Origin: Aurantimonas coralicida DSM 14790
GTDB lineage: Bacteria > Pseudomonadota > Alphaproteobacteria > Rhizobiales > Rhizobiaceae
Assembly (NCBI RefSeq): GCF_000421645.1
Contig: NZ_ATXK01000008.1
Span: 1-64,000, forward strand
Length of the DNA: 64,000 nt
Direction of reading: 5' to 3'
Positions 1 through 64,000 of this stretch are shown piece after piece. The notes under the pieces are model-generated. The model searched no databases and was not told where the DNA came from. It saw only the letters and a program-made list of their open reading frames with translations. Positions within the stretch are counted from its first letter, which is position 1. Each line of letters begins with the position of its first letter. Made by a program: the position numbers and the translations under genes.

Positions 1-231
1 GGCGCCATGGCGCCGGAGATGATCAGCCTGGTCAAGCGCAACAATTGCGGCAAGGCGCTGGACATCGCCCGCACCGCCCGCGACATGCATGGCGGCAACG
101 GCATCATGGGCGAGTACCACGTCATGCGCCACGCCCAGAACCTGGAGACCGTCAACACCTACGAGGGCACGCACGACGTCCATGCGCTGATCCTCGGCAA
201 GGCCCAGACCGGCCTCCAGGCCTTCTTCTGA
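1..231 (+). CDS. gcdH: Glutaryl-CoA dehydrogenase, C-terminal part
   Basis: Only the last 76 residues lie in the window; the reading frame is open from base 1. The visible part is the C-terminal helical domain of an acyl-CoA dehydrogenase. The block [11 protein letters not shown]-like (here [19 protein letters not shown]) and the ending [20 protein letters not shown] are the hallmark of glutaryl-CoA dehydrogenase, the FAD enzyme that oxidises and decarboxylates glutaryl-CoA to crotonyl-CoA in lysine and tryptophan breakdown. The YEGTHD segment holds the conserved Glu-Gly-Thr near the flavin. The protein is cytoplasmic. The next gene starts 35 bp downstream on the same strand and may be co-transcribed. 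The family call is firm; start and active-site base are outside the window. Confidence 0.9.
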
Positions 232-266
232 GCCGCGCCGGAGAGAACGACACGAGGCGACGGGGC

Positions 267-1103
267 ATGAGCCAGATGGTGGACGCGGCGATCACGGATT
301 TCGACACGGCCTATGGCAATGCCGGCGCGATTGCCGGGGCCGAGACCTATCCGCCGCGCTGGCGTGAGCGGGCAGCGGCTTTCCGGCAGGAGCTGGAAGC
401 CGCCGGTCGCGCCCGCCTCGCCTGCCCCTATGGCGACGGCGAACGGGCGGTCTACGATCTCTTCCTGCCGGAGGGCACGCCCGCCGGTCTCGCCGTCTAT
501 GTCCATGGCGGCTACTGGAAGGCGTTCGGCCGGTCCGAATGGTCGCATTTGGCGGCCGGCGCGCTGGCGCGCGGCTTTGCCGTCGCCATGCCGTCCTATC
601 CGTTGTGCCCGACGGTTCGAATCGCGGAGATCACACGTCACGTCGGGCAGTTCCTCGACACGGTCGCCGCGGAGGTCTCCGGCCCGATCCGCCTGTCCGG
701 CCATTCGGCCGGCGGCCATCTGGTGACGCGGATGATCTGCACGGATTCGCCGCTCTCCGAGGCGACCGCCGCCCGGATCGACCGGGTGTTGTCGATCAGC
801 GGCGTTCACGACCTGCGTCCGCTCCTGAAGACGCAGATGAACGAGATTCTGGCCCTCGATCTCGCCGAAGCCCGCGCCGAAAGCCCGGCGCTGCTCGAAC
901 CGCACGGCAATGCCGCCCTCACCTGCCTCGTCGGCGGCGACGAACTGCCCGAATTTCGCCGGCAGAACACGCTGCTTGCGAGCGCCTGGCGCGGGCTCGG
1001 CCTGCGCACCGCGGCGATCGAAGCGCCAAGGCAGCACCATTTCGACGTCATCGATGCATTGGAAGACCCCGCCAGCGACGCGGTTGCGCTGCTGGCGGGG
1101 TGA
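267..1103 (+). CDS. Alpha/beta hydrolase, arylformamidase-like
   Basis: A 278-residue cytoplasmic alpha/beta-hydrolase. The oxyanion motif HGGYW lies at residues 80-84 and the nucleophile elbow GHSAGG at 145-150, with Ser147 as the likely nucleophile. Asp225 (GGDE) and His258 (QHHFD) complete a plausible triad. HGGYW with this spacing is typical of kynurenine formamidase-like enzymes (KynB-type), which hydrolyse N-formylkynurenine. The neighbour gcdH acts at the end of tryptophan and lysine breakdown, which fits, but the family is broad and the substrate is not proven. The open frame runs on further upstream through gcdH, but that part is a shadow frame; ATG at 267 is preferred because it falls just after the gcdH stop and gives the usual family length. 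Confidence 0.8.
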   Translation: MSQMVDAAITDFDTAYGNAGAIAGAETYPPRWRERAAAFRQELEAAGRARLACPYGDGERAVYDLFLPEGTPAGLAVYVHGGYWKAFGRSEWSHLAAGALARGFAVAMPSYPLCPTVRIAEITRHVGQFLDTVAAEVSGPIRLSGHSAGGHLVTRMICTDSPLSEATAARIDRVLSISGVHDLRPLLKTQMNEILALDLAEARAESPALLEPHGNAALTCLVGGDELPEFRRQNTLLASAWRGLGLRTAAIEAPRQHHFDVIDALEDPASDAVALLAG

Positions 1104-1115
1104 CAGGCGTCCGGC

Positions 1116-1466
1116 TTAGCGGGCGGCGGCAAGGCCGAGGATCAGCCCGGTGGCCGCGGAGATCAGCAGATACTGGTTGTCGACCTTGATCCAGTTCTGC
1201 CCCCGGCCAGGCGCGCGCAAACCGTGCCGGCGGAAATCCCGCACGCTCTGGTGACGCTTCCAGTTGCCGTAGCGCTGGCCGGACCGGAACTTGGCCCGTG
1301 CAGCGGTCGGCCGCTGCGCCCGATGCCGCTGGGCGCCGTGGTCGCGAGACTGGCTCTGCTGTGCGGTGGGACGGTTGTTGTCGTGCCGGCTCTGGGCCTG
1401 CGCCTGGGCCATCGGCGCGGCCAGCATGGAGACGGCTGCGATGGCGATGAGTGTGCGCTTGAACAT
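1116..1466 (-). CDS. RcnB-family periplasmic protein
   Basis: A small exported protein of 116 residues. The first ~25 residues (MFKRTLIAIAAVSMLAAP, then AQAQAQ) form a classic Sec signal peptide. The mature part is rich in Arg, Gln and His, and ends in the RcnB-type core with GLRAPGRGQNWIKVDNQYLL followed by a hydrophobic stretch. RcnB in E. coli is a periplasmic protein that affects Ni/Co homeostasis, but most alphaproteobacterial homologues have no assigned role. The start at 1466 is chosen over the longer frame because it begins the signal peptide and has a GAGGA ribosome site 8-9 bases upstream. It converges with the alpha/beta hydrolase gene, 12 bp apart. Function in metal balance is inference only. 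Confidence 0.75.
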   Translation of the reverse strand: MFKRTLIAIAAVSMLAAPMAQAQAQSRHDNNRPTAQQSQSRDHGAQRHRAQRPTAARAKFRSGQRYGNWKRHQSVRDFRRHGLRAPGRGQNWIKVDNQYLLISAATGLILGLAAAR

Positions 1467-1511
1467 GATATGTGTCCTCATTGGTGGTGAGAGGACGGTA
1501 GGCCTCGGCAC

Positions 1512-1549
1512 ATGAACCGCATATGAACCAGTATGTTACGAAGTGTAAC
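1512..1549 (-). promoter_or_regulatory. Candidate response-regulator site upstream of the RcnB gene
   Basis: Two copies of ATGAACC occur at 1512-1518 and 1523-1529, an 11-bp period. They are followed by GTTAC-N5-GTAAC at 1535-1549, an inverted repeat. The array lies 46-83 bp upstream of the RcnB-like start codon. Direct repeats about one helical turn apart are the usual site type of OmpR/PhoB-class response regulators. No regulator for it is visible nearby, so this is a prediction from pattern alone. Confidence 0.35.
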
Positions 1550-1624
1550 CGCAGTCATGGTTGAAGCACGGAGCATCGTTGCGACCGCCTGCTGCGCCTC
1601 CACGCGAAGCGAAGGCCGAACGCG

Positions 1625-2533
1625 TCAGGTGTCCTGCGCCGACGGCCAGACCGTGCGCACCGTCTCGATGAAGGCGGCGGCGACATCGCTCGGTCGGCGG
1701 TTGCGCGGCGAGAACAATTCGAACTCGCAGGTATAGCCGATCTCCTTCGGCCGGATCGCCCGCAGCGTGCCGGCCGCCACTCCCTCGGCCGCGTAATGGT
1801 TCGGCAGGAGACCGATATAACGGCCGGACTGGATCAGAATGAGCTGCGGTTCGATCTGGAAGACCGTCGCCTCGACGCGCCAGTCGAGCTGGCGCAGCGT
1901 GTCCTCGTCCCGCCAGTAGCCGCGGTGGACGAAAGGCATGGCCGCAAGACGCGCATCGGTCAGCTCGGCATCGTCGGCCTCGAACGCCTCATGCAGACGC
2001 CCGCAATAGAGGCTGTGGCGCTCGTCATGCAGCCGGTCGTAGACGATGCCGTCGATCCGGTTGCGATAGCTGCCGATGGCGCAGTGATAGAGCCCGTCCA
2101 GCACCTTCTGCTGCAGATCCTGCGGTCGCTCCTGGGCAATCACCAGCCGGACATGCGGCGCGATCCGGCCATAGGCGGCGATGACGTCGGCAAGGCGGTT
2201 GGCCGGATCGGAGACCACCGCGTCGAGAATGCCGATCCGCAATTCGCCGCGCAGCTCGCCCCGCACCGAGGCGACGTCGGTGGAAAAGTCCTGGAGCGCC
2301 TTTTCGAGCTGGCGCCCGGCCTCCCAGACCGCCCGGCCCTTCTCGGTCATGTGAAACCCACCGCGGCCGCGCTGGCACAGGACAAAGCCCAGCCGCTCCT
2401 CCAGCGCCGTCATGTGGTTGGAAATGGTGGACTGGCTGACATTCAGATCCAACGCCGCGGCCGCGAAGCCGCCATGCCGCACCACCGCGTCGAAGACCTG
2501 CAGCAGGCGAAGATCACTTCCGGAAACGCGCAT
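1625..2533 (-). CDS. LysR-family transcriptional regulator
   Basis: A 302-residue LysR-type regulator, the normal family length. The N-terminal winged helix-turn-helix spans about residues 5-62 (SDLRLLQVFDAVVRHGGFA, then LNVSQSTISNHMTALEERLG), and the remainder is the periplasmic-binding-protein-like effector domain. Translation beginning at MRVSGSDL (2533) gives the normal N-terminus; the open frame continues upstream but that part does not look like protein. It is divergent from the aminotransferase/ureohydrolase/ABC operon that starts at 2823 and is its most likely regulator. An inverted repeat of T-N11-A type just upstream of its own start (2559-2571) suggests autoregulation. The inducer may be the imported substrate or its breakdown product, which is unknown. 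Confidence 0.9.
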   Translation of the reverse strand: MRVSGSDLRLLQVFDAVVRHGGFAAAALDLNVSQSTISNHMTALEERLGFVLCQRGRGGFHMTEKGRAVWEAGRQLEKALQDFSTDVASVRGELRGELRIGILDAVVSDPANRLADVIAAYGRIAPHVRLVIAQERPQDLQQKVLDGLYHCAIGSYRNRIDGIVYDRLHDERHSLYCGRLHEAFEADDAELTDARLAAMPFVHRGYWRDEDTLRQLDWRVEATVFQIEPQLILIQSGRYIGLLPNHYAAEGVAAGTLRAIRPKEIGYTCEFELFSPRNRRPSDVAAAFIETVRTVWPSAQDT

Positions 2534-2558
2534 GAGCGACCGCACCACTTTGACGTTT

Positions 2559-2571
2559 TTCAATGTTTGAA
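2559..2571. promoter_or_regulatory. T-N11-A operator (LysR-type) in divergent promoter region
   Basis: TTCAA-TGT-TTGAA is a perfect 5-3-5 inverted repeat that fits the T-N11-A pattern of LysR regulators. It lies 26-38 bp upstream of the LysR start codon and about 250 bp before the divergent aminotransferase operon. The position suits autorepression of the regulator. The flanking bases also give TTGACGTTTTTCAA (2550-2563), which looks like an FNR box but is too near the start codon for activation. Confidence 0.5.
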
Positions 2572-2822
2572 TTGATAGGCCGATATTCCACCATGCGTCC
2601 AGCGCGGCACATGATGAGGAAAAGGGCAAAGGCCCGGTTTGAGCAATCCGCAAGCAGCCGGTCGCTGCCATCATCGGGTGAGCGGGCAGTCGGAGAGAGT
2701 ATCCATGATCCGTTTGGAGGCGGCGATATCCCGGTGAGAGGCCCGTTGAGCGTCCTGCAGAACCCCGCTGAGGCTGCGCCGTGCACGGGGCGTTCGCCGC
2801 GGCCGACTAACGCCTGTCCGGA

Positions 2823-4055
2823 TTGCCAGTGACCGCGCCGCTGCCCAATCCGTTGCTGACCGCCGTCTCGGTGCCGCCGATCGCGCGCGCCGGCCGCTGG
2901 ATCGCCGCCTATGACGGAAGGCACGGCCCGCTGATCGACTGCAGCCAGGCCGTTCCGAACCATGCCCCACCGGCCGGCTTCGCCACCAGCCTGGCCGAAG
3001 CCGCGGCCTCGGCGGCCGGTGCCCGCTACGGCGACATTCTCGGCGACCGCGCCTTGCACGAGGCCTATGCCGACCATGTCGCCGCGCGCTACGGCATGCC
3101 CGTCGCGGCCGGCCGCGTCGCCATCACCAGCGGCTGCAACCAGGCCTTCTTCGCCGCCATGCTGACCGTCGCGCGCGCCGGCGACGTGGTCGTGCTGCCG
3201 GCCCCCTGGTACTTCAATCACAAGATGACGCTGGAAATGCTCGGCATCGAGGCGCGCCCGTTGCAGACCGAGGCGGCCGATGGCTTCCTGCCCTCCGTCG
3301 CCGGGCTGGAGGCGGTGCTCGATTCGCGCTGCCGGGCGCTGGTGCTGGTCAGCCCGAACAACCCGACCGGCGCCGTCTATCCGCCGGAACGCCTCGCCGA
3401 ACTGATGGAAGTCTGCGTTTCGCGTGGGATGTATCTCGTCCTCGACGAGACCTATCGCGACTTCCTCGACCCGGCGCTCGGCAAGCCGCATGGGCTGTTC
3501 GCGGAAACCGACGCGCGCGAAAACCTGATCGCGCTCTACTCATTCTCCAAATCCTACGCCATTCCCGGCCACAGGGTGGGCGCCATGATCGCCGGCGAGG
3601 CGACCATCGCCGAGTTGGAAAAGGTCATTGACTGCATCCAGATCTGCGCGCCCCGCCCGGCTCAGGCGGCACTGCCCTGGGCCATTGATGAACTGGCCGA
3701 CTGGCGCGACGCAAACCGCGACGAGATCGCACGACGGGCAGACATCTTCCGCGCCGCCTTTGCCAGCCTGCCGGGCTGGGAGCTCGACCAGATCGGCGCC
3801 TATTTCGCCTATGTGCGCCATCCCATCCCGGACCGGCCGGCCGAGGCGGTCGCCGAGGCGCTGACTCGCGAACTCGGGGTGCTGGTCCTGCCCGGCAGCT
3901 TCTTCGGCCCCGGCCAGGACCAGCATCTGCGGATCGCCTTCGCCAATGTGGATGCGGACGGCATCCGCGAGATGGCGCGCCGGATCGGCCTCGGCCTGTC
4001 CGCCGGCGCCTTTGCCAACGAACCAGACCGTCCAGCGGGGAACCTTCATGGATAG
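2823..4055 (+). CDS. PLP-dependent class I/II aminotransferase
   Basis: A fold-type I aminotransferase of 410 residues. Visible landmarks are the cofactor-binding SPNNPTG loop (177-183), Asp208 and Tyr211 in DETYRDF, and the Schiff-base Lys243 in the SFSKSYAIPGHRVG motif. It transfers an amino group from an amino acid to a 2-oxo acid in the cytoplasm; the substrate cannot be read from the sequence. It is the first gene of an operon and overlaps the following ureohydrolase gene by 8 bp, so an amino acid carrying a guanidino group, such as arginine or a relative, is a reasonable guess. The start is uncertain: TTG at 2823 or GTG at 2829, both without a clear ribosome site and just after a small hairpin (2789-2814). 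Confidence 0.85.
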   Translation: MPVTAPLPNPLLTAVSVPPIARAGRWIAAYDGRHGPLIDCSQAVPNHAPPAGFATSLAEAAASAAGARYGDILGDRALHEAYADHVAARYGMPVAAGRVAITSGCNQAFFAAMLTVARAGDVVVLPAPWYFNHKMTLEMLGIEARPLQTEAADGFLPSVAGLEAVLDSRCRALVLVSPNNPTGAVYPPERLAELMEVCVSRGMYLVLDETYRDFLDPALGKPHGLFAETDARENLIALYSFSKSYAIPGHRVGAMIAGEATIAELEKVIDCIQICAPRPAQAALPWAIDELADWRDANRDEIARRADIFRAAFASLPGWELDQIGAYFAYVRHPIPDRPAEAVAEALTRELGVLVLPGSFFGPGQDQHLRIAFANVDADGIREMARRIGLGLSAGAFANEPDRPAGNLHG

Positions 4056-5103
4056 CGGCAAACTGGAAGCGCTGCGGCAGCGCTTCGCCGGCGACAACGA
4101 GCGGATCATCTACGACAAGGGCTTCGCGGCCGTGGCCGACCGGCTCTTCGACCCCAAGGGCACCCGTGTCGCCCCCTATGCCGGCGTGCCGACCCTGCTC
4201 GACGCCCCCCATCGCGCCATCGACTGGGCCGCGCCGGATCTCTCAAACCTCGACGTCGCGATGATCGGCGTGCCGATGGATCTCGGCGTCACCAACCGCA
4301 ATGGCTCGCGCTTCGGCCCGCGTGCCCTGCGCACCATGGAGCGCGTCGGACCCTACAATCACGTGCTGAAGACCATGCCGACGGCCAGTCTCAAGGTCGC
4401 CGACATCGGCGACGTGCCGTTTCGCAGCCGCTTCGATCTTGCCACGTCGCACGAGGATATCGAGCGCACCGCTGCCACGATCGCCAAGGCCGGCGTCCTG
4501 CCTCTCTTCGTCGGAGGCGACCATTCGATCACCCTGCCGATCCTGCGGGCGCTGGGCGCCGAAGCTCCGGTCGGCATGATCCATATCGACGCCCATTGCG
4601 ACACGTCCGGGCCCTTCGACGGCTGCAAGTTCCACCATGGCGGCCCGTTCCGGCAGGCGGTGCTGGATGGCGTGCTCGACCCCGAGCGCACCATCCAGAT
4701 CGGCATTCGCGGCGCCTCCGAATATCTGTGGGAGTTCTCCTTCGAATCCGGCATGACCGTCATCCATGCCGAGGAGATTCCCGGCCTCGGCCTCGAGGCG
4801 GTGATCGCCAAGGCCCGTGCCGTCGTCGGCGACGGTCCGGTCTATATCTCCTTCGACATCGACAGCCTCGACCCGGCCTTCGCGCCCGGTACCGGCACGC
4901 CGGAGATCGGCGGCCTGACGACCCGCGAAGTGCAGATGATCCTGCGCGGTCTCGCCGGGATCAACATGATCGGCGGCGACGTGGTCGAGGTCGCACCGCA
5001 ATACGACGCCACCACCAACACCGCCCATGCCGGCGCGCAGATGCTGTTCGAGCTTCTGAGCCTTCTGGATTTCACGCCGGACCGTTCCGGCGCCGCCCGC
5101 TGA
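4048..5103 (+). CDS. Ureohydrolase (agmatinase/guanidinobutyrase family)
   Basis: A 351-residue arginase-fold enzyme that hydrolyses a guanidino group to urea and an amine. All metal ligands of the binuclear Mn site are present: His159 in GGDHS, Asp181-His183-Asp185 in DAHCD, and Asp270-Asp272 in FDIDSLDPAFAP, followed by Glu286 in GTGTPEIGG. The SLDPAFAPGTGTP block places it with agmatinase-type members rather than true arginases. It is longer than classic agmatinase (about 310) because of a ~60-residue N-terminal extension. The start at 4048 overlaps the aminotransferase stop (ATGGATAG). With an importer and an amidase in the same operon, 4-guanidinobutyrate, agmatine or another guanidino acid are all possible substrates. 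Specificity is not resolvable from sequence alone. Confidence 0.88.
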   Translation: MDSGKLEALRQRFAGDNERIIYDKGFAAVADRLFDPKGTRVAPYAGVPTLLDAPHRAIDWAAPDLSNLDVAMIGVPMDLGVTNRNGSRFGPRALRTMERVGPYNHVLKTMPTASLKVADIGDVPFRSRFDLATSHEDIERTAATIAKAGVLPLFVGGDHSITLPILRALGAEAPVGMIHIDAHCDTSGPFDGCKFHHGGPFRQAVLDGVLDPERTIQIGIRGASEYLWEFSFESGMTVIHAEEIPGLGLEAVIAKARAVVGDGPVYISFDIDSLDPAFAPGTGTPEIGGLTTREVQMILRGLAGINMIGGDVVEVAPQYDATTNTAHAGAQMLFELLSLLDFTPDRSGAAR

Positions 5104-5136
5104 TCGAAGTCACGTTGCAACCAAGGAGATGAAGTC

Positions 5137-6225
5137 ATGACCCGGAAGTCCCCGCTCATCCTGAACCGGCGGCATCTGCTCGCCGCAGCCGGCGCCGCGG
5201 GCGCCACGCTGGCCATGCCGTCGATCCTCAGGGCTCAAGAGAAGAGCCTGAAGGTCGGAGTCTATGGCGGCTATTTCAAAGATTCCTTCGACAAGAACGT
5301 CTTCCCGGCCTTCACCGAGGCCACCGGCATCACCGTCGAGAGCGTCGCCGAGCCGACCGGCGAAGCCTGGCTGGTGCAGCTCGAGCAGGCCGCCCGCGCC
5401 GGTGTCGCGCCGGCCGACGTGTCGATGATGTCCCAGGTCGCCATGCGCAAGGGCCTCGCAACCGAACTGTGGCAGCCGCTGGACATGGACAGGATCGCCA
5501 ACTCCGGCGACGTCCTGCCGCCCTTCGTCGTGAACTACCCCGACGGCCGCGTCGCCGGCGTCGGTGCCGTGGCCTGGTACATCAACCTCGTCACCAACAC
5601 CGACACCTATCCGGACGCGCCGGAAAGCTGGGCGGCCCTGTGGGACCCGGCCAACAAGGAGAAGCTCGGCCTTCTCGCCCTCGTCTCCAACTCGTTCCTT
5701 CTGGAAGTCACCGCCAAGACCTTCTTCGGCGGCACCGACGTGCTCGACACCGAGGAAGGCATCCTGAAGGTGATGGACAAGCTCGCCGAGGTGAAGCCGA
5801 ACGTCCAGCTCTGGTACCGCGACGAAGCCCAGTTCGAACAGGCGCTGAAATCCGGCGAAATCCCGATGGGCCAGTATTATCACGACGTCACGGGCCTCGC
5901 CGCGGCCGACGGCTTCCCGGTCCGCTCGACCTTCCCGAAGGAAGGCGGCATCTCCGACTCGGGCTGCTGGGCGATCTCCAAGGCCTCCGAGAAGGGCGAC
6001 GTCGCCCACGAGTTCATCGACTACATGACCCAGCCGGAGGTCCAGAGCCTGCTCGCCCGCAAGGTCGGCACGGCACCGGTGATCAAGCGTGACCTTCTCG
6101 ACCTGACCGACGAGGAATTCGCGGCGGTCTCCTCCGAGATCGACCCGATCGTTCCGCGCTATGATCTCTATGTCGAGAAGTCCGACTGGCTGAACCAGAA
6201 GTGGACCGAACTCATCGTCGGCTGA
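5137..6225 (+). CDS. ABC importer substrate-binding protein, polyamine type
   Basis: A periplasmic solute-binding protein of 362 residues, PotD/PotF-like (family 1 extracellular binding protein). It begins with a probable Tat signal: NRRHLLAAAGAAGATLAMPS followed by an Ala-rich cleavage region near residue 34. The mature protein has the KVGVYGGYFKDSF start and a GVGAVAWYIN segment typical of spermidine/putrescine and related binders. It sits between the ureohydrolase and the ATPase and two permeases, so it delivers the operon's substrate. A good ribosome site (AAGGAG) lies 7-8 bases before the ATG. The ligand is probably a cationic amine or guanidino compound, by context. Confidence 0.88.
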   Translation: MTRKSPLILNRRHLLAAAGAAGATLAMPSILRAQEKSLKVGVYGGYFKDSFDKNVFPAFTEATGITVESVAEPTGEAWLVQLEQAARAGVAPADVSMMSQVAMRKGLATELWQPLDMDRIANSGDVLPPFVVNYPDGRVAGVGAVAWYINLVTNTDTYPDAPESWAALWDPANKEKLGLLALVSNSFLLEVTAKTFFGGTDVLDTEEGILKVMDKLAEVKPNVQLWYRDEAQFEQALKSGEIPMGQYYHDVTGLAAADGFPVRSTFPKEGGISDSGCWAISKASEKGDVAHEFIDYMTQPEVQSLLARKVGTAPVIKRDLLDLTDEEFAAVSSEIDPIVPRYDLYVEKSDWLNQKWTELIVG

Positions 6226-6299
6226 GCCCGACGCCCGCCCATTCACCGGCCGCCTCGTCAGGGGCGGCCGGACCCCAGCACCAGGAAACGTCCAGGCCG

Positions 6300-7339
<1,040 letters not shown>

Positions 7340-7343
<4 letters not shown>

Positions 7344-8206
7344 GCGCCGCCGCGCCCGGAACGAAGGCCGGAGGCTGGCGCGAACAGGCGCCGCTGATCT
7401 TTCCGGCGCTGATGCTGCTCGCCTTCTTCGTCGTGCCCTTCGGCCTGATGATCGCCGTCTCGCTGTTCGAGCGGGTCGCCGGCGGTTTCTACCAGCCGGT
7501 GCTGACGACGGCGAACTATGCCCGCTTTCTCAGCCTGTTCTTCGGCAAGATACTCGTCTTCTCGCTCGGCCTGTCGGCGCTGGTTTCGGCACTCTGCCTG
7601 ATCGTCGGCGCACCCTTCACCTATCTGCTGACCAAGCTCCGCCGGAAGTGGCAGGTGCCCTGGCTGGTGGCGATGCTGGCGGTCCTGTCCCTGTCCGAGG
7701 TGATCATCGGCTTTTCCTGGTCGACGCTGCTCAGCCGCACGGCCGGGCTCTCCAACCTGTTCGTGTCCCTTGGCCTGATGGACAACCCGGATGCCTGGAC
7801 GCCCGGCTTCTTCGCCGTCCTTGCCGGCATGACCTACCAGGCCTTCCCCTATGCGGTGCTGGTGCTCTACCCGTCCTTCTCCCGGCTCGACCCGTCGCTG
7901 GCCGAAGCCGCCCGCACCCTCGGCGCCTCGCCGCTCAGGGCCTTCTTCACGGTGATCCTGCCGGCGCTGCGGATGGCGCTGATCGCCACCTTCATCATCG
8001 TCTTCGTCTTCGCGCTGGGCGCCTATCTCCTGCCGCAACTGCTCGGCCGGCCGGAGCACTGGACCCTGTCGGTGCTGATCACCGACCAGGCGATCTACCA
8101 GTCGAACATGCCGTTTGCGGCGGCAATGGCGGTGTTCCTGGTGGTCACCAGCCTGTCGCTCGTGCTGCTGACCACGACGCTCGGCCGGAAGGGACGCGCG
8201 GCATGA
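7340..8206 (+). CDS. ABC importer permease, PotB-like
   Basis: An inner-membrane permease of 288 residues with about six hydrophobic helices. The EAA loop, which docks on the ATPase, reads EAARTLGASPLRAFFTVILP near residue 190. It starts with GTG at 7340 inside the stop of the ATPase gene and overlaps the next permease by ATGA at 8203. Together with the second permease it forms the heterodimeric membrane channel of a polyamine-type importer. The assignment to this transporter class is firm; the substrate is not known. Confidence 0.9.
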
Positions 8207-9009
8207 TCGGCACGTTCCTCACCCGCCTGTTCTTCGCCGCCGTCGGGCTGTTCATGGCGGCGCCCATCGTCGTCATCGCCGGCGTCTCGATCAACGAGAA
8301 GCGCAGCCTGACCTTCCCGCCCGAGGGTTTTTCGCTCGCCTGGTACGGCCAGATCTTCGCCGACGAGGGCTGGCGCGGCGCCCTGACCACCTCGGTGCTG
8401 ATCGCCCTCGGTGCGGCGACCATTGCCGTCCTCATCGCCCTGCCGATCGCCTATGCGCTGTGGCGCCGGGTCACCGCGATCGGCCGGACCGTGCAGTTGC
8501 TGGGCGTCTCGCCCTTCGTCCTGCCGCCGGTAATCACCGCGCTCGGCGCTTTGTCCTTCTGGGCGACGATGGGCGGCTACGGCGCCTGGTACACGGTGGT
8601 CATATCCCACGCGATCTTCTTCACCAGCCTGCCGCTGGTGACCATCTCGCTCGGCTTCCAGACCATCGACCGCGAGGTGACCGAGGCCGCGCGCACCATG
8701 GGCGCCAACGACCGGACCATCCTGACGACCATCGTGCTGCCGATGATCGCGCCCTACATCGTCTCGGGCTTCGCCTTCGCCTTCGTCCTGTCGCTGAACG
8801 AGTACATCGTCGCCTACATGACGGTGGGCTTCACGCTGGAGACGGTGCCGATCAAGATTTTCAACGCCCTGCGCTACGGCTACACGCCGACCATGGCCTC
8901 GGTCTCGATCCTCTTCGTCGCCGTGGCGGTGGTGGTGTTCGGCTTCGTCGCCCGCTTCGGCGACCTGCCGCGCCTGCTCGGCGCCTGGTCCAACGGAGAC
9001 GGCAAGTGA
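8203..9009 (+). CDS. ABC importer permease, PotC-like
   Basis: The second membrane subunit, 268 residues and about six transmembrane helices. The EAA motif reads EAARTMGANDRTILTTIVLP at about residue 160. The family hallmark LSLNEYIVAYMT near residue 200 is typical of PotC-type permeases. Start ATG at 8203 overlaps the PotB-like stop, and its own stop overlaps the amidase start at 9006 (GTGA). The tight chain of overlaps from 7340 to 9009 shows that transport and catabolism genes are one transcription unit. Confidence 0.9.
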   Translation: MIGTFLTRLFFAAVGLFMAAPIVVIAGVSINEKRSLTFPPEGFSLAWYGQIFADEGWRGALTTSVLIALGAATIAVLIALPIAYALWRRVTAIGRTVQLLGVSPFVLPPVITALGALSFWATMGGYGAWYTVVISHAIFFTSLPLVTISLGFQTIDREVTEAARTMGANDRTILTTIVLPMIAPYIVSGFAFAFVLSLNEYIVAYMTVGFTLETVPIKIFNALRYGYTPTMASVSILFVAVAVVVFGFVARFGDLPRLLGAWSNGDGK

Positions 9010-9794
9010 AGGTCGCCGCCATCCAGTTGGACGCCGCGATGACCGACGCGGCCGACCGGCACGCAGCAATCCTGCGCAGCCTCGAGGACGCGGCCGCCGC
9101 CGGCGCTGACCTCGCCGTCCTGCCCGAGCTCGCGCCGACCGGCTACGGCGCCGGCCAGTCGATCGCCAACACCGCAGAGGCAGCGAACGCCGGCCTTGCC
9201 GAATGGCAGGAGGCGTCCGCCCGGCTCGGCATCGCCATCGTCATGGGGCTTGCGATCCGCACAGCTCACGGCGTCGACAACGCCGCCGCGCTGATTACAC
9301 CGGGCCGCGCGCCGGTCCTCTACGCCAAGCGCATGCTCTATGGCGACTACGAGAAGGGCCTGTTCCGGCCGGGCGATGCGCCCTCGCCCATCGTCGAGAT
9401 CGCCGGCCTGCGCTGCGGCCTGCTCGTCTGCTTCGACGTGGAATTTCCCGAGCTGTGCCGCGACCTCGCCTTGCGGGGCGCCGAGGCGATCATCGTGCCG
9501 ACGGCATTGCCCAAGAGCGACGGCGCGCGCTTCATCGCGCAGAACGTCGTGCCGGTGCGCGCCTTCGAGAACCAGCTCTTCGTGGTCTATGCCGATCATT
9601 GCGGCAGCGACGGCACATTTGCCTATCAGGGCCTGTCGGTGATCGCGGCCCCGGACGGCTCGGTGCTGGCCTCGGCCGGCGAAAGCGACGCGACGACGAT
9701 CCTCGCCGATCTCGACCCCGCGGCCTACGGCGCCAGCCGCGACCAGAACCCCTATCTCGCCGAAGTCAGCGCCCACCTCTCGCCCCGTCGCTGA
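9006..9794 (+). CDS. Carbon-nitrogen hydrolase (nitrilase superfamily amidase)
   Basis: A 262-residue cytoplasmic amidase of the nitrilase superfamily. The catalytic triad is clear: Glu41 in LPELAPTGYG, Lys108 in LYAKRMLYGDYEKG, and Cys142 in LLVCFDVEFPEL. The family cuts carbon-nitrogen bonds of amides or carbamoyl compounds, releasing ammonia. It starts with GTG at 9006 overlapping the permease stop and is the last gene of the operon. Homologues include N-carbamoylputrescine amidase and omega-amidase. In this setting it could hydrolyse 4-guanidinobutyramide, a 2-oxo acid amide made by the aminotransferase, or an N-carbamoyl amine. I cannot choose between these from the sequence. Confidence 0.87.
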   Translation: MKVAAIQLDAAMTDAADRHAAILRSLEDAAAAGADLAVLPELAPTGYGAGQSIANTAEAANAGLAEWQEASARLGIAIVMGLAIRTAHGVDNAAALITPGRAPVLYAKRMLYGDYEKGLFRPGDAPSPIVEIAGLRCGLLVCFDVEFPELCRDLALRGAEAIIVPTALPKSDGARFIAQNVVPVRAFENQLFVVYADHCGSDGTFAYQGLSVIAAPDGSVLASAGESDATTILADLDPAAYGASRDQNPYLAEVSAHLSPRR

Positions 9795-9830
9795 CGCACC
9801 ATCCCGGACACGCCGCGCGTCACCCAGCGG

Positions 9831-12563
9831 TTATCGGCCCCGACCCGCCCTGCCGACGCTGCGGCTGGCCCGCAGCGCCTTGTCGATCTCCATGACGACC
9901 AGCACCGACAGCGCCATCGGCACCAGCAGCGCCCATTGCTCCCACGGGATCGGCGCAAGGTCGAGCACGTCACGCAGGCCCGGCGTGAAGGCCGCGCCGA
10001 TATGGATCGCCTGCGCCGCGACGATCGATGCGAGCAGCGGCCAGTTGTTCGCCAGGGGCACCCTGAACGCCGAGATCGTCTCCGACCGGCAATTCATCAC
10101 ATGGACGTTCTCGAAGGCGACCATCAGGAACAGAAGGACGTTGCGGGCCTCGAACTCGCTCCAGCCCGCCGAGATCGCCCAGGCGAAGACCAGATAGCCG
10201 ACGATGCCGATCACCGCGCCCGAGAGGGCCGTCTGGCGGATCATCAGGGCGTCGAAAATCGCCTCGCCGGTGCGCCGCGGCGGCCGCGACAGGAGGCCCG
10301 GCTCGGGCTTTTCCAGCGCCAGGGCGACATGCTGGCCGCCATTGGTCACGAGATTCAGCCAGAGCAGCTGCACCGCCGTCAGCGGCACCGGAAAGCCGGT
10401 GAACAGCGCCATAAGGAAGAACACCGCCTCGGCGGCGCCGGTGCTGATCGCCAGATAGATCACCTTGCGGATATTGGCGTAGGCGGCGCGCCCCTCGTGG
10501 ATGCCGGCCGTGATCGAGGCGAAATTGTCGTCGGTCAGAACGAGATCGGCCGCGTCGCGGGCCGCATCCGTGCCGTCGCGCCCCATCGCGACGCCGAGAT
10601 CGGCCCGGTGCAGCGCCGGCGCGTCGTTGACGCCGTCTCCGGTCATCGCCACGACATGGCCGCCGCGCTGCAAGGCCTCGACGATCCGCACCTTGTGGCT
10701 CGGTTCGACCCGGGCAAACACGGACGTCGCGGCGATGCGCGCGTCGGTTCCCGTCGCCGGGTCGTCCATCTGGCGGCCGGTCATCACGTCTTCGGGCCGG
10801 GCTGCGATGCCGAGATTGCGGGCGATCGACAGCGCCGTGGCCGCATGATCGCCGGTGATCATCTTCACCGCGACGCCAGCCCCGCGGCAATCAGCGACGG
10901 CATCCTTCGCTTCCGTGCGCAGCGGGTCGATGAAGCCGACGAGGCCGAGAAGGGTCAGCCCTTCCAGCGGCTGGTCCATCGGCGGCAGGCGGCCCGCGGC
11001 CTCGTCCCGGCCAAGGGTCCTCGCGGCAACCGCCATGACGCGAAAGCCCTGCCCGGCCATTTCGTCGGCGAGCGCCAGCACCGCGTCCACATCGACGCCG
11101 AGGCAGTGCGGCACCAGCACCTCTGCCGCGCCCTTGACGTGCAGGCGGATTGAGCCGCCCTCCTCGTCGAGACTCGCGGCATATTTGCGCTCGGCCGAGA
11201 ACGGCAGTTCGGCCATCCGCCGTGCGGTGTGGCGCAGGGCCGCGACGTCCAGTCCGGTCTTCATCGCCAGAACGAGAAACGCGAGATCGACGGTGTCGCC
11301 GCTGCGCCCCGCCTCGCCGCCGTCCGGATCGAAGGCCGCGTCGTTGCAGAGCGCGGCGGCGGCAGCGAGATCCCGGGCCGCCTCCTGCGCCGGTGGGGCG
11401 AGCGGCGCCTCGTCCTGCAGCAGCCGTCCACCCAGATCGAAGCCGGCGCCCTCGATCGCGACGGCCCCATGCCCGGGCAACCACAGCCGCTTGGCCGTCA
11501 GCTGGTTGCGGGTCAGCGTGCCGGTCTTGTCGGTCGCCACCACCGTACAGGCGCCCAGGCCCTCGACGGCCGGTAGGTGCCGCACGATGACGTTGCGCCG
11601 GGCCATCCGGCGCGTCGCCACCGACAGGGCGACCGTGACGGCCACCGGCAACCCTTCGGGAATGACCGAGACGGCCAGCGCCACCGCCACGAAGAAGGTC
11701 GCCTGCAACGACGCCCCAATGCTGAATTGCTGGGCGACGACGACCGCCACCAGGGCGAGCGCGACGAGGCCGAGCATGCGGGTGAAACGGTCGAGCTTGA
11801 CGGTCAGCGGCGGCGGCGCCGAGGCTTCCTGCAGCGAGCCGGCGATCTGCCCGAGCTCGGTCTGGGTGCCGGTCGCCACGACAACCGCCTGGCAGCGTCC
11901 GCGATGCAGCGTCGAGCCGGCAAACAGCATGGTCGCACGCTCGGCAAGAGGCGTGTCCGGTGCCAGCGCCCCGCCGGCGGCCTTTTCCACCGGCAGCGAT
12001 TCCCCGGTGAGTGCGGATTCGTCGGCCTGGAGTTCGGATGCGGAGAGGAGGCGCAGATCGGCCGGGACCCGGTCGCCGGCCTCCAGGATCACCACGTCGC
12101 CGGGCACCAGCGCCTTGCTGTCGGTCAGACGCACCGCCCCCTGCCGCCAGACGCGGCAGACGGTCGTGATCGCCGTGCGCAATGCGGCGGTATTGGCTTC
12201 CGCGCGAGATTCCTGCGCCGCCCCGATGGCGGTGTTGATGGCCAGGACGATGAAGATGAAGACCGCCTGGTCGATCTCCGCAAGGACGAGCGATACGGCC
12301 GCAGCGGCGAGCAGCAGATAGATCAGCGGGCTTTTCAACTGACCGAGGACGATCAGCGTCAGCGAGCGCGACGGCGGCTCCGGCAGCGCGTTCGGGCCGT
12401 ACTCGGCGAGGCGCCGTGCCGCCTCGGCATCGTCGAGCCCGGCGGCGGCGGTGCCGAGCCTGCCGAAGGTCGCCGCCTCGTCGAGCGCGTGCCATCCATC
12501 CGCCGGCCGCTGGCCCGGCTCCGGGTCTGCGCTCATGGGGCTCATCGGATCGCTCACAATCAT
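9831..12563 (-). CDS. Cation-transporting P-type ATPase (P2-like)
   Basis: A 910-residue P-type ATPase. The phosphorylation site DKTGTLT holds Asp345, the actuator loop TGES is at 186-189, the membrane-site PEGLP is at 302-306, and the hinge TGDGVNDAPAL is near residue 640. The N-terminal cation-ATPase domain and about ten membrane helices match the P2 (Ca2+/Na+-type) group. The sixth-helix motif reads NLVTNGGQ, where the Ca2+ pump SERCA has NLVTDG, so a ligand Asp is Asn here and Ca2+ specificity should not be assumed. Start 12563 is chosen because the upstream extension is not protein-like; internal ATGs at 12545 and 12536 are alternatives. It follows uspA on the same strand by 114 bp and may share its promoter. 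Confidence 0.88.
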   Translation of the reverse strand: MIVSDPMSPMSADPEPGQRPADGWHALDEAATFGRLGTAAAGLDDAEAARRLAEYGPNALPEPPSRSLTLIVLGQLKSPLIYLLLAAAAVSLVLAEIDQAVFIFIVLAINTAIGAAQESRAEANTAALRTAITTVCRVWRQGAVRLTDSKALVPGDVVILEAGDRVPADLRLLSASELQADESALTGESLPVEKAAGGALAPDTPLAERATMLFAGSTLHRGRCQAVVVATGTQTELGQIAGSLQEASAPPPLTVKLDRFTRMLGLVALALVAVVVAQQFSIGASLQATFFVAVALAVSVIPEGLPVAVTVALSVATRRMARRNVIVRHLPAVEGLGACTVVATDKTGTLTRNQLTAKRLWLPGHGAVAIEGAGFDLGGRLLQDEAPLAPPAQEAARDLAAAAALCNDAAFDPDGGEAGRSGDTVDLAFLVLAMKTGLDVAALRHTARRMAELPFSAERKYAASLDEEGGSIRLHVKGAAEVLVPHCLGVDVDAVLALADEMAGQGFRVMAVAARTLGRDEAAGRLPPMDQPLEGLTLLGLVGFIDPLRTEAKDAVADCRGAGVAVKMITGDHAATALSIARNLGIAARPEDVMTGRQMDDPATGTDARIAATSVFARVEPSHKVRIVEALQRGGHVVAMTGDGVNDAPALHRADLGVAMGRDGTDAARDAADLVLTDDNFASITAGIHEGRAAYANIRKVIYLAISTGAAEAVFFLMALFTGFPVPLTAVQLLWLNLVTNGGQHVALALEKPEPGLLSRPPRRTGEAIFDALMIRQTALSGAVIGIVGYLVFAWAISAGWSEFEARNVLLFLMVAFENVHVMNCRSETISAFRVPLANNWPLLASIVAAQAIHIGAAFTPGLRDVLDLAPIPWEQWALLVPMALSVLVVMEIDKALRASRSVGRAGRGR

Positions 12564-12677
12564 TGCGCGGCCCGGATCTCGGCGTGAGGGGTGGTCGTGC
12601 CGGCAGCATACACCCCGCCGCACCGCGGGGCCCTGTTCGACCGGGCGGGCGAAACCGCCTTGCGCGTCATCGGCGCC

Positions 12678-13496
12678 CTATCGCGACATCAGAACCGGCA
12701 CGGTCATGTGCTGCAGGATATGCCGGGTAACGCCGCCGAAGAGCATTTCGCGCAGCCGCGAATGGCCGTAGCAGCCCATCACCAAGAGATCGTGGCCGTG
12801 ATCGACGAGTTGCGCCAGTACCTCGTCGCCGACGGAAATCTCGCCACTGTGCGAACGGGCCGCCTCAGCCCTGATGTCATGCCGGGCCAGCGCCAGCGCC
12901 ATGTCGTCGGCAGGAGCCAGGCCGGCCTTGGCGCCCGCCTTGTCGGGGTCGATGCAGAGCACCCGCACCAGCGATGCGTCCTTCAGAAGCGGCAGCGCGT
13001 CGAACACGGCGCCCGCCGATTCGCGGCTGCCGTTCCAGGCGACGAGCGGCTGCTTGCCCACCTGCGCATATTCGCCGGCATAGGGCACGAACAGCACCGG
13101 TCGCCCGGTCTCGATCAGGAGATCGGTCAGCGGCACGTCGGCGCCGCCGGCCGCCTGCCCGACCACGACGAGATCGGCGACCAGCGCATTCCGGGTCCAG
13201 ACCGAGTCCGCATCGCCTGCCATCGGCTCCTCGCGCCGCCATTCGGTCGAGACGCTGGCACCCGCGGTCGCCGTCTTGAAGACGTCGGCAATGGCATCGG
13301 CCTCGCTCTGCGCCGCCTGCCGGGCCTGGTCGATGTATTCCAGCGAGACCTCGGTCGGGATGCTGACCACCACGTCCTGCACGACATGCAGGCCGACCAG
13401 ATGGGCGCCCTGCCGCTCGGCGATCGCCAGCGCCGTCCGCAGGATCGCGCCAGCGCGCTCGCTGTTGTCGAGGCAGACCAGTATCGTCCGGTACAT
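12678..13496 (-). CDS. Universal stress protein, two UspA domains
   Basis: A 272-residue cytoplasmic protein, twice the size of a single Usp domain. The first domain begins MYRTILVCLDNSERAG. The second ends with the ATP-binding signature GCYGHSRLREMLFGG and the typical HMTVPVLMSR strand. Such tandem Usp proteins bind ATP and are made in stress or low oxygen in many proteobacteria. Start ATG 13496 has a strong AAGGGAG ribosome site 7 bases upstream; the longer frame was rejected. An FNR/FixK-type box is centred about 80 bp upstream of the start. The P-type ATPase gene lies just downstream on the same strand. Confidence 0.9.
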   Translation of the reverse strand: MYRTILVCLDNSERAGAILRTALAIAERQGAHLVGLHVVQDVVVSIPTEVSLEYIDQARQAAQSEADAIADVFKTATAGASVSTEWRREEPMAGDADSVWTRNALVADLVVVGQAAGGADVPLTDLLIETGRPVLFVPYAGEYAQVGKQPLVAWNGSRESAGAVFDALPLLKDASLVRVLCIDPDKAGAKAGLAPADDMALALARHDIRAEAARSHSGEISVGDEVLAQLVDHGHDLLVMGCYGHSRLREMLFGGVTRHILQHMTVPVLMSR

Positions 13497-13569
13497 GGAA
13501 AACTCCCTTGGCTGGGCCGCGACGGGGCCGTCATTCGCCCGACCGTAGCCCGCCCCCGCACGAGCGCCA

Positions 13570-13583
13570 TTGACCTCGCGCAA
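13570..13583. promoter_or_regulatory. FNR/FixK-type box upstream of uspA
   Basis: TTGACCTCGCGCAA fits TTG(A/C)-N6-(T/G)CAA, the site type of FixK/FNR-family activators. A -10-like TACGGT on the minus strand (13542-13547) would put transcription start near 13535. The box centre is then at about -41.5, the exact place of a class II CRP/FNR activator site, with a leader of about 39 nt to the uspA ATG. It also lies in the region divergent to the acetamidase gene. Confidence 0.6.
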
Positions 13584-13723
13584 ATCGGCAAATGCCCGGC
13601 CAGCGGATCGCGAACACGGGACGGGATTTCGCGGCGCGCCGGCGTTTTGTCGCCCCGCGGCATTGGCCGTCCCCCGTCCCCGCGGCTATAGGCAGAGGGA
13701 ACGCGAATGACCGGAGTTGTCCC

Positions 13724-14647
13724 GTGGCCGAACACCGTTTCCAGCCGACACGCTTCCACAACACGCTGGGCCCGCACGAGCCGGCGCTGAGCATTGCGCC
13801 GGGCGACACCGTCATCACCGACACGCTCGACGCCTGGGGCGCCGACGCCACCGGCGCCTTTGTCGGCACGCGGCCGAACCCGATGACCGGTCCCTTCCTC
13901 GTCGAAGGCGCCGAGCCGGGCGATACGCTGCGCGTCACCATCGAGCGCATGACGCCGAACCGCGACCGCGGCTGGACCTTCTCCGTCCTGGCGCCGAACG
14001 TCGTCGATCCGCAGCGCGCCGCCCGGATGCCGGAGCGCGAGCGGGTCGAGTGGATCATCGACAAGGACGCCGGCACCGTGCGGCTGGAGAACCCGCCGAC
14101 GCGGCTGCGCGACTGGGTGTTGCCGCTGGCCCCGATGATCGGCTGCTGCGGCGTCGCGCCGGCGCTCGGCCAGGCCATATCCACCGCCACCAGCGGTCCC
14201 CATGGCGGCAACATGGACTATCGCGGCATCACGGCCGGCGTGACCCTGTCATTCCCGGTCTTCCGGCCCGGCGCCCTGTTCTTCCTGGGCGATTGCCATG
14301 CCTGCCAGGGCGATGGCGAAATCGTCGGCACCGGCATCGAGACCTCCTTCGAGGTCGCCTTCACCGTGGAGATCGACAAGGGCCGCACCATCGGCTGGCC
14401 GCGCGGCGAGGATGCGCAGGGCATCTTCACCCTCGGCAATGCCCGCCCCCTCGACCAGGCGCTGCAGCACGCCACCACGGAGATGCTGGACTGGTTGTCC
14501 CGCCACTACGCAATGGATGCGGTGACGGCGAGCCACTTTCTCGGCCAGACGGTCCGCTACGACGTCGCCAACGTCTTCAACCCGGCCTATTCCGTCGCCT
14601 GCCGGATTGCGAGAGAGGACCTCGAACAGGCCGGCGCCGCCGCGTGA
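13724..14647 (+). CDS. Acetamidase/formamidase family protein
   Basis: A 307-residue member of the FmdA/AmdA family, enzymes that hydrolyse short amides such as formamide or acetamide to ammonia and the acid. Family landmarks are the N-terminal PGDTVITDTLDA segment, the GCCGVAP turn, the SGPHGGNMDYR motif, and the GDCHACQGDGE metal/active-site region near residue 195. The start is GTG at 13724, which has a GGAG ribosome site 7 bases upstream; the open frame continues upstream but includes uspA promoter DNA. It is divergent from uspA across the FNR/FixK-type box. Substrate and regulation are not proven. Confidence 0.85.
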   Translation: MAEHRFQPTRFHNTLGPHEPALSIAPGDTVITDTLDAWGADATGAFVGTRPNPMTGPFLVEGAEPGDTLRVTIERMTPNRDRGWTFSVLAPNVVDPQRAARMPERERVEWIIDKDAGTVRLENPPTRLRDWVLPLAPMIGCCGVAPALGQAISTATSGPHGGNMDYRGITAGVTLSFPVFRPGALFFLGDCHACQGDGEIVGTGIETSFEVAFTVEIDKGRTIGWPRGEDAQGIFTLGNARPLDQALQHATTEMLDWLSRHYAMDAVTASHFLGQTVRYDVANVFNPAYSVACRIAREDLEQAGAAA

Positions 14648-14768
14648 CCACCGGGCCGTTTCCGGAGGTTTCGGAGGATCGGCGACAAGATCGTTGCGCG
14701 ACGGGCTTTCCGTGCGCGGGTCTGCTGCTAGCTTCGTTCCCGTCAACGAAACGCCACTGGAAGACTGT

Positions 14769-16199
14769 ATGAACGCGCATGCGCTCGACGAACAGACGGA
14801 CGACTGGTTCTGGCGCCGGGAACGGGCCGACAGACTGTCGGTCATCATCGACGCCGCCGACTTCTTCAAGGCGGCCAAGGACGCCATGCTGCAGGCCCGG
14901 CATTCGATCCTCCTGATCGGCTGGGATTTCGACGCGCGGATCGACCTGGAGCCGGAAGGCAAGACACTGGACGGTCCCAACCCCGTCGGCCCCTTCCTCA
15001 CATGGCTCGGCAAGCGCCGGCCCGAGCTCGATATCCGGATCCTCAAATGGGATACCGGCATGATGTACTCGATCGGCCGCGGCGAGACGCCCCTTACCCT
15101 GCTGCGCTGGAAACTATCCGGCCCGGTGCAGATGCGGCTCGACGGCGTGCATCCGCCGCTCTCGACGCATCACATGAAACTGCTGGTCATCGACGAGGCA
15201 CTGGCCTTCTGCGGCGGCATCGACATGACCACCGGGCGCTGGGACACCAGGGACCACGCCGAGGCGAGCCCGGGCCGGCTGTCGCCCCGCAAGGCGCCGC
15301 TCGGCCCCTGGCACGACGCGACGACCTGCGTCACCGGTCCGGCGGCCAAGGCGCTCTCCGATCTTGCCCGCAGCCGCTGGGCCCATGCGACGGGCAAGAT
15401 GCTCGGCCCCTTCGCCGGCGACTTCGATATCTGGCCCAGCGACGTGACGGTGGACTTCGAGAATATCGACGTCTCGATCTGCCGTACGGTACCCGAGCAT
15501 CTCGAACGTCCGCAGGTGACCGAGATCGAACGCGCGACGCTGGCGGCCATCGCGACGGCCAGGCACCGCCTCTATATCGAAAGCCAGTATTTCGCCTCCC
15601 GCCGGATCGCCGAGGCGATCGCCGAACGGCTTGCCGAACCGGACGGGCCGGAGATCCTCGTGGTCAATCCCGACACGGCCGATGGCTGGCTGGAAGCCGA
15701 GTTCATGGATTCCTCGCGCATCCGCATGATGCAGATCGTGCGCAAGGCGGACCACAACGACCGCTTCCGCCTGGTCTATCCGGTGAACGCCGCCGGCACG
15801 CCGATCTACGTCCATGCCAAGATCATGATCGCCGACGACCGCCTGTTGAAGATCGGCTCGGCCAATCTCAACAACCGGTCCATGGGCTATGACAGCGAGT
15901 GCGACCTCGTCATCGAATCCGAGGACGATCCCGCGGTCGCGCAGCGGATCGCCCACATCCGGGACGATCTCCTCGCCGAGCATCTCGACTTGCCCGAGGA
16001 TGCGGTCCGCGACGCGCTGGCCGACGGCGGATCGATGATCGCCCTCGTCGACAGGGTCAGCGCCACGAACGGCCGCCGCCTGGTGCCGCTGCCGATGCGC
16101 GAACTCACGCCGGACGAGGAAATGCTGGCCGAATCCAACCTTGCCGACCCGCTGCGTCCCGGCCGGCTCAAACGGACGTTCCGCAAGCTGCTCGGCTGA
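14769..16199 (+). CDS. Phospholipase D-like protein
   Basis: A 476-residue protein of the phospholipase D superfamily with both HxK(x)4D motifs: His135-Lys137-Asp142 in THHMKLLVID and His349-Lys351 in VHAKIMIADD, followed by GSANLNNRS. The two motifs form one active site that cleaves or transfers phosphodiester bonds, usually of phospholipids. No signal peptide or membrane helix is obvious, which differs from cardiolipin synthases with N-terminal helices. The N-terminal extension seen in the open frame overlaps the acetamidase gene and is not needed; ATG 14769 opens the conserved part. Stress-island neighbours suggest membrane-lipid remodelling, but this is inference. Confidence 0.88.
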   Translation: MNAHALDEQTDDWFWRRERADRLSVIIDAADFFKAAKDAMLQARHSILLIGWDFDARIDLEPEGKTLDGPNPVGPFLTWLGKRRPELDIRILKWDTGMMYSIGRGETPLTLLRWKLSGPVQMRLDGVHPPLSTHHMKLLVIDEALAFCGGIDMTTGRWDTRDHAEASPGRLSPRKAPLGPWHDATTCVTGPAAKALSDLARSRWAHATGKMLGPFAGDFDIWPSDVTVDFENIDVSICRTVPEHLERPQVTEIERATLAAIATARHRLYIESQYFASRRIAEAIAERLAEPDGPEILVVNPDTADGWLEAEFMDSSRIRMMQIVRKADHNDRFRLVYPVNAAGTPIYVHAKIMIADDRLLKIGSANLNNRSMGYDSECDLVIESEDDPAVAQRIAHIRDDLLAEHLDLPEDAVRDALADGGSMIALVDRVSATNGRRLVPLPMRELTPDEEMLAESNLADPLRPGRLKRTFRKLLG

Positions 16200-16263
16200 T
16201 CACCGCCAGCCGCGGCGATCAGGCATGCGCGCGATCCGTGCCGCAGCCCGATCACCCTTCGGC

Positions 16264-17898
16264 TCAATCGACCTCGCTCATGGCCCGGCGCAGCTTCCGG
16301 ATCATCACGCCGCGCGCCTTGTCGCCGGCCGCGTTCTCCAGACGCTCGTTGATGTCGAGAAGCAGGCGGGACACCTCGTTGTGCCAGTCCAGATGGCCCG
16401 GCTGGGCCGGATCGATGCGGGAGACGGGCTCCGAGGATACCGGCACGGCCGACCGCGCTGTCAGCCTGAACGCCGCGTCCAGTTGCGGGATGACGATGCG
16501 CTCCTGGGCGACCACGCCCGCGAGCCGTGCCTTCAGTGCGTCGATGGCCTCGACCTCGCCATGGACGAGAAACACGCCGGCCGCCACCGGGCACCGCTCG
16601 GAGAGCCATTCCCGCAATTCCGGCCCGTCGGCATGGCCCGAATAGAGATCGATCGCCCGGATCTTGGCCCGCACGATCACCTCGTCGCCCTGAATGCGGA
16701 CCGTCGACGCCCCGTCCCGCAGGATGCGGCCGAGCGTCCCCTGGGCCTGGAAGCCGACGAACAGCACCGTCGCCTGCGGCCGCCACAGCCAGTTGCGCAG
16801 CCGATGGCGGATCCGCCCCGCCTCGCACATGCCGCTGGCGGCGATGACGATGTGAAAGCCCTTCAGCCGGTCGAGCGCCTTGCTCTCCTCGGCGGATTCG
16901 GTGAAGCGGATATTCGGCGATGTCGGCGCCCGCGACAGGATCTCGCCGTGATCCAGCTCCCTGGCGTGCCGGGCGAAGACGCCGGTGGCACGGGTGGCCA
17001 GCGGCGAGTCGATGATGATCGGCACCGCCGGCAGATCGCCGCTCTCGATCAGGATCTGGAGGTCGACGAGCAGTTCCTGGGTCCGCTCCACCGCAAAGGA
17101 CGGAATCAGCAGCGCCCCGTCCGGGTCCAGCGCGGCCTCCACCGCCTCGCGCAACAGCCGGCGGCGGTCGGCCTCGCTCGCCCCCTCCCGGTCGCGATCG
17201 CCATAGGTGCTTTCGCAGATGACGTAGTCGAAGCCGGAGGGTGCCGATGGATCGGCCTGCAGCAGCTTGTGCTCCGGGCCGATGTCGCCGGAAAACAGCA
17301 GGCGCCGCGGCCGCTCCCCGGGTGCCGGACATTCGAGCTCGATGGAGGCCGAGCCGAGCAGGTGCCCGGCATTCCAGTAGCGTGCCCGGATGCCGCCAGC
17401 GACGGTGAACCAGTCGCCGAGCGCGACGGGCTCGAACTGCTTCAGACAGTTCACCACATCGGCGCCGTCATAGATCGGCACCACGGTGCGCCGGCCGCGG
17501 CGCTTGTTGCGCCGGTTCAGATGCGCGACCTCGGTGTCCTGGATGTAGGCGGAATCTGGCAGCATCACCGTGCACAGATCCTCCGTCGCGCGGCTCGCGA
17601 AGATCGGACCGGAAAAGCCCGCCTTCGTCAGCTTGGGAAGCAGTCCGGAATGGTCGATATGGGCGTGGGTCAGGAGAACCGCGTCGATGCCGTTCGGATC
17701 GAAGGGAAAGGCGCGATAGTTCAGTTCCTTCTCGGCCTTCGAGCCCTGGAACAGGCCGCAGTCGATCAGGATCCGCCGGCCGTCCGCTTCGAGCTCGTAG
17801 CAGGAGCCGGTGACGGCCCGCGCCGCGCCGTGAAAGCGCAGGACGGGCTCGGCGAGCCTGTCGCGTCCTTCGGTCTGCAGTGCCGGATGGTCGTCCAC
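16264..17898 (-). CDS. Metallo-beta-lactamase fold hydrolase with beta-CASP domain
   Basis: A 544-residue zinc hydrolase. The HxHxDH motif is at residues 78-83 (HAHIDHSG), a second His lies in NAGHLLGSA, and a beta-CASP region plus the C-terminal RMMBL motif (LVHGEVEAIDALK) follow. The architecture is that of RNA-processing nucleases such as archaeal and bacterial CPSF-like proteins. In proteobacteria this exact form often sits beside usp, PEP synthase and similar low-oxygen genes, and its target is not established. It lies on the minus strand after trxC and ppsA with a 149-bp gap, and may be the last gene of that operon. Confidence 0.88.
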   Translation of the reverse strand: MDDHPALQTEGRDRLAEPVLRFHGAARAVTGSCYELEADGRRILIDCGLFQGSKAEKELNYRAFPFDPNGIDAVLLTHAHIDHSGLLPKLTKAGFSGPIFASRATEDLCTVMLPDSAYIQDTEVAHLNRRNKRRGRRTVVPIYDGADVVNCLKQFEPVALGDWFTVAGGIRARYWNAGHLLGSASIELECPAPGERPRRLLFSGDIGPEHKLLQADPSAPSGFDYVICESTYGDRDREGASEADRRRLLREAVEAALDPDGALLIPSFAVERTQELLVDLQILIESGDLPAVPIIIDSPLATRATGVFARHARELDHGEILSRAPTSPNIRFTESAEESKALDRLKGFHIVIAASGMCEAGRIRHRLRNWLWRPQATVLFVGFQAQGTLGRILRDGASTVRIQGDEVIVRAKIRAIDLYSGHADGPELREWLSERCPVAAGVFLVHGEVEAIDALKARLAGVVAQERIVIPQLDAAFRLTARSAVPVSSEPVSRIDPAQPGHLDWHNEVSRLLLDINERLENAAGDKARGVMIRKLRRAMSEVD

Positions 17899-18047
17899 GG
17901 GCGTCTCCTCAGGCTTTCAGGGGCCGGGATGGAAGGGAACGGCGGCAAGGCGCGGGCGGAGGACGCCGAAGACGGATGCTGCCGCTCGGCCCCCCATAGT
18001 TCTCGCTCCGGGACGACGGCCCCGGGTGCGACAGGCGCGTTCCGCCG

Positions 18048-18494
18048 TCAGGCGCTCGCTGCCGGCAAGTGGTCCCGGACCCATTGCACGATCTGCCCCG
18101 TTCCCATGGCGCCGGAGGTCCGCGCTACCTCCCGCCCCCTGGCGAACAGGATCATCGTCGGAATGCCACGGATCGACAGGCGGGAGGCGGCCGCCTGCTC
18201 TGCGTCGGAATTGAGCTTGATCAGCCGGACATGGGGTTCGAGTTCCGCGGTCGCCGCCGCATAGGCCGGCGCCATGGACAGGCACGGTCCGCACCACGGC
18301 GCCCAGACATCCACCAGGACCGGAATCGTGCTGCGGGAAACCTGACGCTCGAAGACCGCCGCGTCGACATCTTCGGGATGACCGGCAAACAGCTTCGATT
18401 TGCATTTCCCGCATCTGGCGGCGAGCGCCGGGCGGTCCGGCGCGACACGGTTGATGCCGCCGCATCGGGCGCAGACGACGAGGTTCTCGCTCAT
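18048..18494 (-). CDS. trxC: Thioredoxin 2 with zinc-ribbon N-terminus
   Basis: A 148-residue cytosolic thioredoxin of the TrxC type. The N-terminal zinc ribbon uses two CxxC pairs (Cys8/Cys11 in CARC and Cys28/Cys31 in CGKC). The redox site WCGPC is at residues 67-71, and the conserved cis-Pro is in IRGIPTMILF. It reduces protein disulfides and is often induced by oxidative stress. Start ATG 18494 is chosen because it opens the zinc ribbon. It lies 28 bp after ppsA on the same strand, so the two are probably co-transcribed. Confidence 0.93.
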   Translation of the reverse strand: MSENLVVCARCGGINRVAPDRPALAARCGKCKSKLFAGHPEDVDAAVFERQVSRSTIPVLVDVWAPWCGPCLSMAPAYAAATAELEPHVRLIKLNSDAEQAAASRLSIRGIPTMILFARGREVARTSGAMGTGQIVQWVRDHLPAASA

Positions 18495-18522
18495 GGCATC
18501 GGCCTTCGAAATTGTTGCCCGA

Positions 18523-20940
<2,418 letters not shown>

Positions 20941-21025
20941 GTTCCGTCTCCTTCGATGTCCGGACGGATGGCCGCGAACCGTCGCTCAGGCTGCGTGAAA
21001 AGTGCTGCGCCAGGGGCGCGTGCGA

Positions 21026-21397
21026 TCAGCGGTAACCGGCCTTGAACCCGGCGATCGCCTTCAAGGTCGCGGTGGCAATCGCCATGGCCGGGGTGTTGCC
21101 GCGGGCCGCCGCCACGGTCTGATCGTCGTGGTGGCCTTCGCCCTCCCGTAGCACGCAGTGCCAGTGCCCGCCAGGACCCGTGCCGCCGCGCAGGATGATG
21201 CTCCAGCCCGGAAGGGTCTTGGCGACCATCGCCAGCGCCCCGTCGGCGGACGCCAGGGCGAGGTCCGCGTCCGCGGCGCTCTCGACTGACGACGCATGCT
21301 CATGCAGCGCCGTGCGAAGCTCGGCCTCTAGCGCAGCGTCGGTCGCGGTCGCGGCCTCGCACCGGACCAGGATTGCGTTCAGATCGGTCGTGACCAT
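21026..21397 (-). CDS. Small protein of unknown function, first gene of ppsA row
   Basis: A 123-residue soluble protein that I do not recognise with certainty. It starts VTTDLNAILVRCEAATATDAALEAELRTAL and has a central SADGALAMVAKTLPGWS segment, then a Gly/His-rich strand (GPGGHWHCVLREG) and an Ala-rich C-terminal helix (NTPAMAIATATLKAIAGF). The order helix, a Trp after xLPGW, beta strands, and TPAxAxxxAxLKA is like the phage ABA-sandwich domain proteins, which are themselves of unknown function. No signal or membrane segment is seen. It precedes ppsA by 85 bp on the same strand, and an FNR/FixK-type box lies 85-98 bp upstream of its start. Good coding look, weak functional call. Confidence 0.7.
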   Translation of the reverse strand: MVTTDLNAILVRCEAATATDAALEAELRTALHEHASSVESAADADLALASADGALAMVAKTLPGWSIILRGGTGPGGHWHCVLREGEGHHDDQTVAAARGNTPAMAIATATLKAIAGFKAGYR

Positions 21398-21481
21398 GAT
21401 GGGCTCCTTCCCCGCCGGCTCCCGGGTTTCGGATCGGGGAACCGGCCAAGGTCACAATGGGGGAGGATCACCCCGACGGGA

Positions 21482-21495
21482 TTGATCTGGCGCAA
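21482..21495. promoter_or_regulatory. FNR/FixK-type box between orphan/ppsA row and K+ channel
   Basis: TTGATCTGGCGCAA fits TTG(A/C)-N6-(T/G)CAA. Its centre is 91 bp upstream of the orphan gene on the minus strand. A weak -10-like CATTGT on the minus strand (21454-21459) would give the -41.5 geometry of class II activation. It is 138 bp from the K+ channel start on the plus strand, so it could act on either side. Confidence 0.5.
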
Positions 21496-21626
21496 GCACA
21501 CGCAGCGATCGTCGCTTTACCCATGGTCCGGGATGCTGCCGTGCCTCGGCTCCTGAAAAGTGGCGGGCCGGCACTGCATCGGCGCTGCGCGCCATCGGAT
21601 CCAAACGATGCATCGGAGAGACGCTG

Positions 21627-22061
21627 TTGCTGCTCAATCTCGCCATCGGCACCCTGGTGATCGCGCTCACGGTCCTCGTTCATACGCTCGGCCTCGTCGC
21701 GCTCACCCGCGCCATGGCATGGGTGATCCGCGGGCTGAACCTGAACCGCCACGCTCTGGGGCGGTCCCTGTCGATGCTCGGGACGGTGCTCGGCCTGTTC
21801 GCCCTGCACACGATCGAGATCTGGCTGTGGGCCTTCGCCTACATGCTGCTGGGCGCCCATCAGAGCTTCGACGAGGCGCTGTATTTCTCGACCTCGACCT
21901 TCTCCACGGTCGGCTATGGCGACGTGGTGCTGCTGCCGGAATGGCGGTTGCTGGGGGCGCTGGAAGGGGTCGGGGGCTTCATCCTGATCGGCTGGTCGAC
22001 CGCCTATCTCGTCGCCGCCTCGACCCGTCACGGGCCGTTCAGGATCGGCGTGCATTTCTGA
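21627..22061 (+). CDS. Two-helix potassium channel
   Basis: A 144-residue membrane protein with the Ion_trans_2 pore unit. An N-terminal helix (residues 2-28) is followed by a helix at ~50-76, the pore with the K+ selectivity filter TVGYGD at 94-99 (preceded by TSTFS), and a final helix at ~105-128. There is no cytoplasmic RCK domain, so gating is not evident. The start is TTG at 21627 with a GGAGAG ribosome site about 8 bases upstream; an ATG at 21608 is out of frame. It is divergent from the orphan/ppsA row across an FNR/FixK-type box. Part of the stress island, probably for ion balance. Confidence 0.85.
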   Translation: MLLNLAIGTLVIALTVLVHTLGLVALTRAMAWVIRGLNLNRHALGRSLSMLGTVLGLFALHTIEIWLWAFAYMLLGAHQSFDEALYFSTSTFSTVGYGDVVLLPEWRLLGALEGVGGFILIGWSTAYLVAASTRHGPFRIGVHF

Positions 22062-22091
22062 TGCCGCGCCGCGCGACTGGCGGCGGAAGCG

Positions 22092-22766
22092 TCAGTGCGG
22101 CCCGCCGGCCGTCCCCGGATTGAAGGACGGCGCATCGCTGGCCGGAAAGGATTCCCTCCCCGCCTCGTCCAAAAGGTCACCGATCCGGCGCTTCATCTCG
22201 GCGGCCTCCTTCGCGGCGGACGTCAGATCGTGGACATGAACGTCCGTCCCGCCATTGCGCCGCATGATGTCCACGGCGCGGGCCTCGTGCTCGGGATCGC
22301 GGACATGCGCCCACAAGAGCAGCCCGCCATCGGCAAGCTGTTCTTCCAGGCGCCGCGAATACCGGCGCTCGATCGTCCGGTCGAGGACGCTGCCGAGCGA
22401 GCCAGCGATGTAGCCCGAAACCGAAGCGGCCGCGATGGCCGCGGCAAGCGTGCCGCCGGAGGCCAGCATGGCGCCGGCCGCAGCGACGGCACCGACATAG
22501 ATGAGCATCCCCGCGACCATGCCTTCGGCATCGCCGAGGCTTTCTTTCGAGACATAGGCGACGACCGGAACGGCCGGATCATCCTCCAGCTCGCGCACCG
22601 ATCTGTAGCGATGGCCGAGCTTCGCTTCGACGGCCGCGCGGCTGGCCAAAAGGCTGATCTCCGCCCGGTCGAAGCCGCCGAGCAGCAGATCGTCGATCGC
22701 CGCCTGGAACTGCGTCTGGTCGTGGAACACGCCCACGGCCTCGCGCACCTGTGTCACGTCGTTCAT
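22092..22766 (-). CDS. Glycine-rich membrane stress protein, unknown function
   Basis: A 224-residue protein with an N-terminal alpha/beta half (DVTQVREAVGVFHDQTQF, then LLLGGFDRAEISLLAS) like the general stress protein 17M fold, then a Gly/Ala-rich membrane hairpin at about 83-125 of glycine-zipper type (GGTLAAAIAAASVSGYIAGS), and a C-terminal half with VDIMRRNGGTDVHVHDL. Such proteins are common near usp-type clusters, but their role is unknown. The ATG at 22766 has a GGGAGA ribosome site 8 bases upstream; a TTG two codons earlier is less likely. It is divergent from the ABC exporter genes, across a perfect FNR/FixK-type box. Confidence 0.75.
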   Translation of the reverse strand: MNDVTQVREAVGVFHDQTQFQAAIDDLLLGGFDRAEISLLASRAAVEAKLGHRYRSVRELEDDPAVPVVAYVSKESLGDAEGMVAGMLIYVGAVAAAGAMLASGGTLAAAIAAASVSGYIAGSLGSVLDRTIERRYSRRLEEQLADGGLLLWAHVRDPEHEARAVDIMRRNGGTDVHVHDLTSAAKEAAEMKRRIGDLLDEAGRESFPASDAPSFNPGTAGGPH

Positions 22767-22870
22767 GGCCAATCTCCCTGGTAACGACAGCGCGGCCGGC
22801 GCGATGCGGAACGACGCCTAATGTCTGATGCGGCGCATATTCCGCGCGTCCGAACCTGCGGCGCGCCGGG

Positions 22871-22884
22871 CATCCTGCAGGATG
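22871..22884. promoter_or_regulatory. Perfect 14-bp palindrome in divergent promoter
   Basis: CATCCTGCAGGATG reads the same on both strands. It lies 23-36 bp from the FNR/FixK-type box. Its outer half (CATCCT on the minus strand, 22879-22884) falls where the -10 element of the minus-strand promoter would be if the box acts at -41.5. It may be a second operator over that promoter, or coincidence. Confidence 0.3.
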
Positions 22885-22906
22885 ACCCCGACCGCGACGC
22901 CCGGCC

Positions 22907-22920
22907 TTGATCCCGATCAA
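22907..22920. promoter_or_regulatory. Perfect palindromic FNR/FixK box
   Basis: TTGATCCCGATCAA is a perfect palindrome and a full match to the FNR/FixK consensus TTGAT-N4-ATCAA. It is centred 72 bp upstream of the ABC exporter ATG on the plus strand and about 147 bp upstream of the stress protein ATG on the minus strand. It is the strongest of the three such boxes in the island and indicates control by an oxygen-responsive FNR, FnrL or FixK protein. Confidence 0.75.
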
Positions 22921-22985
22921 CAGCAGCCTCCGGCGGATTGAGGCAGGTCAAGGTCTCCAGGCTCCGCGGATGCTCGTCTGGCGGC

Positions 22986-23696
22986 ATGACGGACAACGCT
23001 GTCTTTGCGATGCAGGACGTCACGAAGGTCTACAGGACCGGCGGTGCGGACGTCTGGGCGTTGCGCGGCGTCAGTGCCGAGCTCGCGGCCGGCGAAGTGG
23101 TGGTCATGCTAGGCCCGTCCGGCTCCGGCAAGTCGACGCTTCTCAACATCATGGGCGGGCTCGACCGGCCGACCGACGGCCGCGTCAGCTTCCAGGGCAA
23201 TGACCTCAGCGGCGCAAGCGACCGCGAACTGACGCTGTACCGGCGCAACCATGTCGGCTTCGTCTTCCAGTTCTACAATCTGGTCCCCAGCCTCACCGCC
23301 CGCGAGAATGTTGCGCTGGTCACCGAGATCGCGCGCAATCCGATGACGCCGTCGCAGGCGCTGGAACTTGTCGGGCTGACCGAGCGCCGCGACCATTTCC
23401 CGGCGCAATTGTCGGGCGGCGAGCAGCAACGCGTCGCCATCGCCCGGGCCATCGCCAAGCAGCCGGAAGTGCTGCTGTGCGACGAGCCCACCGGCGCGCT
23501 CGATTCGGCGACCGGCATCATGGTGCTGGAGGCGCTGACCACCATCAACCGGACCCTCGGCACGACCACCGCCATCATCACCCACAATGCCGGCATCCAG
23601 GCGATCGCCCACCGCGTCTTCCAGTTCGTCGACGGGCGGATCGAGAGCACGCACCGCAACGCAACGCGCCTGGCCCCGAGCCAGGTGAGCTGGTGA
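22986..23696 (+). CDS. ABC exporter ATPase, MacB/LolD type
   Basis: A 236-residue ATPase. Walker [10 protein letters not shown] is at 43-51, followed by the LolD/MacB-type block [21 protein letters not shown], the signature [15 protein letters not shown] and Walker [13 protein letters not shown]. The FQFYNL stretch is diagnostic for type VII ABC systems (MacB, LolCDE, FtsE-related). Start ATG 22986 is the one just before the conserved core; the longer frame overlaps promoter DNA. It overlaps the permease gene by 4 bp (GTGA at 23693). With the permease and adaptor downstream it forms a MacAB-like tripartite exporter without its own outer membrane channel. Confidence 0.93.
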
Positions 23697-26065
23697 TCCC
23701 GGTGGGCGCGCTGGACCGCAAACTCCTGCGCGATCTCATGCGCCTCTGGGCGCAGGGCCTGGCGGTGGCGCTGGTCATGGCCTGCGGGGTGATGACGATC
23801 ATCATCGCGGTCGGTGCGCACCGGTCCCTGCTGCTGACCCGCGAGGCCTATTACGAGCGCTACCGCTTCGCCCATGTCGTGGCCGAGGCGAACCGGGCGC
23901 CGCTGTCGCTCGACAAGGCGATCTTGGAGATTCCCGGCGTCGCCTCCTTCGAGATGCGGATCAGCCGCCGGGTGCTGCTCGACCTGCCGCAGATGCGCGA
24001 ACCCGCCTCCGGTCAGGTGATCTCGCTCCCCGCCCATGGCGAACCCCGGGTCAATCGGCTGCTGGTGCGTCGCGGCAGGCTCCCCGAAGCCGGCCGGGCC
24101 AACGAGGTCGCCGTCAACGAGGATTTCGCCAAGGCCCACGCCTTCCGCATCGGCGACAGCTTTTCGGCGATCCTCAACGGACGCAAGGAACGGCTGCAGA
24201 TCACCGGAACGGTCCTGTCGCCGGAGTTCATCTACACGATCGGGCCGGGCGACATGGTCCCCGACCCGCGCCGCTATGCCATCCTCTACAGGCCCGGGGA
24301 CGTGCTGGGACCGGTGTTCGACCGCAAGGAGGCGTTCAACAATCTGGTCCTGCGGCTGATGCCCGGCGCCAGCGAACCGGCGGTGCTGATGGCGGTGGAC
24401 CGCCTGCTTGAGCCCTATGGCGGCATGGCAGCCTATGGGCGCAAGCATCAGATGTCGCACGCCTTTCTCGACGCCGAGCTGGACCAGCTCGCGGCCATGG
24501 CGCGGATCATCCCGCCGATCTTCCTCCTCGTCTCGGCCTTCCTCATCAACATCGTGCTGACGCGGCTGGTGGCCCTGGAGCGCGAACAGATCGGCCTCCT
24601 GAAGGCGCTCGGCTATTACGATCGCACGATCGCCTGGCACTACGCCAAGCTGGTGATCGCGATCTCGGCGGTCGGCGTCGCGATCGGCGCCGGAGCCGGA
24701 ACCTGGCTCGGGCGCGGGCTCGCCCGCCTCTATGGCGAGTTCTTCTCCTTCCCCTTCCTCGTGTTCCAGTCGAGCCCCGACCTCTATGCCATCGCCGCCG
24801 GCATCTCGATCGCCGCGGCGCTGGCCGGCGCGATGAAGGCGATCCTGTCAGTCCTGGCGCTCGATCCCGCCGTGTCGATGCGCCCGCCGGCACCGGCGCG
24901 CTTCGGCCGGTCGCTGCTCGCCCGTCTGGGACTGGCGAACCTCTTCTCCAAGCTCACCGTGATGGCGTTCCGCCAGTTGCTGCATCAGCCGGTCCGTGCC
25001 GCGCTGACCAGCCTCGGCATGGCCCTCGGCGTCGCGCTTCTGGTCACGGCGCTGTTTGCGCGCGACTCGGTCGACTTCATGGTGGAGACGGTGTTCTGGC
25101 GGGCCGATCGGCAGCATGCGAGTCTCGCCTTCGGCGAGCCGGCACAGCCCGCCGTCATGGCGGCCGTGCGCCATCTGCCCGGCGTCGTCGCCGCCGAGCC
25201 CTATCTCAGCGTGCCGGTCATCCTCAGCAACGGCAACCGGTCACGCCGCCTCGCCATCACCGGAAAGCCGCCGGCGACCACCCTCTCCCGAGTCCTCGAC
25301 GCGAACTTCGATCCGATGGTGCTGCCGTCCGACGGCGTCGTCATTTCCGAACGCGTCGCCCAGGTGCTCGGTCTGACCCGGGGCGGAACGGCGAATGTCG
25401 AGGTGCTCACCGGCCGCCAGATCACGACCACCGTACGGATCAGCGCCGTCGTGCAAAGTTTTCTGGGGCTGGGCGTCTTCATGGACATCGACGCCCTGTC
25501 GCGCCTCACCGGCGAGGGACCGCGCGTCGGCGGCGCGCATCTGGCGGTCGACACGGCCGCGCTCGATGCCCTCTACGCGGCGATCAAGTCGACGCCCGCG
25601 ATCGCATCGCTCGGTCTGCAGACCCTGTCGCGCGACAAGTTCCGCGAGACAATCGACCGCAACATCTCGATCATGACGACCCTCTACCTCACGCTGGCGA
25701 TCATCATCGTCTTCGGCGTGATCTACAATTCGGCGCGCATTCAGCTGTCGGAACGGGCGCGGGAACTTGCCAGCCTTCGGGTGCTCGGCTTCACCCGGAT
25801 GGAGGTCTCGCAGGTCCTTCTGACCGAACTCCTGCTGGTCGTCATCCTTGCGCAGCCCCTCGGCTGGGCGCTGGGTGCCGGTTTCGCGATGCTGGTGACG
25901 GACGGGTTCGCCAGCGACCTCTTCCAGATCCCGCTGGTGCTGGAGCCCGCCATCTTCGCCAAGGCCAGCCTTATCGTTCTGGCGGCCGCCGCGGGCTCCG
26001 CCCTGCTGGTGCGTCGCCGGGTCGACCGCCTCGACCTGATCCGCGTCCTGAAGACGAGGGAGTAA
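23693..26065 (+). CDS. FtsX-like ABC exporter permease
   Basis: A 790-residue membrane protein with the duplicated FtsX architecture: one membrane helix at about 20-42, a large periplasmic domain, a three-helix FtsX block near 265-380, a second helix and periplasmic domain, and a final FtsX block near 660-780. The last cytoplasmic stretch, [10 protein letters not shown], is typical. The motif [19 protein letters not shown] is the FtsX coupling segment. The start is GTG at 23693, overlapping the ATPase stop. It works as the membrane part of a mechanotransmission-type ABC system, moving lipids, peptides or drugs in the periplasm. It is followed after 3 bp by the adaptor gene. Confidence 0.88.
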
Positions 26066-26068
26066 TCC

Positions 26069-27286
26069 ATGGCACGCTGGCTCAAATACCTCCTGCTCGC
26101 GCTGGTCCTCGCCGGTCTCGCCTTCGCCGCCTACGAGGCCCTGCGCCCCAAGCCGATCCCCGTCGATATCGCCGTCGTGACCACCGGCCCTCTCACCGTC
26201 ACCGTCGACGAGGAAGGCATCGCCCAGTACCGCGACGTCTACACGGTGTCGGCGCCCTATGCGGCCCGAACCGAGCGCAGCCCCCTGCATGTCGGCGACC
26301 GGCTGGTAGCCAATCGTAGCCTGATCGCCACGCTGCATCCGATCGATCCCAGCTTCATCGACATGCGCTCGGAAGGCGAATTGGCCGCCGCAGTCGGCGT
26401 CGCCCGCGCGGGGATCGAACTGGCCGAGACCGACCTGACCTTTGCCGCGACGGATCTCAAGCAGGCCGAATCGGAACTGCAACGTGCCGAGAAGCTGAAG
26501 GCGACCAACATCATCTCCGCCGCCGCGCTGGAGGCGGCAAGAACCGCCGTCGAACTCAAGCAGGCCGCGCTGCAGCGCGCTGAGAACCAGGTGGCGCTCC
26601 GGCAGAGTGAACTGGTGAGCGCCCAGGTGCGGCTGATCCAGCCGGACGACGCGCCCTCGGTCGGCTCCCTCTCCGACCGCTGCGTTCCCCTGCTCTCGCC
26701 GACCGACGGCGTGGTGATCTCGGTGCCGGTGGAGAGCGAGGCGGTGGTGCCGGCCGGCACCGCCCTCGCCGAGATCGGCGACCCGCGCCGGCTGGAGGTG
26801 GTCGTCGACCTGCTCTCCTCGGACGCGGTCCGGGTGCGCGAGGGCGCCACGGCCATCATCGCCGACTGGGGTGGACCCGATCTGACGGCCAAGGTGCGCC
26901 GCATCGAGCCGACCGCCTTCACCAAGGTGTCCGCCCTGGGCATCGAGGAACAGCGGGTGAATGTGCGGCTCGACATGGATCCGACCGACGCCGAGACGCC
27001 GCTGCCCGGCCACCGCTACCGCGTCTTCGTCAGGATCGCGCTCTGGCAGGCCGACGCCGTCCGCCGGGTGCCGCTCGGCGCGCTGTTCCGCTCGGGCGAC
27101 GCCTGGAATGTATATGTGGTCGAGGACGGCCGCGCAGTCATGCGGCCAGTCGACATCGATCACCGCGACGACGCGATGGCCGAACTGCGGGACGGCGTGC
27201 CGGAGGGCGCGCGGGTCATCCTGTTTCCCAGCGACAGCGTCACCGACGGCGTCAGCGTCGAGTCCCGCGATGCGGATGCGCTTTGA
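26069..27286 (+). CDS. Periplasmic adaptor (HlyD/MacA family)
   Basis: A 405-residue membrane fusion protein. It has one N-terminal membrane anchor (about 4-24), a short lipoyl/barrel-sandwich half (DVYTVSAPYAARTERSPLHVGD), an alpha-helical hairpin at about 105-195 with coiled-coil character (ELAETDLTFAATDLKQAESE), then the second lipoyl half and a beta-barrel domain. It bridges the inner-membrane permease to an outer-membrane channel that is not encoded here. It starts 3 bp after the permease stop, so the three genes form one unit downstream of the perfect FNR/FixK box. Confidence 0.88.
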   Translation: MARWLKYLLLALVLAGLAFAAYEALRPKPIPVDIAVVTTGPLTVTVDEEGIAQYRDVYTVSAPYAARTERSPLHVGDRLVANRSLIATLHPIDPSFIDMRSEGELAAAVGVARAGIELAETDLTFAATDLKQAESELQRAEKLKATNIISAAALEAARTAVELKQAALQRAENQVALRQSELVSAQVRLIQPDDAPSVGSLSDRCVPLLSPTDGVVISVPVESEAVVPAGTALAEIGDPRRLEVVVDLLSSDAVRVREGATAIIADWGGPDLTAKVRRIEPTAFTKVSALGIEEQRVNVRLDMDPTDAETPLPGHRYRVFVRIALWQADAVRRVPLGALFRSGDAWNVYVVEDGRAVMRPVDIDHRDDAMAELRDGVPEGARVILFPSDSVTDGVSVESRDADAL

Positions 27287-27379
27287 AGGCTGAAGATGCG
27301 ATGCCGGGACGCTGCGTCCGAGAATACGCGTCACATGAGTTTGCCGAACGGTGCTGCGCCGTCCGGCACGCTGCAACGG

Positions 27380-27613
27380 TCAATCGCCGGTCTGCGAGTC
27401 CTGCGGGGACACGACGACGCTGTCGGTCTGTTCGGACGTGGTCCGGGTGGAATCCGGTTCCAGCGTATCGCCATCGGGCTGTGTCGAATAACCGATCGCT
27501 CCGACGATGAAATAACCGACCACGATGAGGAAGAGACCGGCGATCAGGATCAGGAGGACGGGACGCCCCCTGCTTCCCTGCCGGGCCTCGGTCGAACTGA
27601 CTTTCTTGACCAT
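27380..27613 (-). CDS. Small single-helix membrane protein, unknown function
   Basis: A 77-residue protein with a basic N-terminus (MVKKVSSTEARQGSRGRP), one transmembrane helix at about 18-41 (VLLILIAGLFLIVVGYFIVG) and an acidic, Ser/Thr-rich tail (SVVVSPQDSQTGD at the end). It fits an inner-membrane protein with a periplasmic tail. Start ATG has an AGCGGAG ribosome site 7 bases upstream. It converges with the adaptor gene. No family is recognised; the coding call rests on the helix, the ribosome site and lack of a competing gene. Confidence 0.6.
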   Translation of the reverse strand: MVKKVSSTEARQGSRGRPVLLILIAGLFLIVVGYFIVGAIGYSTQPDGDTLEPDSTRTTSEQTDSVVVSPQDSQTGD

Positions 27614-27887
27614 GCGTGCTCCGCTTCGTGTTCCAACTCAAGGGGTGAAACAGTGCGTGGCGCGATAGGTTGCGGATCGATTGGCGAGCACATTGCCGCA
27701 TGCCCGTCGCAGACTGACCGGCCCCGCCTCGACACAACCGCCCGGACAATGACGGACGGGCTGGCGGCACGCGCGATTGCGCAGGCGATGGCGACGCGCA
27801 AAGGGACAAGCCCAAGCGCCGCGCCGTGAACGGCACGGACAGGCCGTGTCGTCTCAGAAATCATGCTGCGATGTCATGTGGGAAAGC

Positions 27888-27964
27888 TGGTCGGAGCGAG
27901 AGGATTCGAACCTCCGACCCCCTGAACCCCATTCAGGTGCGCTACCAGGCTGCGCTACGCTCCG
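27888..27964 (-). tRNA. tRNA-Pro (GGG)
   Basis: A 77-nt cloverleaf on the minus strand with encoded CCA. The acceptor stem pairs CGGAGCG with CGCTCCG and the discriminator is A. The anticodon arm CCTGA-ATGGGGT-TCAGG gives anticodon GGG, reading CCC and CCU proline codons. The T arm has GGTTCGAATCC. No tRNA gene is next to it on either side. Confidence 0.96.
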
Positions 27965-28121
27965 ACTGCGTCACTCCTAGAGGCCGGACGCTTTCGGTGC
28001 AACAGGAAAATCGGCGCGAAAGCGCCATCGTCTGATGTCGATCGGCGGCGCATGCGGGTGGCCCGGAACGCGGCGGCGGCGACGCGATGGTAGCCCCGCA
28101 ATCGCGGCCCGTACCGGCCGA

Positions 28122-28736
28122 TCAGCGGACCTGATCGAGCAGGCGCTTGCACTCGAGAAGTTCGAGAATCACGTCGTCGAGGGCGGCGATGCTTTCGGCC
28201 GGAAGCCCCATGCCGGCATCCGCGGCAGGCTCGCGATAGCGCTTCAGGAAACCGCCGCGCGGCTTCGCCGGCTCGTCCGGCTCCCGGATCTCGGGTTCGG
28301 GAGCGGCCATGGGCGCCGGCGCGGCCTCGGCCGCCGATGGCTCGGGCAACGGTTCGGTGGCGATCAGATCGAGATCGTGCAGCGGCGGCTGGGGCGCCTC
28401 GGCCGCGGGCGCGGCGGCAGCGGGCGTCCGGCCAGCCTGGATCTGGGCCAGCGCCGCCATGTCGCCGGTCCCTATGGCAACGACGAAGCGCGGACCGTTC
28501 TCCCTGAGGATCCGCTGCACGCCCTTGATGGTGAAGCCCTTGACGTAGAGCAGGTAGCGGATGCCGCGCAGGAGCTCGACATCGTCCGGCCGATAATAGC
28601 GGCGCCCCCCGCCCCGCTTCATCGGCTTGATCTGCTGGAAACGGGTTTCCCAGAACCGCAGCACATGCTGAGGCAGGTCGAGTTCGTCAGCGACCTCGCT
28701 GATGGTCCGGAAGGCGTCGGCGCTCTTGTCGGTCAT
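28122..28736 (-). CDS. MerR-family transcriptional regulator
   Basis: A 204-residue regulator. The N-terminal MerR winged helix is at about 11-80 ([20 protein letters not shown], then [20 protein letters not shown]). It has no metal-binding Cys pattern. The middle is a long Ala/Pro-rich linker (about 105-175) and the C-terminus a short helix ([18 protein letters not shown]). This small MerR-like protein lies next to ihfA in many alphaproteobacteria, and the signal it senses is unknown. It follows ihfA on the same strand by 25 bp. Confidence 0.88.
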
Positions 28737-28761
28737 GGTCGCAATCGTCGAGCCGTTTCGG

Positions 28762-29130
28762 CTATTCGGCCGCCGCGTTCAGCATGGCCATGGATTCGGT
28801 CTCTTTGTCGGCGCTGCCGCCGTCCTGGCGCTGCACATGCGCCTCGACGATCCGGTCCTTGAGGACGTTGGAGGGCTTGAACACAGCAACGCGGCGCGGA
28901 AGGATCGGCACTTCTTCGCCGGTCTTCGGATTGCGGCCGATCCGCTCGTTCTTCTCGCGCACCAGAAACGACCCGAAGGACGAGATCTTCACCGATTCCC
29001 CGCTGGCGATCGTCGAGCACATCTCGTCGAGGACCATTTCCACCAGCTGCGCCGACTCGGTTCGCGACAGCCCGATCTTGCGAAAGACGGCCTCCGAAAG
29101 ATCCGCTCTGGTGAGAGTTCTCTCTCCCAT
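28762..29130 (-). CDS. ihfA: Integration host factor alpha subunit
   Basis: A 122-residue DNA-bending protein of the HU/IHF family. [21 protein letters not shown] at the start, [20 protein letters not shown] in the arm region and [12 protein letters not shown] at the end of the core are IhfA-specific. A C-terminal tail of about 20 residues ([16 protein letters not shown]) exceeds the E. coli protein. ATG 29130 is preferred over the TTG one codon before. IHF bends DNA in replication, recombination and promoter control. The gene is followed by the MerR regulator. Confidence 0.95.
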
Positions 29131-29235
29131 CAATGTCCCCTAACTTTGCCGGAAGACCGCAGGGCGAAACATGCGGGCAGCGCCTTGTTCGTTGCGAACA
29201 TTAACGAAAACAGCATGTGAATCAAGGATCGATGT

Positions 29236-30222
29236 CTACCAGCGGATCAGAACTGCCCCCCACGTAAACCCGCCGCCCATCGCCTCCAGAAGGACGAGGT
29301 CGCCGCGCTTGATCCGGCCGTCCCGCACGGCCGCGTCGAGCGCCAGCGGAATCGAGGCGGCGGAGGTGTTGCCGTGCTGATTGACGGTGATCACCACCTT
29401 TTCCGGCGCGATTCCCAGCTTGCGTGCCGAGGCGTCGATGATCCGGCGATTGGCCTGGTGCGGCACGAACCAGTCGACGTCGTCCGGGCCGATGCCGGCC
29501 GCCGCGAAGGATTCCTCGATGACGTCGGTGATCATTCCGACCGCATGCTTGAAGACCTCGCGGCCCTCCATGCGCAGCTTGCCGACGGTGCCGGTGGTGG
29601 ACGGGCCGCCATCGACATAGAGCTTGCCCTGATGGGAGCCGTCCGAGCGCAGCTTGCTGGTGATGATGCCCTGGGCCGACCCGACATCGGCCGCGTCCGC
29701 GGGCACCGCTTCCAGCACCACCGCGCCGGCGCCGTCGCCGAACAGGACGCAGGTCGAGCGGTCTTCCCAGTCGAGAATGCGCGAAAAGGTTTCCGCGCCG
29801 ATCACCAGCGCCCGCTTGGCGGCGCCGCCCTTCAGATAGAGATCGGCGGTCGTCAGCGCGTAGACGAAGCCGCTGCACACCGCGTGGACGTCGAAGGCGA
29901 AGCCATGGGTGATGCCCAGCTTGTGCTGCACCTGCACGGCGGAGGCCGGAAAGGTGTTGTTCGGCGTGGCGGTCGCCAGGATGATCACGTCGATATCGGC
30001 GGGTGTCAGGCCGGCCGCGTCCAGCGCCTTGCGGGCCGCGCCCTCGGCGAGCGACACCGTCGTCTCACCCTCGCCCGCAATATGGCGCGCCTCGATGCCG
30101 GTGCGCTGGCGGATCCACTCGTCGGAGGTCTCGACGATGCCGGCGAAGTCCTGGTTGCGCATCGTGCGTGCGGGCAGAACGGAGCCCGTGCCGCGGATCA
30201 CGGATCGGATGGACATCGTCAT
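29236..30222 (-). CDS. fabH: 3-oxoacyl-ACP synthase III
   Basis: A 328-residue thiolase-fold enzyme that starts fatty acid synthesis by condensing acetyl-CoA with malonyl-ACP. The triad is complete: Cys116 in AVCSGF, His255 in VPHQAN and Asn285 in QHGNTSAA. It shares an ATGA overlap with plsX upstream, so the two are translationally coupled. FabH and PlsX both act in membrane-lipid supply, which explains the pairing. ATG at 30222 and at 30216 are both possible starts; the first lies in the plsX stop. Confidence 0.97.
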
Positions 30223-31313
30223 TGACTGCTGCTCTCGGGGGGCGCCGGTACGTCGTCGGACACACGCAGGTGAAAGTTTTCCAGGTCGGCTTCGATCTTC
30301 TCGCGCAGGCCGTGCCGGGCCATCGCATGGGCGAGATCGATCGCCGCCGCGATGCCTTCGGCGTCGGTCCCGCCATGGCTCTTGATGACGATGCCGTTGA
30401 GGCCGAGGAAGACGCCGCCATTGACCTTGCGCGGATCCATCTTGTCGCGCAGCCGCTGGAAGGCGCTGCGGGCGAGCAGATAGCCGGCGCGGGCCATCCA
30501 GGTCCGGTTCATCGCCGCCTTCAGATAGGCGCTGATCTGCCGGGCGGTGCCCTCGGCGGTCTTCAGGGCGATGTTGCCGGTGAAGCCCTCGGTCACCACC
30601 ACGTCCACGGTTCCCTGTCCCAGATCGTCGCCCTCGACGAAGCCGCGATAGTCGATACCCGGGATCGGCGTCTCCTTGAGCAGGCGCCCCGCCTCGCGGA
30701 TCTCGTCCTGGCCCTTCACCTCCTCGACGCCGATATTGAGGAGGCCGACCGTCGGCCGCTCGACGCCGAAGAGCGCGCGCGCCATGGCGCCGCCCATCAT
30801 CGAGAAATCGATCAGCTGCTGGGCGTCGGCGCCGATCGTGGCGCCCACGTCCAGAACGATGCTCTCGCCGCGCAGGGTCGGCCAGATCGCCGCGATGGCC
30901 GGGCGCTCGATATTGGCCATGGTGCGCAGGCAGAATTTCGCCATCGCCATCAGGGCGCCGGTGTTGCCGGCCGAGACCGCGACGTCCGCCTCATGGGTCT
31001 TCACCGCCTCGATGGCGCGCCACATGGACGATTTGTACCGCCCCTGCCGCAGCGCCTGGGACGGCTTGTCATCCATGCGGATGGAGATCTCGCAATGGTG
31101 GAAGGTCGAGGCCGCCTTCAGTTCGGGATGCTGGTCGAGCACCGGCAGCACCGCCTCGCTCTGACCGAACAGCACGAACCGCGTGCCCGGATGCCGCTGG
31201 AGCGCGATGGCAGCTCCCGGCAAGACGACGGAAGGGCCGTGGTCGCCGCCCATGGCGTCGACCGAAATCGTGATACCAGTGTTTGAAATCAATGGTCTCT
31301 CGCCTTTGCGCAC
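30219..31313 (-). CDS. plsX: Phosphate acyltransferase PlsX
   Basis: An enzyme of up to 364 residues that makes acyl-phosphate from acyl-ACP for phospholipid synthesis. The N-terminal motif [19 protein letters not shown] and the later [14 protein letters not shown] and [14 protein letters not shown] are diagnostic. Two starts are possible: GTG 31313, or TTG 31292, which has GGCGAGAG just upstream and begins seven codons later. It sits 67 bp after yceD and overlaps fabH. No rpmF (ribosomal L32) lies between yceD and plsX, as it does in gammaproteobacteria. Confidence 0.96.
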
Positions 31314-31380
31314 GGCGTCCTGGCCGCGCGGCGCGAAGATATCGGTTTACGCGTGAACAGCAACCGCCGAATTGAAACAG

Positions 31381-31962
31381 TCATTCGCCCTTGGCGTCCT
31401 TGGTCTCGCGCGGCACCAGGGTGGTGAGCACGTCGAAGGCCGAGCGGACGCCCGCCTTGGGGTCGGGATCGGTGTCGACGGCCTCGAAGGCGACGTCGGA
31501 TTCGCGCGGATAGGGATCGAGCCCCAGCGACACCGCTTCCATCAGGAACGGCCCGACGTCGATCTGCGGTCCACGGAAGGTCTCCGGCGGGTCCTCGCTT
31601 TCCAGATCGACATGGATCTCGTTCTCGCCGGTCTGGGGCACCGGCGCCAGCCGCGAGCCTTCCGGCACGAAGGTGGTTTCGAACGCCTCGTTCAGCGCCT
31701 GGCTGACCGGCTCCAGCGTCACGACGCTCTCCTGGACCAAGGTGGCGCGCAGGCTGCCCTTCACCTTCACCCCTTCGCCGCGCCAGCGCGAGGCGGTGAG
31801 GTCGGCCCGCAGCTCGCGAACCTCCAAGATATCGAGATGCCGGGCCAGCGCGGCACGCTCGGCCTCGTTCGCCTCGTAGTGGATCTCGAGGCCGTCGCGC
31901 GGCAGCTTCTCGGCGGCGATGTGAAGTCGGATCGGGTCGGGCCCGGTCTGCGGATTGCTCAT
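31381..31962 (-). CDS. YceD/DUF177 family protein
   Basis: A 193-residue cytoplasmic protein of the DUF177 family. YceD in E. coli and its plant relatives are linked to 23S rRNA accumulation. Family features are the SASRWRGEG-like segment (DLTASRWRGEGVKVKG), the central acidic stretch around VDLESEDPPETF, then IDVGPFLMEAVSLGLDPYPR. It overlaps the CBP3-type gene upstream by 4 bp (ATGA at 31959) and precedes plsX, the usual alphaproteobacterial order. Confidence 0.88.
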   Translation of the reverse strand: MSNPQTGPDPIRLHIAAEKLPRDGLEIHYEANEAERAALARHLDILEVRELRADLTASRWRGEGVKVKGSLRATLVQESVVTLEPVSQALNEAFETTFVPEGSRLAPVPQTGENEIHVDLESEDPPETFRGPQIDVGPFLMEAVSLGLDPYPRESDVAFEAVDTDPDPKAGVRSAFDVLTTLVPRETKDAKGE

Positions 31963-32498
31963 GGTCTGGTCCCTGGTTGGAGCGTGCCGGCCAGGATCGT
32001 CTCGGCCGCGATCGCTCCAAATCGCTCGTTTTCCGCCATCATGTAGGTCGCAAGGCGCGCGCTTGCATCCTCCGGCGCATCCGCCGGCACCGCCCGGCCT
32101 TTCAGGCCAGCCGAAAGGGCCGCCGCGTCGCCAGCGTCGAGCGCGGCATCATAGACCGACACCCGCTCGTAGAAGACGCCGGCCAGCTTGCGCATGCGCT
32201 TGGGCACGGACGGATCGCCGACGCCGAGTTCGCGGATCGAATCCTCGATGTCGGTGATGAAGCGATCGACCACCTCCTGCGCCAGCGGCCGCAGGGTCGG
32301 CTCGTCCCGGCAGCGCCGCAGGAACAGGAAGACGTGCACCGACAGCGCCTCGAAGCGTCCCATCACCGTGTCGGGAATAGCGCAGGCGAGATAGAGGTCG
32401 TCCTGGCGCGACCGGATCACCAGCGCGGCGTAGAGATCGTCGACGACCTCGCGGTTGCGCGCCTTGAGACGACGGTTGGCTCTGAAACGTTGAAACAT
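31959..32498 (-). CDS. Ubiquinol-cytochrome c chaperone family protein (CBP3-like)
   Basis: A 179-residue protein of the CBP3/ubiquinol-cytochrome c chaperone family, which in mitochondria helps cytochrome b maturation of the bc1 complex. Characteristic segments are VVDDLYAALVIRSRQ, DTVMGRFEALSVHVFLFLRR and VVDRFITDIEDSIRELGVGD. It has no signal peptide. It is co-oriented with and overlaps yceD, an arrangement seen across alphaproteobacteria. A bacterial role in respiratory complex assembly is inferred from the family. Confidence 0.88.
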   Translation of the reverse strand: MFQRFRANRRLKARNREVVDDLYAALVIRSRQDDLYLACAIPDTVMGRFEALSVHVFLFLRRCRDEPTLRPLAQEVVDRFITDIEDSIRELGVGDPSVPKRMRKLAGVFYERVSVYDAALDAGDAAALSAGLKGRAVPADAPEDASARLATYMMAENERFGAIAAETILAGTLQPGTRP

Positions 32499-32712
32499 TG
32501 CTGGGCCGATCGATGGCTACACTGCCACGGGCGGTGCCACAGCGCCGGATCGATTGCAACGCTCCCGCAGGTGCTTTACCAAAACGCATCCGCCGCGCTC
32601 GCGCGTCAGCCGGAGGCGTCCGCTTGCGGACATCCCGCCGGCCGGCACTCCCGCGTCGCGGCAACGGACCTGCCAGCCGCGTATCGGCGATGGCCTCAAG
32701 GAGTAAGACAGC

Positions 32713-33177
32713 GTGAAGCCTTCCGTCCGACTCAAGCGCCCTCTCCTCGCCTCGGCCGCCGTTCTGGCCGCACTGGCCCTGTCGAACTGCACGACCAGCG
32801 AAGTGCTGACCCAGGGCTACGTGATCGACGAAAAGACCGTCGAACTCGTGCCGGTCGGCTCGAGCCGCGAACAGGTGCTGCTGGCACTGGGCTCGCCCTC
32901 GACCACGGCGACCTTCGACAACGAGGTGTTCTACTACATCTCGCAGAAGCGGGTCCGGCCGGTCGCCTTCATGAAGCCGCAGCTCGTCGACCAGCGCGTC
33001 CTATCGGTCTATTTCGACGGCGAGGGCCGGGTCGAGCGCATCGCCAATTACGGCCTGCAGGACGGCCAGCCCTTCGACTTCATCTCGCGCACCACGCCGA
33101 CCGGCGGTCAGGACCGCACCTTCCTCGGCCAGATCCTGTCCGATACCGGCAGCGGCTCGCCGGGCCCGAACCTCTAG
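32713..33177 (+). CDS. bamE: Outer-membrane assembly lipoprotein BamE (SmpA/OmlA)
   Basis: A 154-residue lipoprotein. The signal peptide ends in the lipobox LSNC near residue 26 (ALALSNCTTSEVL). The SmpA/OmlA domain follows, with VPVGSSREQVLLALGSPST and later VLSVYFDGEGRVERIANYGLQDG. BamE helps the Bam complex insert beta-barrel proteins in the outer membrane. The start is GTG at 32713 with an AAGGAG site 10 bases upstream. It is divergent from the CBP3-like gene and ends before a strong bidirectional terminator. Confidence 0.93.
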   Translation: MKPSVRLKRPLLASAAVLAALALSNCTTSEVLTQGYVIDEKTVELVPVGSSREQVLLALGSPSTTATFDNEVFYYISQKRVRPVAFMKPQLVDQRVLSVYFDGEGRVERIANYGLQDGQPFDFISRTTPTGGQDRTFLGQILSDTGSGSPGPNL

Positions 33178-33207
33178 GGTTTGCCGAGACCGCTACCGCG
33201 TCACCGA

Positions 33208-33241
33208 AAAGGCCCCGCAGGTTTTCGCCTGCGGGGCCTTT
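33208..33241. terminator. Bidirectional Rho-independent terminator (bamE / hppA)
   Basis: A 14-bp perfect stem, AAAGGCCCCGCAGG pairing with CCTGCGGGGCCTTT, with the 6-nt loop TTTTCG. T-rich DNA follows on the plus strand (TTTCTTGTTT), and A-rich DNA precedes it, which gives a T run on the minus strand. It lies between the convergent genes bamE and hppA and can end both. Confidence 0.9.
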
Positions 33242-33262
33242 CTTGTTTCGGCTCAGCCGCGA

Positions 33263-35413
33263 TCAGTTGTGCGCCAGCACCGCGAGCAGCAGCAGCGCGA
33301 CGATGTTGGTGATCTTGATCGCCGGATTGACCGCCGGTCCGGCCGTATCCTTGTAGGGATCACCCACCGTGTCGCCGGTCACCGAGGCCTTGTGGGCGTC
33401 GGAGCCTTTCTCGTGACGCACGCCTGCGCTGTCCACGAAGCCGTCCTCGAAGGACTTCTTGGCATTGTCCCAGGCCCCGCCACCGGAGGTCATCGAGATG
33501 GCGACGAAGATGCCGGTGACGATGACACCGAGCAGCATCGCGCCCACCGCCGAGAACGCCTGGCTCTTGTCGGCGATCAGATAGACGCCGAAATACACCA
33601 CGATCGGCGCGAGCACCGGTAGCAGCGACGGCACGATCATCTCGCGGATCGCCGATTTGGTCAGCAGGTCGACGGCCCGTGCATAGTCCGGCCGCTCGGT
33701 GCCGGCCATGATGCCCGGCTTCTCGCGGAACTGCCGACGCACCTCGTCCACCACAGAGCTCGCGGCGCGGCCGACGGCTGTCATGGCAATACCGCCGAAC
33801 AGGAACGGGATAAGGCCGCCGAGCAGCAGACCGACCACGACGAAGGGGTTGGTCAGGGCGAAATCCGGTTCCACGCCCCGGAAATACTCGAAGCCGTTGC
33901 CGGCATTCGCCTGCTCGACGAAATAGGCCAGATCGTAGTTGTAGGCCGCGAACAGCACCAGCGCGCCGAGACCGGCCGAGCCGATCGCGTAGCCCTTGGT
34001 GACCGCCTTCGTCGTGTTGCCGACAGCATCGAGCGCGTCGGTGGACTTGCGGACATCCGCCGGCAGGCCGGCCATTTCGGCAATGCCGCCGGCATTGTCG
34101 GTGACCGGACCGAAGGCGTCGAGCGCCACGATCATGCCGGCGATGCCGAGCATGGCCGTCACGGCGATGCCGGTGCCGTAGAGCCCGGCAAGCTGGAAGG
34201 TCGAGATGATGCCGGCGACGATGACGATCGTCGGCAGCGCCGTCGATTCCAGCGAGATGGCAAGGCCCTGGATGACGTTGGTGCCGTGGCCCGACACCGA
34301 CGCCTCGCTGATCGAGCGGACCGGCCGGAAGCCGACGCCTGTGTAGTACTCGGTAATCCAGACGATCAGGCCGGTCACCACGAGGCCGATGATGCCGCAG
34401 ACGAACAGGTTGAGACCGTTGATGGTCATGCCCGACGCTGCTTGACCGATGTCGCCGAAGCCGATGGTCGCCCAGGTGGCGACGGCGATGCCGACGATCG
34501 ACAGGAGCGTCGTCGCCCACAGGCCCTTGTAGAGCGCGCCCATGATCGAGCCGTTCGAACCGAGACGCACGAAGAACGTGCCGACGATCGAGGTCAGGAT
34601 GCAAGCACCGCCGATCGCCAGCGGGTAGATCATGACGCTTTCGATGATGTCGGTGCCGGCGAAGAAGATCGCGCCGAGCACCATGGTCGCGACGACGGTC
34701 ACGGCGTAGGTCTCGAACAGATCGGCTGCCATGCCGGCGCAGTCGCCGACATTGTCGCCCACATTATCGGCGATGGTCGCCGGGTTGCGCGGGTCGTCCT
34801 CGGGAATGCCGGCTTCCACTTTGCCGACGAGATCGCCGCCGACATCGGCGCCCTTGGTGAAGATGCCGCCGCCGAGGCGGGCGAAGATCGAGATCAGCGA
34901 GGCGCCGAAGCCGAGCGAGACCAGCGAGTCGATGACCGTGCGATCGGACACGTCGAGGCCGATCCAGACCGTCAGGACGTAGAAATACACGGTGACGCCG
35001 AGAAGCGCGAGACCGGCAACCAGAAGGCCGGTGATGGCGCCGGACTTGAAGGCGATGCCGAGGCCGAGGCTGAGCGAGCGCGAGCAGGCCTGCGCCGTGC
35101 GCACATTGGCCCGGACCGAGACGTTCATGCCGATAAAGCCGGCCAGACCGGACAGGACCGCGCCGATGACGAAGCCGACCGCCGCGTAGATCGACAGGAG
35201 CAGCGCGGTGACGATCGCCACGACCACGCCGACAATGGCGATCGTCGTGTACTGGCGGGCGAGATAGGCCTGGGCACCTTCGCGGATGGCCCCGGCGATT
35301 TCCTGCATCCGGGCATTGCCCTGGTCGGCCGCAAGGACCGATCGCGTCGCCCAGCCCGCATAGGCAAGAGCCAGCAGCCCGCACAGGGCCACCACTATGA
35401 GAATTGTCGGCAT
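33263..35413 (-). CDS. hppA: H+-translocating pyrophosphatase, K+-independent type
   Basis: A 716-residue membrane pump with about 16 helices that uses pyrophosphate hydrolysis to move protons. The substrate site [22 protein letters not shown] and [17 protein letters not shown] are intact, as is [16 protein letters not shown]. Residue 469 is Lys in [18 protein letters not shown]+-dependent pumps have Ala there, so this is the K+-independent class, common in alphaproteobacteria. The ATG at 35413 begins the first helix; the longer frame is not needed. The gene stands alone, ending at the shared terminator. Confidence 0.96.
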
Positions 35414-35623
35414 GCTGTCCCCTCGATCCGTGCCGGTTTGGTCCGGCAATCTTCGATTGTTCTGCCGAAGACGGGGAAGGCTCCCCGCCTTGCCAAGCGG
35501 GTCGAGGTTATATGGAGTCGGCAAGCCGTCAAGCGCCGTGATCTTCGGCACGACGCGGTCGCGGTCAGGCCGGAATTCAGGCTCGTGTCCGTCCGGGCCG
35601 GACGGGCGCCCGGCACGAGGATC

Positions 35624-36868
35624 TCAGTCGGCGGCCGATTGCAGCGGCGCGAAGCGCGCCTGCAGGACGAGAACCACGAGACAGACCAGCACCACCGGGA
35701 AGACGACCATGTTCATCGTCTCCCATCCGGCGGCCACGAAGGTGCGCCCCGACAGGAAGGAGGCCAGCGAGACCGACGAGAACAGGACGAAGTCGTGCAA
35801 GCCTTGCGTCTTGTTCTTCTCGGACGGGCGATAGGTCTCCGCCACGATGGCGGTCGAACCGATGAAGCCGAAGTTCCAGCCGAGACCGAGCAGGATGAGG
35901 CCGGTCCAGAACTGCCAGACCGCGAGACCCGACAGGGAGACGGCGGCGCTAGCGGCCAGCAGCAGCAGGCCGGTCGCGACGATGCGTTCCTTGCCGAAGC
36001 GCTGGATCAGCCGGCCGGTGAAGAAGCTCGGACCGAACATCGCCAGGACATGCCACTGGATGCCGAGCGTGCTGATGTCCTTGGACAGGCCGCAGCCGAC
36101 CATGGCCAGCGGCGCGCCGGTCATCACGAAGCTCATCATGGCGAAGCTGCCGACACCGCAGCACAGGCCGGCCAGGAACCGCGGCTGCGCCACGACCGTC
36201 GCCAGCGGCCGCGCCGGCAGGAGATCGGCCGGATGCCCCTCGTCGGGACTGTCCGGAATGCGCAGGAAGGACAGGATGGCGGCGCCGGCAAGGCCCAGGA
36301 AGACCAGCCCGATGAACGCGCCGGCAAATTCCACCGGCAGGAACAGGTCGGCCGTATAGCGCACCGTCTGAGGGCCGATCACCGCGGCGAAGATGCCGCC
36401 GGCCAGGACGATCGAGATCGCCCGCGACTGGAACGAGCGGCGCGCGCCGTCGGTGGCGGCGAAGCGATATTGCTGGACGAAGGAGCCGCCGACGCCGATC
36501 AGCATCAGCGCGAAGGCGAACAGCCAGAAGCTTTCCTGGAAGAGCGCGGTCGCCGCGACGAGGCCGCCGGCCGAGGTGACCAGGGCCCCCGAGATGAAGC
36601 CGTAGCGCCGGCCGACGGCGCGCATCAGGGCGGCTGCCGGAAGTGCACCGAGGGCGACGCCGAGATTGTAGCCGGTCACCGGCAGGGTCGCGAGCGACTT
36701 GTCGGCCAGGAGAAGCCAGGAGCCGGCCAGGCCGCCGATCGAGATGGCGACGGGCCCGGAGGCGCCGCACAGCGCCTGTGCGGCGGCCAGGATGATGGCG
36801 TTGCGACGGACGGTCTTTTCGCCGAGCACCGGCCCGGGGGCTGGCGTTCTGGCGACCGGGGCGCTCAC
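35624..36868 (-). CDS. MFS transporter, substrate unknown
   Basis: A 414-residue protein with about twelve hydrophobic helices and the MFS loop motif between helices 2 and 3 ([17 protein letters not shown]). It has no domain for substrate recognition that I can read. It overlaps the nusB stop by 4 bp at 36865, so it is the last gene of the riboflavin/nusB operon. That position is usually taken by thiL in alphaproteobacteria. A role in vitamin or drug transport is possible but not shown. Confidence 0.85.
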
Positions 36869-37398
36869 GCCGAGGGCTCACCGCCGGCTGCGCCGCGACG
36901 CGCGGTCCGGGTCTCGCCGGGCTTCTCGGCCCGTACGCGGCGCGCCACGCGGTCGAGCACGGCATTGACCAGGCCGGGTTCGTCGCCGGTGTAGAAGGCC
37001 TTGGCGACGTCGATATATTCCGACACGATCACCGCGACCGGCACATCCTTGCGGTTGGACAATTCGTAGGTGCCCGCCCGCAGGATCGCCCGCAGGGTCG
37101 TGTCGATGCGCGACAGCGGCCAGTCGGTCGGCAGCGAGGCGTGGATCTTGGGATCGATCTCGGTCTGGCTGCGCACGACTCCGGACACCACGTCGCGGAA
37201 CCAGCCGGCATCGGCCTCGCGATAGGTCTCGCCGTCGATCTCGCTGCCCAGCCGGAAATTCTCGTATTCGGCGACGGTCTCCAGCAGCGCGGTGCCGCCG
37301 ACTTCCATCTGGTAGAGGGCCTGAACGGCCGCGAGCCGTGCCGCGCCGCGCTTGTTGGCCTGCTTGACCGGCCGCGCCTGAGGTTCGGAACTGGACAT
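36865..37398 (-). CDS. nusB: Transcription antitermination protein NusB
   Basis: A 177-residue RNA-binding protein. [20 protein letters not shown] and the C-terminal [31 protein letters not shown] are diagnostic of NusB. It works with NusE/S10 on boxA during rRNA transcription. The C-terminal extension of about 20 Arg/Gly-rich residues is longer than in E. coli. It follows ribH by only 2 bp, the normal pairing in many bacteria. Confidence 0.96.
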
Positions 37399-37400
37399 GA

Positions 37401-37850
37401 TCAGGCTCCCATCCGCTCGCGCAGGGCAATCATCGCCAGCGCCGTACGGGCCGCGGCACCGCCCTTGTCCTTGCGCTTCGGGTCGGCCCGGTCGCGGGCC
37501 TGTTCCTCGTTCTCGACGGTCAGAATGCCGTTGCCGAGCGCGATCGACTCATGAACCGTCAGGTCGGTCAGCGCCCGGCCCGATTCATTCGACACCAGCT
37601 CGAAATGATAGGTCTCGCCGCGGATCACGCAGCCGAGTGCGACAAAGCCGTCATACTCGGTGCCCGATTCATCCGCTGCGCCGAGGGCGAAACCGATCGC
37701 GGCCGGAATTTCCAGCGCACCGGGAACGGTGACGACGTCGAAATCGGCGCCGGCTTCCGTCAGCGCCGCCGTCGCACCGTCCAGAAGGAGGTCTGCGATG
37801 GGGTCATAGAAGCGGGCCTCGACGACGAGGAGATTCAGCTTGGCAGCCAT
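37401..37850 (-). CDS. ribH: 6,7-dimethyl-8-ribityllumazine synthase
   Basis: A 149-residue lumazine synthase, the next-to-last step of riboflavin synthesis. It has the [13 protein letters not shown] start, [16 protein letters not shown], and [17 protein letters not shown] with the catalytic His82. Start ATG 37850 begins [15 protein letters not shown]; the longer frame lacks protein character. It lies between ribE (147 bp upstream) and nusB. No FMN riboswitch is visible in the 147-bp gap. Confidence 0.96.
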
Positions 37851-37997
37851 TGCGGTATCCTTCGGGGAAGCGATGGCGTGGGTTACCCCTCGCGCGCCCT
37901 GCACGCAACAGGATGGAGGCGGCGAAAGCGTGTCGTGACGGGCAAAACCGGCAAAGACATGCAGAAAAGACGATAGGTCTTCGGCTCGCTCGGAGCC

Positions 37998-38615
37998 TCA
38001 GCTCTCCGCCGACCGTGCGCCGAACAGCCGTTCGGCATAGCGCGCGATCTGGTCGACCTCGAGATTCACCCTGTCGCCGGCTTTTCGCGTGCCCCAGGTG
38101 GTCACGTCCAGTGAGTGGCGGATCAGGAGAACGTCGAAGCGGTCGCCGTCGACGCCGTTCACCGTCAGCGAAGTGCCGTCGAGGCAGACGGAGCCCTTGC
38201 GGGCGATGAAGCGGCTGAGGTCGCCAGGCGCCTGCAGGGTGAAGCGGACGGCCTCGCCCTCCTCGGTGACGGTGACGATCTCCGCCTGCCCGTCCACGTG
38301 ACCCGAAACGAGATGCCCGCCGATCTCGTCGCCGATCTTCAGCGACCGCTCGAGATTGAGAGCGCTCCCCTCCTCCCAGCTTCCGGCCGTGGTCAGACGC
38401 AGCGCCTCCTCCCAGGCTTCCACCTCGAACCAGCGGTCGGCGTCGCCCGCCTGTGGCAGCGCCGTCACGGTCAGGCAGACGCCCGAGCAGGCGATGGATG
38501 CGCCCAGCGCGATCCCGGCCGGGTCGTATCGGGTGGCGACGCGGAAGCGGCGGCCGGCGTCGAGGCGCTCGGTGCGGACGATCCGGCCGACGTCGGTGAC
38601 GATCCCGGTGAACAT
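37998..38615 (-). CDS. ribE: Riboflavin synthase alpha chain
   Basis: A 205-residue protein made of two lumazine-binding barrels. It begins [12 protein letters not shown], has CSGVCLTV in the first barrel, and GHLVSGHVDGQAEI with DGTSLTVNGVDG in the second. It converts two molecules of lumazine to riboflavin and a pyrimidine. ATG 38615 abuts the ribD stop. The C-terminus ends with NLEVDQIARYAERLF, as usual. Confidence 0.95.
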   Translation of the reverse strand: MFTGIVTDVGRIVRTERLDAGRRFRVATRYDPAGIALGASIACSGVCLTVTALPQAGDADRWFEVEAWEEALRLTTAGSWEEGSALNLERSLKIGDEIGGHLVSGHVDGQAEIVTVTEEGEAVRFTLQAPGDLSRFIARKGSVCLDGTSLTVNGVDGDRFDVLLIRHSLDVTTWGTRKAGDRVNLEVDQIARYAERLFGARSAES

Positions 38616-39766
38616 CAGGCGGCCCTTCTCTCGAACTCGTACCAATGGTCGTCGCCGAAGCGATATTCGCGGACCAGGCGGAAGCGGCTGCGCGCCGTGG
38701 CGACGTCGATCGGCGCGCGCACGCCCTCCTCGCCGATCTCCACCGGCCCCTGCACCAGGATCAGCCGGTCGACAAGATCGCTGTCGAGGAAACTGGCGCC
38801 GGTCTCGGCACCGCCCTCCACCAGCACGCTCGCAACGCCCGTCGCCGCCAGATCCTCCAGCAGTTCGGGCAGTGCGATGCGGCCGGTCTCCGGATCAGCC
38901 TCGCAGGCGATGAACTGCACGCCCTGCCGGGCCAGCGCCGCCCGGCGTTCGGGATCGGCGCTGGCGAGGGTGGCGATCAGCGTCGGCGTCTCGGAGGCAG
39001 TGCGCGCGATGGTCAGCTCCGGTGGGGTCCGCAGCCGCGGATCGAGCACAATGCGGTTGGGCGACCGGTCGGCCATGCCCGGCAGACGGCAGTCGAGCCG
39101 CGGATCGTCTTCCTGCGCGGTCCCGGCGCCGATCAGAATCGTATCGTGGCGGGCCCGCGCCAGATGGGTCTGGGCGTCGGCGACCGCACCGGTGATCTTC
39201 ACCTGGCCGCCGCCGCGAATGCCGATCCGGCCATCGCGGGACAGCGCCATCTTCAAAAGGATTTCCGGGCGGCCCGCGCCGTGCCGTGTCAGATAGCCCG
39301 AGATGGGCGCGGCGGCTTCTGCGGCCATGACGCGCGGCGTGACCGACAATCCGCCGGCCCGCAGGATCGCGTGGCCGCGGCCGTCGACACGCGGGTCGGG
39401 ATCGGCCGCCGCCGAAACGACGCGCGTGATTCCCGCCGTCACCAGCGCCTCGGCGCAGGGTGGCGTGCGGCCGTGATGGGCGCAGGGCTCCAGCGTGACA
39501 TAGGCGGTGGCGCCGCGCGCAAGCTCACCGGCTTCGGCGAGCGCGCCCGTCTCAGCATGCGGCCGGCCGCCGATCGCGGTGACACCGCGCCCGACGATGC
39601 GCGGGCCGGTTCCGTCGTCGCGTACGATCAGCGTCGCGACGGAGGGGTTGGTCGCCGTGCGTCCGACATGGCGCTGGGCGTAGCGGATGGCGGCCGCCAT
39701 GAAGCGCCGGTCGACGTCGGTGGCCGGTCGTTCGGGGCTCGTCGTCAAAGTGCCCTGCCCGGTCAC
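38615..39766 (-). CDS. ribD: Bifunctional riboflavin deaminase/reductase
   Basis: A 383-residue enzyme with an N-terminal zinc deaminase (His70 and Glu72 in HAETGAL, Cys95 and Cys104 in [12 protein letters not shown]) and a C-terminal RibD reductase ([26 protein letters not shown]). It carries out the second and third steps of riboflavin synthesis. It starts with GTG at 39766, overlapping the nrdR stop by 4 bp (GTGA). Confidence 0.95.
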
Positions 39767-40269
39767 GAGGGTGTCTCGTCGGGCGCGGTCTCGTCCTCGT
39801 CGATCGCCGCGGGGCCGTCGCCGCGTCCCAGCTCGCCGATCAGCGACTGGAAATCGCGAGCCTCGCGGAAATCGCGATAGACGGAGGCGAAGCGAACATA
39901 GGCCACGTCATCGAGCCCCTTCAGGGCTTCCATGACCATTTCGCCCAGCGCTTCGGACCGCACTTCCTGTTCGCCGGACTGCTCGAGCCGGCGCACGATG
40001 CCGGAGATCAGCCGCTCGACCCGGTCGGGATCGACGGAGCGCTTGCGCAGCGCCACCTCGACCGAACGGGCCAGCTTGTCGCGATCGAACGGCACCTTGC
40101 GGCCGGACTTCTTCAGCACCTGAAGCTCGCGGAGCTGAATGCGCTCGAAGGTCGTGAAGCGACCGTTGCAATCGGGACAGACGCGCCGGCGCCGGATCGT
40201 GCCGCCATCCTCGGCGGGGCGCGAATCCTTCACCTGACTGTCCTGCGAGCCGCAATAGGGACAGCGCAT
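39763..40269 (-). CDS. nrdR: Transcriptional repressor NrdR
   Basis: A 168-residue repressor of ribonucleotide reductase genes. The zinc ribbon uses CPYC (3-6) and CPDC (31-34) and is followed by [10 protein letters not shown]. The ATP-cone domain is at about 49-140 ([19 protein letters not shown]). It reads dATP/ATP levels and binds NrdR boxes. The acidic tail of about 20 residues is usual in Rhizobiales. It lies 87 bp after glyA, the typical order. Confidence 0.96.
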
Positions 40270-40356
40270 GGCACCTCTTCGATCCTGGAAGCGATCATGC
40301 GTGCTGATGGCCGCCGCGCATGATCCCTGGCTGGGCCGTGCCGGCCCGGGCGGCTG

Positions 40357-41673
40357 TCAGAGGCCTTCGTAGATCGGGAACCGGTCCGTCAGCGCGACGA
40401 CCTTCTCCTTCACCGCAGCCTCGACGGCGGCGTTGCCCTCTTCGGAATTGGCCGCCTTCAGGCCGTCGAGCACCTCGACGATCATCCGGCCGACTTCCTG
40501 GAACTCCGGCACGCCGAAGCCGCGGCTGGTGGCCGCGGGGGTGCCGAGCCGGATGCCCGAGGTCACCATCGGCTTTTCCGGGTCGTTGGGCACGCCGTTC
40601 TTGTTGCAAGTGATGTTGGCCCGGCCGAGCGCCAGTTCCGACGCCTTGCCGGTCAGGCCCTTCGGCCGCAGATCGACGAGCATCAGATGGGTGTCGGTGC
40701 CGCCCGAGACGATGTCGACACCGCCCTCGCGCAGCGTTTCCGCCAGCGCCCGGGCGTTCTCACAGACCGCCCCGATATAGGAGCGGAAGCCCGGCGTCAG
40801 CGCCTCGCCGAAGGCCACGGCCTTTCCGGCGATGACGTGCATCAGCGGTCCGCCCTGCAGCCCCGGGAACACCGCCGAATTGATCTTCTTGGCGATCGCC
40901 TCGTCATTGGTCAGGACGATGCCGCCGCGCGGCCCGCGCAGAGTCTTGTGGGTCGTCGAGGTGGCGACATGGGCGTGCGGGAACGGGCTCGGGTGAAGCC
41001 CAGCGGCGACGATGCCGGCGAAATGCGCCATGTCGACCCACAGATACGCCCCGACCTTGTCGGCGATCGCCCGGAAGCGGGCGAAGTCGATCTGCCGCGA
41101 ATAGGCCGAACCGCCGGCCACGATGATCGCCGGCTTGTTCTCGACGGCCAGCGCCTCGACCTGGTCGTAGTCGATCAGGCCGGTCTCCAGATCGAGACCG
41201 TACTGCACGGCGTTGAACCAGCGGCCCGACAGATTGGGCTTGGCGCCGTGGGTCAGATGGCCGCCGGCGTCGAGGCTCATGCCGAGCAGCGTATCGCCCG
41301 GCTTCGAAAGGGCAAGCAGCACCGCCTGGTTGGCCTGGCTGCCGGAATTGGGCTGCACATTGGCGAATTCGCAGCCGAAGAGCTGCTTGACCCGGTCGAT
41401 CGCAAGCGTCTCGACGACGTCGACGAACTCGCAGCCACCGTAGTAGCGCCGGCCCGGATAGCCCTCGGCATATTTGTTGGTCAGCACCGAGCCCTGCGCC
41501 TCGAGCACGGCGCGCGACACGATGTTCTCGGACGCGATCAGTTCGATCTCGTGACGCTGGCGCGACAGTTCGTTGCCGACGGCGCCGAAGATGTCGGGGT
41601 CGCGGTCGGCCAGCGAGGCGGTGAAGAAATCGCCGAACTCGCGCGACGCATCGTTACGAATGGCCTGGCTCAT
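40357..41673 (-). CDS. glyA: Serine hydroxymethyltransferase
   Basis: A 438-residue PLP enzyme that converts serine and tetrahydrofolate to glycine and methylene-tetrahydrofolate. The PLP lysine is Lys243 in [14 protein letters not shown]. Other marks are [12 protein letters not shown] near the start and [11 protein letters not shown]. The C1 units also feed TrmFO, encoded about 20 kb away in this window. It is the first gene of the glyA-nrdR-ribD-ribE-ribH-nusB row. Confidence 0.97.
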
Positions 41674-41780
41674 GATGGTCTCCTTCGGGCGGCGCGGCGA
41701 CCCGGCGGGGTTCTGCCACGAGATGGCTGCGCCAATACCATAGCCGCTTGCGCAGCACCAACGGCGAAAGGCCGCGCATG

Positions 41781-41810
41781 AAAAAGGCCGGGCGCACGCT
41801 GCACCCGGCC
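41781..41810 (-). terminator. Rho-independent terminator after the L,D-transpeptidase gene
   Basis: On the minus strand, GGCCGGG and CCCGGCC form a 7-bp stem around an 11-nt loop and are followed by TTTTT (41785-41781). It lies 25 bp after the transpeptidase stop and before the glyA promoter region. Confidence 0.85.
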
Positions 41811-41834
41811 CGCATGTCGTCGCGTTGGCGTGGC

Positions 41835-43178
41835 TCAGTAGCCGTCGTCACCGCGGGCATAGGGGTTCTGCTGGTTCGGCGCATAGGCCGTCGCCGTCAG
41901 TTCGCTCATCGCCAGCTGCTCGACACCGTCGCGGTGATAGATGTCGTCGCGGAACTGCACGACCGTCGGATCGGTCGCCCAGGCGGTGATGTAGGTGAAA
42001 TGCACCGGCACCGGGTTCTCAAGGTCGATGTCCTGACGCTCGCGGGCGGCGATCACCTGCTCGATGCGCTGGCGATCCCAGCCCGGCACGTCGCGGGCCA
42101 GCCAGACGATCAGGTCGCGCACGTTCTGCACGCGCACGCAGCCCGACGATTCGAACCGCATCAGCTCCGAGAACAGGCTCTGCTGCGGCGTGTCGTGCAT
42201 GTAGACCGCATGCGGGTTCGGGAAGTTGATCTTCACCGACGCCATCGCGTTGATCTTGCCCGGATCCTGGCGGAACAGGTACTTCACCGCCTCTTCCGTG
42301 TTCCAGTCGATCGTCTGCGGCGGGATTTCCTGACCATTGCCGTCGAAGATGCGGATGGCGTTCCGCTCCAGATAGGTCGGGTCCTTCTGCATCAGCGGGA
42401 TGATGTCCTTGCGGACGATCGACACCGGCGCATGCCAGTACGGGTTCAGGTTGAGATTGGTGATGCGCGAGTCGAGGATCGGCGTCTGCCGGTCGACCTT
42501 GCCGACGACCGCCGTATGGCGCTGCACGACGCGGCCATTCTCCACGGCCTCGATCGAGGCGGCCGGAATGTTGACCACGACGTAGCGCTGGCCGAGATCG
42601 GTGGCGACCTTCTCGCGAAGACGCTGCAGATTGGTCTGGAGCTGGCCGAGACGCAAATCGGCGCCGACATTCATCGCCTTGTAGGTGTGGCCCGAGACGA
42701 CGCCGTCGGCCGGGAGGCCGTGGCGGGCCTGGAAGCGCTTCACCGCCGCATCGACATAGGTGTCGAAGGCGGGCGACCCGCCGGCATTGCTGCCGAGGTC
42801 GCCGGCAATCGCCAGGCGCTGCCGCAGCACCGGCACGGTGCGCGACTGCACGCCGATCTTCAGCGTCTCGCCTTCCGGCACCATTGGCCAGCCACCGCCC
42901 TGCACGATGGCGGAATAGCTGTTGATCGCCTCCTGCAGCGAATAGATCGTGTTTTCGGAGAGCACCGGGGAGTTCGAGGCGACCTGACGGACGTTGGAGC
43001 CGCGCGTGTCGAACTGATCGTCCCAATTGCCGCGCGTCGGCGCCTGCAGCAGTTCGCCGAGGGCGTTCTGCGCAAAGGCGGCACCGGGCAGCATCGCTGC
43101 ACTGGCGGCCGCCGTGCCGAGCACGAAGCGACGGCGGCTGAGCCGCTTGCCGTTGCACGCGTCGTTGGAAATCGTCAT
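41835..43178 (-). CDS. L,D-transpeptidase (YcbB-like) with Tat signal
   Basis: A 447-residue cell-wall enzyme. The N-terminus has a twin-arginine signal, [19 protein letters not shown], cut near AFAQ. A peptidoglycan-binding domain 1 is at about 110-170 ([16 protein letters not shown]). The YkuD catalytic domain holds the nucleophile Cys347 in [10 protein letters not shown], preceded by the conserved [11 protein letters not shown]. It forms 3-3 cross-links or attaches proteins to peptidoglycan. YcbB-type enzymes more often use Sec, so the Tat motif is notable though frequent in Rhizobiales. It ends at a clear terminator. Confidence 0.9.
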
Positions 43179-43694
43179 CGAAACTCCTCGTGGATATGCA
43201 CGTCCCTGCAGAACCTAGCCCGTCATGGTAAACGGAAGCTGACGGGTCTTGCCGGATTCGCCCGCTGACCAAGCGTTACAAGCTCGTAACGCACTCCAAT
43301 ATGGCCAAAGCATGAAGCCGGAAGTCCGCCTGGCGCGGCCTTGCGGACTATCGTCGCGACCCGTGTCCGAACGGCCACCAGGCTCTCCCGCGATTCACGC
43401 AAGCGTGAAGACAAACGCTTGGCGCCACAGGGCTTTTCCTCTCGCACCCGACAGCAGGGGCTGGAAAGCGCACGAGGTGCGCCCTATAACTCATGCACGG
43501 ATGATACGCTGCGATTCGATGTCTGCCGCCCTGCCTCTAGCAGGCGCCGCGCAGGCTCGCCGCGACACAATCTTTACAGGCAACTTGCCGCCGCCAGACC
43601 GAGGCAAGTTCAATGCAGTTGATATGATGATGATCTGCTTTGCGCGCGCCGGGATGGCCTGCGCGCCGAGCGGAACGAGAGAGGAACCGGCCCC
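43179..43694. other. 516-bp intergenic region with one perfect inverted repeat
   Basis: No gene is supported here; the short frames overlap each other and lack ribosome sites. The region separates the divergent L,D-transpeptidase and NUDIX genes. Its only clear structure is GCGTTAC-AAGCTC-GTAACGC at 43273-43292. The last bases hold an AGAGGAA ribosome site for the NUDIX gene. Confidence 0.6.
43273..43292. promoter_or_regulatory. Perfect 7-6-7 inverted repeat upstream of L,D-transpeptidase
   Basis: GCGTTAC-AAGCTC-GTAACGC pairs perfectly and is centred about 104 bp upstream of the transpeptidase start. Its size fits a dimeric repressor or activator site. Its GTTAC/GTAAC halves recur with a 5-bp spacer upstream of the RcnB-like gene (1535-1549). 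No regulator is visible nearby. Confidence 0.4.
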
Positions 43695-44168
43695 ATGATG
43701 GAAGTGCTGCGCGAAAGACTCGCCGAACGTTCGATGCTGCGCGGCAGCGACCCCTCGGGCACCCAGACCGGGACGATCCCCTATGCGGTGGTCGGCGACC
43801 AGCCCGTCTTCCTGCTGATCACCTCGCGCCGCACCGGCCGCTGGATCTTTCCGAAGGGCTCCCTGATGGAGGGCCTGGCCCCCTGGGAGAGCGCCGCGCA
43901 GGAAGCGCTCGAGGAGGCCGGCGTCCAGGGCCATGTCGAACAGGCCCCGCTCGGCACCTACCGCACGCTCAAGCGCGGGCTTCGCCAGACCAAGGTCCTC
44001 GACGTGACGCTCTATCCGCTGCGGGTCGAGCAGCAGCACGACGCCTGGCAGGAAATGCGCCAGCGCTACCGGCACTGGGCAACCTTCGCCGAAACCCGCC
44101 GCCTGCTGACGGAAAAGCCGGTCGTCGAGCTGACCGAGAAGCTCTACCGCCGGCTGACCGCTAGCTGA
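43695..44168 (+). CDS. NUDIX hydrolase, DIPP-like
   Basis: A 157-residue pyrophosphohydrolase of the NUDIX fold. The Nudix box lies at about 53-76 (FPKGSLMEGLAPWESAAQEALEEAGV), with Glu70, Glu73 and Glu74 as metal ligands; the usual Arg before the first Glu is Gln69. The PKG start and P-W-E-S-A-A pattern resemble the group acting on diphosphoinositol phosphates or diadenosine polyphosphates. Its last 8 bp overlap the end of the convergent phosphate transporter gene. Substrate is not readable from sequence. Confidence 0.85.
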   Translation: MMEVLRERLAERSMLRGSDPSGTQTGTIPYAVVGDQPVFLLITSRRTGRWIFPKGSLMEGLAPWESAAQEALEEAGVQGHVEQAPLGTYRTLKRGLRQTKVLDVTLYPLRVEQQHDAWQEMRQRYRHWATFAETRRLLTEKPVVELTEKLYRRLTAS

Positions 44169-45666
44169 CGACCATCGCCGACATGGCGAGGTAGAGCAGC
44201 GCCGAGAGCAATGCTGCCGCAGGAACCGTGATCACCCAGGCGGCGGCGATGCCGAACAGGTGCTGACGCCGCACCAGACGCCGCCGTTCGCGCTTCTGGA
44301 AATTGGCGATCGCCTCCTCGGGCGTCGCGTTCAGCCGCGACGTCTTCAGGAACAGCGTCCGCGGCTGCACCCCGGGATTGACCAGCCCGCGGTTCGACTT
44401 GAACTCGCGCAGGAAGCCGACGCCGAAGATCGCGCCCACCGCGATATGGGTCGAGGACACCGGCAGGCCGAGGCTCGAGGCCAGCAGCACCGTGATCGCG
44501 GCCGACAGGGCGACGCAATAGGCGCGGATCTCGTTCATCTTGGTGATCTTCTCGCCGACGGTGCGGATCACCCGCGGCCCGAACAATGCGAGGCCGACCG
44601 CGATGCCGATCGCGCCGATCGACAGCACCCAGAGCGGCAGGACCACCTGCCCGTCGGCAGTCGATCCCGACGTGGCAGTCGCCACGATCGCGGCCAGCGG
44701 TCCGACCGCATTGGCGACGTCGTTGGCGCCATGGGCAAAGGACAGCAGCGCGGTCGCGAAGATCAGCGGCGGCACGAACAGGCTGCTGATCGTCTTGATG
44801 CGGCTGTCCATCCCCGTGGAACGCCGACGGATCCAAGGCCGGGCGACGAGCCAGCCGACGATGGCGAACGCGAGCCCGCCCGCAAGCACATGCGCCAGCT
44901 CCGGCTTCCACAGCCGCTTCAGGCCCTTGGTCATCAGATACATGGCGAAGATGCCGGACATCAGCGCCACCAGCACCGGCACCCAGCGCCGGGCCGCCGC
45001 GAGACGGTCCTCGCGGTTGAGAATCAGGGTCTCGACCAGTGCCAGGAGCAGCGCGGCAATGCCGCCGCCCAGCGCCGGCGAAATGATCCAGCTGGCGACG
45101 ATCGCGCCCAGCATCGGCCACGCGACGATCCCGGCGCCGGCTGCCGCGACGCCGGAGCCGACGACGCCGCCGACAATGGCGTGGGTGGTGGAGATCGGCG
45201 CGCCGAAGACGGTCGCGAGGTGAATCCACAGGCCGGCGGCGAGGAACGCCGCCATCATGATCAGGATGAAGTCGATCGCCTCCATCGCCGCGTGCGGCTG
45301 CAGGAGATCGCGAGAGATCGTGCTGACCACGTCGCCACCGGCGATGATGGCGCCCGCGCCCTCGCAGACAGCGGCGATCGCCAGCGCACCGGCCAGCGTC
45401 AGCGCCTTCGACCCAACGGCCGGGCCCATGTTGTTGGCAACGTCGTTGGCGCCGACATTCAACGCCATGTAGCCGGCGATCACCGCGGCGATGACGACGA
45501 GATAGGTCAGCGGACCATCGGCCACGAAGACGCTGGCCAGCGCCATCGCCCCCAGAAGGAAGAGCACCGCCATGCCGGGCGCCGCGACCGAGCGGGCCGA
45601 ACCGTAGGTGGCCGTTTCCAGTGAAACGACCTTTTTCAGATCCTTGTCGAGGGCGCTTTTCGGCAT
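44161..45666 (-). CDS. Inorganic phosphate transporter, PiT family
   Basis: A 501-residue membrane protein with the two inverted PiT signatures: GYMALNVGANDVANNMGPAV near residue 65 and LLSFAHGANDVANAVGPLAA near residue 310. There are about ten to eleven helices and a charged loop in the middle. PiT carriers move metal-phosphate with protons or sodium. The N-terminal ~30 residues are hydrophilic. Its stop codon lies inside the end of the convergent NUDIX gene, an 8-bp tail-to-tail overlap. No pit accessory gene (PhoU-like) lies beside it. Confidence 0.94.
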   Translation of the reverse strand: MPKSALDKDLKKVVSLETATYGSARSVAAPGMAVLFLLGAMALASVFVADGPLTYLVVIAAVIAGYMALNVGANDVANNMGPAVGSKALTLAGALAIAAVCEGAGAIIAGGDVVSTISRDLLQPHAAMEAIDFILIMMAAFLAAGLWIHLATVFGAPISTTHAIVGGVVGSGVAAAGAGIVAWPMLGAIVASWIISPALGGGIAALLLALVETLILNREDRLAAARRWVPVLVALMSGIFAMYLMTKGLKRLWKPELAHVLAGGLAFAIVGWLVARPWIRRRSTGMDSRIKTISSLFVPPLIFATALLSFAHGANDVANAVGPLAAIVATATSGSTADGQVVLPLWVLSIGAIGIAVGLALFGPRVIRTVGEKITKMNEIRAYCVALSAAITVLLASSLGLPVSSTHIAVGAIFGVGFLREFKSNRGLVNPGVQPRTLFLKTSRLNATPEEAIANFQKRERRRLVRRQHLFGIAAAWVITVPAAALLSALLYLAMSAMVVS

Positions 45667-45806
45667 CGCTAGAAGACTGCTCCGTCACATGATGTCGGGC
45701 GCCCTTAGCACATGTGTTCCCCGATGCACGCCGCGGCTCACGATGCCGGCGCCGCTGTCGCACAAGCGCCACGGCGTCTTCGCCGGCCTCTACGTACCCG
45801 ATACGG

Positions 45807-45838
45807 CAACAGCCGGCAGGGTCACCTGCCGGCTGTTG
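45807..45838 (-). terminator. Hairpin terminator after the DUF3008 gene
   Basis: CAACAGCCGGCAGG and CCTGCCGGCTGTTG form a perfect 14-bp stem with a 4-nt loop (GTCA), 25 bp after the DUF3008 stop. A strong T run is lacking, so termination would rest on the stem. Confidence 0.6.
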
Positions 45839-45862
45839 ATTGCAAGGCGAAGAACGGTGGCG

Positions 45863-46048
45863 CTAGTCGGACTTGTGCTCCGGCTTGCCCTTGCGCTGGG
45901 TCGACGCCATGTCGTCGAGCTCTTTCTCGCTCATCGATTCGTACATGCCTTTCGACGCGCCCTGCAGATCAGAGACCTTGGTGTCACCGCGCTTGGCGGA
46001 CAGGGCCGCGCCGGCGGCCTTCTGCTGTGACTTGGACTGAGCGGGCAT
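45863..46048 (-). CDS. DUF3008 small protein
   Basis: A 61-residue basic protein of the DUF3008 family. MPAQSKSQQKAAGAALSAKR at the start and SMSEKELDDMASTQRKGKPE at the end match the family closely. No function is known. The ATG has a strong GAGGAGG ribosome site 5-6 bases upstream (TATCC spacer). It is probably cytoplasmic. It is co-oriented with the phosphate transporter but separated by a terminator. Confidence 0.85.
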   Translation of the reverse strand: MPAQSKSQQKAAGAALSAKRGDTKVSDLQGASKGMYESMSEKELDDMASTQRKGKPEHKSD

Positions 46049-46256
46049 GGATACCTCCTCAAGTTGCCTCGACCGCGAAACGTCAAGGCGCCGATGCCGT
46101 TCCCGACCACCGCCATCCGGTGGGCCACCGATCTGCGGAAGGGCGGGCACGTGAAATCGATGCGTTCCGCCTCGCCGCAGTCGGAACGAAACGGCGCGCC
46201 GTGCGTCGTCGAAGCACCGCCGATCGCCAAGCGCCCTAAACAGCCACCGCCGAGCC

Positions 46257-46844
46257 ATGATGATCCCAACGCGCTTCTTCGACCGTGACGTCGTGTCCGT
46301 CGCCCGGGACCTGATCGGTGCGACGCTCGTCGTCGACGGCACCGTCGGCGGCACGATCGTCGAGACCGAGGCCTACGACCAGCAGGACCCCGCCTCCCAC
46401 AGCTTCAAGGGCGCCACGGCGCGCAACGCCGCGATGTTCGGCGAACCGGGTCGGGCCTATGTCTATCGCTCCTACGGCATCCACTGGTGCCTCAATTTCG
46501 TCTGCGAGGCGCCGGGCAACGCCAGTGCCGTCCTGATCCGGGCGATCGAACCGACGCTCGGCCTCGACGCCATGGCGGAGCGGCGCGGCCTCGCCGACAT
46601 CCGCAAGCTCTGCGCCGGTCCGGGGCGACTCACCCAGGCTCTCGGCATCACCGGCGCGCAGGATGGCTGCCGCCTCGACGCGCCGCCGTTCCGGCTGGAG
46701 CCGGCAGCCGCATCGCCGCAGATCGTCGTCGGGCCGCGGATCGGCATCACCAAGGGCGCCGAGACGCCGTGGCGGTTCGGCCTCGCGGGCTCCCGCTTTC
46801 TCAGCGCCCGTTTTCCGGTCGATGCCGGATCGGGCGCCCCATGA
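46257..46844 (+). CDS. DNA-3-methyladenine glycosylase (AAG/MPG type)
   Basis: A 195-residue base-excision enzyme of the AAG family. The catalytic Glu38 is in [16 protein letters not shown], followed by [21 protein letters not shown], which provides the flipping Tyr and the base pocket. [11 protein letters not shown] is also conserved. It removes alkylated purines such as 3-methyladenine and hypoxanthine. Starts at 46257 or 46260. It stands 128 bp before recQ on the same strand, a small DNA-repair pair. Confidence 0.93.
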
Positions 46845-46971
46845 ACCCATTGCGGCCCCGTCACGGGCCACCACCTACACGTGACCGATCGCCGCCGGTC
46901 CGGCACGGGCCGACGAGTTGCGTTGCGCCGCCCGATGGCCGACCCTCGCGCGGCGATTCCCGGAGACGATG

Positions 46972-48870
46972 ATGCAGCAAGAAGGACGCCGGTCCGCCGG
47001 GCCGGCCAAGACCGATCCCCTGTTCGACAGGAACGGCCCGACGCAGGCGACCAATGCCGGCGCGACGGCCGATCCGCGTGAGATGCTGCGGACGGTCTTC
47101 GGCCACGCGGCCTTTCGCGGCCAGCAGGAAGCGGTGGTCGATCAGGTCGTCGCCGGCGGCGATGCCGTCGTCCTGTTCCCGACCGGCGCAGGCAAGTCGG
47201 TCTGCTACCAGATCCCGGCACTCTGCCGCCCGGGCGTCGGCATCGTCGTCTCGCCGCTGATCGCGCTGATGCACGACCAGGTCGAGGGTCTGCGCCAGGC
47301 CGGCGTCAACGCTGCCTCCCTGAACTCGTCCATGAGCGACGAGGAGCGCGACACGGTGCGCGCCGACCTTCTCGCCGGCAGGCTCGACCTTCTCTACGTC
47401 ACGCCGGAGCGGATCGTCAGCGAGGGGTTCCGGCGCACGCTGTCACGTGTCCGCATCGCCCTCTTCGCCATCGACGAAGCCCATTGCGTCAGCGCCTGGG
47501 GTCACGATTTCCGGCCTGAATACCGGCTGCTCGAAACCCTTGCCGACGACTTTCCTTCGGTGCCGCGGATCGCCCTGACTGCGACCGCGGATCAGACGAC
47601 GCGGGCCGACATCATCGAGCGTCTGCGGCTGACCGACGCGCCGGTCTACATGACCAGCTTCGACCGGCCGAACATCCGCTACGCCATCGTCGAGCGCGAC
47701 AATCCGAAGAAGCAGCTCCTGTCGTTCCTGGAACGCCACGAAGGCGCCAGCGGCATCGTCTACTGCCTGTCACGCCGCAAGGTGGAAGAGACGGCGGCCT
47801 GGCTGAACACCCAGGGCATCCGCGCCCTGCCCTACCATGCGGGCCTCGACGCCAGCGTGCGCGCCGCCAACCAGTCCGCCTTCCTCAACGAGGAGAATCT
47901 CTGCCTCGTCGCGACGGTGGCCTTCGGCATGGGCATCGACAAGCCGGACGTGCGCTTCGTCGCCCATCTCGACCTGCCCTCGTCGGTCGAGGCGTATTAC
48001 CAGGAGACCGGCCGCGCCGGGCGTGACGGCCAGCCGAGCGACGCCTGGATGGCCTACGGCATGCAGGACGTGGTCCAGCGCCGGCGGATGATCGATCAGG
48101 GCGGCTCGGAGGAAACCATCAAGCGGGTCGAGCGCGCCAAGCTCGACGCCCTTCTGGCCATTTGCGAGACGGCCGACTGCCGCCGCGCCGCCATCCTCGC
48201 CCATTTCGGCGAGCATCACGAGGGGCGGTGCGGCAATTGCGACACCTGCCTGTCTCCGGTCGAGACCTGGGACGGCACCGAGGCGGCGGTCAAGCTGCTC
48301 GCCGCCGTCTACCGCACCGGCGAACGGTTCGGCTCGGGCCATGTGATCGACGTTCTCACCGGCAAGGCGACCGACAAGGTCGTGCGCGCCGGCCAGGACG
48401 GCATCCCGGTCTTCGGCGCCGGCAAGGATACCGAACAGCGTGTCTGGCAGTCTGTCGCCCGGCAGCTCACCGCATCGGGCCTTCTGACCATCGACCACGC
48501 CGCTTTCGGCGCCCTGAAGCTGGGCGAGGATGCCCGCGCCGTGTTCCGCGGCGAGCGCAAGGTGATCCTGCGCAAGGACCGGGTCCGCAAGGCCACCCAG
48601 TTCCGCCGCAGCGACCATGCGACGGAAGGGATGGACGAGACCGCGGCGACATTGTTCGAGGCGCTGCGCCAGGAGCGGCTGCGGCTCGCCAAGGAGCAGC
48701 AGGTCCCGCCCTACATGGTGTTTTCCGACGCCACCCTCAGGGCCATGGCCGAGCGGCGGCCACACGATGCCGACGCCTTGCACGCGGTTCCCGGCGTCGG
48801 TCTCGCCAAGCTGGAACGCTACGGCGACACCTTCCTCGCTGTCATCGCCGATGCGGCGGAACGCGCCTGA
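46972..48870 (+). CDS. recQ: ATP-dependent DNA helicase RecQ
   Basis: A 632-residue helicase. It has the helicase core with Walker A TGAGKS (71-76) and DEAH (168-171, in [18 protein letters not shown]), the helicase C-terminal domain with [10 protein letters not shown], a zinc-binding site (CETADCRRA, then CGNCDTC), an RQC winged helix, and a C-terminal HRDC domain ([19 protein letters not shown]). It unwinds DNA for RecF-pathway repair. ATG 46972 has GGAG at the right distance; ATG 46969 is directly before it. Confidence 0.96.
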
Positions 48871-48940
48871 CGGCGATATTTCGCCGTCGCATGCGCGATC
48901 ATTTGCTGGTAAATCATTCGCGGAAAACAGCTATCGCGCG

Positions 48941-48972
48941 AGCGGAGGATGTAAAACGCATCCTCTGCCGCT
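48941..48972 (+). promoter_or_regulatory. Stem-loop in the 5-prime leader of the cold-shock gene
   Basis: AGCGGAGGATG pairs with CATCCT and CCGCT around the loop TAAAACG, giving an 11-bp stem with a 3-nt bulge. It starts 71 bp after recQ and ends 62 bp before the cold-shock ATG. Leader structures often control cold-shock genes, but the stem also contains a GGAGG that could be coincidence. Confidence 0.4.
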
Positions 48973-49034
48973 TGCGCGTGATGCCGTTTCCTTTACATAT
49001 TCCGCAATCCGAACATGTCCAAGCTGAGACCACC

Positions 49035-49667
49035 ATGGGTAAATACCGAGACCACCGCGACACGCGCCGCCGCGGATTCGATGATGACGGCGCCTTGCCG
49101 GCGGAGCGGGATGCCGAGCCGAGCTACTTCCAGCGCTCGTCGCCCGCTGGCGGGTCCGGCGGATCGCTGCCGTCCGACGCCGAAGTGATGTGGTTCAACG
49201 CCACCAAGGGCTTCGGCTTCGTGAAGGCTGCCGACGGCACCGAGGCATTCCTGCACGTGCGGGCCCTCGAGGCGGCCGGCGCCAGCGCCGACGGCGTGAC
49301 CGAAGGCACCCGCCTCACGGTCCGGATCGACCAGGGCCAGAAGGGCATGCAGGTCACCGAGGTGCTTTCGGTCGCGGCCGGCTCCGGCAACCCCGCACCG
49401 GCACGCGCCCGTCCCGCGCCCCAGCGGCAGGGCGGCGGTGCTCCCGGCGGTCCCGAGGAAGAGGCCACCGGCACGGTCAAGTGGTACAATGCCGACAAGG
49501 GCTTCGGCTTCATCGGCCTCGACGACGGCGCCGGCAAGGACGTCTTCGTCCATGCCACGGCCCTCAACCGTTCCGGCCTGACCACCCTCGCCGACGGCCA
49601 GAAGGTCACCGTCCGCTTCGTCCAGGGCAACAAGGGCCCGGAAGCACGGACCCTCAGCGCCGACTGA
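49035..49667 (+). CDS. Two-domain cold-shock protein
   Basis: A 210-residue protein with two cold-shock domains joined by an Ala/Pro/Gly-rich linker (about 115-142). The first (about 49-113) has KGFGFVKA but a changed RNP2, AFLHVRAL, where FVHxSAL is expected. The second (about 144-208) has the canonical TGTVKWYNADKGFGFI and VFVHATAL. An N-terminal basic/acidic tail of ~45 residues is disordered-looking (HRDTRRRGFDDDG). Such tandem CspA-like proteins are usual in Rhizobiales; they bind RNA or single-stranded DNA. No strong ribosome site is seen before the ATG. Confidence 0.9.
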   Translation: MGKYRDHRDTRRRGFDDDGALPAERDAEPSYFQRSSPAGGSGGSLPSDAEVMWFNATKGFGFVKAADGTEAFLHVRALEAAGASADGVTEGTRLTVRIDQGQKGMQVTEVLSVAAGSGNPAPARARPAPQRQGGGAPGGPEEEATGTVKWYNADKGFGFIGLDDGAGKDVFVHATALNRSGLTTLADGQKVTVRFVQGNKGPEARTLSAD

Positions 49668-49673
49668 TACGCC

Positions 49674-49701
49674 GCGGGGCAGGCCTTCCCGCCTGCCCCG
49701 C
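49674..49701 (+). terminator. Hairpin after the cold-shock gene
   Basis: GCGGGGCAGGC and GCCTGCCCCGC form a perfect 11-bp stem with loop CTTCCC, 7 bp after the stop. There is no T run, so it is a GC-only terminator or a 3-prime stabilising stem. Confidence 0.55.
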
Positions 49702-49862
49702 CGGCAGCCGTCCGCAGCGCCATGCCGCGCGGACCGCATCCTGCCAGCGGCACCCTGCCCGCTCCGGCCCTGCGGCCCTGCCGCACATTCTCTCCGATTT
49801 CTGACTGCAAGCCACGACGCCGGCCTTTGTTCGCTGTGCGATACCGGCCCCTGAAACGCAAA

Positions 49863-49894
49863 ACACCGGTCAGGCTTGTCGCCTGGACCGGTGT
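49863..49894 (-). terminator. Rho-independent terminator after hupB
   Basis: On the minus strand ACACCGGT pairs with ACCGGTGT, and CAGGC with GCCTG inside, with one bulged base. TTT follows the stem (49862-49860). It lies 42 bp downstream of the hupB stop. Confidence 0.75.
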
Positions 49895-49936
49895 CTTTAC
49901 GTTCGCACTGCTGCGGCCGCGGGGCCGCGCCAGAAC

Positions 49937-50215
49937 TTACTTGTTGTTGACGGCGTCCTTGAGACCCTTGCCGGCAGCGAACTTCGGCACGTTGCGGGCC
50001 GGGATGTCGACCTCGGCACCGGTCGAGGGGTTGCGGCCCTTGGAGGCGGCGCGATGCGACACCGAGAAGGTGCCGAAGCCGACGAGGCGGATGTCGTCGC
50101 CCTTCGCCATGGTGGCCTGCAGCGTGTCGAACACCGCGTCCACTGCGGAGCTGGCGTCCTGCTTGGACAGGTCAGCCTTCTCGGATACGGCGGCGATCAG
50201 TTCATTCTTGTTCAT
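49937..50215 (-). CDS. hupB: DNA-binding protein HU
   Basis: A 92-residue histone-like protein. MNKNELIAAVSEKADLSKQD at the start and VGFGTFSVSHRAASKGRNPST in the arm region are typical of HU-beta. It bends and compacts DNA. It has a near-perfect Shine-Dalgarno AAGGAGG 6 bases before ATG 50215. It lies downstream of lon, beyond a terminator, so it has its own promoter. Confidence 0.96.
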   Translation of the reverse strand: MNKNELIAAVSEKADLSKQDASSAVDAVFDTLQATMAKGDDIRLVGFGTFSVSHRAASKGRNPSTGAEVDIPARNVPKFAAGKGLKDAVNNK

Positions 50216-50329
50216 GGATACCCTCCTTTTATCGTTCGCGCATCTTAGCGATCCGTGAGTACGGCCGCGACTTTCGCGGATGATACAACGTTCTGCAACG
50301 CCAAAGCCCCTGTTTTCAGGGCTTTGGGG

Positions 50330-50360
50330 CAAAAAAATGCCGCCGACGAGCGGCGGCATT
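50330..50360 (-). terminator. Rho-independent terminator after lon
   Basis: On the minus strand AATGCCGCCG and CGGCGGCATT form a 10-bp stem with a 5-nt loop, followed directly by TTTTTTT. A second stem (CCAAAGCCC with GGGCTTTGG, 50301-50326) lies just beyond. The terminator starts 24 bp after the lon stop. Confidence 0.92.
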
Positions 50361-50383
50361 ACTAACAAGATGTGAAGGTGAGC

Positions 50384-52804
50384 CTAGTGGGCAACAGCCG
50401 TGGCGCCGTTTTCCACCAGCGGCTGACCGGACATCGGCTCGTCCACTTCCGACCATTCGACCGGAGTCGGCATCTCGATCAGCGCGTGCCGCAGCACCTC
50501 GCCCATCCGCGACACCGGCACGATCTCCAGCCCGTTCTTCACATTGTCCGGGATGTCGGCCAGATCCTTGGCGTTTTCCTGCGGAATCAGCACCTTCTTG
50601 ATGCCGCCACGCAGCGCCGCCAGGAGCTTCTCCTTCAGGCCGCCGATCGGCAGGACCCGGCCACGCAGGGTGATCTCGCCGGTCATGGCGATATCGCGGC
50701 GCACCGGAATGCCCGTGAGCACCGAGACGATGGCCGTGGCCATGCCGACACCGGCGGACGGACCGTCCTTCGGCGTCGCGCCTTCCGGCACGTGGACGTG
50801 GATGTCGCGCTTCTCGAACAGCGGCGGCTTGATGCCGTAGTCGAGGGCCCGCGACCGGACATAGGAGGCCGCAGCCGAGATCGACTCCTTCATCACCTCC
50901 TTGAGGTTGCCGGTCACCGTCATCTTGCCCTTGCCGGGCATCATGACGCCTTCGATCGTCAGCAATTCGCCGCCGACCTCGGTCCATGCCAGTCCGGTCA
51001 CCACGCCGACCTGATCCTCGGTCTCCGCTTCGCCGTAGCGATAACGCGGCACGCCGAGATAGTCCGACAGATTCGCGGCCGTGACCTCGATCTTGCTCTC
51101 TTCGCCCTTGAGGATCTTGGTGACGGCCTTGCGGGCGAGCGTCATCAGCTCGCGCTCGAAGTTCCGCACGCCGGCCTCGCGGGTGTAGCGACGGGCGATC
51201 TCCTGCAGCGCATCGGCGCTGACGGAAAACTCCTCGGGCTTCAGCGCATGGTCGCGGATCGCCTTAGGCAGCAGGTGCCGCGACGCGATCTCGACCTTCT
51301 CGTCCTCGGTGTAGCCGGCGATGCGGATGATCTCCATCCGATCCATCAGCGGCGCCGGGATGTTCAGCGTGTTGGCCGTCGTCACGAACATGGTCGACGA
51401 CAGATCGTATTCGACCTCGAGATAGTGATCGACGAAGCTGGCGTTCTGCTCGGGATCGAGCACCTCCAGAAGCGCCGACGACGGATCGCCGCGGAAGTCT
51501 TGGCCCATCTTGTCGATCTCGTCGAGAAGGAACAGCGGGTTGGTCTTCTTGGCCTTCTTCATCGACTGGATGACCTTGCCGGGCATCGAGCCGATATAGG
51601 TCCGCCGGTGGCCCCGGATCTCGGCCTCGTCACGCACGCCGCCCAGCGCCATGCGCACATATTCGCGGCCGGTCGCCTTGGCGATCGACTTGGCGAGCGA
51701 GGTCTTGCCGACGCCCGGAGGGCCGACGAGGCACAGGATCGGCCCCTTCAGCTTCGACTGGCGGCTCTGCACGGCCAGATACTCGACGATCCGCTCCTTG
51801 ACCTTCTCGAGCCCGAAATGATCGGCTTCGAGAACGTCCTCGGCCTTCTTCAGATCAACCTTGACGCGCGACTTCACGCCCCAGGGCAACCCGAGGATCC
51901 AGTCCAGATAATTGCGCACGACCGTCGATTCGGCGGACATGGGCGACATCTGCTTCAGCTTCTTCATCTCGGCGGCGACCTTCTCGCGCGCCTCCTTGGA
52001 GAGCTTCGTCTTCTTGATCCGGTCCTCCAGCTCGGCCATCTCGTCGCGGCCGTCCTCGCCGTCGCCGAGCTCCTTCTGGATCGCCTTCATCTGCTCGTTC
52101 AGGTAGTACTCGCGCTGGGTCTTCTCCATCTGGCGCTTGACGCGCGAGCGGATACGCTTCTCCACCTGCAGAACCGAGATTTCCGATTCCATGAAGCCGA
52201 GGGCCTTTTCCAGCCGCTCGCGCACGCTGATCATCGCCAGCATATCCTGCTTCTCTGGGATCTTGATCGCCAGATGCGAGGCGACCGTGTCGGCGAGCTT
52301 CGAGTAGTCCTCGATCTGGCCGGCAGCCCCCACCACTTCGGGCGAGATCTTCTTGTTCAGCTTGACGTAGTTCTCGAACTCCGAGACCACCGAACGCGCC
52401 AGCGCCTCGATCTCGACCGGGTCTTCCTCGGTCTCCTCGATCAGGCTGGCGGAGGCCTCGTGCCACTCGGTGCGCGGCGAGAAGCTCTCGATCTTCGCCC
52501 GGCCCATGCCTTCGACCAGCACCTTCACGGTGCCGTCCGGGAGTTTCAGGAGCTGCAGCACGTTGGCCACGGTGCCGATCTCGTAGATCGCATCCGCGGT
52601 CGGGTCCTCGTCGGAGGCGTTCTTCTGGGTCGCAAGCAGGATCTGCTTGTCGGCACCCATCACCTCCTCGAGCGCCTTGATCGATTTTTCGCGGCCGACG
52701 AAGAGCGGCACGATCATGTGCGGAAACACGACGATGTCGCGCAGCGGCAGAACCGGGTACAGAGCCGCCCCGGCGGCACCCTGGCGTTCTTGCATATCAG
52801 ACAT
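50384..52804 (-). CDS. lon: ATP-dependent protease Lon
   Basis: An 806-residue protease with N-terminal substrate domain ([20 protein letters not shown]), AAA+ domain with Walker [10 protein letters not shown], and C-terminal serine protease domain with the Ser in [13 protein letters not shown] and Lys in [16 protein letters not shown]. It degrades misfolded and regulatory proteins, including cell-cycle regulators in alphaproteobacteria. ATG 52804 has AAAGGAA 6 bases upstream. An RpoH-type promoter lies about 90-120 bp before it (52893-52923). Confidence 0.97.
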
Positions 52805-52892
52805 GGTATTCCTTTCTACGGCATCCTCGCCGTGTTCGGCCACCGATCCTGCGCCTTCTTCGAAGCGCGCGGGTACAGCGCCATCACGACCG

Positions 52893-52923
52893 TAATGTGG
52901 GCGTCACACGCCTGCTATTCAAG
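52893..52923 (-). promoter_or_regulatory. Predicted RpoH-type heat-shock promoter of lon
   Basis: On the minus strand CTTGAA (52923-52918), 16 bases, then CCCACATTA (52901-52893). This is close to the heat-shock sigma consensus CTTGAA ... CCCCATTTA. Transcription would start near 52886, giving an ~80-nt leader for lon. Confidence 0.6.
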
Positions 52924-52980
52924 CGATTCGGCAGCGGGACGCGGGTGCTGTCCGATGTCGCAGGCGACGGTCCTCGAAAA

Positions 52981-53016
52981 TGAAAAGCCCGCCCCGGCGC
53001 CAAGCCGGGACGGGCT
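52981..53016 (-). terminator. Rho-independent terminator after clpX
   Basis: On the minus strand AGCCCG-T-CCCGGC pairs with GCCGGG-G-CGGGCT around TTGGC, followed by TTTTC. It lies 35 bp after the clpX stop and separates clpX from lon. Confidence 0.85.
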
Positions 53017-53050
53017 CATAAGCCGTCAAACCTCGCCTTGATGATTCACA

Positions 53051-54319
53051 TCAGGCGCTGACGTTTTCCTTTTCGCCGTTCCGCTCGGAATAGATGTAGA
53101 GCGGACGGGCATTGCCGTCGATCACGTCCTCGGAGATCACGACTTCCTGCACGCCTTCCAGCGTCGGCAGGTCGAACATCGTGTCGAGGAGCATGGCTTC
53201 CATGATCGAGCGCAGGCCGCGGGCACCGGTCTTGCGCTCGATCGCCTTGCGGGCGATCGCGCGCAGCGCGTCCTCGTGGAACGACAGCTCGACATTCTCC
53301 ATCTCGAACAGACGCTGGTACTGCTTGACCAGCGCGTTCTTCGGCTCTTCCAGGATCTGGACCAGTGCCGCCTCGTCGAGATCCTCGAGCGTCGCCAGGA
53401 CCGGCAGACGGCCGACGAACTCGGGGATCAGGCCGAACTTCAGGAGATCCTCGGGCTCGACCTGACGGAACACGTCGCCCGTGCGCCGGTCGTCGGGACC
53501 CGCGACATTCGCCGCAAAGCCGATCGAGGTCTTGCGACCGCGATCCGAGATGATCTTGTCGAGACCGGCAAAGGCGCCGCCGCAGATGAACAGGATGTTC
53601 GCCGTGTCCACCTGCAGGAATTCCTGCTGCGGGTGCTTGCGGCCGCCCTGCGGCGGAACCGAAGCGACGGTGCCTTCCATGATCTTCAACAGCGCCTGCT
53701 GGACGCCCTCGCCCGACACGTCGCGGGTGATCGAGGGATTGTCCGACTTGCGGCTGATCTTGTCGATCTCGTCGATATAGACGATGCCGCGCTGGGCGCG
53801 TTCGACATTGTAGTCGGCCGACTGCAGCAGCTTGAGGATGATGTTCTCGACATCCTCGCCGACATAGCCGGCTTCGGTCAGCGTGGTCGCGTCCGCCATC
53901 GTGAACGGCACGTCGAGGATGCGGGCCAGCGTCTGCGCGAGCAGCGTCTTGCCGCAACCGGTCGGGCCGATCAGCAGGATGTTGGACTTCGCCAGTTCGA
54001 CGTCGTTGCTCTTGGCTGCGTGGGCGAGCCGCTTGTAATGGTTGTGCACGGCGACGGAGAGCACCTTCTTGGCGAAGGACTGCCCGATCACGTAGTCGTC
54101 GAGAACCGCGATGATTTCCTGCGGGGTGGGGACACCCTCCCGCGACTTCACCATGGAGGATTTGTTTTCCTCCCTGATGATATCCATGCACAGCTCGACG
54201 CACTCGTCGCAGATAAAGACCGTCGGCCCGGCGATCAGCTTACGGACTTCGTGCTGGCTCTTCCCGCAGAAAGAGCAGTAGAGCGTGTTCTTGGAGTCGC
54301 CGCCGCTCGTTTTGCTCAT
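53051..54319 (-). CDS. clpX: ATP-dependent protease ATPase subunit ClpX
   Basis: A 422-residue AAA+ unfoldase. The N-terminal zinc finger uses Cys15, Cys18, Cys37 and Cys40. Walker A GPTGCGKT is at 118-125, and Walker B is in [10 protein letters not shown]. The ClpP-docking loop IGF motif appears as SIGFAANV. It feeds substrates to ClpP. The gene is 231 bp downstream of clpP on the same strand. Confidence 0.97.
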
Positions 54320-54550
54320 GCGTCTTTCCTTCCGATCCGGTCCCCTCCAGGGATCCGTTTCTCGTTTGGTCTACCGAACCTAGTGCCCCCGGCCCCGTTC
54401 GGCAAAGCGACTCTCACCCGAAAGCCACGACCCGATACCATCGGCCACTCTTGCACATCGTCCAGCGTAGCGTCGATTGCTTGAGCGGCGCTTAACGCAC
54501 GCGCCGCCATGATCGCGATGCAAGTGTGGCCATGGCGTGACGACGCAGCC

Positions 54551-55183
54551 CTACTTGGTGCCTTCGGCCTCGAGGGCGTCGCGCGACGAATAGACTTTGT
54601 CGATCAGACCGAACTCGCGCGCCTCCTGGGCGGTCATGAAGTGGTCACGATCGAGCGTGCGTTCAACCGTCTCGTAGTCCTGGCCGGTGTGCTCGACATA
54701 GACCTCGTTCAGGCGGCGCTTCAGCTTGATGATGTCCTGGGCGTGACGCTCGATGTCGGACGCCTGACCCGAGAAGCCGCCGGACGGCTGATGCACCATG
54801 ATGCGGGCGTTCGGCGTGGCGAAGCGCATGTCCTTGTGACCGGCGCACAGCAGCAGCGAACCCATCGAGGCCGCCTGGCCGATGCACAGGGTCGAGACCG
54901 CCGGCTTGATGAACTGCATGGTGTCGTAGATCGCCATGCCGCTGGTCACCACGCCGCCGGGCGAGTTGATGTAGAGGGCGATTTCCTTCTTCGGATTCTC
55001 GGCCTCGAGGAACAGCAGCTGGGCGCAGACCAGCGTGGCCATCGAGTCTTCGATCGGGCCGGTAATGAAGATCACCCGCTCCTTCAGAAGCCGCGAGAAG
55101 ATGTCGTAGGCGCGCTCGCCCCGGTTGGTCTGCTCGACCACCATGGGAACGAGGTTCATCGCGGTTTCCACGGGATGTGTCAT
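54551..55183 (-). CDS. clpP: ATP-dependent Clp protease proteolytic subunit
   Basis: A 210-residue serine peptidase. The triad is Ser106 in [11 protein letters not shown], His131 in [10 protein letters not shown] and an Asp in the following helix region (TLDRDHFM). It forms the chamber used by ClpX and ClpA. The N-terminus [18 protein letters not shown] with a short extension is usual in Rhizobiales. A promoter with CTTGCA-N17-CCTATCT lies about 80-110 bp upstream (55265-55294). Confidence 0.97.
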
Positions 55184-55264
55184 CGGTCGTCGTCTCGCTG
55201 CTTGGTCTGATGAGCGGCACCACCGGGTGCCGCGGGAATAGCGAAGGGATTCGTCTGGTTCAGT

Positions 55265-55294
55265 AGATAGGACTTGGCCAAGCGCCTATGCAAG
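55265..55294 (-). promoter_or_regulatory. Predicted promoter of clpP, RpoH- or sigma-70-like
   Basis: On the minus strand CTTGCA (55294-55289), 17 bases, then CCTATCT (55271-55265). The -10 fits the alphaproteobacterial RpoH pattern CYTATNT and the -35 has its core CTTG; it is also an acceptable sigma-70 promoter. Transcription would start about 75 bases before the clpP ATG. Confidence 0.55.
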
Positions 55295-55375
55295 GCGTTC
55301 CCCCGCGCCGAATGCCATGAGGCCCAAGGGATTGGCCCCTGTGCCCCATATGGTCGTGCGCGGGCCGTTGCGCAA

Positions 55376-57721
55376 TCAGCCCCTGCCCTCGCCGGCACTG
55401 TCGATGTCGCCGCCGCCCGGCGGAATCGGCTTGCGGTCCGCGTCGTGGGTGCCGTAGTCGCCGCCCTCGGTCGGCTGGCCGCTCGCCTCGATCGCCGGAT
55501 GCGCCGTATCGGCTTCCAGGTTCTGGCGCACCCGCACCGGCGGCGCCTTGCCGTTCCGGTCCTCGCCGAACCACAGCGTCATGTGCGGGAACGGGATCTC
55601 GATGCCGCGCTCGTCGGACATCCGCTTGATGATCTCGCGATAGGCCCGGCCGACGCCCCACTGGGTCGACGGCTTGGTCATCACCCGGCCGCGCACGACG
55701 ACGGCCGAATCGCCGAGCTCGTTGACCCCCCACATGTCGAGCTCGCTCAGGAGGTTCTCCCCGACGGCGGTGGTCTTCAGCTCGTCGAAGGCGTCGAACA
55801 TCATCTGCTTCACGTCGTCGACATTCTCGCGATAGGCCACGCCGATATCGGCGACGTAATAGGCGAAGTCCTTGGAGAAGTTCGCCACCTGGTCCACCGA
55901 GGAGAACGGGATCAGGTACCAGGTGCCTTCCAGCGTGCGCAGGCCGACGGACCGCACGGTCAGCTCCTCGACCGTGCCGGAGATGCCGTTCAGTTCAACG
56001 ATGTCGCCCTCGTTCATGGCGTTCTGGATCTGGATGAAGGCGCCGGTGATGATGTCCTGGACGAATTTCTGGGCGCCGAAACCGATGGCGAGGCCGACGA
56101 CACCGGCACCGGCGAGGAGCGGTGCGATGTCGATGCCGATCTGCGACAGAACCAGCATCGCCACCAGCACGATCATGGTGATCGTGAAGGCGTTGCGGAA
56201 CAGCGACAGGAGCGTACGCTCGCGCGCCGTCGGCACGGTGCCGTAATTCGGGTTGAGGCGGTACTCCACCCAGGACGAGACGCCGATATAGATCGCCACG
56301 CCGACCGCCAGGATGATGCCCGCGCCGACGAGCCCGCCCGCGAAGCGCTGCCCCAGCGGGCTGGCCAGCCAGTCGCTGAACGACAACAGGTTCCAGGCCT
56401 CCAGGATCACCGCCAGGACGACGACGATGACGACGCCGCGCAAGACGGTGAGCGCGTTGGGGATGAAGGAATTCACCCGGCGCTCCAGAAGCGGCAACCG
56501 GTCCTTGAGGTTCTGCGGGATCGGGATGCCCCGGGCGATGACCCGCGACAGGATCGACACGATCAGTCCGCCAACGGCCATGGCCGCGATCGACTTCAGC
56601 GTCGCCGTCGTCATGAAAGCAAGGCCGGATTCGGGGCTGCGGACCCATACGATGAAAAGCGCCAGCGCGAAGCCGATCGCCAGCACCCACCAGATCTGGC
56701 CGACAAAGGCATAGACCCAGGCACTGACCGAACGGTCGCCCTGGTGCTTGGCGCGCTTCAGCCGCTCGCGCACGACGCCGCGATTCTTCAGGATCAGGCC
56801 GATGGTCAGGAGCAGGCAGAGGACCACGACGATGAAGCGCACCGCCTCGGCCGCCGCGATGCTCGACGATTGCTGCACGATCGGCGCGACGAACATGAAG
56901 GTGTAGCCGAGGATCGAGATCAGCCGCGATATCCAGAAATACCAGTAGCTCGCCTGCCGGTTCGAGAACGGCGTCAGCCGCAATTGCGGGTAGGACGGCG
57001 ACACGAAGCTGGCAAGGCCGACCTTGACCATCTCGATCAGCAGGAAGGCGTTGAGGAACAGGGCCTGGTTGATCCCCGGCTCGCCGCCGAAGAAGATCAC
57101 CGCGGCGAGATAGCCGGCGGCCCAGCCGACCACCACCGACAACGCGTCGACGATCGACGAGATGACCAGCAGCAGGAGCTTGTTGATCGGGCCGGTGCGC
57201 TCGGCGGCATCGGCCAGCCGCCGGAAGATCGGATATTTGATGACCCGGCTGGCGAACAGCACGCCGAAGGCGACGAGGGCCACCAGCCCCACCGGCAGAA
57301 TTGCGGAGATCAGCATCGGCAGGTCGATCCGGCTGGCGCCCGACAGCATCTGGGACGCCGAGACGAGACTGGCCGCGACCTGATCCCAGGTGTCCAGCAG
57401 GCCCCCCGCCATGGAGCGGGTCCACTGCGCGATCTCGCCGGGCAGCGTGCGCGGCGCGGCGTCCGTGCCGGCCTCGGCCGCTTCAGCGGCTTCCGGCGCC
57501 TTGTAGGCGGCGGCCTTCAGCGATTCGATCAGCTTGGCGCGGGTGTCGTCGTTCTCGAGAATGCCGATCAGATCGTCCAGCGAGGGATCGGCCGACGCGC
57601 TGGCCTCGGTCTCGCCCGACGCGCCGATCGACAGTCCCGGCATCTGGGCGTGACTTGCGCCGGTGAGGACGAAGAGCCCGATGAGGAAGGCGAGGATGGC
57701 GGTCGTCGGAAATCGCTGCAT
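55376..57721 (-). CDS. Large mechanosensitive channel (MscS family)
   Basis: A 781-residue inner-membrane protein. It has a Sec signal peptide (FPTTAILAFLIGLFVLTGAS, cut after HAQ), a periplasmic domain, about eleven helices, and a C-terminal MscS core with the pore helix GAGVVGLAIGFGAQKFVQDI and the beta domain EGDIVELNGISGTVEELTVR. It resembles the large YbdG/MscM-like channels that protect cells from osmotic shock. The C-terminal tail is acidic and Gly/Asp-rich. It stands between trigger factor and clpP on the same strand. Confidence 0.9.
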   Translation of the reverse strand: MQRFPTTAILAFLIGLFVLTGASHAQMPGLSIGASGETEASASADPSLDDLIGILENDDTRAKLIESLKAAAYKAPEAAEAAEAGTDAAPRTLPGEIAQWTRSMAGGLLDTWDQVAASLVSASQMLSGASRIDLPMLISAILPVGLVALVAFGVLFASRVIKYPIFRRLADAAERTGPINKLLLLVISSIVDALSVVVGWAAGYLAAVIFFGGEPGINQALFLNAFLLIEMVKVGLASFVSPSYPQLRLTPFSNRQASYWYFWISRLISILGYTFMFVAPIVQQSSSIAAAEAVRFIVVVLCLLLTIGLILKNRGVVRERLKRAKHQGDRSVSAWVYAFVGQIWWVLAIGFALALFIVWVRSPESGLAFMTTATLKSIAAMAVGGLIVSILSRVIARGIPIPQNLKDRLPLLERRVNSFIPNALTVLRGVVIVVVLAVILEAWNLLSFSDWLASPLGQRFAGGLVGAGIILAVGVAIYIGVSSWVEYRLNPNYGTVPTARERTLLSLFRNAFTITMIVLVAMLVLSQIGIDIAPLLAGAGVVGLAIGFGAQKFVQDIITGAFIQIQNAMNEGDIVELNGISGTVEELTVRSVGLRTLEGTWYLIPFSSVDQVANFSKDFAYYVADIGVAYRENVDDVKQMMFDAFDELKTTAVGENLLSELDMWGVNELGDSAVVVRGRVMTKPSTQWGVGRAYREIIKRMSDERGIEIPFPHMTLWFGEDRNGKAPPVRVRQNLEADTAHPAIEASGQPTEGGDYGTHDADRKPIPPGGGDIDSAGEGRG

Positions 57722-57959
57722 GCCGCGGGGAAGCCTGTTCTGTGATCGGTCCGGGTGGCGGGGGCGCAGGGCCGACGGATCGGCGCTGCCACTATGTGCC
57801 GACGCGGCGGGTCCGCGCGGCGCACGTCTCTATCGGCGATAGTGATGACCAGACTTGGGCGGGCGCGAGCCCTGCACTGCCGGCCAGATATGCGAAAGGG
57901 CCGACTCGCGCCGGCCCTCCCGAAATTCTCGACGATGGTCGCTTGCGCGACGCGACGCC

Positions 57960-59324
57960 TTACGACGCGAGGGCGGTTTCCTTGTCGTCCTCGTCCTCGG
58001 CCATCAGCTCTTCCTTGCTGACGGTCTTGTCGGTGACATCCACCTCGGCGAGCAGATGGTCGACGACCTTCTCCTCGTAGAGCGGCGCGCGCAGGCTGGC
58101 GACGGCGTCCGGGTTCTTCTGGAAGTACTCGTAGACTTCCTTCTCCTGGCCCGGATAGCGGCGCAGCTGCTCGAACATGGCGCGCTGCAGCTCTTCGTCG
58201 GTGATCTGCACGCCGGCCTTCTCGCCGATCTCGGACAGGACCAGACCCAGGCGGACCCGACGCTCGGCGAGGCGGCGATATTCGGCGCGCGCCTTCTCCT
58301 CGGTGGTGTCCTCGTCCTCGAAGGTCTTGCCGCTGTTGGTCAGCTCGCCCTGCACCTGGTTCCAGATGTTGGTGAACTCGGCCTCGACCAGCTTCTCCGG
58401 CAGCTCGAAATCATACGCCGCGTCGAGGGCGTCGAGCAGCTGGCGCTTGACCTTCTGGCGCGTCGCCTGGCCGTACTGGCTCTCGATCTGCTCGCGCACG
58501 ACCGTCTTCAGGCGATCCAGCGATTCGACACCGAGCTTGGCGGCGAACTCGTCGTCGATCGTGGTCTCTTCGGGAGCGGCGACTTCCTTGACGGTGACGT
58601 CGAAGGTCGCGGGCTTGCCGGCGAGATGCGCGGCGCCGTAATCCTCGGGGAAGGTCAGCTCGACGGTCTTCTCGTCGCCGGCCTTCACGCCGATCAGCTG
58701 GTCCTCGAAGCCCGGGATGAACTGCCCGGAGCCGATCACCAGGTTGCTGTCGGTGGCGGTGCCGCCATCGAAGGGCTCGCCGTCGATCTTGCCGACGAAG
58801 TCCATGGTGACGCGATCGCCCTTGTCCGCAGCGCCATCCTTGGCGGCGTAGGTCCGAGCGTTCTCGGCGATGCGCTCGACCTGCTCGTCGATCTCCGCGT
58901 CAGCCACCTCGACGACGGGACGCTCGATCTTGATGCCCTCGGTGCCCTTGAGCTCGAACGCCGGCAGCGTCTCGTAGGTCAGGGTGAACTTGAAGTCGGC
59001 GCCGCCGTTGAGAACCTTCTCGGCCTCGGCCTCGTCCTCGGACATGCCGATTTCCGGCTGCATTGCAGAGCGCTCGTTGCGCTCGGCAATGACATTGCGC
59101 GGGGTCTCGGTCAGGATCTGGTTGACGATCTCCGCCATCAGCGACTTGCCGTACATCTTGCGCAGATGGCCAACCGGCACCTTGCCCGGCCGGAAACCCT
59201 TCAGCTGCACCCGGTCCTTGGCTTCATAGAGCCGGGTCTGGAGCCGCGCTTCAAGATCCGAGGCCGGCACGACGATCTCGATCTCGCGCTTCAGGCCCTC
59301 GGCCTTGGTTTCCGTTACCTGCAT
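57960..59324 (-). CDS. tig: Trigger factor
   Basis: A 454-residue ribosome-bound chaperone and prolyl isomerase. It starts [17 protein letters not shown], has the ribosome-docking signature GFRPGKVP, an FKBP-type domain at about 160-245 ([20 protein letters not shown]), and a C-terminal chaperone arm. ATG 59324 is the start of the conserved part; the longer frame runs through the tRNA-Leu gene and is false. It fits with clpP, clpX and lon as a protein-quality cluster. Confidence 0.96.
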
Positions 59325-59400
59325 TCTGGATACCTTCTTGTGTGCTCGAGACGACCGATCATTCAGGCCGACCCGCAATGAATTCCGTGAAAGCGGCCGC

Positions 59401-59485
59401 TGGTGCGGGTGGAGGGACTTGAACCCCCATGCCTCTCGGCGCTTGGACCTAAACCAAGTGCGTCTGCCAATTCCGCCACACCCGC
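59401..59485 (-). tRNA. tRNA-Leu (UAG)
   Basis: An 85-nt type II tRNA on the minus strand with encoded CCA. The acceptor stem pairs GCGGGTG with CACCCGC, the discriminator is A, and a long variable arm is present. The anticodon arm CTTGG-TTTAGGT-CCAAG gives anticodon UAG, reading CUN leucine codons. It lies 76 bp upstream of tig. Confidence 0.96.
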
Positions 59486-59888
59486 ATAGTGCGCCGTACG
59501 GTGGGCGACGCGAGACGCGCGCTTCTATATCACCGGCCTCGCGGCCACGAAAGGCCCATATGGGGGCCAATCCGCATGATTCCATGGCTTTTTCACACGG
59601 GACCGGCCGTTTTGGCGTGATCCGGCGCCGAACCCCCGCGCATCCCTTCAGAGAACGGCGAGCGGCTCGACCAGGCTCCTGCCCGCACGAGGGTAAGAGT
59701 GAGTTGCCCCGGCGAGCGCGCCCACGACCCGTGCGTCGATGTCAATTGTTGCGATGCACAAATCGCAAGGCTGCCATGCATCGAAGGCTCTAGCGGGTCC
59801 GACATGCACCGCCTACCTTCCAGTCAACGAAGCGACGCAGACGAAACAATCAGCCGCTTCAATCGATTTAAGACCGCAGGATAGACCA
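59486..59888. other. 403-bp intergenic region upstream of the DUF1127 gene
   Basis: No gene is supported; a 70-codon minus-strand frame at 59593-59805 has no family match or ribosome site. The region holds the 7-6-7 inverted repeat at 59749-59768 and the likely promoter of the DUF1127/hairpin-RNA unit. Confidence 0.6.
59749..59768 (+). promoter_or_regulatory. Perfect 7-6-7 inverted repeat upstream of DUF1127 gene
   Basis: TTGCGAT-GCACAA-ATCGCAA is a perfect inverted repeat centred 130 bp before the DUF1127 ATG. A -10-like CCTACCT at 59812-59818 would start transcription near 59824, placing the repeat at -65, the normal recognition position of LysR activators. DUF1127 genes in Brucella and Agrobacterium are under the LysR protein VtlR, so a VtlR-type site is a reasonable guess. 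The -35 region is weak, as expected for an activated promoter. Confidence 0.5.
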
Positions 59889-60032
59889 ATGAACCTCGTT
59901 CGCTCCTACAACAACTGGCGCCGCTACCGCGAGACGGTCAACGAACTGAACCGTCTCTCCCAGCGCGAGCTGGCCGATCTCGGCATCTCGCGCGGCGACA
60001 TCAACTCGGTCGCCCGCCGCGCCATCGGCTGA
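59889..60032 (+). CDS. DUF1127 small protein, CcaF1-like
   Basis: A 47-residue basic protein: a DUF1127 domain at about 9-38 (WRRYRETVNELNRLSQRELA followed by DLGISRGDI) with a short N-terminal start MNLVRSYNN and a tail VARRAIG. Conserved are the Trp-Arg-Tyr start, the LSxRELxDLGIxRxDI core and the Arg pair at the end. In Rhodobacter sphaeroides the DUF1127 protein CcaF1, encoded just before the CcsR small RNAs, binds RNA and affects their maturation. ATG 59889 has AGGA 9 bases upstream. The hairpin array starts within about 20 bases of its stop codon, so the mRNA and the small RNAs are probably one transcript. Confidence 0.9.
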   Translation: MNLVRSYNNWRRYRETVNELNRLSQRELADLGISRGDINSVARRAIG

Positions 60033-60047
60033 TTATCAGCCAAGACT

Positions 60048-60164
60048 TTCGCAAGGGTCCACTCCTCCTCCCAGGACCCAGGCGGATCGGAAACTGCCAC
60101 TCCTCCTCCCAGGCAGTTTCCACCCAGACGCCCGCCGGGTCCTCCCCCCGGCGGGCGCCCAGAG
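60048..60164 (+). repeat. Hairpin unit A (three anti-SD stem-loops)
   Basis: Hairpin 1 (60055-60079): 6-bp stem GGGTCC/GGACCC, loop ACTCCTCCTCCCA. Hairpin 2 (60089-60121): 10-bp stem GGAAACTGCC/GGCAGTTTCC, the same loop. Hairpin 3 (60129-60157): 11-bp GC stem, CGCCCGCCGGG with CCCGGCGGGCG, loop TCCTCCC. GGCGGAT lies between hairpins 1 and 2, and CAGAGA follows hairpin 3. Confidence 0.88.
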
Positions 60165-60174
60165 ATTACAGAGC

Positions 60175-60292
60175 TTCGCCGAGGGCTACTCCTCCTCCCA
60201 AGCCCAAGGCGGATAAAGTGCCTGCGCATCCTCCTCCCAGCGCAGGTACCTCTCAGTCGCCCGTCGGGTCCTCCCCCCGACGGGCGATCAGA
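60175..60292 (+). repeat. Hairpin unit B (three anti-SD stem-loops)
   Basis: Hairpin 4 (60183-60205): 5-bp stem GGGCT/AGCCC, loop ACTCCTCCTCCCA. Hairpin 5 (60218-60249): 10-bp stem GTGCCTGCGC/GCGCAGGTAC, one G-U pair, loop ATCCTCCTCCCA. Hairpin 6 (60257-60287): 12-bp stem TCGCCCGTCGGG/CCCGACGGGCGA, loop TCCTCCC. Stem sequences differ from unit A while loops stay the same, so pairing is kept by matched changes. Confidence 0.88.
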
Positions 60293-60305
60293 GACCTTCT
60301 AGAGT

Positions 60306-60420
60306 TTCGCGTAGGGCCCACCTCCTCCCGGGCCTGAAGCGGATATGACCTGCGCATCCTCCTCCCAGCGCAGGTCCCAATGCGACACCCGTCGGGTCCT
60401 CCCCCCGGCGGGTGTTGTCG
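60306..60420 (+). repeat. Hairpin unit C (three anti-SD stem-loops)
   Basis: Hairpin 7 (60315-60334): 5-bp stem GGCCC/GGGCC, loop ACCTCCTCCC. Hairpin 8 (60347-60376): 9-bp stem GACCTGCGC/GCGCAGGTC, loop ATCCTCCTCCCA. Hairpin 9 (60384-60416): 12-13-bp stem starting ACACCCG, loop TCCTCCC, then TTGTCGTTT, a weak T-rich tail. Hairpin 9 is the likely transcript end. Confidence 0.86.
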
Positions 60421-60470
60421 TTTGGAGGCCGCAAACTTGCCCGATCATGCGCGCGGATCGCCACGCGGCC

Positions 60471-60505
60471 TTTTGATCGCCACGCGCGACTGCTAAATTA
60501 CCTCC
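60471..60505 (+). promoter_or_regulatory. Predicted promoter of trmFO, leaderless start
   Basis: TTTTGA (60471-60476), 17 bases, then TAAATT (60494-60499), with the trmFO ATG beginning 7 bases after the -10. Transcription would then start at or next to the A of the ATG. No Shine-Dalgarno sequence is present, in keeping with a leaderless message. Confidence 0.45.
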
Positions 60506-61927
60506 ATGTCGAAACAACCCATTCACGTCGTCGGCGGCGGGCTCGCCGGATCCGAAGCTGCCTGGCAGATCGCCGAACGCGGTCTGCCCGTGGTGCTGCA
60601 CGAGATGCGGCCCGTCCGCGGCACCGAAGCCCACAAGACCGACCAGCTGGCCGAGCTGGTCTGCTCCAACTCCTTCCGGTCGGACGACAGCCAGACCAAT
60701 GCGGTCGGTGTCCTCCATGCCGAGATGCGGCTGGCCAATTCGCTGATCATGCGCTGCGCCGACGCCCACCAGGTGCCCGCCGGCAGCGCGCTCGCCGTCG
60801 ATCGCGAGGGCTTTTCCGGCGCCGTCTCCGACGCGATCGCGGCCCACCCGCTGATCACCGTCGAGCGCGGCGAAGTCGAGGGCCTGCCGCCGGAGGAATG
60901 GGGTCCCAGCATCGTCGCCACCGGCCCGCTCACCGCGCCGTCGCTGGCCGAGTCGATCAGCGCCGCCACCGGCACCGACGCCCTCGCCTTCTTCGACGCC
61001 ATCGCGCCCATCGTGCATTTCGATTCCATCGACATGGACAAGGCCTGGTTCCAGTCGCGCTACGACAAGGTCGGCCCCGGCGGCACCGGCAAGGACTACA
61101 TCAACTGCCCGCTCGACAAGGACACCTACGAGCGCTTCGTCGCCGCCCTCGTCGAGGGTGACCGCGCCGAGTTCAAGGAATGGGAAGGCACGCCCTATTT
61201 CGACGGCTGCCTGCCGATCGAGATCATGGCCGAGCGCGGTCCGGAGACCCTACGTCACGGCCCGATGAAGCCGATGGGCCTGACCAACGCCCACCAGCCG
61301 GACATCAAGGCCTATGCCGTCGTGCAGCTGCGCCAGGACAATGCGCTCGGCACCCTCTACAACATCGTCGGCTTCCAGACGAAGCTGAAATACGGCGCCC
61401 AGGCGGCCGTGCTGCGGATGATTCCCGGGCTCGAAAACGCCGAGTTCGCACGGCTCGGCGGCCTGCACCGCAACACCTATCTGAACTCGCCGACCCTGCT
61501 CGACCCGACATTGCGGCTGAAGGTGCGCCCGCATATCCGCTTTGCCGGCCAGATCACCGGCTGCGAGGGTTATGTGGAATCGGCCGCCGTCGGGCTGATG
61601 ACCGGCCGTTTCGCCGCCGCCGAGCGCCTCGGCGAAGCCGCGACCCCGCCGCCGCAGACGACCGCCATGGGCGCGCTCGCCGCGCATATCACCGGCGGCC
61701 ACCTCGCCCATCAGGAAGAGAGCGGCAAGCGGTCCTTCCAGCCGATGAACATCAATTTCGGCCTGTTCCCGCCGCTGGAGCCGGGCGCCATCCAGAAGCC
61801 GGAGGGCGTCACGCGCTTTCGCGGCAAGGACAAGGCGATCGCCAAGAAGAAGGCCCTGTCCGCCCGCGCCCTCGCAGATTTCGCCGGCTGGCTCGGCCAG
61901 ACACCGATCGCGGAAGCTGCCGAGTAG
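60506..61927 (+). CDS. trmFO: Folate/FAD-dependent tRNA (uracil-54-C5)-methyltransferase
   Basis: A 473-residue flavoprotein. The FAD-binding motif [13 protein letters not shown] is at 8-20, and [13 protein letters not shown]-like sequence ([20 protein letters not shown]) and CSNSFRSDD follow, which are specific to TrmFO rather than MnmG. It makes ribothymidine-54 in tRNA using methylene-tetrahydrofolate. The methyl source is produced by GlyA. No ribosome site precedes the ATG; a -10-like TAAATT ends 6 bases before it. Confidence 0.96.
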
Positions 61928-61962
61928 TATCCACGGCCTGATCGAAGACCCAGGGGCCGGGC

Positions 61963-63825
61963 TCAGCCGCCCGGCCGCTCCTGCCATTCGCCGGACCGGT
62001 AGTAGACCGTCAGCAGCGCCGACAGGATGGCCCCGTCGTCACCATCCCGCACGATCTGGCGCAGCGCCAGGCGGACACTGCGCCCGTTCGCGCCGGTGAG
62101 ATCGACGACCTGCATCGGCAATCGGTCCGGCGCCGTCGCGTAGACCGCCTCCGGCAGGGCGTCGATCGCCACCCCGAGATCGAAGCGGTCTTCCGCCCCG
62201 CCGATCCGCAGCACCAACTCGCCACCTGCAAGCGCCAGCACCGCTCCTTCGGATGACGGGGCGTTGGTGCTGCTCGTCTCGCCGTCTGCGGGCCCCTCAC
62301 GCAGGTCGCGCTCCGGGACGACGCGATCGAACCCGGCGATGTCGATCACCATCGGCGCATTGGCGGTGAAGCTGCGCAATTCGCGCACGCCGACGGGACC
62401 CGACAGATCGAGCGCCGCGAAAATGCGCTCGCGCCGGTCCGTTTCCTCCCCCTCCATCAAGTCCGACGGCAGCAGCGGCGCCAGGCGGTCGAGCTGGCTC
62501 ACATCGTCGAGAACGTAGAGGCGCGAGCGCAGTTCGGCGGACTCGCGATCCGGCCGCTCAGTCGCGACCAGCCGGCGCCCGCCGGCGCCGTCGTCCACCA
62601 CGAAGCGCTCGACGATGCGGGCGGCCTGACTGCGGCCAACCGTGTCATACGCGCCCCATGGCCCGAAGGCCGACACCGCCAGCAGCAACACCGGCACCGC
62701 TGCCATCCAGCGAATGTCGCCACGCGTGCGTCCCGGAAACTGCAGTGCGAGGACCAGCCACGCCGCCAGCGCCCCGAGGGCGAGGTAGTACCGCTCCAGC
62801 GTGAACCCCTGGGCGCCGATCCGCAGCCAAATCGCATAGGCGAGCAGCGACAGCGGCACCAGAAGCGCCAGGGCGAAATACCGTGTGAAAAGCCGCGTGG
62901 CCGCCGCGGCGCCGGCACGGAACGGATCGACCGCGATGCGCAGCATGAGGACGAACAGCGCGAAGAAGGTGACGATCCAGCCGATCTCGCCCTTCGGCAC
63001 GTCGCCGGTGACGAGGATCTTGGCGGCATAGAGATGCAGGACCAGCGCCGTCGCCAGCACCAGCGGCACGGCGACCCAGTCGAACAGAATGCGCAGGCCC
63101 GAGATCAGCCGTTCGTCCTGTCCCGCCGGCATGCGCTCGTCGAAATGATGCGGGATACGGCCCAGCGCGAAGAGCGGCCCGACCAGCGCGAAGGCCGTGG
63201 CGAAGATATGCTCGTAGGCGTCGCCCGGCAGCCCGACCTCGAACAGGTAGCGGATCATCTCCAGGATCGCCGACAGGCCGAGGACGAAGAGCAGCACCGA
63301 CAGAAAGGCGAGGCTGACGCCGACCACGGTCCAGAAGGTGAAGACCCAGAACCTTTCCGCATCGCGCAGGCCCAGATACCCCGCCAGCGGAACGGCGAAG
63401 GTCGCGGCAACGATCAGCGGTGGCGGAAACACCGCCAGCGCCGGCCCGGCCCAGATCGCCGCACCGACGACGAGCGCCACAAGGACAGACGCGCCCTGCC
63501 GCACCGCCACGGACGCGCCCCGCGCCTCCATCGCCAGCACCATGCCGACCGACATGGCCGCCGCGCCATAGAACGCCGCCAGCAGCCAGGCGAGATCGTC
63601 CTCGGCCACCGGATAGACATCCCGCAGGGCAAGGTTGGACAGGATAGCGATGGCGACGATCAGTAGGCTCGCCAGCGGAAAGCGGAAGGCCGCGACGCCC
63701 GCTCCCGCCGCCAGCGAGCGCCAGAACTGCCCGACATGCCGGGGCGCGGACCTCATCGTGCGCAATGCCATGGTGGGGTCGGCTTTCGGATCGGTTGGAA
63801 GTTCGTTGTGCTGGCCCGGATGCAC
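61963..63825 (-). CDS. DUF4153 multi-pass membrane protein
   Basis: A 620-residue inner-membrane protein of the DUF4153 family. About eleven to twelve hydrophobic helices fill residues 40-410, followed by a soluble C-terminal domain of about 210 residues rich in charged residues (SAELRSRLYVLDDVSQLDR, then LVLRIGGAEDRFDLGV). Function is unknown in the family. The start is GTG 63825 or ATG 63771, neither with a clear ribosome site. It converges with trmFO, 35 bp apart. Confidence 0.82.
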   Translation of the reverse strand: MHPGQHNELPTDPKADPTMALRTMRSAPRHVGQFWRSLAAGAGVAAFRFPLASLLIVAIAILSNLALRDVYPVAEDDLAWLLAAFYGAAAMSVGMVLAMEARGASVAVRQGASVLVALVVGAAIWAGPALAVFPPPLIVAATFAVPLAGYLGLRDAERFWVFTFWTVVGVSLAFLSVLLFVLGLSAILEMIRYLFEVGLPGDAYEHIFATAFALVGPLFALGRIPHHFDERMPAGQDERLISGLRILFDWVAVPLVLATALVLHLYAAKILVTGDVPKGEIGWIVTFFALFVLMLRIAVDPFRAGAAAATRLFTRYFALALLVPLSLLAYAIWLRIGAQGFTLERYYLALGALAAWLVLALQFPGRTRGDIRWMAAVPVLLLAVSAFGPWGAYDTVGRSQAARIVERFVVDDGAGGRRLVATERPDRESAELRSRLYVLDDVSQLDRLAPLLPSDLMEGEETDRRERIFAALDLSGPVGVRELRSFTANAPMVIDIAGFDRVVPERDLREGPADGETSSTNAPSSEGAVLALAGGELVLRIGGAEDRFDLGVAIDALPEAVYATAPDRLPMQVVDLTGANGRSVRLALRQIVRDGDDGAILSALLTVYYRSGEWQERPGG

Positions 63826-63877
63826 GGGCCGCTGCGGCGATGTAAGCGCGGATCGCTCCGGCGGTCGATCCCCGCCG

Positions 63878-64000
63878 TCAGCGCCGCATCGTGCGCCAGT
63901 TGATGTAGGCCTTGCGCAGCGGGCCGATCTCGACGGGCTGGTCGAGCGTCGCCGCTCCGTCCCGTTCGATGAGGTCGAGGTAACGCCCCGCCAGCGCCGC
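63878..64000 (-). CDS. Truncated gene, C-terminal 40 residues, unknown
   Basis: The frame is open from the right edge of the window to a TGA at 63880-63878. It ends with EIGPLRKAYINWRTMRR. The basic, Trp-containing tail with PLR..Y..WR recalls the C-terminus of squalene/phytoene synthase-family proteins of Rhizobiales, but 40 residues are too few to decide. It is co-oriented with the DUF4153 gene, 52 bp upstream of it. Confidence 0.5.
   Translation of the reverse strand, partial: AALAGRYLDLIERDGAATLDQPVEIGPLRKAYINWRTMRR

Follow-up and report, generated by a model that had tools for sequence, protein, structure and literature searches.

What kind of RNA is encoded by the nine hairpins that follow a short DUF1127 gene in Aurantimonas coralicida, and what might so many anti-Shine-Dalgarno (aSD) loops in a row do? 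The locus was analysed within a stretch of 64,000 nucleotides, called the window below, and has the following features.

59401-59485, minus strand: tRNA-Leu, upstream of the array
59766-59780, plus strand: putative VtlR/LsrB-like operator CAAGGCTGCCATGCA, 123 nt upstream of the DUF1127 start codon
59788-59818, plus strand: possible promoter elements CTCTAG..., then CTACCT, picked out by eye only
59889-60032, plus strand: DUF1127 gene, 47 aa (Pfam PF06568, E=1.8e-16)
60044-60163, plus strand: ar14 unit 1 (RF02344, 86.4 bits), hairpins 60055-60079, 60089-60121 and 60129-60157
60171-60292, plus strand: ar14 unit 2 (RF02344, 74.4 bits), hairpins 60183-60205, 60218-60249 and 60256-60288
60302-60420, plus strand: ar14 unit 3 (RF02344, 74.5 bits), hairpins 60314-60335, 60347-60376 and 60382-60418
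60506-61927, plus strand: GIDA/TrmFO-type gene, the downstream flank outside the sRNA array (Pfam GIDA, E=5.8e-95)

A trigger-factor gene is also found upstream of the DUF1127 gene, and the first ar14 unit begins 14 nt past the DUF1127 stop. The gene of a DUF4153 protein (61966-63825, minus strand) adjoins trmFO. A longer DUF1127 protein is encoded on contig C1 of the same genome, near position 931378 (L183), by a 92-aa frame (Pfam E=4.8e-10) with the ribosome site AAGGAGA.

The nine stems, situated between 60055 and 60418, are perfect over 5-15 bp, and each closes an aSD loop. The loop is TCCTCCC in three hairpins, ACCTCCTCCC in one, ATCCTCCTCCCA in two and ACTCCTCCTCCCA in three. TCCTCCC, the shorter type, is the loop of the third hairpin of every unit, and the other loops are 10-13 nt long and contain CCTCCTCCC. 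Dinucleotide shuffling of the region, repeated 500 times, yielded 0.37 such hairpins on average and never more than three, and none of 626 further stretches of the same length (398 nt), taken from both strands of the window, has more than two. The array strand folds 10.3 standard deviations below 100 shuffles. All three units were called independently as Rfam family ar14, above its gathering cut-off of 58.8 bits, and the Rfam calls within the window are limited to ar14 and tRNAs. A preliminary description of this DNA had recognised a DUF1127 gene followed by nine aSD hairpins in three tandem units; the Pfam match, the hairpin count relative to shuffles and the three Rfam calls bear this out, and the covariance-model and folding checks that it proposed gave the scores above.

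The array belongs to the known RNA family ar14, that of Sinorhizobium NfeR1, which is kin to the CcsR or "cuckoo" RNAs. The ar14 pattern of three consecutive hairpins with a CCUCCUCCC-type loop is seen in all nine hairpins, and the stems are variable in sequence but paired, as in that family. The units of the window are 70-75% identical to each other. Elsewhere in the genome no extra copy was found at E<=0.001, either with Rfam ar14 (150 of 306 first-look candidates scored) or with a second model, R1 (92 of 3303 candidates scored); because only part of the candidates was scored, a divergent copy could have escaped.

The ar14/NfeR1 RNAs (RF02344; SmelC397 of S. meliloti; the 2011 model RFMSmelA075) resemble the window units in their length of about 120 nt, their three hairpins, their CCUCCUCCC-type loops and their variable stems. 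The identical aSD loops of ar14 RNAs are described as acting redundantly, and NfeR1 silences ntrB and two mRNAs of solute-binding proteins in trans through three such motifs, which are redundant (PMC10746234). The preliminary description had supposed the array to be stress-induced; among its relatives, NfeR1 is induced by salt and nitrogen stress (PMC10746234), and stress induction has also been reported for SmelA075 (PMC3927594) and CcsR (PMC8625941). Six ar14 copies are known in S. meliloti (PMC7143759); a 2011 study described variants with two, three and four hairpins and pointed out the likeness to RS0680a of Rhodobacter sphaeroides (PMC3927594). NfeR1 is transcribed from a promoter of its own and is 123 nt long (PMC10746234); it does not depend on Hfq. 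The window, in contrast, has three tandem units behind a DUF1127 gene.

RS0680a of R. sphaeroides is presumably the same RNA as CcsR1. It has two stem-loops (PMC3927594), whereas the window units have three. The ccaF1-CcsR1-4 locus of that organism (CIN1) is laid out like the locus in the window, with a short DUF1127 gene and then several homologous sRNAs, which there form one operon (PMC10253847), and the co-transcript is processed by RNase E (PMC10253847, PMC8625941). Linkage of short DUF1127 genes to CcsR-like RNAs in alphaproteobacteria is known as the CIN1 locus, as cited in PMC10253847. The CIN1-type arrangement, in which several aSD-loop sRNAs immediately follow a DUF1127 gene on its strand, was found in all eight genomes searched of the window's genus, each with the gene ahead of nine hairpins. 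The parallel with CcsR/cuckoo RNAs beside DUF1127, which had been drawn from the letters alone, is an apt one in view of the published ccaF1 locus (PMC10253847), the formal family being ar14/NfeR1. The Rhodobacter locus has an RpoHI/RpoHII promoter (PMC10253847), whereas a VtlR/LsrB-like box is seen in the window. AbcR1 and AbcR2 share with the operon proposed below aSD-type motifs directed at transporter mRNAs and control by LsrB/VtlR (PMC10746234, PMC7486931), but they are another sRNA, and none of the window calls is theirs.

The number of units varies among relatives. These were collected by a trmFO protein search, and the best 80 named loci were used; the loci are related by descent, so that the counts below are not independent. 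The nearest two of the 80, at 86% and 83% identity, belong to Aurantimonas, and records very near the window were possibly left out. Model R1, which was built on a 15-pair structure, gave 106 matches over 81 sources (the window and the 80 loci), 36 of the matched units, including all six of Aurantimonas sp. 22II-16-19i (L033), having served as building material. One minus-strand match in L033 was discarded, and the remaining 105, grouped at a start-to-start distance of at most 200 nt, form 80 groups: 66 single, seven double, five triple, one of four and one of six units. L065 and L082 are truncated at a contig end, and L061, whose two units lie 218 nt from each other, contributes two singles. 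Aurantimonas sp. VKM B-3413 (L034) has four units and L033 six, the latter being 88-99% identical. The L033 array, at 3091-3892 of that locus, thus comprises 18 hairpins in six near-identical units, all of which fall short of the Rfam ar14 cut-off and are matched by R1. Outside the window, arrays of three units are found in Mesorhizobium jarvisii, two Aminobacter and Pseudaminobacter arsenicus, and Mesorhizobium-type loci have two or three. The nine-hairpin layout and its copy number had been thought specific to this lineage, a view that fails because two to six units occur at other loci, in Aurantimonas, Mesorhizobium, Aminobacter and Pseudaminobacter.

Model R1 found three tandem units in all eight searched genomes of the window's genus, where this number looks fixed, and it matched in 24 of the 40 genomes searched, the window's own included. 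Across the order, ar14 was present at E<=0.001 in at least 103 of 297 genomes and above the cut-off in at least 55, with up to 11 candidates scored per genome; in control genomes it was found in 0 of 14. In a tree of 34 units, the third units of the eight genus genomes group together (96/95, above the tool's mark of 95/80), as do the second units (85/83, below that mark), the first units are split into two groups, and the six L033 units cluster by genome. This grouping by position points to a triplication that predates the genus, and the clustering in L033 to a six-unit array that was either recently expanded or homogenised.

The preliminary description had also noted that the stems differ by paired changes while the loops remain constant, and the same is true between genomes. 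RNAalifold on a MAFFT alignment gave only 15 pairs, the structure underlying R1, with none of them in the second hairpin, which MAFFT had misaligned, and counts anchored on the loops were used instead. With the loops as fixed anchors and no search for stems, the third hairpins of 10 arrays (eight from the genus, L033 and L034; 34 rows) show 12 distinct arm pairs with 98.3% of cells paired, compared with a mean of 76.9% when the 3' arms were dealt anew and about 50% when they were slid by one. Six of the ten pairs of the third hairpins have changes on both sides. For the first and second hairpins with an A(C)TCCTCCTCCCA loop, 18 distinct arm pairs are 77.8% paired, compared with 50.3% after shuffling. 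In both sets 0 of 1000 shuffles reached the observed value, a fraction that is not a probability because the sequences are related by descent. Double changes can be seen directly between hairpins in the same place, for example between hairpins 6 and 9, and compensatory changes, the outcome of the proposed check in related genomes, are present in all three units. A further arm-swap figure is biased, since the array's own arms had been picked for pairing, and was excluded as proof.

Several features of the locus bear on how the array would be transcribed. The unit starts are 127 and 131 nt apart and the gaps between neighbouring units measure 7-13 nt (Rfam or R1 bounds), which leaves no room for separate promoters. 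All 13 multi-unit arrays with an available 5' flank begin 4-17 nt past a DUF1127 stop, the fourteenth (L065) being cut by a contig end; among single units, such a stop is found no more than 100 nt ahead of the unit in 22 of 66. Of the 14 multi-unit arrays, 13 end in the unit with strictly the highest T count in the 18 nt around its 3' end, the exception being the window, in which the T count after unit 3 ties with that after unit 2 (5 and 5). A short T-rich tail, GTCGTTT, lies behind the last stem of unit 3 and possibly forms a terminator with it. Scans of the plus strand with a strict terminator pattern and with the sigma-70 consensus found none. Letters similar to 59788-59818 are seen by eye at the same place upstream in relatives. 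The anatomy of the locus suggests one DUF1127-sRNA transcript, and it fits, without proving, a single precursor like that of ccaF1-CcsR1-4, with its end at the last hairpin.

VtlR and LsrB are orthologues. The window box CAAGGCTGCCATGCA has 2 mismatches of 15 to the published VtlR motif CAATGCAGCCATGCA (PMC12595884) and is the sole site in the 64-kb window with two or fewer. Over the 81 sources, on either strand, sites with at most two mismatches lie within 250 nt of 15 of 122 DUF1127 starts, compared with 10 of 2000 random 250-nt stretches; allowing three mismatches, the numbers are 33 of 122 and 24 of 2000. Five of the eight genus members have an upstream site within three mismatches of the motif and three have none. 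In the Sinorhizobium/Ensifer trmFO loci L069, L088, L091, L094 and L097, a VtlR-like box TGCATGGGTGCGATG with three mismatches is found on the opposite strand, 122-125 nt ahead of the DUF1127 start. In S. meliloti LsrB activates NfeR1 and has a site upstream of it (PMC10746234), much as the putative box stands upstream in the window. VtlR activates atu1667 in Agrobacterium (PMC7486931), and three Brucella DUF1127 genes are under positive VtlR control (PMC12595884). In PMC7486931 atu1667 is labelled a putative sRNA; the Brucella orthologues given for it suggest that it is a DUF1127 gene. Like the DUF1127 gene of the window with its putative box, these are small-protein genes with a VtlR box upstream, but the portions of PMC12595884 and PMC7486931 drawn on here mention no sRNA array behind them.

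Which messages could the loops reach? Six of the nine loops carry CTCCTCCC, to which GGGAGGAG is complementary. The pattern GGGAGGAG-N4-9-ATG occurs at 19 sites in the window's own genome and its reversed form at 4. Pfam scans of all 19 frames place seven of them among TRAP/solute-binding transport genes (three DctP, one DctQ, one DctM, one of the NMT1_3/TAXI type and one Peripla_BP_4), and several of the other frames are short or without a family. As a control served a different Shine-Dalgarno variant, AAGGAGA-N5-9-ATG, of whose 83 sites the first 30 were taken; 0 of 30 precede transport parts (28 scanned, one too short, one a repeat gene), giving a Fisher p of 0.0006 relative to 7/19. It replaced an earlier control motif, AAGGAGGT, which had no more than 11 sites, several of them ahead of very short frames. 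The excess is smaller in the sibling genome G300 (18 sites compared with 7 reversed), two of the 18 precede solute-binding proteins (12 frames scanned, the remaining six being of 11-62 aa), and the transport-gene excess is not significant relative to the own-genome controls (p=0.14); pooled, the two genomes give 9/37 (p=0.003). A GGGAGGAG ribosome site precedes a DctP gene in both genomes (own L143, G300 L165) and likewise an MliC-type gene (own L133, G300 L157), and these are candidate conserved targets. The predicted uptake-gene targets match the reported transporter bias of NfeR1.

The reading that we favour, with a probability of roughly 80%, is that the locus is a DUF1127-ar14 operon, read as a single transcript that is probably activated by VtlR/LsrB and cut into trans-acting sRNAs, which block the ribosome sites of uptake genes. 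Transcription would start upstream of the DUF1127 gene, with a VtlR/LsrB-type LysR regulator as the probable activator, and would continue across the three ar14 units, ending where the last of them closes with its third hairpin, which would serve as the terminator. The 3' untranslated region would then be cut into sRNAs of about 120 nt, as is done by RNase E with CcaF1 in Rhodobacter. The three aSD loops of each sRNA would pair in trans with GGAGG-rich ribosome-binding sites and reduce translation, above all that of uptake-system genes; because the nine loops match ribosome-binding sites, nutrient-uptake genes are probably turned down.

Antisense action on GGAGG sites had been proposed in the preliminary description and is the mechanism of a studied family member (PMC10746234), whereas its other proposal, a sponge for proteins or ribosomes, found no support here. 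A mostly uncut, multivalent decoy, whose nine loops hold ribosome-site-like sequences or a protein that binds them and whose copy number sets the dose, is rather unlikely. It would account for the range of two to six units among multi-unit arrays, for the nearly constant loops and for the 88-99% identity of the L033 units, as if dose were selected. The units of the window are much less alike, however, and the second and third are distinct across the genus, which dose would not need; moreover, the family members studied act by mRNA pairing (PMC10746234) and the CcsR precursor is processed (PMC10253847, PMC8625941).

The position of multi-unit arrays 4-17 nt behind the DUF1127 stop could also mean that the hairpins are a structure of the 3' untranslated region that protects or limits the DUF1127 message and whose aSD loops affect its translation in cis, and the DUF1127 gene of L033 has a ribosome site, AAGGAGG, with which the loops could pair. 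The gene in the window has no such site (GGATAGACCAATG), two thirds of the single units have no DUF1127 stop in the 100 nt before them and NfeR1 of S. meliloti has its own promoter (PMC10746234), all of which makes this reading improbable. The least probable explanation, and a very doubtful one, is a repeat expanded by slippage or gene conversion that is functionless past its first unit. Unit number does differ between genera, but the constancy of three units in 8/8 searched genus genomes, the way in which units 2 and 3 group by position and the compensatory stem changes, which include those two units, speak against it.

The RNA family and its link to DUF1127 are already in print, as is the kinship of Rhodobacter CcsR-type RNAs with rhizobial aSD-loop RNAs (PMC3927594), and the tandem array departs from them modestly. 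The contribution of the locus is the tandem arrangement of complete ar14 units after a DUF1127 gene, with a VtlR/LsrB-like site in front; no such combination was found in full-text searches that did not name the arrangement and had most subscription journals outside their scope. A less likely extension of the DUF1127-ar14 operon proposed above is a dose-adjustable riboregulator, in which three-loop sRNA modules are gained and lost in tandem behind DUF1127 (two to six modules, 6-18 loops). In the window's genus these modules would have diverged into distinct paralogues on a single VtlR/LsrB-controlled transcript, which would co-ordinate TRAP-type uptake systems, with the DUF1127 protein steering their release. 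The loci beside trmFO form a natural copy-number series of 1, 2, 3, 4 and 6 units, so that one can ask what purpose many redundant aSD loops serve.
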